DNA of 64,000 nucleotides from Datnioides undecimradiatus (lineage: Eukaryota > Chordata > Actinopteri > Lobotiformes > Datnioididae). Each line of letters begins with the position of its first letter. Position 1 is the stretch's first letter. This document shows, one piece after another, positions 1 through 64,000 of this stretch. The DNA is taken from contig WARS01000036.1 of NCBI GenBank assembly GCA_008933995.1, positions 6,548,419-6,612,418 on the forward strand, written 5' to 3'. The translations under genes were made by a program, and so were the position numbers. A model generated the notes under the pieces. That model saw nothing but the letters and a program-made list of their open reading frames with translations, was not told the origin of the DNA and did no database searches.

Positions 1-3000
1 AAAATTAGAGCGTCTAACCAGGTGTGTCGTTTTCATCACTGATCGGCGATTGAGCCTATAAACACTTGAGACTACTGCAGAGTCGTTTGACCCCGATTTG
101 AATGCAGATTGGGTCTTTCACATTGAAGACAAAGACTGCTGCTATAGGCAGCATTATCAAATCTGTTTTGACAAATGTGACAGTGTACCAGTATTTTCAT
201 TCGACTATAAGCAAGAAAATAAACAAGTGTATTTTGCAGAATGTCCACTGTTTTTAAGTTTGCAGAAAAATAAAAACCTACACAGCCACCACTGATTTAA
301 CTCCAAATAGATCCAAAACAGCTATTTAATGCAGTCTGGGGAGGGATCGTTTCACCCATTTTTTGTGTCCTAGATCAAAAAATAAATTAACCCAATGATT
401 AAGCTAGATGTTGCTTGCATAATTTTAGAAATGAAAGTTGCTTTTTCCATTTTTGCATTGTGTGTGTGTGTGTTTGTAAGTGTGTGTTAAATGAAAGCAC
501 AGCAGAGCAAGACATGTACAGTTCAGTCATCTGTTGCAGAGCAATCTCCAATCACTGTTTGACAAAACCCTAAAAGGGCCTTTAGGTGGAGTAAAGAAAC
601 TGTTAATCATACATATTCATTTAAAGGGGCAGTGTTTTTCTGTATAACAAATGTGAGTATGTGCGTGTGTGTGTGAGAGAGAGAGATAGAGGGGGTAGTT
701 TGTGTTATTGTGCTACACAAGGATCAGCCAGTGTAATGTAGGTTGTGTGTTTGTGCACTGCTCTCTTAATTGCCTCATCAGTAAATGTCAAACGTTCAAA
801 TGGCTCAGCCATCTAGATTTATTTATTCATTTGTGCTCCATCAGATGCAGGCGCTGCTGCTGCATGCTGCAATTACTGCTGCACAGCCAAATGTGCCAAT
901 GAATAATAAATCACAACACAAAGAGATCTAATCAGTTGTCTATGAACCATAAGACCAACTGGAAAGTAAACCTTTATGGTGTTTACAGTAGAAACATCCA
1001 ATTTAACCACTGAAACTCAAAGGCATGTTTAGATGGCTCTTGGAGGACAGGACTCTTATAGTTGAGGAAAACTTGCACACACACAAACAAGAATCCATAT
1101 ACACATGTATATGGATCATGGGGTTTGCACAGATACTCAAAATAATGCACCTAAAGCCATTGACTCCATTGCACACATGTTGTTCTCTCTATTCAAAGTG
1201 AGGCTCAATAACAGGGCGTTCGGAGGCAGATGACTCACACCAACTCACTAGTGTGCTCAGAGACTGTGACTGAAAAATGGAGAGTGTGAGTGGGCTGTGG
1301 GAAGTGTGTTTGTGGCCCAGAGCAATATGTTAAGACCTGTGCACTGAAATGTCTCCTACAGTCATCCTAACAGCCCCCCAGCAGGTCAGCAGCCCTTTGT
1401 TGAATACCTGACTCCAGCGCTTATCGTCTTTCTCCAGGTGCGTGTCAGTCAGCCACACTTCATTATACTGCTGCCTTTGCAGTGGACGACCAAAAAGGAA
1501 TTTCACAATGAATGTAAGAGGTGTGTAGCCAGGTGCGAGAAAGTGCACACATGTGTGTTATGAAAGAAGAGCTTGCATGTGTGTAGTGCCTGTGCATGAA
1601 AGGGGATCGTGCACTTTTTAGCCCAGCTGGAAAGCTGTTTCCCTTGAAAATGCCTGATCACTGTGATCAAAGGGAGCAATTAACCCCTCACAAAGTCCCA
1701 TTCCCCTCCAGTGGTGACTGAGCTATATCCACCTGTCAGGCTTTCCATTCTAGTATTGCAAGTATACACTGTTTGGCGGTGGTGAATACAAATTTTCTAT
1801 TCAAATTTATGGTAATTTTTGAAACAATTGGTCTTTGATTTCAGACAAAAGCAGCTTCTCATTTCTGCTGGCTGAATGACAACAGCCACTGGCAGATATT
1901 GTTAACTTAAGCTACCTAATAAGTATCCACTCTGGTAGACTTTAAAGTTACATTCAGTCTTCAGCATGCAGTTTATAACCGCATTCCTAATATTGTGCTT
2001 AAAGACTGAGGCTAAAGCTACATGTCTGGAAAAAAGTTATCATCCTCTCCAGTCAATTACTTGTGTGACATGGAAATCAAAGAGCAGACTGTTCCTGGAC
2101 AGCAGAGTTGGTAGTATTACAGGTTAAATTTAAGTTTTGTTTGAACTGTTAAGCAACAGAGAAAAGGCATTAGGATGAGACTGATGAGTTAGATTAACAT
2201 TACGCTATCCCATGTAAATTTGGCTTTTGTTACAGTCTAAACTTACAAACTAGAGGGGACAGAGACACTAACGCTAGCCAAAACTCTGATAAAATACCAT
2301 CAGCATTTTTATGTGATGTGTCACATAAAATGTCACATGAAACATGGCACGCCAGGCTCTGTTCACTCCAAACACTTTTGATCTTGTGTTTCTGGTTTTG
2401 GAAAGACAAAGAAATATGAGAAATTCAGAGGCCTGACATTACAGTTACAGTGGCTAAACAATAAACTGCTGGTATCCTTTTGCTTTTCTTTAAGACACAC
2501 TTTGAAATCATCTGACTCCTACACCTCTACAGATTTGCAGTAGTTCTCTGGTTTTATTGTTGTGCACACATAGCTGAGCTCTTCCTTTTATGAAAATAAA
2601 GGTCTTGGCTCTCTAATAGCTATAAAAGGCCAGTAAAGCCAGCACTGACATCACCTTTTCTGCCTTCCTTTGTATGTACACTGCAGGCTTTTGTTTGCGC
2701 GTTAAAATCAACACTGCCGCCCGCACTCCCCTCATCATCGCTACCTGCGTAATCATCACTGAGACTCATAACTGTGTGATTGAGATGAATCAGAGAGCAG
2801 CTTTCTGCTATCGCTAAAATCATATCTGAACATCTGGCCATCTCTCTGATCTACCCCACTTTGTTGTTCCTCTCTACTAATTGTGGCCATTAGAAAACTG
2901 CAAGAGCGTGACGGTTTCCATGGTGATACAATGATGTTCTCGGGTGTTGCGAGACTTAAATATCCTGGTCATTTCATGCCATCTGTTTCTCATAATCGCA

Positions 3001-4407
3001 ATATCTCGACTGATTTGGAAATTATGAGAGTCAACATATCACAGAAGCTTCACTGACTTAATGGGCCCGTTCACATCAACAAAATGCCGGTGAAGGTGTT
3101 TGATGAAGGGCTGACACATTGAAGGATGAGACTGAGAGCATTTTATTAGGTTCATATTCGATTCTCACACACGGCAGAGTGATAAGTAAACAGCAAACGA
3201 TGGAGTGACATGACAAGTGGGTAACTTGGCCCTTAACAGACTGAACAGAGAATTATATCAGGTAGCTACAGGCCATTTGATGGACTGATGAGCTCATCTG
3301 TGCTGTGCATTTGGGAAAGAGAAGCCAAATGATCAGCTGGAAATGGCTGTGAATTGTCTAGAACTTGACTACTACATTCGCCATCTCATTTAACACATTG
3401 CTGGGGTTGTATATAAAAATCCACATTTAAGCGAAAACTTGTATATATGTTGTTCTCATATTCATTGGTGTGCTGAGTCAAACATGCCATGACATGTCTA
3501 CAACCACAGTAGTAACTTTGTGAGGCTGTGGTAAGAATGCACCCAAAAGGCAAGAAGGACACACTGAAATCTGATCACACATACCACATAAGGTCTGAGC
3601 CTTACGAATGGCCGTATTCTTGTTTATATTATTTTATATGTATCAAAGTGTGAAACAACAAGCAGAAACCACAATACCTGTGAAAATTGATTCTTGTCAA
3701 TGGATAACACATGAACCATGTGGTCTTATTTATATTTGGACCAACTGATTTCCAGCACATCAAGGTCTTTACAACTTCCTATTTTATTTTCCTGCAGACT
3801 TGGCACAGGAGGTGCATTCCTGCAACACATTTGTCTTTGCAAACAGAAATACTGTCAATCTTTATTTGCATATAGAGCGGGGAATTGATGTCTGGTCATA
3901 GGTGGTCACTTGAGATGCATGTGGAGGTGTATTCTAATGCCAGGTTTGAACTGATGTACCTACAGCCATCCACTTTGAATCGCAACACATGTAAACAGAG
4001 CCAAAATAAAAATGCAAACATACTCAGCAAGTATTTTCGTCCTCCTGACTTAGCTTGTTAGCATGCTAACATTTGGTAGATAACACTAGTTAAATCTGAT
4101 TGGAATATCAGCTGTGTAGGTTGTGAAATATTGCAGACTGCAGATAGAATTGCACCAAGGATAAACACTATGACTGTGTGCTTAGACCCAAAAAGGACAA
4201 GCGTTTGATGGATCTAATCCAACTGTAGTATTAGGGGTAGTTGGGTATGATCTGAAAATTGCGTTTGTGAATTAAACATAATTCAAATATGTACTGAAAA
4301 AGATCTTCTTAAGAGAGCTTGAGAGATTAAAAAAAAGCAAAAGCCCTTCCTTCTTCCAACAGTAGGTACAACCAGCAATGTAGGTTTATTATTATTATTA
4401 TTATTAT
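1..4407. other. intergenic, no gene seen
   Basis: No reading frame here looks like a gene: open frames are under about 75 codons and lack convincing splice contexts or recognisable domains. The stretch contains short GT-rich tracts near 460-490 and 660-680. A short fragment rich in the motif GCATGCTAAC lies at about 4,045-4,100, and a TTA microsatellite at 4,387-4,407 abuts the LTR-like insertion described next. Confidence 0.6.
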
Positions 4408-4795
4408 TGTCACGGCTAGGCTTTGGGGTGAGCTGGACCCAGACGCAGGCAAGCACAGGGATGCACAAAGATCTTGAAAAAAAGGTTTATTAAAGGCTTA
4501 CACGTGGGGTCAAAAACCAAAAAAAACAGAAATCCAAAATCTCTTTGACTATGACTATGAAAACTTGGCAAAACATGGGGTCTAACAAAACACATCTACA
4601 ACTAATGCAACGACAGAGAACAAAGGCAAAGGCGAAACTTAAATAGGCAGGGGAGGGCAACAAAACGAGGGACAGGTGAAATCAATAGGCTAATCAAAGG
4701 TAAAGAAACAAGCAGACTACACACACCAGGGAGACGACTCTTCAAAATAAAACATGAAACAACTCAAAACCATGACAGAACTCAAAACCATGACA
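4408..4795 (-). mobile_element. probable solo LTR (fossil)
   Basis: A 388-bp block begins TGTCACGG and ends CCATGACA, so it has the TG...CA ends of a long terminal repeat. It is flanked on both sides by ATTAT (4,403-4,407 and 4,796-4,800), a possible 5-bp target duplication, although it lies in a TTA microsatellite, which weakens that evidence. Read on the minus strand it has a TATA-like TATTTAAG followed downstream by a poly(A) signal AATAAA, the order expected for U3 and R. No internal retroelement coding sequence lies beside it, so it looks like a solo LTR. The family is uncertain, with a gypsy-like teleost element possible. Age cannot be judged without its second LTR. A non-autonomous DNA element with short imperfect inverted ends is the alternative. 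Confidence 0.5.
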
Positions 4796-4800
4796 ATTAT

Positions 4801-6038
4801 TATTTGAATGGTTGCATGTTTTTTTTTTTACACACCTGTGATACCTTTTGAAGTTGTCCCATGCTGCTAGAACGGGAGGGAGTTTCCCCCTTAGCGAAAT
4901 CCCCAAGTCTTTTGACATCATTTTGAGGGGCAGGTCTTTTCAGCATATGCAATTCATTATAAGCGAACACAAAACATGATTATTTTGGTTGCACAACTCT
5001 CATTATTAAATCTTGTTGTACAATGACCACACAAAACAAACACAAAGCCACACAAGAGAAAGAAGAAGCTCAACTACAGAAGGACAGTAGACAGTGAATC
5101 AAATAATGACATAACCAGAGGAGACAACAGTGAAGTGAGTCCACAGGAACCACTTAATCCTTCCCAAACCCCACAAAGGCATCCAAGAGATAAAGAAAAT
5201 GTTAAAAGTGAGGCCTTTGGCTGAAGACTTCAAGGTAAGCCCAACACAACTCCAGGATGACATATACCACACTGACTTAGTAACCAGCAACAGTCCAAAC
5301 AGAATGATTTACTGTGGGTGAGTGTAAAAACTTAAAAACACACAACAATGATTTAACTTCCAGTGTAACGACCACAGTCCTTTCATAGTCTCTCTTCTGA
5401 AGAGTACCAAAGCCACAGGGCTCACCAGAGTGATGCACAACACTGTGACCGTGGACAAAAATGCTCAAGACAAACCTGAAATGTCACCACCAGAACACAT
5501 TACTGAGATAATGTCCCTGTAACTTATCAAACAGGCAAGAATAGACAAACAGCAAAAGGTTTCTTAGATTAATTCACTCCAAAGGTAAGGCAGGCTCGTG
5601 GCTGTCTGCTGCACTCTTTCATTCACTTCCAACATCTCCACCTAAATATTACATGTGCATTAGGAAGACCAGTGGATGATGGATGTGTTGTTACGGGCTA
5701 CACATTTTCATTTGCTCTAGTCATCAGCATCATTGGATAAACTCAATGATCCAAAAGTTGAAAAAAATGTAGAGAAAAACTCTCATCATTACAGGAGCAG
5801 ACTGCTGACGCCTCCACATGTTCTCCACATGTCACAAAGACCTCTGTGGTGCTGTACAATGAGCACCATTAACCCACCCTCAGCTCCAGATCTCCTGACA
5901 ATAACAAACGCCAAGATGATAGGAAAAGACTCTTTTAGTGTGGTCAGCAGACACAACTGTTGTCTCATGTTTGATAAATCAACCTCAGCCAGGCAATTTT
6001 TAGTGATTCAGACAGATATGGCAGATGGTATTATTTGA
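4801..6038. other. intergenic, no gene seen
   Basis: Unique-looking AT-rich sequence between the LTR-like block and the Tc1 relic. Short open frames on both strands have no recognisable domains. Nothing else is seen. Confidence 0.5.
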
Positions 6039-7062
6039 TACTGTGGATATAAAAAGTCCATACACCCTTATGAAATTGAAGGTTTCTAAAAGTATCAACT
6101 CAGGAGAGGAATATAAATGAACTTCGAAGGCTTTGGAAAACCATAGAGAACTGTCAAAACCATCATCAGTATTGGAGAACATGTGGCACCACACGATGCA
6201 AAGATCAGGATGACACTCCAAAGTCAACAGCAGCCATCTCCTGCACATGGCTGGGCTGTGGGGTAGGATGGCAAACAGACAACCTTTTTGCCCATAATGT
6301 CAAAAGATGCAATCAATTACCCCAAACCATGTGGGAAATGTGTTCTGGTTTGTAGAGACAAACAGTGAACTTTATGCCCTTAATTCTAAAAGATGATGGT
6401 GTAAATCCAGTACGGCTCATCATCCCAAGGAGCACCATACATACTGAAGCATCGGTGGTAACATACTGAAGTGGTGGTAACATCAGGCATCAGGGGCTGC
6501 TTCTCTTCAGCTGGCTCTTGTCAAGATAGAAGAGATAATGAAGAGCTCCAAATATCAAGATTTTTAGCACAAAATCTGCAGGTCACTGTCAGAAAGCTGA
6601 AAATGAAAAAAAAAACAAACAAACAATCAAACATGACAGTGACCCAAAGCAACATCCAAGTAGAGAAAATGAAAAACAAAGTCTTTGAATGGCCCCGTCA
6701 GAGTTCAGACCTCAATCCCATTTAAACATTTCTTACTGTTTACTGTTTTAATGTTTAATGGGTCAGAGGTCTGGACTCAATCTTAAGGAACTTTAACTTT
6801 TTTTGGAAAGAAGACTTAAATAAAATTCCAAAGTCTAGATGTACAAAGTAGAGACTTATTCATGAAGACTTTCTGCTGTTATCTTTGTAAAGCATGCTTC
6901 CTCAAAGGTTTGTTAGTTAGTTGTGTTATAATTAGCTATGTATGCTTGCCGCTTGAAGATCACATTAAAGATGGAACAAGGCTGATATTTATTTTGTTTA
7001 TTCCTGTCTTTACATAAAAAACTGATTTCACAAGCATATGCAGATTTTATATGCACTGTGTA
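6039..7062 (+). mobile_element. Tc1/mariner transposon relic
   Basis: The left end, from about 6,041, reads GTGGATATAAAAAGTCCATA, which I recognise as the terminal repeat of a fish Tc1-like family. The right end near 7,040-7,060 is a decayed inverted counterpart (ATTTTATATGCACTGTG), preceded by a subterminal stretch at 6,963-7,020 also typical of that family. On the plus strand, 6,681-6,722 encodes FEWPRQSSDLNPI, the Tc1 transposase motif usually seen as WPSQSPDLNPIEHLW just before its catalytic acidic residue. The element is about 1.0 kb, against 1.3-1.6 kb for intact relatives. It has no long reading frame and stops directly after LNPI, so it is an old, immobile copy with internal loss. Exact ends are approximate. 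Confidence 0.75.
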
Positions 7063-9720
7063 TCTAAAAGAAATTTGCTGCAAAGCCAAAAGTATTATGC
7101 CTCTCAGTTATATCTGAAAAATAAAAATATCAGTCCATGTGGACAGGGAAAAAATGAGAACTCCCTCTCATCTCTTCCCCTCTGTGATCACTGAAACTAA
7201 ATCGCCCAATATTTACAGTGTCACAAAATTTGTCAGATGAGACCATGGTCATACAACAGCAGTTTTAATGAGAACTTAAAATTATAAGCATATAAGCATC
7301 TACATAAAAATACAGTGGATAATAGAATAGATAGAATATAGAAAATTGAGATTTAATCAGCTGAGCAGAACGGAGAGAAGTGTATCTGTCCCACTCCTGC
7401 TGGCTGTGATGCCAACATGGATAAAGATCCGTCACATGATCAAGAAAATCAAAATGTGCAGTTCCCTGATTTGTGGGTAAACTCCATATGCAGAGGGGAA
7501 TATGATGAAAAGCTCATGAAAAGCTACTATAGGGAACTTGTGCATGTGCATTTTCATTTTCAATCTTAACAGACTTTCTCAGCCAAAGATATTCAGGACT
7601 AATGATTCATTGTTTTTGTTTTGTTTGTTTGTTGTTGTTGTTTTAGTTTGAGTTTTTCAGTTTGATTGTTTGGTCTTTAAAATATAGGAAAAATGATCAT
7701 ACTTCATTAGAAGTGCCCCTGTTTAGCATTCAGAAGAATTATAATAACATTTAATAAATTATTTCTAACACACAATAATGCAATTGTAAGCAGCCATCTG
7801 GGTGGCTTTTTAAATATTTATGTACAGTGTTTCAACAATTATATCATTAGTTATTCAGAGTTATAAATACATTAAGAAACACTTCCTCACAACTACGTGA
7901 AAGTGTTTTATATTTTCTTAAATGCTTGTAAATCTCTCTACTAAATGTTTCCTCAATAAAACTTCAAGTGTTGCCTCTTGATATGAAAAAATAGATTATA
8001 AATTGTTTTAGTGCAAATGAAGACCTGAAAATGTAGCTGCACACAATTTTCACAGTTTTAAATGACACACATAATGTGGATGTAGAGACGGAAAGACAAA
8101 TTTGATTTTTCTGCATGACTTGAACCTTGAGGCCTTTCAAAACAGATTTGAATTTTTGAATTGTGAATTTCGACACATTTTAAAGCCAGTTTTTATTACA
8201 AAGAGTGTTTGGACTGTGCCAGGATCTGTCACTTGCAGCTATATTCATTTGTGCTGCTGTTTTCACAGCAGTGTTGGACCCCATGAGGTTTCCCTGAGAT
8301 TTCTTCACACTGTAACTGTCACTTCCTGAGAGATGGCAGCCCCATTCTCACAGCCTCACCATACGGCAATGGCAGACTCCGTCAGCTCACCTTTTGTCAC
8401 TTTTATTACCCTCTGTCTCTCTCTCTCCCTCTCTCTCACTCTGTGACTCTCCCGGGCTTCAGGTTAGCATTTTTCTATTTATTTCCTCCTCACAGTACTT
8501 CCTGCACAGGTTTTACACTTTTCGAAACAGCAATTAGTCTCCTTTCTACAAGTCTGACAATGTGAGGTCACAAACATCACCACACAGATAAGATTTCTGT
8601 TTGCTGTCACACTTCAGCAATTCTTTAATAACTCTCCTGTCACACCACAACAACCTCCCTGAATCTGCCCGATTCTTTTGAAAGTTGCATTTTCAACTTG
8701 GAAAGATGGCTCAATCTTTCTCTCTTTGACTTTTTCCCCTTGTTCTCCATCTCCCTCTTTTATTTTCTGGCTCTGCTCGTAATCTGCCTGTTATCTGACT
8801 GATGTAAGCTCGATGTAATACCTTTAATGATTACATGTTGTTGATAAGATAAGCCTTCTTGAGCTCTCTGAAACTCTTGTTTAAACCTCTCTAAACCTTT
8901 AATATCGTTTCCAGAGAAACAGTGGATGAAGTGTCATGTGGTTTCGGCCTAGGTATTAATTTTTTTTTTTAAAAAGAAAGAAAAACAATCATTGTAAAGG
9001 TGTTGTGTGTTTGTAACTGTGCTTAAATCTGCTTGCTTTCTGGTTGTGTATGTTTTGGGCGCTGTAGCCATGATCTGTCACATTTTCTCTGCCCCCTGTC
9101 TCATTTCTTCTAACTGGAAAAGACAAGGATGAGGGTGGTCGCTTTAAAAGCAACACATCTCCCGGCAGGCACTGCTCTGTCTGGTCCTCCATTATATCGC
9201 TGCACCCGCCCTGCACAAGCTTGGAACTAGGTTGTTTCCATGGCGACCAAGTATTTGATGGACAGGTCTGTGTGTGATGGCCGGTCCTCTGTGAGAGCTT
9301 CCACCCTCTGCTGTCATCCAAACGGGATGCTAAGGATTTAGCATCTCTCAACAGTAACGTTTGCAACACATTCACAGGCATATACATACAGGAGTACTGC
9401 GATACCTTCACTGTCAAGCTGCTGAAGAAATTAAAGACTTGCATTCCCAACCTGCGCTCAGCACATCTACTTTTACGTACAAACGCCTACATCATGTTTT
9501 ATTGCAGCCAACACACCCACAGTACAGTGCAAGACAGAAGAGAATTTGGGTCTCTGACGTGTCAAATTTGGCTTGTGTACTAAATTTTGGTTCATCATGT
9601 CTGACAGCACCAAGAAAGTAAAGAAACACACTGCAGATCCAAACATTTCAAACTGTTACGAGTCTGCGTCTGTATGTATAGGCATACGCATGGACTATGT
9701 GATGCTATCACTGACCAAGA
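7063..9720. other. intergenic, no gene seen
   Basis: AT-rich, with poly-T/GTTT tracts near 7,610-7,660 and a CT-rich run near 8,410-8,445. The longest open frame is 153 codons on the minus strand (8,989-9,450). It has low-complexity, Ser/Thr/Gln-rich composition, no domain and no clear splice or start context, so I regard it as chance. No RNA gene was recognised. Confidence 0.5.
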
Positions 9721-9721
9721 T

Positions 9722-10130
9722 CTATGTTGATCTATGAACCACTTTACTTAAGTATTTCCATTTAATGCTACTTTATACTTCTACTCCAGCTAACGTCATT
9801 AAAGAGGCAAATAGCTTTACATTTTTGGATTTATTTGACAGTTTTAGCCACTAGTTGCAAGTTTAGAAACTATGATTCATTGTTATGCAGGAAATTACAC
9901 AGCAGACTATGAAAAAGCTCAAATTAATCCACTTTGACCCCCTTCAACAGAAAACGTGCTACTTGCACATTCAAAATTTGGTAATAAGCAAGAAAATATT
10001 AATGCCTATGATACTGAAATAATAACGGGGGAATTTTTCTGCATTATAATTAATTTTACTTTTCATGTGTTAAACAGATGCACATTTTGCTATTGATACC
10101 TTTACTTGCAGTTGCTTACACACCATGGAG
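9722..10130. repeat. dispersed teleost repeat, copy 1
   Basis: The segment has the run of motifs (CTTTACTTAAGTA, TACTTCTACTCCA, TTTGACAGTTTTAGCCACTAGTT) that I recognise from an abundant AT-rich repeat in fish genomes. Two further copies lie near 28,490-28,965 and 38,700-38,830. No coding capacity is seen. Boundaries are approximate and the family name is not known to me. Confidence 0.45.
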
Positions 10131-13100
10131 TCTCTACTGACATGTCAGCGCTAGTAAGTGATCCATTTACTTCCCCCAGGACATATGTTTATATATTTAA
10201 TGCTGCATGGCCAAATCTGTGTAGTCAGATTGTAGTCAGATGAGTGCAAAACAAAAAAAGACATTCAAAATTTTTTAATGTCACCATGGGAGAGATTAAA
10301 GATTTCAAAAACTGCCATCAGTAGTTGCTCTGAGCAATTTCATGTTTCCTGACAAGTTTGGTTACCTAAAAGTAGCTAATTTTGATTTTTGGGGGGGTTT
10401 TTTTTCATGCTGAAAAGAGATATGAAATAACTGCAGATCTTTCTCTCCTCCTGAATCCCCTTTAAATCACTCTGTTCCAGCCTTTTTTTCCAGTTATTTT
10501 CAAAAGGGATGTATCAAAGTGTTTGGCAGTGAGAGGCAGCAAAGCCCTCTTTAAAGGATTACTGTGTGAGTAGGATGAGATTTTTCACTTCTTTCCCCTA
10601 TATCCTCCCTCTCTAGCTGCACAGGGCAAGAAAAACCATATTGTTATTATTGCTCTTTTTCTGCGCGGGTTATTAAGAAACAGCCAATAATGGGTCACTT
10701 TTTAATAAACAACAGCTTTATCAAGAAAGACTTCAGCCTAACCAACAGTTATTATCCAGCACCGGAGCACATGTACTGTATGTCTGACAGTGTGATTCCC
10801 CTCCTGTTGGACTCTCAGCACGCCTGCGACTCGACACCTGCAGGTCACAGACACCATATGCCTTGGTTAGCAATTCACAAAAAGACCGGGACCCCCACAC
10901 CAACGCACAAGCAAGGAACCTGTTTTTTATGCAACATGATCGTGCTCACCTACACCTACATACTTACAAAATCCAAATTAAACTTTAAAGATGCAGCATC
11001 GTTTCTGCACTCACCTGAGGTCAAGGTGTGTTTGTAATTAGGCACAAAGTTATATATATTTCTTCATAATTCTCCTCCTCTCATAGGTTTAGCCATATTG
11101 TGATACAGGTAGCCCATATAATGTGTGCTGTAAGCCTCTGTGACAACAAACCTGTCCAATCCATCAAGAAGTTTTCACGTAAGGGACATTTGCATGACAA
11201 AACAAATATCCTGAAATGCTATTAAGACAATGTGGAGTACAGAATGAATCTGCATAATTTCCCAGCATGAGTTGAATTTGTTATACTGAACTATGAAAAG
11301 CACAACAGGTAAAGCAGCAGACATGTGCAATCTGATTGGTAGTCAGTGTCGATGGTAATACATAATTCATTCCCAGTATGGTGACTGCTGGTAGAGAGCA
11401 CTGTTGTATTTATTTGGCAGTGACACAGCCGGGTTGCACTGACTTCATGTATACACAACTATATGCAAAAAACAAAACAGACAGACACTCACATAAACAT
11501 GGTGTGTGTGACCACATTGACCACGAAATCCACTATTGTTGTTTTATGACTGTGAGGTTTTCAGCAGCACAGTGTAATTTCACTCGATTTCCTTTTTTTT
11601 TTTTTTTTTTTGAATGCTTGTATCCTTTTTCCCAAACTGGCCAGACTCCCCATCAGATATAATGAGGGAACATGGAAGCCAAGCTAGAGGTTTGAAATGG
11701 TAATGAGTAAGACTCCCTGCTACTAAAAGAGACAGAGGGACTGATTTAGCACAGCAGAATTAGAGATTGGAAGACAGTAATAGGACACATTTAGATGGCA
11801 GTCATATATTTAGCTGTGGTGCCCAAGAGAAAGAATGAAGTGAATTCAGATTTTAGCTCAACATCCATAATGTCTATTTATACCAAAGCGGAATACTAGC
11901 ACAGCTTAAACTAAGTTCATCGCTACAGAAATTACAATTTATGAGATTGCTCTGCAGAATAACAGTATGTTGGATTGTTTCAGGCTCACAGTTGCCGTGC
12001 CTATGGTGAAAATGGAGCAAACAACACAGCATGTTCCCTTAACAGGCACGTTGCTTCACAGTAACTTTCTATATTTCATGCTTGTTCTGTCATCATTAGC
12101 ATAACAAACGCCCTGACCACATGCTCATGACGCAAAACCTCACAAATGCCTTCAAGCCCCTGTGAATGTACAGTTTTCTTCAGCTAATTGTCTCTCCTGC
12201 TGTCACTCTAATTAGCAAGGTACGTAGAGTTGGACAGACTGAGTCCCACTGGCTGTTTGCCTTTAACGCATTAATCCTGCATGAAGAATGCATGATGCTA
12301 ATACGACTGCTGAGAGCTGATTGGCCACCAACATGCACTCTGACCTCCATGATTATGGTATGTGTTGTATCAAATTGTAACAGTGTGCCTTTAAAAGCTC
12401 TGAAAACTTTATTCTTTAACCACAAAGTCTTTGCAAACAGCTTTGTAAGAGTGTATACTCAGGCAGTTGTCCTGTCCATGTCCTACATGGTCGCTAGTGT
12501 ATTAGCCTGCTAACATGTGAAAAAAGAAGCTATCACAAATGTTATTATGGAGACTATTAGTACATTTAATGGAAATACATCTTCATATACAATCATTAAC
12601 CAACCAAAAACTTATGATACATTTTCTTGGAATTATGCCTGAAATCTAGATAAAGTGGAATGGCTAAAATTAGAAGCTATGATTTGTTTTTTGTTTCGTG
12701 ATTTTAAAATGCAAAAAGAAGCTAAATGGCACCTTGGTGGTCTAAGAAACCTGCCCTGTGACTGACTGACTTTCAGGGTTATAATTTTAACTTGATTTTT
12801 GTCAAAAGTTACCTGATGACCTCAGTCTCTGTCTCCAGTTTTCTTACAGCACATCCAGAGAGATGAGGACCAGGACGTTATTTGAGAAATGTGGATCAGC
12901 AGAATAAATCTTGTGTCACTTTTTGTTAGAGTAAACACTTATATTAGACACTTGCATATTTTATTTCACACATTTGTAATGAAATATGTCCTGTGTTACA
13001 ATGGATTCCAACAGCAGAGCAGCTGGAGGCACAATGAGTTTCCCACAGCTATCCAGAACAATACCAGCCTCAAACAGTCTCATGTCACTAAAATGTGATG

Positions 13101-16100
13101 AAACGCACAACAGACCAGAAGCCACAGCGAGGTATGGCAATAATAAACCAAAACAGGAAGATCGGGGCTGAATTGGTGAAGCAACCAGAGCAGCAACACG
13201 CACTGCACAGGCAACATAACCAGCAGAAGAAACTGAATGCAACTTTATTGCTTTTCCAAAACAGACACAGTGCTTCCTGTAAGGCAGTTTAAATACCTTA
13301 GAAACAAAATAGTTATGAAATACACCTACAAATCATGACTGTGCAAGTGTTTAATATTAATATATTTGTGGCCTAATGTTTTGATCTTTTTTAAACTCAG
13401 ATGTGTGACATTACTTTTTTCTTAAACCATCTTACTCTGGATGGGGCCGTCATTATTTAGTGGGGGGGTTTTTGACTGCTATCACCTGCACCAGCTCTGT
13501 GGGTTTTCTCACATTTACCTCAGTCTGTCCTCCTTAGCATCTGATTGGTTAGCTGTCAAAAAAATCTCATAATAATGCCATAGACATTTCCGGCCCTGTC
13601 TGTGGTGCCCACAAGCACATTCATTTTTGCAGAAATGGTAAATCTTGTGGTCACTGGTCACAAGCATGTAGTCTTATTTTTAAAAGGGCTCTGTAAATTC
13701 TTACAACAGCTGAGCGGTGTAGTTTGTGCCATAGCGACTATTTTCAGCAGCAAATGAACACTCATTTGGCGTGCCAGTGAGTATTTACAGCACCAGCAGA
13801 GTGTTTTTGGGACTGAATAATAATAATCCACATTGCCCATGTTCTTTGTAATGAAGGAGCATGTCACACAGTGCAGCTGTCCACTGCACTGATGTGTTTT
13901 TAATAGTTTTGTGCCATGATAGAGCTCCACCGCACACAGGAATGAGTTGTATCAGGTTTTGGCTACATAGTCAACACTTGCCAGTTGTTGCTTTTTTGTC
14001 TTCTTATGTGATATATTGTCAACAAAAATACAAAATGTCAGTAGCTTTATCCTTTCAGGTCTTTAGATGGTCTTTCCTGAGTAGAGCTCATTTGAACACA
14101 TTGATTTTTGAAGGAGTTCTTAGCTGTGACAACAAGCTGTGAAATAGAAATAAGAAAAACATGTACTGCTGAAACTCAATACAAGTACTTTAGATTGTCC
14201 ACATCTGGTTACTTACTATATTTGTCTTGTAATATAACTCTACAACTGTACAGTGTACTGACATTCCTGACCAAAATCATGTCACCTATAGGATTACATT
14301 TTTTAACCATGTAGGAGTTTGCTGCACCCCCTGGATTTCTCATTTTCTCCCTCAGGATTGATTTCAGGCTTTGCACTGACACCCACTGTGCGGTGTGGAA
14401 AACTGACAATTGGAAATATATTCCTAAAATCACAGCTACAGTAAGGCTACAGCATGCTTTTACCCATTTTTTCCCCCTAGCATTTCTGTGACCCCCCTGC
14501 TTCAGGCTGCCTGGAGGCGGCCATTAGTTGCCTGGAATGAGAAGGTCTTTCTGCGCACTCATCCAAGTGTGACGACTGGTTGGGGCTGGGGACACATGGG
14601 TCATCACAGATCCATTCAGGGCTTTCAGTCTCAGTGTTTGCCTGGCATGATGCCCCTAAAAGGTCACCAGCATGTGAGATAACATTTATACAACCCATCT
14701 CATGCTTGGCTGGATGACTTTGGATGCCAGAAGAAGGCAGGAACAAAGCAGGGGCTGGTGAGAAGAGTCTCCGGGGTGAGAACAAGTAGAGTTTAATGGC
14801 AGCCGGACACACTGTCAGCTGTTTAAATCAGCTGTTGAACCAGTTTCACTGCTGTGTTTTGTTTATTCCATCGTTAAACTGTTTGTGTTGACTGTGTGTG
14901 GTTAAGCTTAGAGGTGTTAAGATGGATTACTCTGGAAATAAACGTGGTGTTTGGCTAAGATTGATTCTAATTAGAGATTTACCTTTTTAATACAGTATTT
15001 TCACCCCCTGAGTGGAGACTGGTCCGTCGTGAATACAAAAAATGCAGGAGGGATTATAAAAAGAAACACTGTTCAAACAAAGATTATAGTTCAATGTTCT
15101 TTACAAAGAAAAAAACTACGTGAACAAGTTAAAGCTGCTTTAATCAATATTCTTGTATTAGTTATGGATGAATTGTCAGGTGTAATATGTAAGGGATCCC
15201 CTGCGGGACAAACCATAGAGAATTGTTGCCTGACTTCACAGACCATCTTTTAGACTGTTTTATAGACAGCAACTTTACTGTTTTCATTCACTGTAACCAC
15301 TCTCATCAACCTTTAGAGCCACAGCATGAAGTTTTCAATGAAAAGACTGAAAAATCTGCTAGTTGGAAAGTTAATGTTGCTTCAGATCAGTTGTATGTGG
15401 AAACTGACAAATATTTGCTAACGTTCACCATAAGAACTTGATGAGGTGCAACACTGTCTCCTACAAATGACATTTATTTGGTTTGATTTCAGTTACATGT
15501 TGTCTCAAAGTCACTGTGGACTTTTTTGTGTTCAACCATTACCACAATCACTTAACCTTACCCAAGTGCTGCCAGCATCTAGCATTGGAAGTTTTTACTG
15601 TTTTAAAGTTCATGAACTGAGCGCAAAATAGCTGCATTTGTGATCTGCGAACATTTAATAAACCCACAGTGGATGGACTAAAATGAACTGGTCATTTTGA
15701 CCTTTACAGCACACGTGCAAAAGGGACTTGAAAGTGAATTTTATCAGTTACAGTGAAGCTGAAACTAAGGTGATATGTCTTTTTAGGCTTTGATCAGCCG
15801 TTAACTAGCACACGATTTTAGCATGAAGAGAGGAAAAAACATTTTAATAGTTGTTGGGAGGAAAACATTAATTACTGTAGCTTTTGGGTGCTACAGAGAT
15901 TATTGTAACAGTAACACTGATATGAAAAATGTCTTTCTGGCCACTCTGTTATTGTGTTGGTTTAACACATTCATAATAAATAATATAGGACTTTAGATAA
16001 CACTCAGAGTTATTACATTATTTAATCTGGGTACCATGAGAAAAACAATTTGTCGATAATGGGTCCATTTTGGATGGTAAGCCAAACAAAAGTATTTCCA

Positions 16101-19100
16101 TCTCATCTTTGGTTAAGTATGAATTTCTAGTGAAAGTTCGGCCAGGAAGACTGTCCACTCGCCAGCTCAGGCCTGTAGTACTGTTTCTCATTCATTTTGT
16201 CATTCACTCCCTCCAGCACACTCACTCATAACTTCCTGTTGTCATTTCCTGCAACTGAGATATCATCTGTTGACATCAGCTGGTCTCATCTGTTCAACAG
16301 CTAAGCAAAACACATTCATCATTAGCCTATCATTAGTCTATCAATATGATTCAGGCTGCTGCTATCTGCTGCTCCACCTCCCCATAGCCACCCAGGCTTT
16401 GCAGATTCACCAACACATCATCACCCCCAGTTTCTGGACTCTACAAGGAGATTCATCTGTTGTTGTGCTGTGCATCACCCCTCAATTACAAAATTTCCCT
16501 GTAGAAGTGCCAAAGACTCTTCCGTTGTCATCTGTCCTTTCATCATCTGCATGATAAACAGTGTCTTTGCTTCATTCACTTGTCTCTCCTGAGTGAACAT
16601 TGATTTATTAATCATACATGTATAATTGGGTGCCATTTGTAAAAGCTGCCAGTGTGCTTTCTCTGTGTAAAACAAAAAGCTGCTGCACTCAAAATAACCA
16701 CATTTTATAATCTCATAATAGATACATTACAAACAAACCCAACACCATCAGCACATCTGTTTTACTGTGTGTGGTTTTCTTTGGTGTAGCAGAACGTGTC
16801 CAAGTGCCTCAATGATTATTGTTTTTAGAAAGAAAGCTCTTACTTTGTTTAAATATTAATAGATTGCTTAGAAATCAACGGTTTGATGTTGGCCTTCAAT
16901 TACCCAGGTCCTCACTTTCAAGGTGAAGTTTCTGGGATGATGAAAAAACCTGGTCACAGATGTGTTTATAACTGTCAGGCCCTGATCTGAGACACTTTGA
17001 TGGGGAGAATTTGATGTGGATAGCGCACTTCATATTAATCAGACTGAGCTGCACCATGCCACTTGGCCAGTCATTACAAATTTATTTTGAGCCGCCAAAC
17101 ACAGTTTAAACTCACCAAACCTATGAATTTCTCCCAATTATCCCAAAGTTTCCAAAGATGTCTGGCTGAAATTTGGGAAATATGATTAGAGAGAATGATG
17201 GAGCCATAAAAACATGGAGTCTTGGGATTGAATTTTCCTTCAGTGTAAACATCATAAAGCTTTAATGAAGAGTTAGAACCAGCTGATACCAAATACACAT
17301 ACAATAATTTCTATATATGTCTCAAACACTGTAGAATAAGGCTATGTCTGCCCAGTTTTGCTTCTTAAGGGGAAGCAAAAGGTAGAATTGTGGTTAAAGA
17401 AGTTAAATAAGAACCTTATGAGACTGAATGCATTATAGATAATTCATGTAACTATGCTCAAAGTATTTAGACAAAGAGACATTGTTCAAAGCCAAACAGG
17501 CAGCTGAACTGGGGTCCCATTTTTTTTTAATCAAAGTGCTACTGTGTATCATTCTTGAAGATAGCAATAGGAGGCCACTTACATATGCAGCCATTTAAAG
17601 TGAATGCTAACAAGAGGGCTGAATTGAAGTGCACTTAAGTGACTTCATGAAAGTAACCTTAAAAAGAATTGAATTTAAGTGACAGCGCTACATTTAAGCA
17701 AAAAGCAAAACTGTGTAGAACCATCCGTGACCAGCCAGCAGCTGAGATAGCTCAAATGAATCCTTGTTTAACCCACTGTTACTTAAACTTTAGGTTCCTC
17801 TGAAACAAAAAGCCATTGTAGAACAAAAGAAATGGAAATGTTTTTACAGCGCATGTACCTCGGGGCACTTTTTGCTAGTTAAAGCTTTGCAACATCACTT
17901 TCACTTCACTTTTTTCTGCAGAAATATCCAAGAGGCTGGTGGTTTGTTAACTGAGATTGCAAAGGCTGTCAATGGGAAAAGCACAGCTGCTGGTAAATCC
18001 TGTTCTGTTTCCTCCTCAGACATCTTGACATGTAAACTTACAGGCCACATGACTAACCAGGAACTGCAGATCATTTGATGGTTTTCTGGGATGCAATATC
18101 TACACATTGCCATCAATTAGAAGATTCTGTCTCATGGCTTGTACTGCTAACTGCTCCCCAGGGTTTCCTCAGGCCAATATATGCAACTGAAACACTCAAG
18201 ACCTGGATACTCAGCTGTGTTTTATGTCTGTGTTCTTTAACCTTGATAAAAAACAGTAAAACTCCATGGGGATTCAGAGACTGTAGCTGTTGAGAGGAGC
18301 TCAGTCACATGAAAGAGCAGCTGGATGAAATGAACATTCCCTAAAGGCCTGGCTGCTGCTTCTGATACTCCCACAGACACACCACAGGGAGAAGGCTGAA
18401 TAAGCATTATAGCTTGGTGAAAAACATGACCTTAAGGTCCAGCTCATCTGCAGCAGTGACCCCAGCCACCACAAGTCAGCGCACTGCCGCCTGTGTGTGC
18501 TGGAACTCTAAAACATTTCCCTTTGATCATTCTCCCTCCCCCTACATGTCTTTTCTCCCTAATTTATATATACGTATGTACTTTTTCACTGTTCACTTAC
18601 AAGATAATGCAGTGTGACTGTTTTTATAAATATTTCCTTGCAGTATCATGTTCTCAATCTGAGAGTAGAAGAAAGTTATTCAGAACAAAAGATATGAAAC
18701 TTCCTGCTCAGGTAGGACAATGATCAGCAGAAATTTTGCAAAGCTCCTATGAGATATTATTCATGTTCTTGGCATATTATGCAAATAAAATGTAGTTAGT
18801 TGCCACTATTGTTATAACAGCATATGACTTTTCATACTTTTTATATATACTTTTTCAAATGATTTTCAGATTGGGTGGTGGATGGTGGCAGCAATACTCA
18901 AGCATAATCATAAAAATGATGTCATTTAAACCGAAACTTCAGATTATCATTTAACACTAACTGCTTTTATCTGCAGTCAGCACCAGTCACGACATCTATG
19001 CATTTGTAGGCATTATGTGGCAACGCAAACACAAACTTCCTTTTTGCAGTTTCCTGTTTAAAATAAAGGCACATCCTGGCAGACTTCTTGGGTTGCAAAT

Positions 19101-20639
19101 TGTCCCTGATGGGAGGGTCAGGATGACAAAGAACTAATGTGATCCACAAAGATTTGCAGTCGAGGGATGAGAGGAGTGAGAGTCAAAAGGAGAAGTGCAG
19201 GGAGGGGAGGGGTTCAGAGAGCTCAATAAAGAGACAACATAAGAGTTAATGTTGGGGTTAGAAGAAGACATGCATCTGTGTGTGCGTGTGTTTGTTTTAA
19301 GTCATCATTCAGCCACATGCCACATATCTCAAATGTGACAAACTGATACTTTCAATATTTTTATATGAAACTTTGTGACTGTGTAACGTTAGCATGTTAG
19401 CATTTCTATTGTGAGCAAGTTAGCAAGTGAGCATTAGCATTTGGCTCAAGCTACCTCTGTTTTTAAGGGACTGAACATGTTATTGGGGTTGAGAAGTGGG
19501 CTCTGGCTGATGTCTAATCTGACTATCTGCTTCAAACCATAAAATATATATTAGCCTCCACCTTTTCCAAACACCTGTCCCTTTCCTGACAATTTTTACA
19601 GTTAGATACAGTATGATTTTCATACCGTCCTTAGTTACAGCCTTACAGAGCCGTTAATGTGGCTGTAAACTTTCAGTCTTGTTCACTACTTTCTGACATT
19701 TTACAGGCTAAATGATTAATTGATTAATCAAAAAAACTTGACAGAACAATCAATAATAAAAATAACCGTTGCAGTCCTGCCTGCATCAAGAGAGAGTCTG
19801 AGCACCACATTTTTCCGTAAATATTCTACGCATCAGAATATTTCAGATGGAGCAGAAATCAACGCTGAATACACTGATGAGTACTAATAACAATACAGAC
19901 AGAATGTAGAATGAGCCTCCGCCAAAATACGGAGGAAAAGTGGCACAACAGCTACATGTGGAGTCAGACGCAGGCAGTGACAGTGAATGATAGATGCAGT
20001 GAGATGGATATGACAGATGGAGAGAGGAGAAAAAGGAGAATGTTTGATAACTTATACCCATCCACAATGAAAGGATGATAAATGTCTTCCATTTACAGTG
20101 GGAGCAAGACTTCCTATTGAATGGCCTCCCTGCGGGTCTGTGACCATCCTGTCTGTCCTCCAGTGATCTTTGTCCTCTGTCCTTCTCAGTTTGTCTTTGA
20201 CTTTATCATGGAAATATTACATACTGCCATGCATTTTTCCAGAACAGACCATGTATTTTGCAGACAGGCGGACTATCAAAAAGTATCTTGCAGAGACCTG
20301 AAGCAACTTAAGATATGTGAACATTCATCACAGTAAATATTTCACTTTATTTTCTTGTTATTTTCTAATTTTGTTACGGTTGCATGTGATGCAACTGTGA
20401 GCAATGACTATTTTCCTGAGGGCTACAACATTTGAAATAAGAAAGCTGATGAGAGCTAATAATGCACGTTTTATAAGATGCTTTTCGGCTTTCTTGCTCA
20501 ATGTTTAAGAGGTTCATATGTGGTACTGTCTAACTCAAAGCTTCCCTAAAACCACAAATTGTTGCTTTTTAATCCGCCTTTTTCTTTCCGATGAGATACA
20601 GTGTGTTAAATAGTGAGTAGTAATTTTTCTTACCTGCAG
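10131..20639. other. long intergenic stretch, no gene seen
   Basis: About 10.5 kb without a supportable gene. Open frames reach at most about 115 codons, are scattered over both strands, and none shows a conserved domain or a coherent exon chain. Notable contents are a homeodomain-site-rich block at 12,110-12,370 (listed separately), a T19 run at 11,593-11,611, and a short GTTAGCATGTTAGCATT-type repeat at about 19,385-19,450. The rest is unremarkable AT-rich DNA. Confidence 0.5.
12110..12370. promoter_or_regulatory. candidate conserved enhancer-like block
   Basis: This block is richer in homeodomain-type cores than its surroundings: TAATTG near 12,185, TAATTAG near 12,210, TTAATCC near 12,273 (OTX/CRX class), ATGCAT near 12,290, TGCTAATA near 12,297, then CTGATTGGCC (inverted CCAAT) near 12,319. 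It interrupts bland AT-rich DNA. Such clustering is typical of vertebrate conserved noncoding elements, but conservation itself cannot be seen from one sequence, and the target gene is unknown. Confidence 0.3.
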
Positions 20640-20745
20640 ACAACGCCAGACTAGTTTCCATTGCCAAGCTGAGCCAACCAGCTGCTGGCTCCGGATTCAT
20701 GTTAATAAGACAAACAGTGGTCCAAGGCGGGATCAGAGAGTTGTG
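20640..20745. repeat. fragment of a teleost-wide dispersed repeat
   Basis: The core AGCTGAGCCAACCAGCTGCT followed by GGCTCCGGATTCATGTTAAT is a diverged form of a repeat common in fish genomes (AGCTAACCAGCTGCTGGC, then a TTCATATTTA-type segment). A CAGGTAAGA string at its left edge on the minus strand looks like a splice donor, but no gene context supports an exon. Confidence 0.45.
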
Positions 20746-23700
20746 GGACTGTGCCTGTGACAAGACAGAAGTGTGTCAAAGTGGCAACCCTTTGGCTTGA
20801 ATTTCCAAAGGTCCAAATCCAGCTTTTATGGTGGGAAGGAAGTGAGTGAAGTAGTGTTGGTGCATCCATAACTCACAAGTGGCCATGCTTGCACATCTAA
20901 GTGCCAGTTTGTTTACACTGTGTTGTGTGATCCTAGGGGGTGAATTCCTGCTGCACAGTGCAGCATATGTCTGAGGAAACAACCAGCAAGCTCCTGTTTG
21001 TGGTCCTGACCTGATGCATCATCTTTTGACTTAGGAGACTGCAGGCTCTCCTACTGCTAAGACTGCTGTTTTGGTCTCTGGGTCGTTGCTGTAGACTAAC
21101 TCTCGTCACCGGTGATGTTCCCTGAAACGTAGCTAGGGTTTGATGTTAGCTCTCTGCTAAAGTTTGAGGGCAACGGTATCAATGTGCAAATGGTCACAAA
21201 AGCGCTTGTTGTGATGATAACCATGTGGTGTGTCTTGGTTTACTAGCTCACAACAATTATTGTTTGCACCTGTTGCATGTGCATTAATGTGCCATGCTGC
21301 GTTCAGGAACAGCTCGGCAACTTTTTGATCTCAGCTCCTATTGATCTCAGTGATTTTTATTCATAAACTTTACACACTGTACACTTGTGAACTTGTGAAC
21401 TAGAACTTTCACTGACTTATATTAATACATAAAGTTGCAAAATAATATACTGCATATGCATTAATAAGATTAGATTCTTCCTTGTTGTAAATAAATCATA
21501 CAGAAGATTATTAAAAAAAAGAAACTAAATACAGACTCAGTCTAAATCTTCACAGGTCTGGTAGTCCAACAATAATAAATCTGTAAAAACTTTATGCCAA
21601 AAGTGAGTGCAGTCAAATAATCAAAAATAATATATTTGGTTGGTTGTTGGTTGTTGAAGGTGTAATACCAGGAAACAACAAATCAGTCATCAGATCAAAG
21701 TTTCCATTGCTTGTACTTACTCGACAACAGAGCTTTTCAGCAGTCAACACTAAACTCTCATCAGCGTCATCTCCCCGGCCAGCTTTGCTCTAACCTGCGG
21801 ACTGCACCTGCACACTGAGACACAATAGAGGCTTTATTTCCTGAGGACACACTGTGCAGCTTTTACTGCTCTTTTTCTCAGTATCATAATATATTCCCTC
21901 ATGCGCTGATTGTGGTTGTGGCCATTTTCTGAATAAAATGCGCACTCACTCGCAGCTCATCAGCTACTTGCAGATTGTGCACAGTGCAGCTGATAACATC
22001 ATGCATGTGGTGATTCACTGCCATATTCATCCTTTTTTCTTCTCTGGATGAATCACAGTTACAGTAAGAGGGGGAAAATGTAATTCCTCTGGGCAAACAT
22101 TAATTTTCTCGCTCTCCTTCCCTCCTGTAACACGGTGTGTAGACATAACAGTTCTGATATTGTCCTTGGTCCAATGGATTTCTGCCTGCGCTGCGGAGGA
22201 ATCATAAGTCTGGAAGTTCAATCAGCAGGAGAGGCAGGAGGGACAGGGGAAGGGAGGCACCAAATCTCACTGATATTCTTAAAGACAGTGCCAAATGCTC
22301 TGCTCATGGACTACCTATCTATTCTCTACCCATATGGTCATATATTATGGAGGGGAGTATGGTCTGTGAGTGTGCAGGACAAGCTGAAAATAATGCAGTG
22401 AATATAGCAGGGAGCACACGCCCTACCTAGTGTTGGCTGGGTATAGAAATTTCAGGTATAGATTAGTAATTTAAAATGAAAAAAGACAATACCTGCTGAA
22501 AAACACTGCCTCCTAAAAGAAATACTAAATTAAAGCTAAGCCACACTTTAAAGCGCCTTGCAGTCCTGGGCTTCCCCCAGACTCGGGAATCCTCTAATGT
22601 AGGTACAAGATGATGATTTAATGGATGATTGAATGCAGGACGTAGGACTATTATTCCTGTTGGTCACCATTAAGAAATAATCAAGTCACTATGAGCTTAT
22701 GTGGGTACTAAAGACTTGATAGATAATCAATTAATGATTAACTTACACTCACCTCATTTATCAGTTTTGATGAGTTTGATAAAAACAGCTTTGCTCTTTG
22801 TGTATGATGCTAATTTGAATCGGGTCACACCAAATTATCAAATAATTGGTCAATTTATCACCTGAATCCGCAGCTCCCCTTGGCTTTGTCTAGCTTCATA
22901 ACAAGTTTCAGCTGTCAGGCCATAAATGGACTGTTTTGGTTTAATCTCCCAGCTTTCATAGTTGTGATTTTGGCCACAGCAGGCAGTTGATTTCAGAATA
23001 AAAGCTCTAAAAACCCACTGTACTCTGCTTACTCCTCCTTTGCTCTACAAAAGAGCAGACTGATGCAGTAAGCAACGAATGTGGTGAATATAGGGGAGTT
23101 TTTAACATTTAGAGAGCTGGATATTTCATTCAGGAGTTGACAAAGACCAGAAAAACATAAAAAATAGAGTGAAAGTTGAATATAAATCCGCCAGGTTGTC
23201 AGGAAGAATGTTAATTTTGCTCTATAATTACAGCCAATATGTTCCTCAGATCAGTGTAGAAGCTACATCAGTGTAGTTCACAGCTTGTTTGTGCTGCCGA
23301 CAGTTGGCCAAAAGAAATCTGATTTTGTGGGTTTAATGTTTAATTAAGGTTAATGACTTTGTAATGTCTTAAAAGTGAGTAACAACAATTCATGATATAT
23401 TCTGCATTAATTTATGCATTAAATCATCAAAAGCACTTAAGCATCCTTATTATGTTATTATCATATTAAAAGGTATTGCCAAAAAAAAAAAACCTATTAA
23501 ATACAAGGCTCTTCTCAGTGGTTTTGATCCTTCTCCTGTTTTCAGTTGCAAACAGATAAGACTTTGTTGAATGTCACTATCTGTGGCTCTGTTTTCAAGC
23601 CAAGGTCACTCCGGCTGATGGGGAGGGAGAGCGCCAGGAAGACAACACCACTCACAGAGACAAGAGGTCGTAATCAGAGAGAGTGAAGCTATAATCAAAC

Positions 23701-24934
23701 ATAGACCTCTGGCAGCAAACAGACAAAGTGTGACCAAAAGAAAAACATAATCAGAGCAAGGAAGCGAGAAATTTGATGAAAATACATTTGAAGTAAAACC
23801 TTTAATCATACAGGGAGACAAGAAAGGGACAAAGGGAAGCTACGTGGATGAGAAATGAAGGGAAAGGAGAGCATCTACAGACGGAGAGGGAGAGGTGGAC
23901 AGAAAGGGGAGACAGACGGTAGGATGGAGTAGATCAGGGGTGCAGGGTGGTGGTATTTTTAACATGTTTTAATCAGGATCAGCACATCAAACATGACCTG
24001 TTGCGAAAAAACATCCTCTCAGTTAATCAGAGCGAAGAAATACAGAGAAAACTTGGTCAATGCCAAAAAAATTCTGTGGAAAGCCAGACTCAAATATACC
24101 GTATAAAGAGGAGGATTGGTGTGTACAGCATACGGAAATGAGGGCAGAATCGAGTAAATTCTCCTCCTTACGCAAATCTTTTTCCGCATGAAAGATTCTT
24201 CCTGTAGACTCGGGGGTTTAATAAGCTGGGAGGGGGGTGGTTCCCCCCCACTGTCCTGTCTGCAGCCAGCTCACTGGGCTGAGGAGTGCCAAGCAGGAGA
24301 AGAGCGAGGAGATGAGCTGTGTCTGAGGGCAGGGTGAGGATCTGCTAAGGGGGGAAAATCAGACTGTCTGCCGCATGTTTTGGGGTTTTGGGAACATTCT
24401 GCCGGGCACCAGCTCACTCTTCACCTTATAATCCCTGCGGCTAGGACTGTGCTATCGGACCGTTTTAATGAATCCCAGCAGATTAAACGAGACAGTTATT
24501 CTAATTCAGGGGACACTCAACTAAACCTGATGCTCCTTTTATTCACCAATCAGCTGCACCGTATGGAAAAAATGTGTCCTACCAGGGGGTGTACAAACGA
24601 CTTCATGTCATCACAATCCCCTGGCAGTCTGTGGGTTTGAATTATGGCATTGTTCTGAAAATGCAATCAGGAGAGTTTTGGCCTCTGCCTGTTTTCTGTG
24701 ACGAATAAATTGTTTCCTGCGCCTTTTTATGGCTTTGATAAATATTCATCTTGCTGATGCCTGCGTCCTGCTGCAGTGCAGTGTGTTACAGAGCTGAGCT
24801 GTGAGGGATATTGATGAGCTGTGGGTCTGAGGATGCTCAAATCACACAGCAATCAGGCCTCATCATGGCTCCTGTGGCTAGATCAGTGCAGCGTTAACAC
24901 TCAGGTACATCCTGCCTCCTTTATTCTGACAGGC

Positions 24935-24971
24935 CATGACTTTCCCCAGCCATTAACCAGGGAAAGTCATG
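24935..24971. repeat. 12-bp perfect inverted repeat
   Basis: CATGACTTTCCC at 24,935-24,946 and its exact reverse complement GGGAAAGTCATG at 24,960-24,971 are separated by 13 bases. The pair could form a hairpin or be a two-half binding site. No gene or terminator context surrounds it. Confidence 0.6.
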
Positions 24972-26859
24972 CTCAAAAGCATCGCAGTTTGGCGTTTCAC
25001 ATACTGATGGGATGCATTGTGGTGTTCTCTAAGCTCTGCTCAAGGGACGGAAAGTCTAATCCAACACAGAGGCGTTAACTAGCATCCAGCAAGTGGTGGG
25101 ACAGTGCAGCGGCTTGTGTGCCGTACCACACTTCCAGCCAGTGAAATCAGATGGGAGTGGGATTGTGAAAGCCTTTAAATGTGTCTTGGGGGCTGGATAG
25201 TGGAGGTTATTATCCGAAGAATCATGACAGGAATTCAATAACGGGCTTTTGTCCTGTGAAATTTCACTCTTCCCATAAGGATCCTTCTGTTTCTGGCTCC
25301 CTTTCGGCTCCCTCCTCTCTCTCTATCCCTCTGCTCCTCTGGGGGGAACGAGTTAAAAGCATAATACTGGGAGTACTTGAGTGCCGAGGATTCCTCTTGA
25401 ATGCTAAACAGTCTTATCAAATAGCACACTGCAGCACAGGATCTTAGGTACTGATGGGCAGTGAGGAGCAGAACAGGCATCAGACAATGCTATGCTGTAC
25501 ATGCTCCACTTACAAACAACCTACTGTAAGTTTGTTTACAATTTTGGTGTCAGGATATTCAAATCATATTTTGAGAGTAAGCTTCACGTGACATGAAATA
25601 ACTGTAGTGAGAAAAGCTCACTCAAATGGGTTTAAACCACTAGAATCTGCAGCTTTGCAGAGCCTTCAGCTGCTAAATAGTTCAGAGTTGTGGTTTTCTG
25701 GTTGCACATAGATATTAGACGTAAATGTCACAAAGGATGTAAATCACATGCAATAGCAGTCTGAGAATTAGACTGAACTGCCATTTCACTGCATTCATTA
25801 TACTTGAATCATATTTAAATCGCAGAACAAATCACTGCTCCAAGAAGCAGTGTATTCAAAAAAGCAATGTAACCAACCATGTAAGGACAAACATATATGC
25901 TATACATATATAGGCTTGATGGCTTTTCCTTTGCTTTATTTTACCATACAGGACATTTAATTTGTGCTTTAACCTTCTCGACTTATAATTGATAAGAATT
26001 TATTAACTAAATAATAACTAGTTTATACTATAGTGTAGTTATAAGGGCATTTTTAAGTGTAACGTACAGTGTTTGTTAGCACTCAAACTTTTCCTATGAA
26101 GACAGGTTATTACCACTCTATTGTACTGTATTGTATTGTATTGGTATAAATGTATAAATAAAGTCTAAAATATGTTCATTCATATCTGAACACAGACCAG
26201 CCTGTGGATATGGATGCCCACAGGCAGCATTATTGTTGCTAATGAATACCTTACTAAACACTTACAACTGCTTACAACTGCTTTTTTGTGTGTCTTGGTC
26301 ATTTATTAAATGTTAATGGAAAAATGTTACATAAAGAAAAGTGCTGACAACTGGGGTCTGACAGCGTTTACACATGTGAACAGTGTATCTGGTTGCTCCC
26401 TGGCCACAAAGTGAGTGCATCCTGTCTTCCTTATAAACATTAAGCAAAACAGACCTTTAACTAACCGGTTTATTGGGAAAAATTATATAGGGCCTAAAAG
26501 ACTAGCAGTCTGTATTAGTTAGTCAAACGAAACAGGACATTTAAATGTCGCATCTCAGGTTCTGGGAAATCGTAATGTACAGTTTCACTATTTCCTGACG
26601 TGTTGCAGAACAAATGATGATTTGCTTAACTGAGAATATAATGTGCCCTTTAATAAGTGATAATAAAAGTAATTGTTAGTCAATGGTGTCCTCATCTCCT
26701 TGAGGAACTTTGAGAATTCAAGTGTAATTTTAAACATTTAAACATTTATTTGGGCCTATGTCAAAAGGTCTGTTAACCAGTGTGTCTACTATTAACAAAC
26801 CTACTTGGCATTCAGGACACAGGAAAGCTTTCAGGTTGGAGTCTCTCTCTCTCTCCCTC

Positions 26860-26890
26860 GCACGCACACACACACGCACACGCACACACA
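26860..26890. repeat. imperfect (CA)n microsatellite
   Basis: Runs of CA interrupted by CG steps (CACG units), followed by ordinary sequence. Polymorphic length is likely. No function is inferred. Confidence 0.8.
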
Positions 26891-28485
26891 GGCAAAACAT
26901 TTCATCTGTATAACACTCTGCCTACACTGTTCCTATTTGAGCTCAAATAAGAAGCACAGTTCTGCTGTGGGAGTAAAAGTCCTGACTGATTGCTTGTGCA
27001 GGAGGACAGGACAATGTGTGTGTTTGTGTGTGTGCGTGTGTGTGGTGGAAAAACCGTTTCCATCCTCAAACTCTGTTGTAATTACACATTACAGTCTTGT
27101 CAGGGAACGATGCTAAATAACAGCACAATTCAGACCGAAGACAGAAAACAGAGAGTAGAAATAGCATGAGTTCCCTCCGCTTTCCCTCTCGGCTTCATGC
27201 ACGTACACACTCTCACACAGACAAACACACACACCATAGACTCAGCATTGTAAGAGAACCTCAGTATAAAGATTTAATGAAACTGTAGGAGATGTTGTCT
27301 GGTGGGGTTTAAATGTTTAAATGATGCTATTTCTTCCTGCAACAGCGGGAAGAGAGAGTTTCCTGTGGTAATCCCTGTGTCAGTGGTCTTCTTCCTGCTC
27401 CCTTTGCCACAACAATTTGCCCAGGGCATAAATACATCAATGTCTGTATGATGTAAGCTTTGCATAACCCAAGAGCTGTTAATGCGGAGGGCGCTGAGAG
27501 CTGTAAATGTGCAACAAACTGGGTGGCAGTGAGAGATAAAGGAACAACACCAGAAACAAAAGCAACAAAACTCCCAAATAAAAAACTGGCAGCAACAGAT
27601 TTTTTAGAGTTGTAAAGAATAAAAAGATAAATAAATAAAGCTATTTAATCCCAGAGGGTGTTGTGCCATGTGCTGTGAGCATTGTGCCACCTGTTCATAG
27701 ATGAGTAGTGCTCCTGGAGGTTTTCAGGGAACTCAACACACGGAGTGCATTGTGGGTAAGGCTCTGGTTCAGCCAATTTGGTACCAGGCAGCAGAGGAAG
27801 GAGCTGTGTTGGAGGAAACCAGGGTTGAGGCTTAATTTAACATCTAAGAAAACAGTGGTACTGACATAGATTTCGTTTGACAGCCACCGCCCACTCACAC
27901 TCAACTGTTCTCTCCCTCACTTATTTTCACACTCGCTCTCCTCTGTCGCTATCTGACATATACACACACATTTACAAAATGTGATGTAACAGTCCCCTTG
28001 AGCTGTAATCCAGGGTGAGCATCCATAAAGAAGGCCTGTTTAGATGTTCAAAGGAAACCACAAAAAATGAGCTGGCAGTCGAGCAGTGCCATTAACCAGC
28101 CACCAGATCTGGATGCTACAGGAGGGGTGTGCGTGTGTGTGTGTGTGTTTGTGGCCAGTGTTATCATCTCTGTCCTTCCAGTCACAGACGTCATTTATTC
28201 CATGGCACTCTGTGCGTGTTTGTATGCTCCTATAACTGTTGGTTCAGGGTGGTTAATGGTGGCCGTGTGATGATTCTTTTCTACTGATGCATTTATACGG
28301 GTTTGGGGAAACTCCCATTCTGTGTCCACAATTACTCACTGTTTGTTGTTTTGTCAGCTATGGTCCACTATTCTGTTCCATTGTCAGCTCCACAACAATT
28401 TAAACAGGAGCACAATAGCCTTTCACTGGAAAGAAAGCATGAAAATACATTGACTCAAGAACTCCACTTGGGTTTTTTCCAAAAT

Positions 28486-28966
28486 CTGCACCTATTTCTA
28501 CTCCACCACATCTCAGAGGTCACTCCTGCACTTTTTACTTCACCACATTTACTGACAGCTACAGTTGCTTTGATTTACCCTTAAAATATGTGATCAACTA
28601 ATACAATATGATGTGTCTGTATAGATTAAAGGCGCCGCACATGCATGCTGATGATAAGACCTACTAATGTACATTGGGATTCATTTGAGGTCACCGAACT
28701 CCATGTACAGTCAGTACACAGTACAATCAGTAGAGTGAGCGAGACGTCAGTCAAGCTGACTTCAATACACTTCAATAACAAAAAACCCACTAATGTAACA
28801 GGTGTAACACTGAAATTCTTTTGATACGCCATTAATACATTTTGCTGATTTCACTGATGTACTTTTACTGAAGGAGAATATTTAATGATTTGTACATGAG
28901 TATTCTTACATCATGGTTTTGCTACTTTTACTTAAATTTATGATGCTAACTTCATCCACCCCAGCA
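28486..28966. repeat. dispersed teleost repeat, copy 2 (with unrelated insert)
   Basis: The left part (about 28,490-28,620) has CACTTTTTACTTCACCACAT and a TGACAGCTACAGTTGCTTTG-like stretch. The right part (about 28,855-28,965) ends with ACTTTTACTTAAATTTATGA and TTCATCCACCCC, the usual distal end of the same family. Roughly 230 bp between them does not resemble the family and may be an insertion or a diverged middle. It is the same family as 9,722-10,130 and 38,700-38,830. Confidence 0.45.
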
Positions 28967-30764
28967 CGCAGTCAAAACTCTGTCATCATTTTATCTCACA
29001 GTAGATTCAGATAGGTACAAGTGTGTTTAGTACATGGCTACTTTATGCGAGACATGAGCACAAACAGCATGTTTGCCAACAAAAACATAAAACCAACCCA
29101 GAAATTGGTCACTTCAGTGATAACAGGCTCACGGGAATAAACTGTAGCCCATCATCACTCGGGCATTTGTTCAGCCATAATGAAATAGGTAGAATAGAAA
29201 AATAATGTTCGTTTACAGTCCGTGCAGGGGCACTGCTATGTTTGTCCTTTTGTAGTGGAAGCTGTTTTGTTCTATACAATGGACAAAAACTACTGTAGAA
29301 TATAACTGAGAGTCACTACCTAACTAGCTAAACTACCATCTTGCATTGTGCAAGGACAGAAAAAAATATCCTGTGCAATGCATACTGGATGACAGACATT
29401 ATCCGATTAGTGTCCCATAGCTCTGTCTGTTTGTTTGGTTGGTTGTCTTTTTCATATTGCCAACAACACATTACATTGTCCTTTGCACAGAACTCCCAGG
29501 AAATGAAATGGTGAGCAGCAAATTATAGATTTTTTCGAAACCAGATGTGCTGGGCTTATGAAATGAAATTCAAAATGCATTTTGATCATGCTACAACCAA
29601 CACTGCTCCCATCGAGGGTTCAGTTTTCACACACGAGTGACTGACTGTGGAACAGCATTTGCATATTTTAGAGCTCGGCTGACGTCCTCTCTTTGCAGCC
29701 AGAGTGGATGGTCAGAAAGGTTTAATATTCCAAACAGACATATTAGCAGATCAATATAAACCACTTAATGCACTCATTAGAGAAGGTTATGACCATGTAC
29801 GAGAATAGATCTGTTTTCCTTTTTCCGGAGACTGTCTAGCAGATTCTGCACAAGCCATATGTGATGATATCCAAAGGGTGTAGTTATTAACATGAACATG
29901 AGTCACATCTTTAAATCATGAGTGCAGGCACAGACAATGCATCTTCTTTAACACTTGCATGTAAGTGAAGCTACAGGAAATCAGTGCTTTTCAAGACTTT
30001 TAATTTATGGGCAGCACAATAAGGAGAACAACGAGTACAAATGGAGGAGAACAATAGAGCTACTGTTCCTAGGCAAATAATGGATAAAAGCTGGCAACAT
30101 GGAGCTGTAGGCCTTTAGTCTGATGCTGGTGTACACACATGCAGTAAATGCTGCAGTGCCATCTAGTGGTCAAAGGAGAAATGTTAATAACAAACACATG
30201 GATTATTGTCTGGTCCAGGGAAGCAGACTGCGCGTACATCCAAAAATCTGCTCCACAGAAAGAACTTCAGCTTAAATATTCAAGTTTTCCTGTGTTGTAT
30301 TGGTTTTACTTGTAAACTGGTATTTTACAGACAAACTCAGGATGGGAGTTGATCTTTGATGTCATCATCATTTATCAAAGGTATGTCTGACTGTAACTGC
30401 AGCTAAAATATGGTCCAGTAATAACGCAGCAGTTTATTACTTTGACTGTACAGCACATTTCCTGTAAACTTTCCTATAAAATACACAATTGCAGCCATTG
30501 TTTGACACTCGAGGAAACAGAAGACTGAACACTTTCACAGAACACTGTGAAAATCCTGTTAAACCAACAATGAATTAAGGATGTATTAATTAAATGTAAT
30601 AAGCTCATCTTTGTATGGCCTCTTTTTTTTAGCATTTAATGCTAACATTGGCCCTCTAACATGGCTTTACTAAGATATTTGTATTATGTATGCATGAATA
30701 TATCTATATATGTATCAAATGAGAATAAACCCATGGCTCATAATAAGAGTGCTAAGATGTTGAT
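28967..30764. other. intergenic, no gene seen
   Basis: AT-rich with no supportable frame. An octamer-like ATTTGCAT lies near 29,660 in a short, possibly constrained segment (about 29,640-29,720). A partial match to the microRNA-155 mature sequence near 30,637 was examined and rejected. Confidence 0.45.
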
Positions 30765-31105
30765 GTTTTGCTGCACACCCCAGAGCTGCGTGCTCAGCCC
30801 CTTACTGTTCACGCTGTACACCCATGAGTGCAGCTCCAACAGGGAAACATGGAGATCACTCTGTTGTGAAAATGGTGGTTGACACCACCATCATTTACCA
30901 AAATTTAAACAACATTGACAATTCATATCTGGAGGAAATCAATCATCTTGCAGAATGGTGAGCAGAGAATAACCAATGGCTCAAAAACAAAGCACTGGTT
31001 GTTTATTTTAGCAAAAAGGCGGCAGAGACACACACCACTGTCTATAATGATGGAGCTGAGGGGGGGCAGGTGAACAGTTTTAGGTTCCTGGGGATCAGTA
31101 TCGCT
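30765..31105 (+). mobile_element. LINE reverse-transcriptase fragment
   Basis: The plus strand encodes CVLSPLLFTLYTHECSS, close to the G-(C/S)-V-L-S-P-LLF-LYT segment of fish non-LTR retrotransposon reverse transcriptases (L2/CR1/Rex-like). Downstream pieces in shifted frames correspond to the usual NHLAEW-C-ENNL region and an FRFLGISI-like segment near 31,080-31,105. Stops and frameshifts divide it, so it is a dead 5'-truncated fragment. The exact clade cannot be set from this much sequence. Confidence 0.7.
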
Positions 31106-31164
31106 GACTTTTATTTATTCATACATTTCTATTACTTTGCATAAAGGGCACACAATTTGCATTT

Positions 31165-31285
31165 TTTGATAACTACTAACATGCTAACATTTATCAGATC
31201 CATAACATGAAGTACAGCTGAGGCTGATGGGAATATCATTAGTTTTGAAGGTATTTAGTCATAAATGTGGACAAAGCAACAGAAT
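31165..31285. repeat. dispersed teleost repeat with GCTAACA motif
   Basis: ACTAACATGCTAACATTT followed by AAGTACAGCTGAGGCTGATG, GGAATATCATTAGTTTTGAA and GTATTTAGTCATAAA matches a repeat that I recognise from many fish genomes, where it is short and noncoding. It directly follows the LINE fragment. Related short fragments occur near 4,045-4,100, 19,385-19,450, 52,150-52,200 and 61,385-61,430. Confidence 0.55.
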
Positions 31286-31520
31286 TTTCTTCCCTAGAGC
31301 CACTTATATGTGACTAAAACATATGTTGTGTTTAGGATTCAATGACATTGTGAAATATTAAGGAGGTTGGGGAACACACTGTATAACCAAACAATATATT
31401 CTCGTTCAGACACATATAGATGCTCTTGTCACATGCTGGTTTAAACAACATTGATCTTGCTATGTATCAATAAGCCAATAAACTGTGCAGCTTGAAGTCC
31501 ACTGAGCTACTTTTCACATT

Positions 31521-31526
31521 TTTATT
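31521..31526 (-). terminator. candidate jam2 poly(A) signal
   Basis: AATAAA on the minus strand, about 675 bp beyond the jam2 stop codon. It is a plausible end for the 3' UTR, but this rests on position only and other signals could be used. Confidence 0.35.
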
Positions 31527-32200
31527 GATAAAAGTATAGATTCATCAAAATAGTATCAAAGATTTCAAAAGCTTCCAGAGCACCATTCAGTGTGTGCAGA
31601 CACCTGTTCACCCACCAGTTCACATGAATTAAATTTATACAGAACATTTACGAGATCAGCACACAAACAACTTATATAGAGGGAAAAAAACTCAAACCAA
31701 CATTTCTGTTTCTAAATATAAAGGCAATAATAGAGATACAATCTATACAGCATTTGCTGCAATCAGTGTGGATGAGTAACAGTTCCTCACCTATAGGTGG
31801 CATGAGAGAGCTACAAAGTGATGCACTGAAGTTACAGAGGTTCAGTTTTAAAAACAATTTCAAAGCCCTCAATGCAAATAGATAATAATGAAGCATATGT
31901 TATAGCAGTGCTCAGTTACACCCTGAATTTACAGTACTGTCATCTTATAATACATATAAAAGTAGGAAACACCTTCCAAACTGTCAACGCACATAATGCC
32001 AGGGAGCAACAAGGTTCTACAAAATCTTGTTTAACCCTTTGTTATTGCTTGATACAAAAGTTTTTGTGTTCATACCAGAAAGCAGCTGGCAGCCGTACCA
32101 GAGCAAGGCGATGGTTGAGTAACTTTCCAGCGTTTTGGCACAATCAGTGCCCACTTTAGATTTTGGATGATTTGGGGTCAAAGTGAGCGTGTTTTCCCCC

Positions 32201-35200
32201 TCAGATCATGAAGGAGTGTGTCTGTTTGTAGTGCTTGAGCTGTAGAGAGCAGGGAGACACACAATGAATCGTTTCCTTTAATTAGCTACGGACCAGTGTT
32301 ATCAGCAACTTATCAACAGAATTAAGCAAAACAAGCCTGACTTGATAACAGTCCCTCTGATCACTCACATTGCGGATGGGAGGAGGAGGAGGAGGAGGGT
32401 TGAAGGACTTGGTGCTGAAAGACAAAAGGGAGGCAGTTCAGTTTGAGCTCAGCCAGTCAATAACACATAGCTGCAAGCAAAACAAGTCAGGCTGAGAAAT
32501 AAAAACCTCACCTTTTTGTTTTCTTGTTCTCTGTTCACAGAAACAACAAAGGAGACAAAGTCAAGTTAACATTTCTCATGATCACAATGACAACTGCCTC
32601 ACATTTGTCTCTCCATCTGGTGGCAGTAATTAGTTCCATAGTAATTAGTGCTTTTACTCAAATATGCATTAACATGTTAGTGTCCATGTTTTTGTCCCCC
32701 TGACAAATGTAGGTCTATAGTTCAGTCTCTTTTAGCTCTCCTGAGGGAAACATCTCTCTCTTAAGATGCTAAATGCACCACTGGGTTCATCTAGCTAGTC
32801 GCTAACAGTGTCTGCCAGCTGTTTGGTGCTGAGCAGGTGGATTTTAAAGTGAGGTGAAAACACGATTGATAAGAGCAGTTGCATTGGATGGAAAAGTGTA
32901 AAGTTATAACCAAAACAATGACTTTGCCATAATTTTCCATTATGAACATATACATATATATTGATTAGTACATTTTGCAAATAAGGATTTTGAATGCAAG
33001 ACATTTATTTGTAATGGAGCATATGTATGTATGTATGTAAATATGTGGGTCAGTGATTAGACACACACCTTGAAACTTTAACGTTCTTACTTCTGTTGAT
33101 TTTAACATCATGTTCCTATACTTCAAATGCATTCATTAACACAAACATCTCAGATCTAAAAGTAATGATTGCATGACAGGCCGAAACTGGGGCATCTCGT
33201 TCACGCAAAACACACACACAATCTTACAGGGAGCAGCAACACACTACTCACTCTTGCAGCAGCCTCTGCGTCTGCAGACACAAACACAGATGCAGCAGAG
33301 GAAGACGAGCAGCAGAAAACCTGCAGCTCCTGCCATCAAAATCGTCATATTCAAAGGATCTAGAAGGAGGAGACAGTATTTGCTCAGTCTTTGGTGAGAG
33401 AAGCAGAACAAGTAAACACCAGCGATGAGTTCAGCCAAAACCACTTACACTCAATAACTTTCAGTTGTTTGGCCACACAACTCTTGGGTGCCCCCACACT
33501 GTTGGAGGACTCACAGCGGTACATCCCTGCGTCTGTTTTAGACACACTCTTAAACTTCTGCTCCGGAAAAAAACAAGGTACGAATTGAATAACAGCTGTG
33601 TGTCTGTACACGAGTACTTGCATATATTAGTAAGTTCTCACCAGTGTGCCCTTGTTTGTGTCGATGCTGTACGGAGTGTCTGCTGTGTCAGTCAGAGCTT
33701 TGTTGTCTTTGTACCAGCGGTAGGTGGCAGGTGGCACACTGAGTTTGTCCTTACAGAGCAGCTCCAGCCCTGAGCCCACAAACACAGAGCTTGGCACCTC
33801 ACAGGACGGGACGTGAGGAGGCACTACGGAGGCAGAGAGGAGAAACAGCTGGGGTTAAAGCAAAAAGTGTAAATGGATGTGCAAAAACACTTGAAACACT
33901 TTGGACTTAGAGGAAACTGGTGCATGAGGATTTAAACTCTAGGACCTACCATTTCATTTCATTTATTTGCATGACAAAGAAAATGCTTAGCAGAGGTGAC
34001 TCACAAGTTAAACACCTTGATCACATTCACATGGTGGTAGGCAACTTCCCATATCAAGACCCTTTTTTATATATTGTTTTTGAAAGCAGCACATGCACCT
34101 TGATTTAATATGCAGTGACTTAAAAAATCATTCTTTTAAGTTCAGATCCTGTTGCCGTGTTTTAATTCTTCAGCAATTCAAAAAGAATGTTTGATGTCTC
34201 TTCTTGAACTCACGAATTTAGCTTGAGGGAAAAGGGAGTTGTGTTGCTGCATTTCAGGAGGCAAAAGCTCACACACGGGGGCACCACTTAATGTTCTAAG
34301 GGTTTTCTTACACCCTCACATATACATGCATTCACCCTCATATATGAATATTTACATATTTATTCATTTTCCCACCGTACCAAGGACATTAAGGGTTACA
34401 GTGGCCTCTCCCAGGTTGACATGGTCCTCACTGGCAGTCACCTCACAGCGGTATTCCCCCGAGTCTTTCTGAGTAACTGAGTGTATCGTCAGCGTTGCTC
34501 CCTCTATCTTTGCCCGTCCTATGTAAGAGCCTGAAGTGAATAGTAATGGATAGTTGATAGATGATGGACAAACCATAACAAGGTGCTAAAAAGAAGAATA
34601 AATTATAAAATGAATGAATTAATAAAAATAATGAAGAGATGATGGAAAGAAAGACAGTAAAACAGCTTTTTTCAGTTCGGAGGAGTCGAAAGAATTCATG
34701 CAATAAATGTCTGCTGTGACTTACTTGTAAATTTGTGATTAAAGTAAACAAATGTCACGGCCTTTCCTTTCTTCTTCCACTCGATGCGAGGACTCTGATC
34801 TTTCTCTGTCCTGAACTCACAGGCCAGCACAGCATCTGGAAGGACAGAAAACAGAGCAGGAAAACAAGTCCTCATTATTTGTTGCTAAATATGTTGTTTG
34901 GGCTTCTTTGTCACAACTGTGAAGTGAAAAATCTTCGTTGACTTTCCAAAAAGCTTATTAAATATTTGTTGCTCCTGGCATCTTCATTAAAGAAGACATT
35001 GCCCATGTTATGTTTATCAGTTTATAATCTGCACATATTTGTTTCACATTAGTTTTTTGATTTAACTGATTTTTGCAATGCTAAAATTATAATTCATATC
35101 AATATTAACCATGCTCTTCTTTCATAGTCATATTTAACTACGGTTTTTAATCAGAAGTTGTTCTTTATTCCTATCAGTTGGACTTGGACGGCAAAATTTT

Positions 35201-35955
35201 ATCCTAAATCATCAATTAAAATATTAAACAGCAATCACATTGGACAACTTTTTCTAAAAAGTGCAGTGCACAGCAGTGCACAGTCTCACCTGTGTGCTCG
35301 TGGACCTCCACTTTGGGTTTACTGCTGCTTACTGTCACTGACAGACAGAAAGTACCTGCAGACGTGAGAGGAGCAATGACTTATTAGATTACATACTTTA
35401 AAATTAAAATAAAACAGTTTTTGTTTTCAGATCACTGAGTAAAACAATGTTACTTCTGCTCCCATCTTGCTGTATTGGATACCTTCTGAATACATGTATA
35501 GTTTCGGTATGTGATGCACAAGCAGACATGTAAACAAGCTAAAAAGCCAATCAAATTGAGGCAGAGCCTACACACATGTAAAAGAATGTAGCATTCAATT
35601 TCCACTATAGAATATGTGCATATCTCGTTTGCGCACACACACATATGCATATAGAGTCTACATGGAGCTACGTCCTGGTGGTGCCAGGAGCGGTGGTGTG
35701 TAGGAATGCAGGTGATGGATGACTCTTTGACAAGCTGCTTTAGCCCAACCTGATAACCTCTTTTAGTGATCTGTGACACACACACACATACACACACACA
35801 CACACACAGCAGAGCCCACATTCCTTCACAAAAATGTACAAATGTATACAAGCAAAATTTACATGCAAAGTAAAAAAATTTTTTTGAAGTTTTAACCTTT
35901 GTAAAATCATTTGAACATCAAAATAGGTTAAAATAATAAGCTCATTTATTGTCTT

Positions 35956-36008
<53 letters not shown>

Positions 36009-37579
36009 ACATGCATGAAAAGCATGCTTTTCTTCTGCAGACAAAGCAGCTCTTCATGACAGTAACCTTATCCCTCTCAGCTGGCACAACACACACATGC
36101 ACACACACACACACACAGAGAGATATCTGTATACTCACTTGTGAGGGTCTACACTGATTGAACCCCTAACCCTCATGCTGTGCGCCATGTACTTTACTGT
36201 GACCCTCAGCCAAACCTAAACCTGATACCGATTTTAACACTAGACCTCAATCGATGCCATGAACAACCAGCAGCATTTAAACATACGTGTGACATACTGT
36301 ATTTAAAAATCATTACAAATAATAATGTAAAATAAATGTTTTTTACAATTGAAAATCATATTTAAATAAGTTGTTTTACTGTGTTTAGGCATTAGAAAGA
36401 CTGATATCAAACACAATATTACATGACCAAAATATTCCATAAACTAGTCTTGCTCTCACTAAGGACAAGTATTTCTATCTTTCAATCTCTGTCAGGACAT
36501 TTGGTCCTCATGAGTAAATACAAGAAAGATCAAAACACACACGTCAAAGCTGCAATTATTGACATAAAGCAAGTTGTTTGCACTTTAAAATTCCCACAGC
36601 AACTTCAAATGCATTTTTCAGCAAATGCTCGTTTTCATCTCAGTCCAATTAACAACAGGGTCAGCTGGGGGCTATCTTCAAACTAAAAGGGTGGGATCTC
36701 AGACTCCTCCGCAGCGCCACGTGATGTGTTTTATCAGCCCATGGATCTCAGATTCAAACAGCATCAGAGCAGGTTCAATGTAAACATGAAGCCAGGTCAC
36801 AACCACTCCCTGTACAATCTTAGCCCCCAACACAATCCCTGAGCACAACACACCCCCAGAGTGTGGACTTCTTATGATCAATAAAATATTTTTGCAAAAC
36901 AAATCATTCACACTCTGCATGTCTTAGAGGGGGTCAGATTATGTTTCCCTTTTTGCTACAAAGGTAAAACAAAATTTTCTTTCTTCTTTTAATTTTATAT
37001 ATCAAAGAACAAAAACAAAGGTAAAACTGGTGTGTGAGATAAAGGGGAAGATTATTTAAATAAAATGTTAATAAGACGGTGGACTTACTGTGCTTATTTT
37101 AAAAAGCAAAAAATAAGGTTATACCCCCCCCAACTTATCAATAATTTTTGTACAGTCTAACTTTCCTCACAGGAATGACTTTTTTCCTGTTTTTAAATGC
37201 ATATGAAACGTTCCTAAATTTGTCCTAAATAAGTTTTTCTATCACAGACCTTAATTATGAGTGACATAAAATATTATGGTGAATTTCTTGTGAAAAAGAC
37301 TACATGAATATGGCATTAAAACACACCACAGATAGTGGAAACTACCGCAAAATCTTAACACATGTACTTCTTAAATCACAAACTGGACTATAAAAGCCCA
37401 CTTAAAGCAGTCTATTGCACGGCTTTGAAACCTTCTTGCAATAGGGTTATAACACACAGCCCAGTTTCTGCCTTTAACAATGTCAACAAATAATAAAGTT
37501 TCGAAAAACTGGGGGGAAAAAACTCACATTGTAATAAAGTGATGAGAAGAGGCAGCGCCAAAGTCTTCATGGTCTTCAT
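32201..37579 (-). CDS. jam2: junctional adhesion molecule 2 (JAM2-type)
   Basis: Two-Ig-domain cell-adhesion protein of tight junctions and of endothelial and myoblast contacts. Coding exons: 37,528-37,579; 35,290-35,355; 34,725-34,835; 34,381-34,530; 33,642-33,823; 33,449-33,557; 33,252-33,359; 32,512-32,530; 32,369-32,414; 32,201-32,239. All have GT/AG borders and matching phases, giving 293 residues (human JAM2 is 298). A signal peptide is followed by a V-type Ig domain (C45-C105) carrying R56-I-E, the R-(V/I/L)-E dimerisation motif of JAMs, then a second Ig domain (VPSCEVPSS entry, C150-C202), a membrane span at about 228-252 and a basic tail ending SFMI, a PDZ-binding terminus equivalent to human SFII. 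EWKKKGKAVTFVY and VPSCEVPSS match JAM2 better than JAM1 or JAM3. The tail has a six-proline run. The paralogue (a or b) is not resolved, and the 19-nt eighth exon is the least certain. Confidence 0.88.
35776..36117. repeat. three (CA)/(GT) arrays in jam2 intron 1
   Basis: A (CA)n array at 35,776-35,808, a pure (GT)25 array at 35,957-36,007 and another (CA)n array at about 36,085-36,117 lie within 350 bp. Adjacent arrays are in opposite strand orientation, so they are mutually complementary and can fold back. All lie between the first and second coding exons of jam2. Confidence 0.9.
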
Positions 37580-40500
37580 GTTTAGTCACAGTAAGTTGTG
37601 ATCCGTCCTGAGGTCTGTGGGTGTCCGCTGGGTCTGGGTGAGATTAAGTTTTAGTCCAAAACCTCTGCAGAGTCTTCATCTGCTGCACGCGCGTGCACTG
37701 ACGTCTCCTGGACAACTGACGAGAGGCTGCGCGCGCAGGCGGGACGTCCAGTGCTGACCTGAGACCATCGTCCTCTCTCAGGAGGGGGAAAGTGGAGACA
37801 GGGGAGATAGGAGCCCGTTTTATTTTAACACGGGTCTGTTCTTTGATCTGCCCCGTTAGCATTGTTGGTATCTCATGTACAGGGAAATCTTCAAAAGCTT
37901 GTGATAGTTTATTTGACTTTTTGAGAGAGAAGGTTTCAACGTAAAATATCCGGGCACTGAAAAGACTGATTTCCACTCAGTTGTTTATTGTTGCAAACGC
38001 AGCATCTATGTAATACAGCCAATTTATTAGTCTTAAAGCGAAGGTATTGATATCATATCGATATCAGCGTATGCTCTAGACTGTCGCCGTTATGTAAACT
38101 TTTTTGATGGTGTATAAAGGATCAAAAAACATGCTTACGTTAATGTCTTGGTATCGCTACAAAGTTACATAAAGGTATATGTTTTGAAAGCAGTTTTGTG
38201 GGTTCCTTTGTTTAGTTATACTGGTGCAGAATACACGTTTTCATTACTGCTGGAAAATTAATCGTATTGGTAACCTGAGTCTGTTGTCATCTGTATCTGC
38301 TGTAATGTTTAATGCTTGTAGTAACTCTGTATCAAACTAATGTATCAAATGACACAATGTGACAATGTGAAAGGGGTGACTTGTAATCTGCAGCTCTCTC
38401 AGCTTTGCAGAGTTTGACAGTGAGTTTCAGCTCAAGGTTTAGCTGCCAATCCCTTAAGTTTGGTTTCAGCATAATAACTACTGGAGTATTGTTTTTGCAT
38501 ACATAAAGGTTTCACTGTGCACTCCCAACACAGCACCAAACAGCTATCAGACAGTTGGCAACTAGCTGTTGAAAATAAACATGTCATTTAGCTAATGTTT
38601 GCTAACAAGTTTACCATTTTACCTCAAAAGGTTTGATATGTTAATTTTATATTTGCAGCTTGTTTACATTGCCTTCAAGTGGCCCCAAAACTGTGGTTGT
38701 GTTTTTTTTTAGTACATTTTTGAGGTACTAGTAATTCACTTTTATTCCACAATAGTTACTTATCTGAAAGCAGTAGTTACTAGTTACTTTGCTGGTCGAG
38801 CGTTTACTGAAGAAAGTTCGCACATGATCAGCAGACAACTATAAAATGTAAAACTATTTTACTAAGTTTATCTTACTGCATGTATTTATTCTCTGATTTC
38901 TGAATTTATTTATTTAAATCCTGTAACCTTTCATCTGAATTTGAAAGATGAAAACCACCATGGTTAGAGTTGTGAGTTTTCCACATGTCAACAGAGATGA
39001 GTGTAATAGGAGGTGCAGAGATGGGGCAGCTGCTGGCTGAGCTACTGTGTCCTTGGCTATTAGGTTTCTCCCCACCAGCGCCCACACAACAGCACATTGT
39101 GCCTCACTCTGGTTAATGCACACACATGCTTGCATTTGTGGCCATATGCATACACAAAGACACACACAGGGGCCATACGTGCAGACACGTGTGCATAAGC
39201 ACACACAGAGAAAGAGAGAAATACAAACTCGCTAAATCTCTGCTGTGGCACCTGTTCACAATCAGCCATGCCAGCTGCTCCGCTGATGTCATGCTACACA
39301 CAGCAACACACACATACAGACACATCCATAACACAGGCTCACTTTACACAAACACGTTTTACATAAATGATCTCTCCCACACAGTGAATCTCAAATTAAC
39401 CAAACGAGAAAGGGGTGACTTCATGAGAGTGAGCAAAAACATAATATTCAATAAATATCAATATAATGGTATATAACAAAAAATATGAATATTTTACAAG
39501 GCAGATTATAGCCACTTTAACCAAAACATATGAAAGAACATATGAAATATATGCGGTGAAAATTGTGTCACAGTTATTGTATTAATTTCAATCCCTGCCA
39601 ATAGAGGTACCTCTTACACAATTTACAAAATGCAATCAAGTATCTACGTGTTCCTGCGTGCACCAGCAGGGGCACTCTCAAATCTAAAATATCTACCGAA
39701 TTTTAAAGATTTAAAGTTTCATTGATTTTATATACCAGATCATTTTTAATGTAATGTCACCCAAATCAAAACATCAATTTAGCAGCAACATACATTCCCA
39801 CATACTTCATTGAGACACACTTAACCTATTAATAGTTATCCTCATTTCTACTGAACAGATTCATTTCCTCCTACAAGACAGTTCCAGGAGTTACCCAGTC
39901 ATGGAAAAGATTAAGTGCATTACTAACAATGCCACTGACGTAAGGTTTATTATTCTCAGGAATCTGAGAGGTCAGAGTCCAAATTTAGAGATAAGTGAAG
40001 AATTGCATGACAGTTCACCATTTCTGTATAAAACAGCTACTTCTTTTGGGGGTAAAGCCCTTCTAACATGAATATACAACACAAGTCATCTGAGGTCTGG
40101 CAGAGGTACTGCATTAAAAGAGACACTGATTAGCCAACAAGCACCAGCTCACCTGCCGTTCCTCTCATGAGCCATCTCCACACCTGTCACCCCTGCAGCT
40201 AAATGCCAACCATGCCCATCTCTGCGATGTCATATCTCTGTTCTGAAAGTTTGCAATAATTGTATTAGGTACAGTATGAGAAATAATGAATCAACAATTC
40301 AAAATGTTCTCAGTGAAACATATTTACAATGCAGCTATTCACATAAACTTTAGACACGCCATTATTATCAATTCAATAAAAGGACACAGATAAAGAAATC
40401 ATAACAATATTATCCATAAAAAGTAACGTGCAATAAAGTGGAAAGATACTGATTAAAAGTATTGAGCCCAGAAAGAAAAAAACAGTTAGCCAGCTGATTG

Positions 40501-40923
40501 CACTCATTAGTTCTTCTTCATGTGCAAATCTACTTGATTAGTGCATGTTGGTAGGTTAGTACTTCCACTCCTTGAAGATCCACCTAGTAATAGATAAATT
40601 CAGGTGCTGTTTTTATTTTTCTCCTCTTTCCACTTTATTGCACATAACTTTTTTATACACTAAATTTTAAGATTTATTTATCTGTGTAGTTTTATTGAGT
40701 ACATATTAATGTCTGATCTTAAGTTCATGTGAATCCTTGCAGCAGAAGTGCAGTTATTTAAAAAAGCATTTGGCATACTAAATACTTGTTTCCCCACTTG
40801 TATTACTGTATAACTTTCCCTGTTTATTTCTTTGGAAGAGCCTTGACAATATGAACTTTCGACCCTCTTAATTATGACTGAAGCCATGCCAAGAGGAAAC
40901 AAAAAAGAAAAAATATGAGCTTT
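37580..40923. other. jam2 upstream and intergenic region
   Basis: The space between the jam2 start and the lectin promoter. The jam2 promoter should lie just above 37,580. The 37,680-37,760 segment is CG-dinucleotide rich (several CGCG steps), as in a small CpG-island promoter, but no TATA box is evident. Beyond it lie a copy of the dispersed repeat (38,700-38,830) and an imperfect CA-rich stretch at about 39,115-39,340. No further gene is seen. Confidence 0.5.
38700..38830. repeat. dispersed teleost repeat, copy 3
   Basis: TTTTTTTAGTACATTTTTGA, then ACTTTTATTCCACAATAGTT and GTAGTTACTAGTTACTTTGC, match the same family as the copies at 9,722-10,130 and 28,486-28,966. This copy is shorter and covers the part with the ACTAGTTACTTTGC core. 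Confidence 0.5.
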
Positions 40924-41070
40924 TGATAAGATAAGATATCAGAATGGCCTTGTATTATAACTTACTGAAAGTGTAAGACAAGGTAAGGCTTCTGCTGTTC
41001 ATAAAGATCTGAAGCACCATAGCTACACACAGATCAGCAACAGTACAACCAAGAGGAGAAGGTAGTATAA
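40924..41070 (+). promoter_or_regulatory. candidate lectin-gene promoter: GATA cluster and TATA box
   Basis: TGATAAGATAAGATATCA at 40,924-40,941 holds two overlapping WGATAR sites and a third GATA core. A TATAA at 41,066-41,070 lies 73 bp before the ATG at 41,143, so transcription would start near 41,098. GATA factors drive eosinophil and other blood-cell genes, which would suit a granule or plasma lectin, but the expression site is an inference. Confidence 0.45.
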
Positions 41071-41142
41071 ACTTACTGGAACAAGGCACGTTTGACAGTA
41101 AACAACAATCCTAAATAGAGATCTTACAGATTTTGTCTTAAG

Positions 41143-44100
41143 ATGAAGATCAAGACATTACTATTACTCTCACTGAGCTTAGCAGGTAAGAGATTTCATT
41201 ACATTTTTCCAGGAATTTGTTTACCAAGAGGCCGATTTATACTTCAGTTTTCAATGTGTCTGAAAATTTGCTCTGTTGAGTTTAGGGATTGTGGGTTTAG
41301 TCTCTGCAAAGATTAAATCGTTTATTTGCTGTAAGAAGTAAAGTTGAAGCATATCTGCTTGTGTTCTGGTCTCTTGTTGAAGAAAGCCCACATAACTAGT
41401 AATGTCATTTAATCTCTTATCTAATAATTGTTTAATTTCTAAATGTTTAAGATTTGCTATGCTGATGCCACACAGCACATCAACAAATTAACTTTAACTG
41501 CCTTTGTAAAAAAATAAATTAAAAAAACAATGTAACTTTTTTTTCAGATCAATATGGTTAACAATATTCGTATTGCTTTTTTTATCATCATCATTAGCAT
41601 CAGTATACCAACATGATTGTGGTTGCTCTTGCTTTTTGAAATTGTGGCCACAGACATACTTTGATTACTGAATTTAGGGTTCATGGTACCAGAGCCTCCC
41701 TTTGAAGTGACTCTTGACATTTCTTGTTGGAAAGTCATTGAAATGAATACAAAGAGACACAAAACAACCTCAAGGAGTCAATCAGGGGTGTCATGCTCCT
41801 GTTAAAGGGCACAGATGTATTATATTGAAATCCACCTTTGGGTGCAGGTATGTAAAACTGCTTTATTGTGTCAGCACATTCATTTGCGTTTTCTCTTTGC
41901 AGTGGTTCTGGGAATGCCACCTTTTGCTCCAGGTGTGGCACAAAATTCTGTCCTAGCTGAGGATGACCAGAACCTAGATTTGCAGGAAAAACTGCAAAGT
42001 CAGAGTATGGTGGAACTAGAGATTAAAGTGAAGCCAGGAGTTAGAGCAGTGCAAGAGGGTGGAGCACAGCAAGCAGTTATGGTGGAGCCAGAGGATAAGG
42101 TGGAGCCTGAGGTTAAAGCAGAACCAGAGGATAAGGTGGAGCCTGAGGTTAAAGCAGAACCGGAGATTAAGGTGGAGCCAGAGGTTAAAGCAGAACCAGA
42201 GGATAAGGTGGAACCAGAGGTTAAAGCAGAACCAGAGATTAAGAAGGAGCCTGAGGTTAAAGTAGAAGCAGAGGTTAAGATGGAAGCAGAGGTTAAGGTG
42301 GAACCAGATATTAAAGTGGAGCCAGAGGTTAAAGTGGAGCCAGAGGTTAAGGTGGAGCCAGAGGTTAAAGCAGAACCAGAGGATAAGGTGGAACCTGAGG
42401 TTAAAGCAGAACCAGAGATTAAGGTGGAGCCTGAGGTTAAAGCAGAACCAGAGATTAAGGAGGAGCCAGAGGTTAAAGTAGAAGCAGAGGTTAAGGTGGA
42501 ACCAGAGATTAAAGTGGAACCTGAGGTTAAGGTGGAACCAGATCTTAAAGCAGAACCAGAGATTAAGGTGGAGGTTAAAGCAGAGGATAAGGTGGAGCCA
42601 GAGGTTAAAGTGGAGCCAGAGGTTAAAGTGGAGCCAGAGGTTAAGGTGGATCTAGAGACTAATGGTAAGCCAAAAGTTTTGGCTGAATTAGAGATCCAAG
42701 ATAACCCAGACTTTAATGTGGAATCAGATGTTAAGGTGGAGCAAGATGTTCAAGAGGAGATAGAGACTGAAATGGCGCCCATGTTTAATGAGGAGCAAGA
42801 GGCTCAAGGTCAGAAGTTTGACGAGAGGCACGTTGACATGGAGCAACAACTTAACATGGTGGGAGAGCCAATCATGGAACTAGAGCCACTGGATGAATAC
42901 AACATGTTTGGAGATGAACCAAGTGATACAGAGCTGTCAGAGATGGAAAAATCTGTAAGGGCAGCTTTTCAGAACAAAGATCCTGTCATTCAACCTCTGT
43001 CAGAGGAGGAGGAGCTTATGAAGGAGAGAGCCTATGATTTAGATGAAGAACCAATAATGGAACTGGAGCCCCTGGATGAAGGCAGCGTGTTTGGAGATGA
43101 ACCAAGCCATACAGCGCTGTTAGAGGTGGAAAAGACTTTAAGGGCAGCTTTTCAGAACAAAGATCCTGCCATTCAACCTCAGCCAGACGAGGAGCTTATG
43201 AAGGAGAAACCCTACGTTTTAGATGAAGAACCAATCATGGAACTGGAGCCTGAGACAAGGCAACAGCAGGTTGTGTCAGATGCTGCAATCATGGACGAAG
43301 GGCCAGCATTGGACATCAATGGGCAGAAGATACTACCTTTGGAGGAGTATTTTCCCAATGAAGAGGCTAGAAATGGGATGAAACAAGGCACTCTCAGAGT
43401 GGAGGGGTCAGAGTATATAGAGGAACAAGAGAAAGACTTTGCTGGGGAGGAGTACCTTTCTCCAGTGTTTGGCACACTGCCCTTTGAGGAGCCAGCAATG
43501 GAGGACAGTCCTGTGCCTGATGGAAGTGTTCAGAGTGGTGTGTTGCCTAAAAGAGAAAGTAGGGGATTGATGAGCCAGGGAGCTCAAACCCCTGTAGAAA
43601 CACCAATACAAGACAGACAAGGTAAAATGAAAAAATTCACAAACACACCTTTGAAAACTTTTGCTTGTCCACATGTACACTGATCTTGAATGTCACACCA
43701 AACACCAAATTTGAAAAATCTGTATACCATAAAATACAGAAAGATGTCTCTGATAATGATGTGCCAAACCAGCATTGTATGAACTTATTTGAAGAATTGG
43801 AAAAGATGTTTGTTTATTTGTCTTGGTAGCTCCACTGTAGCTTTAAGGTTAGGGAAAAATTGTGGTCAAATTATCCATAATATATATCCTCTGCTTCCAT
43901 CATACTTTCTATAGCTCATAGAAACAACTGATGCTGTCTTTCAACAGTCTTGTGTTTCCAGTGTAAAAGAAGGGTTTCTGTGTAAAAATTACTTTTTTGT
44001 GGACAAATATTTTAGAAGTTTTGAAAGGACACATGAAGACAACATGAACAACGAAGCACAGAAAATAAGCACTCTAAATCCCTAAGAGCTGGGTAGGATA

Positions 44101-45474
44101 TGCTTCGATGCTAAGGCTAGGAGAAACAAACCACAAAGATAATGGCTCGGAAAATGGGAAGGAGAAAAAAACAGAAGAGTATGGAAAGGAAGGATATGAG
44201 GAAATTTCTATACCAATAAACATAACAGAAACATTTTATATAACTATCACTATAACTATAAATGCACATCTATTGATAATTATTGTTTGGAATTCCTGTA
44301 TTTTATAAAATGTCTTCTGTTGCTCAATATTAGGCTTCAGCAGTCTGAGTAAGACAAATCAAGTGTATCTTTGTTCAGACATTAGGACTTACAAAAGTGG
44401 GATCTGGATAAAAGATTGTTATTTCGAAGATACATTTTTGAACTGCTGAATTCTCAGATTAGCTTAAGATGAGCTCCTAAAGTAAGTAACAGAGGTATTT
44501 TGATGAATGCAAGGATTGTGGAGTTTTTCTCCCATAACTTTCACTGGAATCATGATACCAAGTTTGGACAAGAGAAATCATTACAGTGAAAAAAAAAGTG
44601 AAACTTCCTGAAAGAGAAACAAGACTGAATGTTGTAATTTCAACCCTTAGCCACCAGGCAGGGCTATTGTCCTGGTGTGGTGCTTGAGGGGAAGTGTTAC
44701 CAGTTCTTCAAAGAGCCAAAGAGGGCTGCAGATGCAGAGGTATTTACATTTTCTCCACTGACGTTGATAAAGTTAGACTTCTTTAGCAACACACAGCTGA
44801 TAATATTCAATAATCCTACTGCTGCTATTTCTATTTCATTGCAGTTCTTCTGCCAAGACCATTTCCCAGGTGGCCACTTGGCTTCCATTACGAGCCAAAA
44901 GATTCACAGAGAGATGATGAGCATGATGCTGCAGCACAACAGGGCATACACACGCACCTGGATTGGAGGACTACGATATCTGGAGGTGTGTATATTCAGT
45001 CAGGGAGTACAGGAGTCATAAATCTGTGGAATACAAAAATGAGTCATTTACCCTGATCACAAATCCAACACTGTGAGAGGGGTTCATTCCATTTTTCTGT
45101 GTTTGTATCTGGATCACAACAAAAATGAATAATTCCTCCACCTGACTTAATCTGTTGTCTCTCAGACTGGTCGCTTTATCTGGTTGGATGGATCCCACTG
45201 GGGCTATGCTGATTGGCTGCCAGGGGAGCCCAATAACACAGCAGGAGTGGAGGCCTGTTTGGAAGTGCTGGCAATTGGTAGGCAGATTATTGTTTGAAGC
45301 TGAACTCAAGGCACATGGATACTTTTATGTTGCAGCAAATCTGAATATATATAACACTTACTGTGCCACTGTGGATCTGATCTGTGGTTTGTTTGTCCTG
45401 CAGGAAACGGGAAGTTCAATGATTTCACATGCTGGGAACCTCAGGCTTTCATCTGCTCCTACCCTTTTCACTGA
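41143..45474 (+). CDS. secreted C-type lectin with long acidic PEVK-like repeat region
   Basis: Coding exons: 41,143-41,185; 41,903-43,621; 44,651-44,739; 44,845-44,985; 45,166-45,277; 45,404-45,474. Phases chain exactly, giving 724 residues. A signal peptide (MKIKTLLLLSLSLAVVLG) is followed by an acidic region. Residues about 75-264 are some thirty hexamers of the V-E-P-E-V-K type, and 336-456 are two copies of a 61-residue unit plus the start of a third. Residues about 588-724 are one long-form C-type lectin domain with six cysteines, W656-IGGL, and the calcium ligands E685, N687 (EPN, mannose type), E693, N707 and D708 (FND instead of WND), ending FICSY. It should be a secreted, calcium-dependent sugar binder. 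An acidic propiece plus lectin domain recalls eosinophil major basic protein (PRG2/PRG3), which lacks this calcium site. The gene is not recognised by name. A 15-nt in-frame micro-exon at 44,334-44,348 is possible. Confidence 0.82.
42082..42651 (+). repeat. 18-bp coding minisatellite (V-E-P-E-V-K hexamers)
   Basis: About thirty tandem 18-bp units of the form GTGGAGCCAGAGGTTAAA lie inside the second coding exon of the lectin gene. Variation is mostly at the first position (V or A) and the fifth (V, D or I), and part of the array repeats as 36-bp pairs (a KAEPED- or KAEPEI-type unit followed by a KVEPEV-type unit). One unit near 42,565-42,590 is shortened in frame. Near-identity between units at the DNA level implies recent expansion. 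Confidence 0.9.
42865..43251 (+). repeat. 61-residue coding tandem repeat
   Basis: Two copies start at 42,865 and 43,048 (183 and 180 bp). Each begins with the codons for EPIMELEPLDE and contains an FGDEPS motif, an RAAFQNKDP motif and an EEL-MKE motif. A third copy starts at 43,228 but ends after EPIMELEP. The copies are clearly homologous yet diverged, so this duplication is older than the neighbouring hexamer array. Confidence 0.88.
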
Positions 45475-45696
45475 GTGTACAGTGAGCTCATGTTTCTTTG
45501 TCTCATATGTTGCAGACTTTTGTTTAGGTTTTTTTGTAGGTTAAAACCAGGGAGGCCTACTGGAAAGCAAGTAGACTGCTAGCTCTTAAAGGACCATAAA
45601 ACATTTTACCAAATAGTATGGGAAAATCAGGACTAAGCATGTTGTACATAATAAATGAAGCTGTATTTGTTTTTCATAACACACTAATATCCTGTA

Positions 45697-45702
45697 AATA
45701 AA
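45697..45702 (+). terminator. poly(A) signal of the lectin gene
   Basis: AATAAA 223 bp after the lectin stop codon, within CTGTAAATAAAGTC. Its position and context fit the end of the transcript. Confidence 0.55.
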
Positions 45703-47897
45703 GTCAACATGATGTTTTATTGATTTTGTTATGATTATTAACACAAATGAAATTGCACTCAATTTAAGTGCAATTGGTATATATAGTAGGTTGAAAATAC
45801 ATTTGTATTATTATTCTATTGTCATAATTGCTAAGTTTCATACACTTATTAATATTTTTATCATTGACATATTTTCATATATATTAGTTTTTTTTACAAT
45901 CTGTATTTTTACTACTTTAGCAGATCTTACACATTATACCACCAGTGCACATGAGGAAAATATAAAAGTGCATTATAAATAAAACGTTTAATTTTGCATC
46001 CTGAAAAATCTTTGAGATCCATTGTAAGTGTAGGTGCTTATTTTTTCTCAGATACTTAACTTTTTTACTTTTTCTCATATTAGGTAAAATACATTTTTCC
46101 CACTTTTAGGATAACCATCAATGAACATTTAATAAACCAGAAATACACTCATTACATAATTAAATGTGTTGAAATAATAAATAGAAAACAAATAGAGAAC
46201 TAATCACAAATACAATATGCTTAACTCCATATATTCTAAATTGCACAAATTATACTGTCAATAGATTCAGTATAATCAAAGAAATCAAAGCAAACTTTTT
46301 AATACCACTGTGTGTCCAACACACTATTATCATAAATTATTTTACCTAACAGTCCCTGAAAATCAGTGTAATAGGGTCAGGCTCATAACTAAAATGAATA
46401 CAATATCATACAGCCGTCCTGCAGTAGAACCTAATTTATAAAGGTTATTATGTTTGTAGCAATGTTGTCTTGTTTTACACTATACAGTGAGGTGCTTTTA
46501 TTATTTACTTCCCTGTTACTGATAATAGTGTGTTGGACACATTTTGATGCTAAACAGTCCATCAAAACCTCAAAGTGCATCCTTCAAAAAGAAGGTACAT
46601 TTGAATCCGTACCTGTCTGAAAGAGTTTCAATGAAAACTGAACATTAAAACCTTCATGGAATTGAGATTTATTGCAGAGCAGTTGTATGACGCTGCATTA
46701 GATTTAGCTTGGCATACCTAACAACTGTGTGTACAGTAAACTCCTTCATTAGAGAAACACTGTTGGCCTGCAGCCTAGAGCAATATTTTAGGGTTTAGGT
46801 GATTCGTGTTTACCAGGAAGCATCGACACAACCATCAGTCTGTTAAGTGTGTCCAAACTTCGAGTCCATCCAGGAACAGCAGGCTCACCTCATTCCACCC
46901 ATGCAGTCCAAGAATTCTGGCCTATAAGACCAGATCAGGGAACAGTCGATCTGTTCCAGTTCACACCCAGATTTCAGATTTCATGTCCACTTTCTGCAAC
47001 ACTGCTGCCTCAGTAGGTATGATTGATTAAGTTCTTCTGTCAATGCGGCATCCAGACTCATTGAATTCCAATCATCGCCTCCCCTTTAAAATTACAGGAG
47101 CTTAGCGCCCATTAACTGATGTATTCACACGCTCACGCTGCACATGCGACTACTGTAAAGCCTGCCAGGACTCACATGTTGCTGTGTGTGACTGTGACTC
47201 ATTTTCCACTGGCCTGCACAACCTTTTCCTGACCTTTGGACACAGAGGTGAGGATTACCAACCATAAGGTGATGAGTGGCAGCTCTTTATCCTTCTATTT
47301 TAACTGATGACAGTTCCCGATATAGAAAATGTCCACCACCACTATATATATGTTTTCCAGTATGTATATATTCAAATGATATGATCCCCTATAAGCTATT
47401 GTTTGAATAATACAGTATTTGGCACATGTGAGCCTTTTGAGATTCCCCATTGTTCTCCTACTTGGAAAAGTGACTTTTGCTGGATTGAGGAGATCACAGT
47501 TGACTGTGAATCCCCTATCTATTACTGGAGGGATATCACCAATAGCTTTGCAGTATATTATAAATCATATTTTTAGACTTACTACATAATCAGATCTGGT
47601 TAGTAATCATTGGGAAGCCTACACTAAAACAGATTAATAAGAAATAAATGAAGTGGGAGCCATTTTGGCAAAACAAGAAAGTCTGTGCAACATATATCAT
47701 TCACCAGTGGTGATGATAATGAAAAAGAGAGCGATGGATTCCTGGTGTCCAGATCCTGATGCTCTGGAAATCCCCTAATACCTTGACTGCTTATCAGTGT
47801 TGCTGTTTAGATGAGAGTGACTCATTGTTGGGGTTGCCATCTGTCAGTTCAAGTCATTTTGTAGCTTCATGCAGCACAACCAGTTGTCTGCTGGCTA

Positions 47898-47966
<69 letters not shown>

Positions 47967-49676
47967 TTCCATGCACTAAGGTGAACGCTGGGCCCCCCTG
48001 CAGCCCAGCTCACAAGCATTTGGTGAAGTGAATTCCGCTGTATCCATGGTCAGTCCTAAACTTTGGATTATGGGATGGCACAAAAGCAGATTGTAAACAG
48101 TGTTTACAGCACAGCTTTTAATAGCACAGATACATACCAGACCTAATCTGTGTGCTTTTCTTCATATCAGTGTACACGGCAGCTTTGTGTGGACAAACGA
48201 CAGGCAACACATCTTTCAAACTGCTCTTAATTAATTCCTTAACTGCATGCAATCATATATTTAACTCATCACATATTTAATTTAAGAGTCAGCTCATACT
48301 GAAGGTGGGATAGCACTGTGCCAGGGTGTTCAAGTGCATATTCACCTCCAAATCATGTATACTTTTTAACATTTCAATTTGAATGCATGCTGTCAACTTT
48401 TACAGTTTTTGATCAGTGTCTCCCTGTGATCTTGTGGTTTCTATTAATTTGTGGTCTGAAAATCAAAGTTAATCAACCTCATAACAAAAAGATAATCTTG
48501 ATGCAGAATCGATGTTCACTGTAATAGATTACTTATCTCTCTCTGGATGAGATTATGTGATTTTATAATGGAGGGAAACATATACAAATCAATGGTTGAT
48601 TGAAATGGAAGAAAAGGTGCATTAAAACTTGTTTTGTTTATTAAAATACTGTTACAGCCCATTTTCTGCAACAGTTTATTCTGCAAAGTTTTCTACTGCC
48701 TCTTAGAGGTTTAAGTTACACCTAATTACTCAATTCATTTATTTATTATTTATTAATAATCTGTTTGTGTGTCAGAATCTTTTTTATGTCAGTGGTAGCG
48801 AACATTAAAACTCTGAAACATCCCTGATTCAAATCTAAATGTTTGGAGTACATGATGACGTCAACAAGGGAAGTTTAGCTCTCCTCACAAACCCTGTTAT
48901 TTTTCATATGGGCCCTTACATAGTTTTCCACCTCATAATCAGCCAATGCCAGCACATTAATGAGGTATCACAGTGTCTCATAGGATTTTACATGATCACA
49001 ACTCACCTCTCTAATGTTTCTCAACCATCTGAGTCCAGACGGTGCGCCACATGTAGGACCCAAAGGGGAGGAAGAAGAGTGTCCAGGATAAGAGATGGCA
49101 CATGTCAGGGGGATGAAGAGAGGAAGCATAAATACATGATAAAGGTATTCAAGGTGGAAGTTTGAGTTCCAGGTCAGGCTGGGGAAAACAATTTCTGTTC
49201 TCACTGTTCTCCACAGAGCATGCCAGGTGCACATATCCATCTCATACATTCACAAGAAACCCTATACAGATCTGCTCGTAAGCCTCCCAGGATTAACACA
49301 AATATGCAAATACGTTGGCAGAGAGCACAGTGTGAATGCATGTTGTTCTCAAATGTTTACATGTCCCTACAGCCATACCTGGAACTCCTGCTTGCAGCCA
49401 GGTGTGTGGTTCATTACAGATGAGAGGAGGGAATAATGAGAAGGTTTTCTGCAGATGTTGTGAAAAGTCTTCTGACGAAACAAATGTTGGATTTGATTTT
49501 AAAAACACAGCAGTTTACAGTAAAAGACAGAATACGCACAGCTGTTCTTAAAGTGTTGGGAGGGGTCAGGGTAGCTCACCTCTCTGTCAGACATTATAAA
49601 TCTGTTTGTCTGCCTCTGTCCCTCAAATCTGAGACCCCTGCCTCATTTAGAGGTGTGTCATGGACGATGGTGCCTG
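45703..49676. other. intergenic region between lectin and mettl21c
   Basis: AT-rich sequence. It carries a pure (TG)31 array (listed separately) and short frames without domains. An open frame of 74 codons at 46,806-47,030 and one of 108 codons at 48,839-49,165 have no recognisable homology or splice partners. No RNA gene was recognised. Confidence 0.5.
47901..47962. repeat. (TG)31 microsatellite
   Basis: Uninterrupted TG dinucleotides over 62 bp, ending in TGCGCG. Long and pure, so probably highly polymorphic and able to adopt Z-DNA. Confidence 0.95.
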
Positions 49677-49753
49677 TATAAACACAAGAACACAGGAGTA
49701 GGACGTGCAGACGCAACAAGGACAGAGGAATAAGAGACCACTGCTTCATACAG
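49539..49753 (+). promoter_or_regulatory. candidate mettl21c promoter and noncoding exon 1
   Basis: TATAAA at 49,677-49,682 predicts a start near 49,707. The transcript would then run to a strong donor, CATACAG/GTATGT, at 49,753/49,754. An acceptor at 50,760 (CCCTTCAG) lies just before the methyltransferase ATG at 50,776, so 49,707-49,753 would be a 5' noncoding exon. A CAGCTG E-box at 49,539-49,544 is of the type bound by myogenic bHLH factors, which would suit a muscle gene. This is inferred from signals only. Confidence 0.45.
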
Positions 49754-50775
49754 GTATGTTTGACACACACAGAGGTTCAACATATTGAAAGAGTATTTTG
49801 TTTTTGACTTTCATGTGAATATGAAGACATATTTCGCAGTTATAGTATAATAAATAATATAATATAGTTATATTTATTTTTAAATCATATCATACTTACA
49901 TGGAGATCCATCTGAATGTGATGTGCAGATACAGAGTAACTCAACGTGTCCTCTGTATCCCTGAACAGTATGTAGTGTGTTATCCAGGGGCTTTAACCAG
50001 CTGTGTTTCTGGGCTCCAGACCGGAGTCTAGTGACAGACAAGTGGGCAAGCAGACTAAGTCTACTCCATTCTGAATCAATTCCAAATTTTAGTCACAAAC
50101 ACACAAATCATTTAAAAAGCACCCTGAAAATAAAACCCAGCTCCTAACCAGAATCATCAGCAATGCAAAAGTTTGAGATAATGGTAACATGAAAACTGAA
50201 TAATTGCAGCACATAAACAAGGCTGATATATCGAACACTGAGCAGAGAGAGAAATAAATCCAATCTGACTTAAGTGAGACTGATTATTGTAAAATATATT
50301 CATACTTAATAAACATATATATATATAAAGCCCATGCAAACATACGTAACAGGTTTTGTAACAGAAATATACCATAGCAGTATTTGAAGTGATACTCTAC
50401 CAATCTTACACATAAAAGTCACTTTCCTTGTCTGAGATAAAGCTTTTGGAATTTCTAAAACAAGGCTGTATCAAAAATTGGAGCTGTTGGGTTTGAGAGG
50501 AATGTGTGTGACACTGTTTAGCTGATTTATGGTAAACATAGGATACTGTGTTTATTGAGATTGATTCATAATGCAGTCTAGAAAAAAAGGATAGCTCAGG
50601 TTCTTATGCACCAATTCTGATCATTCTTTTTCTCATCTGATGCCCAGCTATGTGGAAGAGCAATGCTGAATTGTTGAGGGGCCCTTTATAATGGCTTAAT
50701 CACGATAAAAAGCCACACTGTGATGACACAACATGAAAAAAGTATCTACTTTCCCTTCAGCAGTATTCAGTGGTC

Positions 50776-52676
50776 ATGGAGAGTTTGCCTACAGACAGCC
50801 AACCTGTCCGACAGAAGTATCTTGGAAAGCAAGAGGAGCTGGATGAAAAAAAACAGGATGGGAAACTAGAGGTGGAGCAGGGGACTGATGAGGGTAACTC
50901 TGGATTACAGTCCATCACTTCATAATGCATGTACTGCAATATACACTGCCATTACATGTGTAGTTTCTCTCCTGAGGAGGGGAGCAGATGGACATCATTC
51001 AGATTTTTGTAACACTCACTGCTGTAAGACTCATCCTGCAACACTTTTCTCTGCAGTGTTAACAGACCAGAAGGTGATGGCAGGAGAGGCTCTGGACAGG
51101 AGAAACATCTGGGAGCCAAGCGTTTACTACGCACTGGGAAAGGAATCCTTTTATTTTGCTGGTCATGACATCAGCATCCGTGAGTCTATGGATACCTATG
51201 GTGCTCTGATCTGGCCTGGGGTACGTCCAGTCATGACTGTGTATATCTGTTGTTGTTGTTGTTGCTGTTGTTTGTTGTTAATGTGATGATGTGTATTTAT
51301 TTTGTAGGCAATCGCTTTGTGCCAGTTCTTGGAGAACAACCAGCAACAAGTGAGCCTGATGGACAAGGCGGTGCTGGAGATTGGAGCTGGGACTGGCCTG
51401 CTCTCAATAGTGGCCAGTCTGCTGGGTAAGCATGTGATAATGAAATCCATTTTCACTTTACACAGTATGTACTGTGTGTATGAAACAGTTATGTTCACAC
51501 GTCACCAGTAATTGTTGACACTGAAGTCTGAAGTAGTGCCAACTTTGATGCCATCACATGCAAATGCTGACAGAACAGTCATGATACTATTTAATGATAA
51601 ATGCCATGAAGGGTTTAACCCCATGGGTGCATAAATATGCACTGAATATTTTATGAACATCTGCTCATTTTTTGTGCAACATGTATATCAAGGGTCACTA
51701 AAACACTGCGACCCCTTGTCTGAGGACCATGACTATCCACCCACACCAACATTTTTGCATTGTAAACAGGCCAGCAGTTGTTAAGATATCTTACACCACA
51801 AAGTGACGTTTCCATCCTTTAACCCCTCCGTTAATAATGCAGAGGACAAATTAGTGTCATTTGATTCTCAATGAAATAAAACATCTATCCAGATTGCCGT
51901 TCTATAAAATAGTTTTCCTTTGTTTTCTCTTCATTGCTCCATCTCTATCAATAGCCAGGGAAATCCTAGAAGTTCCTCTATTAAAAGCATTTCAATACAA
52001 GAACTACAGATCCTCCCAACTAAACGTCTTTGAACACTGGTCAGATTGTATTCTGTCTGAGCAAGCAGCTGGTCTGGCCAGATTATTGCCTTTTGGCTTC
52101 AAGGGAAGTCACACATTAAACTTGGTGGTTGGTTAAATGGTTGTTGTTCAGCATACTTTAGCATGTTAGCATGCTAACAGTCGCTAATTGGCACACAGAC
52201 TACAGCAGCAGCTGAAAGGGGCCTATCTATCATTCAGTCTGTATTTTAGTTGCCTTGTTGCTCTGTACTCTTTTTCAGGTGCTTGGGTGACAGCTACTGA
52301 CCTGCCAGACATCTTGTCTAATCTGACCTTTAACCTCATGCGGAACACTAAAGGCCGTTCCCGCTACACCCCTCAGGTGGCTGCCCTCACCTGGGGTCAG
52401 CACCTGGAGCGAGACTTTCCCTACCCGTCCTACCACTACGACTATGTTCTGGCAGCTGATGTGGTCTATCATCACGACTGCCTCGAGGAACTGCTGGGAA
52501 CCATGCGTCATTTTTGCAGACCAGGAAGCCGGACAACGCTGTTGTGGGCCAACAAGCTCCGGTTCCAGTCAGACTTGAGGTTCACAGAGTGCTTTAAGGA
52601 CAGTTTCAACACCACGCTGCTTGCTGAGCTCCCACAGCAGGAAGTGAGGATATACAAGGCCACAGCCAAGGAGTGA
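50776..52676 (+). CDS. mettl21c: METTL21C-type protein-lysine methyltransferase
   Basis: Class I SAM-dependent methyltransferase of the METTL21 family. METTL21C is enriched in vertebrate skeletal muscle and trimethylates lysines on partners such as p97/VCP. Coding exons: 50,776-50,893; 51,057-51,220; 51,308-51,425; 52,279-52,676. Borders are GT/AG and phases match, giving 265 residues, the usual size. Visible features are FAGHDISIRES and YGALIWPG (family-specific N-terminal part), SAM motif I EIGAGTG (residues 118-124), post-I ATDLP (139-143) and the family signature AADVVYHH (192-199), ending in a beta-rich VRIYKA tail. The first 35 residues are charged and poorly conserved. METTL21E, a close tandem paralogue in mammals, is an alternative label. 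It is convergent with grk1, whose stop lies about 1.07 kb away. Confidence 0.85.
52150..52200. repeat. short GCATGCTAAC repeat fragment
   Basis: TTTAGCATGTTAGCATGCTAAC lies in the last intron of the methyltransferase gene. It is a fragment of the same dispersed motif family as 31,165-31,285. Confidence 0.4.
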
Positions 52677-52959
52677 CAGAGGAGCTTCAGCGGGTGAAGA
52701 GAGGGAGGTTTGCTGAAATTTGAAAAGGGTTTGTGTTTAAATTTTGAGCAAAAGAAAAAAGTAAATTCCATTTTCATGTCAATGCAGAGAAACGTCTGGT
52801 TTTGATCTGTATTTACATGATACATTCCTGGACAGTGCTGTATCTGTTGTCAAGCACAAAGCAAAAACTACTCAAATTTCCATTTCAGTAAGCTATTTTA
52901 TTTGCCAGTACTTTTTCATATATTTGATATTTCTGACTTTGTGTTTTGCTGTTTTTAAA

Positions 52960-52965
52960 AATAAA
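52960..52965 (+). terminator. poly(A) signal of mettl21c
   Basis: AATAAA 284 bp after the methyltransferase stop codon. On the opposite strand a possible grk1 signal (AATAAA in minus sense at 52,897-52,902) lies a little further inside this transcript, so the two 3' ends may overlap. Confidence 0.5.
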
Positions 52966-53750
52966 TCGTTTTGCTGTTAAAATTGCTCTAAAGTCAAATT
53001 TGTCACAACTACACTATAACACATAAACCTTTATCAAAGGTGCTCTGCTCTTGGCTATTTGTGCAAAGAGTCAATTTTGAACCACAAAATAAACACATAG
53101 GGAAATGTTTTCCAAAAGCGTAAAAACGTATGTTTCTGGTGTCATAGCTTTTGGTTTTTTAAAAGCAGAAGTGAATTTTAGCTAAGTGACAGTAAACTCA
53201 ACACGAAACAAAAAGCACTTTCCATTAAATGGCGTACACTCTATGGGAGCACATATGCAATAGAGGAAAATCGACACCTTACATTGTCAACATGTGACGG
53301 TAGCACCAAACATACCATATAATTAAACCCCTGCTGTAAAACTGAGATTTTTAAACTGCATTTTAAATCTAAAAGCCTTGTGGTAATTTACACATACACA
53401 CAAAGAGAAAAGAAGACAAACAGAGGTGGACACAGAGAGATAAAATGAAGTGAGAGCTTGAGCAGAGTGGGGACAGAGGATATAACGTGAACAGATTTCT
53501 GTATTTCATGACTCCTGAATCTATTCTTAAGTCCTTTCCATGTTGGAAATCAACCTCCATTCTCTTCTTGATGTTTCCTGCGCTCACCATTTAAAGTTTA
53601 GAGTCTCAAATTGTTTCAACTCTGCGATCAGAAAGTTCAGAGGAGACTTTGTGTCTGTCCCGAGTAACTGAGTCTTCATGCCACATGATCTCAAGAACTA
53701 CAAGTCTGTACACTGTGTGGTCTTTTCATTATCAGGGCGTTTCAATGGCT

Positions 53751-57464
<3,714 letters not shown>

Positions 57465-57741
57465 GGTGAGGGTAGGTGACTGTTAGGCAGCGCAGAGAGG
57501 AGACATTGCAAAGAAAAAACAAAGAGGAAACGCTGTTCACTAACGTACAGCAGGGGTGAGGCAGTAAGAAGGTGAAGCAGGGCGTGAGCCAACAGATCAC
57601 AGAGCAGTGGCAGAGAAATGGGAACTTGAGATTGGTGTCTCAACTGGATCCCAGCACACTTTGAGCAGCGGCCCACCCTCATTCACACACACGCAGACAC
57701 ACACTCAGGCGCATACACACACCTGAGTCAACACCTTTTGG

Positions 57742-57861
57742 TAATCCATTAACACCCTAATGCCCCAGACAAAGTGTGTGAGCACATGCTGGAACAGAAC
57801 ATCACAGGCAGCATGTGGAGCTGGAGTGTCACCAGTCAGTCAACTGGGAAATCACAATTAG
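57742..57861 (-). promoter_or_regulatory. candidate photoreceptor elements upstream of grk1
   Basis: TAATCC at 57,742-57,747 (OTX/CRX core) and CAATTAG at 57,855-57,861 (the Ret-1/PCE-1 photoreceptor element sequence) lie 278 and 397 bp upstream of the grk1 ATG. Both are short and could occur by chance, but they are the expected sites for a rod or cone kinase gene. No TATA box was identified. Confidence 0.35.
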
Positions 57862-59161
57862 CAGTGGAACATTCACGTAGACAGTCGAGGGAGATTAAAA
57901 GCTAAAGTCAGATTTGGAAAAGTTATGTTTGTGATTAAATGGAAGAGCCACAGATGATCACATTTCTTCAACACAGTGAATATTTATCTCTAAAATATTA
58001 AGTCCTCACTTACAAAATAATTCTGCATCTGCAATAATCTGCAACGAAACACTGTAGGGGCTCAAAGAGTGATGTTTGTAATAAAAAGACTAACCTCCTT
58101 TGGAGGATAACCACTTAATTTTACTGATTCAGACTGCAGGAGCCAAATATTGGCTCAGAAAGTAATTTTACAAAAACAATTTTGTTACCTGGCACATTAA
58201 AGTTGCAAGAAATTGTTCTGCAGTAATGAAAACAGGAGGCACGACTACAGTGACCAATAATACTTTCAATATACGTATGGGTAAGATAAAAAGCGAACTT
58301 CCACTTTAATATCAGTAAAAGATTTGCAGGGAAAAAAATTTTAAATGTCAGGCACTGACATGTTTTGCTGCCTCAGGTTTAGACTCAATAACCAAAACTT
58401 CCCAAATATCCTGTGCGTGCAGCATGTGCTTCATCTGGACCCTTGTCGGTTCTCCATGTCAAAAACATTTGGGCAATCCACCTTTAAGGGAAAAAGAGGG
58501 GGGCCTGTCTCAATGGCAGCAACTCCACTTGAAAAATCCATCTTCATAGTAAAATCATAATAAATGAAATTATAGAGGCATAATATAAAAGTCGGTGACG
58601 TGATGAGTGGAAGCATATAATCCGCTGTTCTCACCTCATAGCTATCCTCCTCACAAGTATCCAGCATGTGCTTTTTCACTGACAAGCAGACGCCTCCCTG
58701 AACCCACTTTTCTTAAGCACACACTCGCGTGCAGGGACGCATTTTCATCTGGCTTTTTTTTTTTTTTTTTTTTAAAGAACCACGCGTCTCAAATCAGTTA
58801 AGGGTCTTTAAGAAATTTTTTTGAACCAGGTTTTTTGGCAGTTGAAATGTTGGAGGATAGAGCGGTCACAATATGTTTAAAAGCCAAGTGTTTGGCGTGC
58901 TAAAAATAAATTTGATGTTATATAAATCATGCATATTATCTTTCACTGCACTGGGCCTGAGACAAGTTGCAGGTGACCATATTTCTGGATAAAACCCACA
59001 TGAATTAAGATACAAAATTATTAAAACAATCTATATTTAATTTGCAAACTTATATTAGATTACAGAAAAGGTATTTGGAAGAGTCAGTACATGTGTTGCT
59101 AAGTTTTAAAAGGGAGATCTTTGAAGGGAGTACATAAAGACCTATGCAACCACACAATTTT
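57862..59161. other. intergenic between grk1 and tfdp1
   Basis: No gene is seen. There is a T20 run at 58,754-58,773. In human, ATP4B lies between the GRK1 and TFDP1 orthologues; no frame here resembles a Na,K/H,K-ATPase beta subunit (no membrane-span and cysteine pattern). Confidence 0.5.
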
Positions 59162-59167
59162 TTTATT
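59162..59167 (-). terminator. candidate tfdp1 poly(A) signal
   Basis: AATAAA on the minus strand, about 945 bp past the tfdp1 stop. It is the first such signal found downstream of the stop. An A25 run (plus strand) lies inside this presumed 3' UTR at 59,259-59,283. Confidence 0.35.
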
Positions 59168-60112
59168 ACATCAATAATTTTGAAGGTCTATCTTTACCAC
59201 TGGCCTCTAAAGGATACTATAAGCTACAATCATTGTAGGATTCATATACGTAATTCACAAAAAAAAAAAAAAAAAAAAAAAAAGCTTATTTACCTATTAG
59301 GAGCCTGGGTTATAAAAGTCTTTACCTTGCTGGTGCCATTATTTGTAAACACTACCAAGGCGATAACAGGGCGGTGATGGAGAATTCCTCAACTCCAAAA
59401 TACAAAAAAAATTTAAAAAAAAACAAACAAAAAAACCCAAAAACTAGCAAACAAGATCAGGAAAGCAGCTGCCTATAGAACAGAAGGAAGCCAGCCCAAC
59501 GCAATGAGGATAGGAAACTATTTCAAATTATTGCCCAGAACACAAAACAAAAAGTATCAACACAACTGATGGAGCGCCATCCTGGGATGCCATGGCAACT
59601 GTATTAGGCCATTCAGAATCCATGGTGTTGTACCAACACAGCATGTGAAGCAGACACTTTGGCCACCTTGGAACATTTTGATCATCGTCATGTCTGCGAC
59701 ATGTCATTGTAAAATAACAAGAATAACTATTTAAACAAGTACATTATACATTCTCCAACAGCAGTAGGTTTTACAGGGTTTTTCTTTTAGTGGGATGGCT
59801 TATTGAGAAGTGGATTAGACATACAAAGACTTCAGCGTGGTGGCCATGCCACAGACTACAGTTCCCTTGGACGACACCTCCCCAAGAGCTGTGGTGCAGG
59901 TGCACGTGATTCAGGAGCAGAAAAAAGACAGGTGCGACATACACCTCTGTTTTTCCAATATTCATCGACACCCCTGAGAAAGCCAGACAGAAATACAGGT
60001 ATGGGAAAACAGGGGAAAAGGTTGAAGAAGCACACACAAAAAAGGGACTAAGTTCCCACGGTGAGGGTGGTTTGAAGGACTGTGCTTGTTGGAGTGGCGA
60101 GGCGTAGACAGA

Positions 60113-60671
60113 TTAGTCTTCATCGTCATTCTCATCATACTCGTCCTCATCATCATCATCCCCCATATAAGACACTGGAGTCTCTACACGAGACCCGCTG
60201 TAGTGAGAATCGTTCGAGCTGGAGGCCATGGTGCCGTCAGTGCAACCATCACTGCAAGAAAAGAAGGAATTATGTAAGTTATTATGCATTAACGGCGCAA
60301 AGGGTAACGGAGCACAATCACTTCTCCTTCCTGTCATAGTTATTGGTTGAATGACCTCTCACCTCGCAGGGTAACGGGCGCCATTGGTGGAGGACCCTCC
60401 CGTGATGTAGACGTTACTGATGGGACCTTTTGCCATCTCTGGGGTAAAAAAGGCAAAATTCATCAACAAAGAAATATAACTCCACTAAATTGAAAAAGGC
60501 ACACTGCCGCACCTTCCCTTCCCTCTGTATAATCATTAACATGCCAAAAAAATTGACACATCAAACTTCTCTTTAAAATCCTGTTATTGAGTGAGACTAC
60601 AGAGTGGTGACTACGGTCAGGGTTAGGTGGTGGCATCAAAGCCAAAGAAGCACATTTTAAATCAGTTTATC

Positions 60672-60715
<44 letters not shown>

Positions 60716-63700
60716 GGTATGCCACCAGCTGGCAATGCTCTATATTTGACAATCCTATGAATATGTGACGGTGCACCTTGGTCAGCTCTGCTTCTGATAT
60801 CACTCATGTAAAATAATTAGGTTAAAATATAATATAACCTATATAATATACTTCATATACTGCAAACAGCCTGAGTGCACAGTATACTGATCAAGTGATA
60901 ATGTGCAGAATCTAGCTGAGATCTAACTGGATCACTGTAGCTGCTAACTCCTTAATTAATTTATTTATATTGGCCAGTCACCTACCATCCAACTATTCAA
61001 AATGAGCATGTTGTACACAGGGGGGCTGTGGCACTGACCTATAACATAGGGCTCCAGAGCTTTGGGCACCAGGCTACGGGCAACCTTCAGATCCTCTGGA
61101 GAACACTTTCCCACCTCCAAACCACAGGCCATGCCCATACGCTTCAGCACCTCGATGTCATCGTGGATTTCAAACATGCTGTCAAAATTGAACAAATACT
61201 CGAACCTGTATGCAAGAGAGAAGGAACAAGACACATAAGAAGGGCTTACTTCAATCATCAATTTAACAGAAAATTACTTGTTACCAATCAATTTAAATTG
61301 GGTCAATGAGTTTTGGCTAAAAGACAGTGGCTTTTAAATAAGCAACAGCACTGTAGCAGTCCAAACGAGATGTGATTAGAGCACAGTATTAGCACTAGCA
61401 TTAGCATTTTTGAATTAGCATTTAACAGGAGAATATTACCCAACATCCAGTTCTTGATTGTGCGTAAACATTTGTTCAATATAGAAAGCTGATTAGGCTC
61501 ATAGGGTTTAAATACAAGTATGTATCAGTAAATATCACAGTAAATGTGACTGGAGATGTTGCTAAAATTTCTGATAATCTGTCCTGGTGGCAGCACGAGG
61601 ATAAAGTCTTAAAACCAAACCCTGGGGGATACTGTGGCAAAGCAGCAGTGTCTGCCCCAAAGCTCACCTGCAAAGACTGCCAAAAACCCATCTGTGACAC
61701 AGGAGGAGAACCGCCCAAATACAATACCGCAATATCAAATACTGCTGTTAGGCCCAATAAATACAAAATGACAGATCTCTACATCTGCAGCTGGTAAAAT
61801 TTCAATTGAGACCATGAGAAAATAATTTCCAGTGCAGTACAGTTTATGGAAAATGGACTGAAGGTTATCAAAACACCCTGTGCACTATCACTGTTTAAAC
61901 AAGTCACTGTAAAGTAACCATTAATAAAACTTTGGAAAACAAACAGAGTTCAGAAATAGGCCTGTTGTTCTCTGGGAGGGTAGGGTCCAATATGATTTCA
62001 ATAAAGGCTGAGCAACCTGCTTAAACTGACCAGGGACACGCTCCATACTACACACACTACATAAACAGGATTCTTAAAGTGCTTTATGAGGTTTTCATTT
62101 GTCCTAACATAACTGCAACATCATCTACAGATACAGGATAAAAAGGAGTCCAGAGTGAGATGGTTTGTGGAATCATTAACGAGTAAACTGACACAGCAAG
62201 AAGCAGTGACCATTAAATGATTGGACATGGGTCTTCTAAACAATATCTAGTCTCACATCATGGTATTAGTATAATTGAAGGCCATAAAAAACCTAAAGAT
62301 TACAATATCCTCACATCCAGTACTGGAGGTAACCAGCCAGGGAACATAAAACTTAAGGGATCGCTCTCATTCATTTAGCCCTGGCTGCTTTGTAGCAACA
62401 CTTCTTTAAAACATATGCATTAAAAGAAAAAAGGTTTAGTCAGTGGACTATTCATGTGCCTCCTGTGCTTATACTTTACAAATGAAAAAGTGCTGAATGA
62501 CAGTTTGCTTGTATCAAAACATGAACATATTTTTACCTTGCATGCATATAGCGTAAGCCCAATAAGTCCATTCATATATTAGCCATAATTCTTACGCATT
62601 CCTACACCAGTGGAAAGGTCTTACATTCAGTGTCAGCTGCTCAATGGCTACGCGCTGAACTGTTGAGCCATCTTCTCAAGAAACTATGACTTTATCACAC
62701 ACATCCAACCTTAATACTGGTAACTTGGCAAACAAGATTTCCAAACAACTTTTGGTTTACATGCCAAGAGCTGCAAAACGTCTTGTCAACAATTTATTTA
62801 TACTTATCTAAATAGACACTAAATTCATATATTTGGGTACTGAGCGACATTTCTATTAACTCAGGTTCCTATGGATCGTTATCCTTACAATCAAACTTCA
62901 CGATTGAATGTACGAATAATAGACTAAATAGACTAAATGTATACTTACAAGATGACTACATTAAAACATTTGGGCATTTCATATGTCTCCATCACTACAT
63001 CTCTGTAGATCATTTAAAGAACATGAACCTGAAGAAGTACAACTTCTCACATCATGGTGTTGAAACAGTCACGTACTTGTCATTAGAGATGCTGCAGTCG
63101 ATGACAGTTTTTTTGCTGGTGTTGACGATGATGAAGGGAAGGTGGATGATGGAGTTGGGAGGTGGAGGTCTATTTGCCTGCTGCTCTGTCTGTCTGTTTC
63201 GCTGAACAAGGTTCTTAAAAGCTATTTGCTGCAAGACAAGATAAAAGAAAGTTGAAGCAGCTTTTGGGAGCTTTCACATTAAACTGATTACAGATTCAGC
63301 ATGTCAAATCAAAACACTTCTGCTACATTGTTCAACCATGTTCAAGCAAGATTTATACTGTGTTGTCAAGACAGTCCCACTATGTGTCATACCTCCACCA
63401 TTGAACTAAACGGATGTGATTGATATTATAAATTATGTGATGTATATATAAAGTAGATTTATTGAAGAGCGTACTTGGCGAAATAAAGCTGATTCTGATT
63501 AAGCTGTGTTATGCATTAATTATATAACTCAAGTAATCATGTGTAATTTTATGCTACATTTATTTATCTACATGTTCATTATTGAGGTTGTAGCATATGC
63601 TGGTGTTGGTGCTGTATTTCATTATATTTAGGTGTTTGTAATATTCTGCCAATCTCATATATGTAAATAAGGGGGACACACAATTAGATATTCCTCTCAA

Positions 63701-63941
63701 TATAATGTGGTCCAGTAAAACACCACATTTAAGTGTTACCTCAGTAATAAACCTGAGTTAAATAAAAACCACTCTGACACTTGAGCAAAACTCTCTCCAG
63801 CAGAACCAACATCATAGCTATGGGAATACATGCTAAGACTCCCACGAACACAAGCAGTCAGTTCATACACACCTGCAGTATGAGCTCCTGAAGCTGTGAT
63901 TGTTTCTGCTTAATCCTCTCCAGCCTCCTTTGTCTCTCCAC
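60113..63941 (-). CDS. tfdp1: transcription factor DP1 (E2F dimerisation partner), 3' part
   Basis: DP1 pairs with E2F proteins to drive S-phase genes in the nucleus. Five coding exons are visible: 63,873-63,941; 63,077-63,228; 61,039-61,205; 60,363-60,438; 60,113-60,251 (stop at 60,113-60,115). The first shown exon encodes [20 protein letters not shown], the start of the dimerisation coiled coil. Then come [29 protein letters not shown] and [20 protein letters not shown] (marked-box/dimerisation domain), [22 protein letters not shown], and an acidic tail, [20 protein letters not shown], ending NDDED. All follow human TFDP1 closely. The DNA-binding winged-helix exons lie beyond the right edge of the window. 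The paralogue TFDP2 is less likely because the acidic C-terminus matches DP1. Confidence 0.93.
60672..60714. repeat. (TTA)14 microsatellite in tfdp1 intron
   Basis: Uninterrupted TTA trinucleotides in the intron between the third and fourth visible tfdp1 exons. Confidence 0.93.
61206..63076 (-). other. tfdp1 intron, no other gene seen
   Basis: A 1.87-kb intron between the two dimerisation-domain exons, AT-rich, with a GCATTAGCATT-type repeat fragment at about 61,385-61,430. An 83-codon plus-strand frame at 61,546-61,797 has cysteines but no domain that I recognise. Confidence 0.55.
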
Positions 63942-64000
63942 CTACAGTTGAAATAAAGGAATAATAATTAAGACTTAGAAAGAAAGGTATAAACAAGATG

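What the first reader, a model, noticed from the sequence alone, without database searches (positions are those of the whole stretch)
42082..42651. PEVK-like hexamer array fused to a C-type lectin
One exon encodes about thirty V-E-P-E-V-K-type hexamers between a signal peptide and a calcium-type lectin domain. The composition resembles the PEVK spring of titin (Pro, Glu, Val, Lys), almost certainly by convergence. A long, negatively charged, Pro-spaced extended stalk on a secreted lectin could space or cluster the sugar-binding head, bind cations or matrix, or neutralise a basic partner. I do not know a described protein with this architecture; automatic annotation may label it neurofilament-like or titin-like.
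Basis: partly seen in the sequence, partly recalled or inferred. Interest (0 to 1): 0.78.

Follow-up and report, generated by a model that had tools for sequence, protein, structure and literature searches.

The report
Fish lectin with long acidic propiece
A fish gene appears to make a secreted lectin-type protein carrying a very long, negatively charged, repeat-built leader piece, a supersized version of the acidic leader found on eosinophil granule lectins, and a sister gene in the same fish carries a leader built from a completely different repeat.

Summary
Window 42082-42645 (+) encodes 188 residues in one open frame: 30 V-E-P-E-V-K-type hexamers plus two tetramers. A six-exon GT-AG model (41143-45474) joins a signal-peptide exon, this 1,719-nt exon and four exons for a C-type lectin domain (CTLD): 724 aa. 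The array is part of a 569-residue, Cys-free, predicted disordered propiece of net charge about -99, which also holds two 61-residue repeats. The architecture has precedent: acidic neck, CTLD intron positions and Gly in W-I-G-G match published marks of the eosinophil major basic protein-like group (XII), known from Fugu (EMBPL). PEVK likeness is compositional. Two things are new to me: the propiece is far longer than the published 30-residue Fugu neck, and the same genome holds a sister gene with matching CTLD introns whose propiece is built of 13 unrelated 14-mers; seven other CTLD loci checked have no such array upstream. Against mammalian MBP: the head is neutral (pI 6.3), keeps an EPN motif, and I saw no shared synteny, so I do not call it an orthologue. 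Best explanation: a disordered acidic propiece that keeps the precursor soluble and packs granule cargo. No transcript evidence was available.

The parts
41143..41185 (+). Exon 1, start codon and most of the signal peptide, ends in phase 1
   Evidence: GT donor at 41186, open frame; signal peptide judged by eye, no predictor run
41903..43621 (+). Exon 2, 1719 nt (multiple of 3, phase 1-1), encodes nearly the whole acidic propiece
   Evidence: AG acceptor / GT donor, no stop in frame
42082..42645 (+). Hexamer array, aa 75-262: 30 hexamers + 2 tetramers of V/A-E-P-E-V/I/D-K type
42864..43250 (+). Second repeat in the same exon: two 61-aa units (EPIMELEPLDE...AAFQNKDP...) and a partial third
   Evidence: (families D3, D4)
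43549..43554 (+). Lys-Arg (aa 564-565), the only dibasic pair of the propiece outside the array; candidate cleavage site 22 residues before exon 3 (inferred)
44651..44739 (+). Exon 3, start of CTLD (Cys 594, 603)
44845..44985 (+). Exon 4, CTLD with Cys 620 and W-I-G-G (44959-44970)
45166..45277 (+). Exon 5, CTLD with E-P-N motif (45226-45234) and Cys 695
45404..45474 (+). Exon 6, CTLD end with F-N-D, Cys 711, Cys 719, F-I-C-S-Y-P and stop
45697..45702 (+). AATAAA polyadenylation-type signal downstream of the stop
   Evidence: read; not tested

Best explanation
This is a teleost member, or very close relative, of the eosinophil major basic protein-like lectins (CTLD group XII): a secreted precursor made of signal peptide, long acidic propiece and one CTLD. 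Shown here by computation: the architecture, the acidity, the predicted disorder, the CTLD intron positions, and a sister gene with the same plan but unrelated repeats. Inferred: the precursor is stored in granules of an eosinophil-like cell. Its roughly -99 propiece is a disordered polyanion that keeps the protein soluble on its way to the granule and condenses with basic granule cargo (RNases, peroxidase, histone-like proteins) in trans rather than with its own head, which is neutral. A protease then frees the lectin head, possibly at Lys-Arg 564-565, leaving an EPN-type, probably Ca-dependent lectin to act after degranulation. The hexamers matter as a cheap way to lengthen a charged, proline-spaced chain: what selection keeps is charge, length and disorder, not a sequence motif.
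For: In-phase six-exon model; Lectin_C hit. Propiece 569 aa, 62 K+R, 161 D+E, no Cys, on the disordered side of a charge-hydropathy plot; AlphaFold2 single-sequence model of the exon 2 product: mean pLDDT 41.9, no secondary structure in the array (weak evidence without an alignment). Published marks of group XII: acidic neck, same CTLD introns as mammals, Gly at the fourth WIGL position; Fugu EMBPL has a neutral head, pI 7.1 (PMC514892, passages). The same paper gives the intron places (for AFP-like genes, shared with group XII) as upstream of C1, downstream of WIGL and between C2 and C3; here they fall before Cys 620, after WIGGLRYLE and between Cys 695 and 711. Sister gene at G000:C486:1628192-1631922 (-): signal intron in phase 1 and CTLD introns in phases 0, 0, 1, as in the window gene; exon 5 counterpart 112 nt in both; CTLD 35% identical (E 6e-30 for a single comparison); ICSYP ending; propiece pI 4.67 with 13 tandem 14-mers. 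0 of 7 other CTLD loci have an array of 150 nt or more (period 9 or more) in about 9.5 kb upstream; the window gene and the sister do. Array substitutions favour synonymous sites in this frame only: 45 of 74 cells against 25.3 expected, 0 of 5000 draws as high; N/S per site 0.18 in frame, 1.26 and 1.81 in the other frames. Mammalian precedent for a protective acidic pro-part: PMC4751725. A zebrafish lectin that its authors place in the same protein family as MBP marks eosinophils: eslec, PMC10821951 (passages).
Against: The head is neutral (pI 6.31), unlike mammalian MBP (pI above 11, PMC4751725). No eosinophil major basic protein is among the best 60 PDB sequences listed for the whole CTLD (189 matched), for its C-terminal half (135 matched) or for the sister CTLD (135 matched); CD23, mannose-receptor-type, snake-venom lectins, collectins and type II antifreeze proteins are. 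Neighbours are JAM-, METTL21C-, GRK1- and DP1-like, not the human chromosome 11 neighbours of PRG2/PRG3 as I recall them. Gly in WIGG and the intron positions are shared with antifreeze-type fish lectins, so only the acidic neck separates the groups. The sister differs in exon plan: no intron between propiece and CTLD, and two introns inside the propiece that the window gene lacks; its propiece is far less charged (29 K+R, 47 D+E in 303 residues). The selection signal shrinks if variants are counted once: 5 of 13 distinct variants synonymous; between the two 148-nt copies 14 of 20 differing bases are in codons that change the residue. Expression, storage, cleavage and binding partners are not shown.
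Confidence: 0.5

Rival explanations
1. Uncleaved stalk: the array stays attached and works as a long, charged, extended tether that spaces or clusters the lectin head, like a mucin or aggrecan-type arm.
For: Pro in most hexamers, predicted disorder, no Cys in the propiece, sister gene keeps a stretch of similar length (182 against 188 aa) with unrelated sequence.
Against: No second domain above cut-off in the two pieces scanned, exon 2 and the CTLD; a dibasic pair sits just before the CTLD; in the nearest described group the acidic part is a pro-part (PMC4751725).
Confidence: 0.22
2. Mineral or cation matrix protein: an acidic disordered chain plus CTLD that binds calcium or mineral, as in otolith, eggshell or stone-associated CTLD proteins.
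For: Net charge about -99; the sister CTLD has struthiocalcin-1 (E 8.7e-7) and lithostathine (E 5.5e-5) among its PDB matches, rows within a long list of lectins.
Against: The array has 33 Lys to 68 Asp+Glu, unlike poly-acidic mineral proteins (recalled); many non-mineral lectins match as well or better.
Confidence: 0.1
3. Neutral filler: the propiece is a weakly constrained linker in which tandem duplication runs freely; only the CTLD has a function.
For: The two propieces share no convincing similarity (best E 0.51), and neither propiece aa 335-587 nor the sister array has a close copy elsewhere in the genome; only 5 of 13 distinct array variants are synonymous; the 61-aa repeats have diverged mostly by replacements.
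Against: Frame open through a 1719-nt exon; E2 and K6 invariant in 30 of 30 units; synonymous excess by cells in this frame only; both genes keep an acid, Cys-free array of 182-188 residues while 0 of 7 other CTLD loci checked have one.
Confidence: 0.15
4. Annotation artefact: exon 2 belongs to another transcript, or is a cassette that is normally skipped (exon 1 to exon 3 is also in phase), so the main product is a plain signal + CTLD lectin.
For: Exon 2 is 1719 nt, phase 1-1, so skipping keeps the frame.
Against: Consensus-like splice signals on both sides, judged by eye; the sister gene in the same genome has its array in the very exon that begins the CTLD, with no intron between, so there the array-lectin fusion needs no splicing choice.
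Confidence: 0.1

Closest known systems
Fugu EMBPL, 'putative Fugu EMBP-like protein', CTLD group XII (PMC514892, passages)
   Same: Single soluble CTLD with acidic neck, neutral head, Gly in the WIGL motif, CTLD introns at the stated places
   Different: Published Fugu neck is 30 residues with no array mentioned in the passages read; here 569 residues with hexamer array and 61-aa repeats.
Mammalian eosinophil major basic protein precursors PRG2 / PRG3 (proMBP)
   Same: Signal + strongly acidic pro-part + CTLD; Gly in the WIGL motif (PMC514892); pre-sequence (residues 1-87) invisible in a cryo-EM structure (PMC9780223, one passage read)
   Different: Mammalian head strongly basic (pI above 11), precursor near pI 6.2 (PMC4751725); here the head is neutral with EPN and the precursor is very acidic; no shared synteny seen
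Zebrafish eslec (si:dkeyp-75b4.10), eosinophil-specific lectin (PMC10821951, passages)
   Same: [quoted passage not shown] lead for the cell type
   Different: Sequence and propiece not available here; orthology not tested
Type II antifreeze-protein-like fish lectins
   Same: Same CTLD intron positions, often Gly in WIGL (PMC514892); AFPs among PDB matches
   Different: Described as mostly just a CTLD, without long acidic neck
Titin PEVK region
   Same: Rich in Pro, Glu, Val, Lys
   Different: No titin among the array's 7 PDB matches; secreted lectin gene; exact hexamer periodicity; likeness is of composition only

Membership tests
CTLD group XII (EMBP-like, in the sense of Fugu EMBPL) | Acidic neck before a single CTLD in a soluble secreted protein (the defining feature named in PMC514892) | tested here: met
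   Propiece aa 26-587 pI 4.18, 161 D+E to 62 K+R, one CTLD; secretion inferred from the N terminus by eye
CTLD group XII (EMBP-like, in the sense of Fugu EMBPL) | Three CTLD introns: upstream of C1, downstream of WIGL, between C2 and C3 | tested here: met
   Introns before Cys 620, after WIGGLRYLE, between Cys 695 and 711; shared with groups VII and AFP
CTLD group XII (EMBP-like, in the sense of Fugu EMBPL) | Gly at fourth position of WIGL | tested here: met
   WIGG at aa 656-659; also found in most AFPs
CTLD group XII (EMBP-like, in the sense of Fugu EMBPL) | Phylogenetic placement with EMBPs | not testable with these tools
   No eukaryotic protein collection other than PDB; no eosinophil major basic protein in the best 60 rows
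Mammalian-type MBP (PRG2/PRG3 orthologue) | Strongly basic mature CTLD | tested here: not met
   CTLD pI 6.31, 12 K+R to 14 D+E
Mammalian-type MBP (PRG2/PRG3 orthologue) | Conserved neighbourhood | tested here: inconclusive
   JAM-, METTL21C-, GRK1-, DP1-like neighbours; human neighbourhood recalled, fish rearrangements possible
Mammalian-type MBP (PRG2/PRG3 orthologue) | Eosinophil granule storage and pro-part removal | not testable with these tools
   No expression or protein data
Antifreeze-type / group VII single-CTLD lectins | Mostly just a CTLD, no long acidic neck | tested here: not met
   569-residue acidic propiece
Titin PEVK | Sequence relationship to titin PEVK | tested here: inconclusive
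   7 PDB sequences matched the array at E up to 0.01, none titin; PEVK itself may have no PDB entry (recalled), so the test is weak

The most novel reading that the evidence does not exclude
A fish lineage of granule lectins in which the acidic propiece is repeatedly rebuilt by tandem duplication of unrelated short units (VEPEVK hexamers in one gene, IPDGFRQGTEPMVS 14-mers in its sister), so that selection acts on a physical property, length plus negative charge plus disorder, and the propiece serves as a protein-encoded polyanion matrix for basic granule cargo, doing the job that proteoglycan chains do in mammalian granules.
Probability: 0.25. Interest if true: 0.75.

Novelty: new variant of a known kind. 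Interest (0 to 1): 0.5.

Why it matters
If right, it shows that the acidic pro-part of eosinophil-type lectins does not exist only to mask a basic head: this fish keeps and even enlarges it on a neutral head. It also gives a natural experiment, two sister propieces of similar plan but unrelated repeats, for asking which physical features of a disordered polyanion are needed for granule packing. In practice it warns that such genes may be misnamed titin- or neurofilament-like in fish genomes.

Tried and rejected
Titin or muscle PEVK origin: set aside, no titin match (weak test) and a different gene context. Array as a separate gene: not favoured, because exon 2 is in phase with both neighbours; no promoter scan was run. 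Relatives in IMG/VR and in the GTDB genomes by the CTLD: 1 and 7 stretches matched a pattern, none confirmed. A second copy of propiece aa 335-587 in the genome: none besides itself at E up to 1 (6 candidates scored); the first part of the propiece other than the array was not searched. Array-like stretches elsewhere: 20 matches at E up to 0.001, one the array itself; the other 19 are much weaker (best E 1.5e-10), 6 of 19 hold stops, and only 150 of 222 candidates were scored; not followed. The sister array: 16 matches at E up to 1, 3 at its own locus, the best other E 5.8e-6; not followed. An acid repeat at G000:C486:1586407-1586610 near the sister gene: no CTLD near it by tblastn (best E 0.51). 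Pfam hits of exon 2 to Bactofilin (below the curated cut-off) and of the sister propiece to ribosomal S4 and SH3 models (bits above cut-off but no single stretch passing): taken as repeat artefacts. The AlphaFold2 model was not searched for folds because confidence is low. Literature: all 10 paper searches used; no title or abstract start in the listings describes a PEVK-type array on a C-type lectin; most listed papers, among them the nine that hold both PEVK and lectin, were not opened. The paper most likely to describe a zebrafish eosinophil granule marker (PMC11605671) is not held. Opened by passages only: PMC514892, PMC10821951, PMC12683212, PMC8828949, PMC13061325, PMC4751725, PMC3499448, PMC9780223.

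Full report
What is there. The + strand of the window carries a gene model of six exons with GT-AG borders and consistent phases: 41143-41185, 41903-43621, 44651-44739, 44845-44985, 45166-45277, 45404-45474; it reads 724 residues to a stop. Exon 1 gives most of a signal peptide (judged by eye), exon 2 a long acidic stretch, exons 3-6 a C-type lectin domain (Pfam Lectin_C, E 5.3e-13). The finding's array is aa 75-262, 42082-42645: 30 hexamers and two tetramers. It is the strongest tandem repeat of the window (score 687 at period 36). The 36-nt period means that hexamers often alternate as dodecamers.

Exon 2 holds a second repeat: two 148-nt copies 183 nt apart at 86% identity, with a partial third copy, i.e. 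61-residue units. The propiece taken as aa 19 to 587 has 569 residues, 62 Lys+Arg against 161 Asp+Glu, charge about -99 at pH 7.4 and -90 at pH 5.5, no cysteine, and lies on the disordered side of a charge-hydropathy plot. AlphaFold2 on exon 2 alone, without an alignment, gave mean pLDDT 41.9, no structure in the array and helices of low to moderate confidence further on, some of them in the 61-residue units; single-sequence models are weak evidence. The only dibasic pair of the propiece outside the array is Lys-Arg 564-565, 22 residues before exon 3; one Ser-Gly (559-560) with an Asp nearby could be a glycosaminoglycan site (both inferences). Exon 2 is 1719 nt long with phase 1 at both ends, so skipping it would give signal + CTLD in frame.

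Is the array kept as protein? Across 30 hexamers, 45 of 74 departures from the consensus are synonymous, against a mean of 25.3 in 5000 random placements, none of which reached 45; the rate ratio N/S per site is 0.18 in the coding frame, 1.26 and 1.81 in the other two. This counts copies that share ancestry: counted once, 5 of 13 distinct variants are synonymous, which is no strong signal. The sister array gives N/S 0.28, with 12 of 28 distinct variants synonymous. The two 148-nt copies differ at 20 bases in 49 codons, 14 of them in codons that change the residue, so that part drifts more freely.

The head. The CTLD has six cysteines, a W-I-G-G motif, E-P-N and F-N-D. By established knowledge of C-type lectins (recalled) E-P-N with N-D fits a mannose-type, calcium-dependent site; binding was not tested. 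Its pI is 6.31. The best PDB matches are CD23 (E 7e-18), followed by snake-venom lectins, mannose-receptor relatives, collectins and type II antifreeze proteins. No eosinophil major basic protein appears in the best 60 rows, of 189, 135 and 135 sequences matched; lower rows are not shown by the tool.

What kind it is. A survey of Fugu CTLDs (PMC514892; [quoted passage not shown] It gives the intron places, for AFP-like genes, as upstream of C1, downstream of WIGL and between C2 and C3, and says that groups VII, XII and AFP share them. The window gene meets all three marks, but two of the three do not separate group XII from AFP-like lectins. It differs in the size of the neck. It does not meet the mark that gives mammalian MBP its name: that head has a pI above 11 and the precursor about 6.2 (PMC4751725, passages). 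Neighbouring genes are JAM-like, METTL21C-like, GRK1 and DP1-like; PMC4751725 puts the human MBP genes on chromosome 11, and my recollection of that neighbourhood does not include these. I therefore file it as EMBP-like in the Fugu sense and not as an orthologue of PRG2 or PRG3.

The sister gene. The genome that holds the window (581 Mb, 497 contigs) was searched with the CTLD. Of 12 matches at E up to 0.001, four are the window gene's own exons, one is a 45%-identical stretch overlapping the exon 5 region, on contig C486, and seven are CTLDs each matched in one open stretch of 133-185 codons. The C486 locus (L018, minus strand) resolves into seven exons, G000:C486:1628192-1631922, 451 residues: signal exon ending in phase 1 and CTLD introns in phases 0, 0 and 1 as in the window gene, the exon 5 counterpart being 112 nt in both, one GC-AG donor, and an ending ICSYP. 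The plans differ in the propiece: the sister has two introns inside it and none between it and the CTLD. The two heads are 35% identical. Upstream of the sister's head, in the same exon as the head's first part, are 13 tandem 14-mers of the type IPDGFRQGTEPMVS, 182 residues, and two diverged copies further up. The two propieces show no convincing similarity (best BLAST E 0.51). The sister's propiece is acid too (pI 4.67; 29 K+R, 47 D+E in 303 residues, no Cys), though much less charged; its head has pI 4.98. As a control I fetched about 9.5 kb upstream of each of the seven other CTLD matches (two of these stretches overlap): 0 of 7 has a tandem array of 150 nt or more with period 9 or more, while the window gene and the sister do, in frame. 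Arrays behind longer introns would be missed. Counts are lower bounds by the tool's own statement. The sister's array has no close copy elsewhere: 3 of 16 matches lie at its own locus, the best other has E 5.8e-6.

How it most likely works. In mammals the acidic pro-part makes the precursor near neutral and may protect the cell until the basic head is in the granule (PMC4751725). Here the head is neutral, so the huge negative propiece cannot be there for its own head alone. I think that it is a disordered polyanion that keeps the precursor soluble and packs basic cargo of the granule in trans, and that the head is freed later. [quoted passage not shown] in gibel carp ESLEC marks eosinophils (PMC13061325, passages); a small pipefish cluster of 12 cells taken for eosinophils expresses nattectin-annotated lectins (PMC8828949, passages). 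Whether the window gene is the counterpart of any of these was not tested. That two sister genes carry arrays of nearly equal length (188 and 182 residues) and unrelated sequence is the best hint that bulk properties, not motifs, are what counts; it is also compatible with free expansion of an unconstrained linker, which is why confidence is 0.5.

Novelty. Signal + acidic neck + CTLD is known. A neck of this length made of PEVK-like hexamers, and a sister gene whose neck is built from another repeat, I did not find in the listings of ten searches of the open-access library (listed in Tried and rejected); subscription journals and protein databases of fish were out of reach, and automatic annotations of this gene probably exist.

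Noticed in passing
G000:C486:1628192-1631922 (-), L018 3693-7423: Sister gene: signal + propiece with 13 tandem 14-mers (IPDGFRQGTEPMVS type) + CTLD with the same CTLD intron phases; array and first CTLD part share one exon; uses one GC-AG donor.
   Followed up: yes
window 42864-43250: Second, longer repeat in the same exon (61-residue units, two copies and a partial third), predicted weakly helical while the hexamer array is not.
   Followed up: partly
window 41903-43621: The whole propiece exon is phase 1-1 and a multiple of three, so it could be skipped without frameshift, giving a plain signal + CTLD lectin.
   Followed up: no
window 45232-45240: An N-glycosylation sequon (NNT) whose Asn is the Asn of the EPN motif; glycosylation there would be expected to disturb a calcium site.
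   Followed up: no
window 33639-34519 (-), 52299-52673 (+), 55846-57476 (-), 61049-61183 (-): Neighbours: JAM-like Ig protein, METTL21C-like methyltransferase, rhodopsin kinase GRK1, transcription factor DP1-like; only pieces of these genes were tested.
   Followed up: partly
G000:C486:1586407-1586610 (-), L019: Short acidic repeat (TTLEVGQEDG type) beside a longer low-complexity tract, about 42 kb from the sister gene; no CTLD found in the 12 kb or so beyond it or on the sister's side.
   Followed up: partly
G000:C486:1605876-1624382 (+): The sister gene lies just beside the end of a large gene on the other strand that looks like a BEACH-domain (NBEAL-type) protein; named by eye, not tested.
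   Followed up: no
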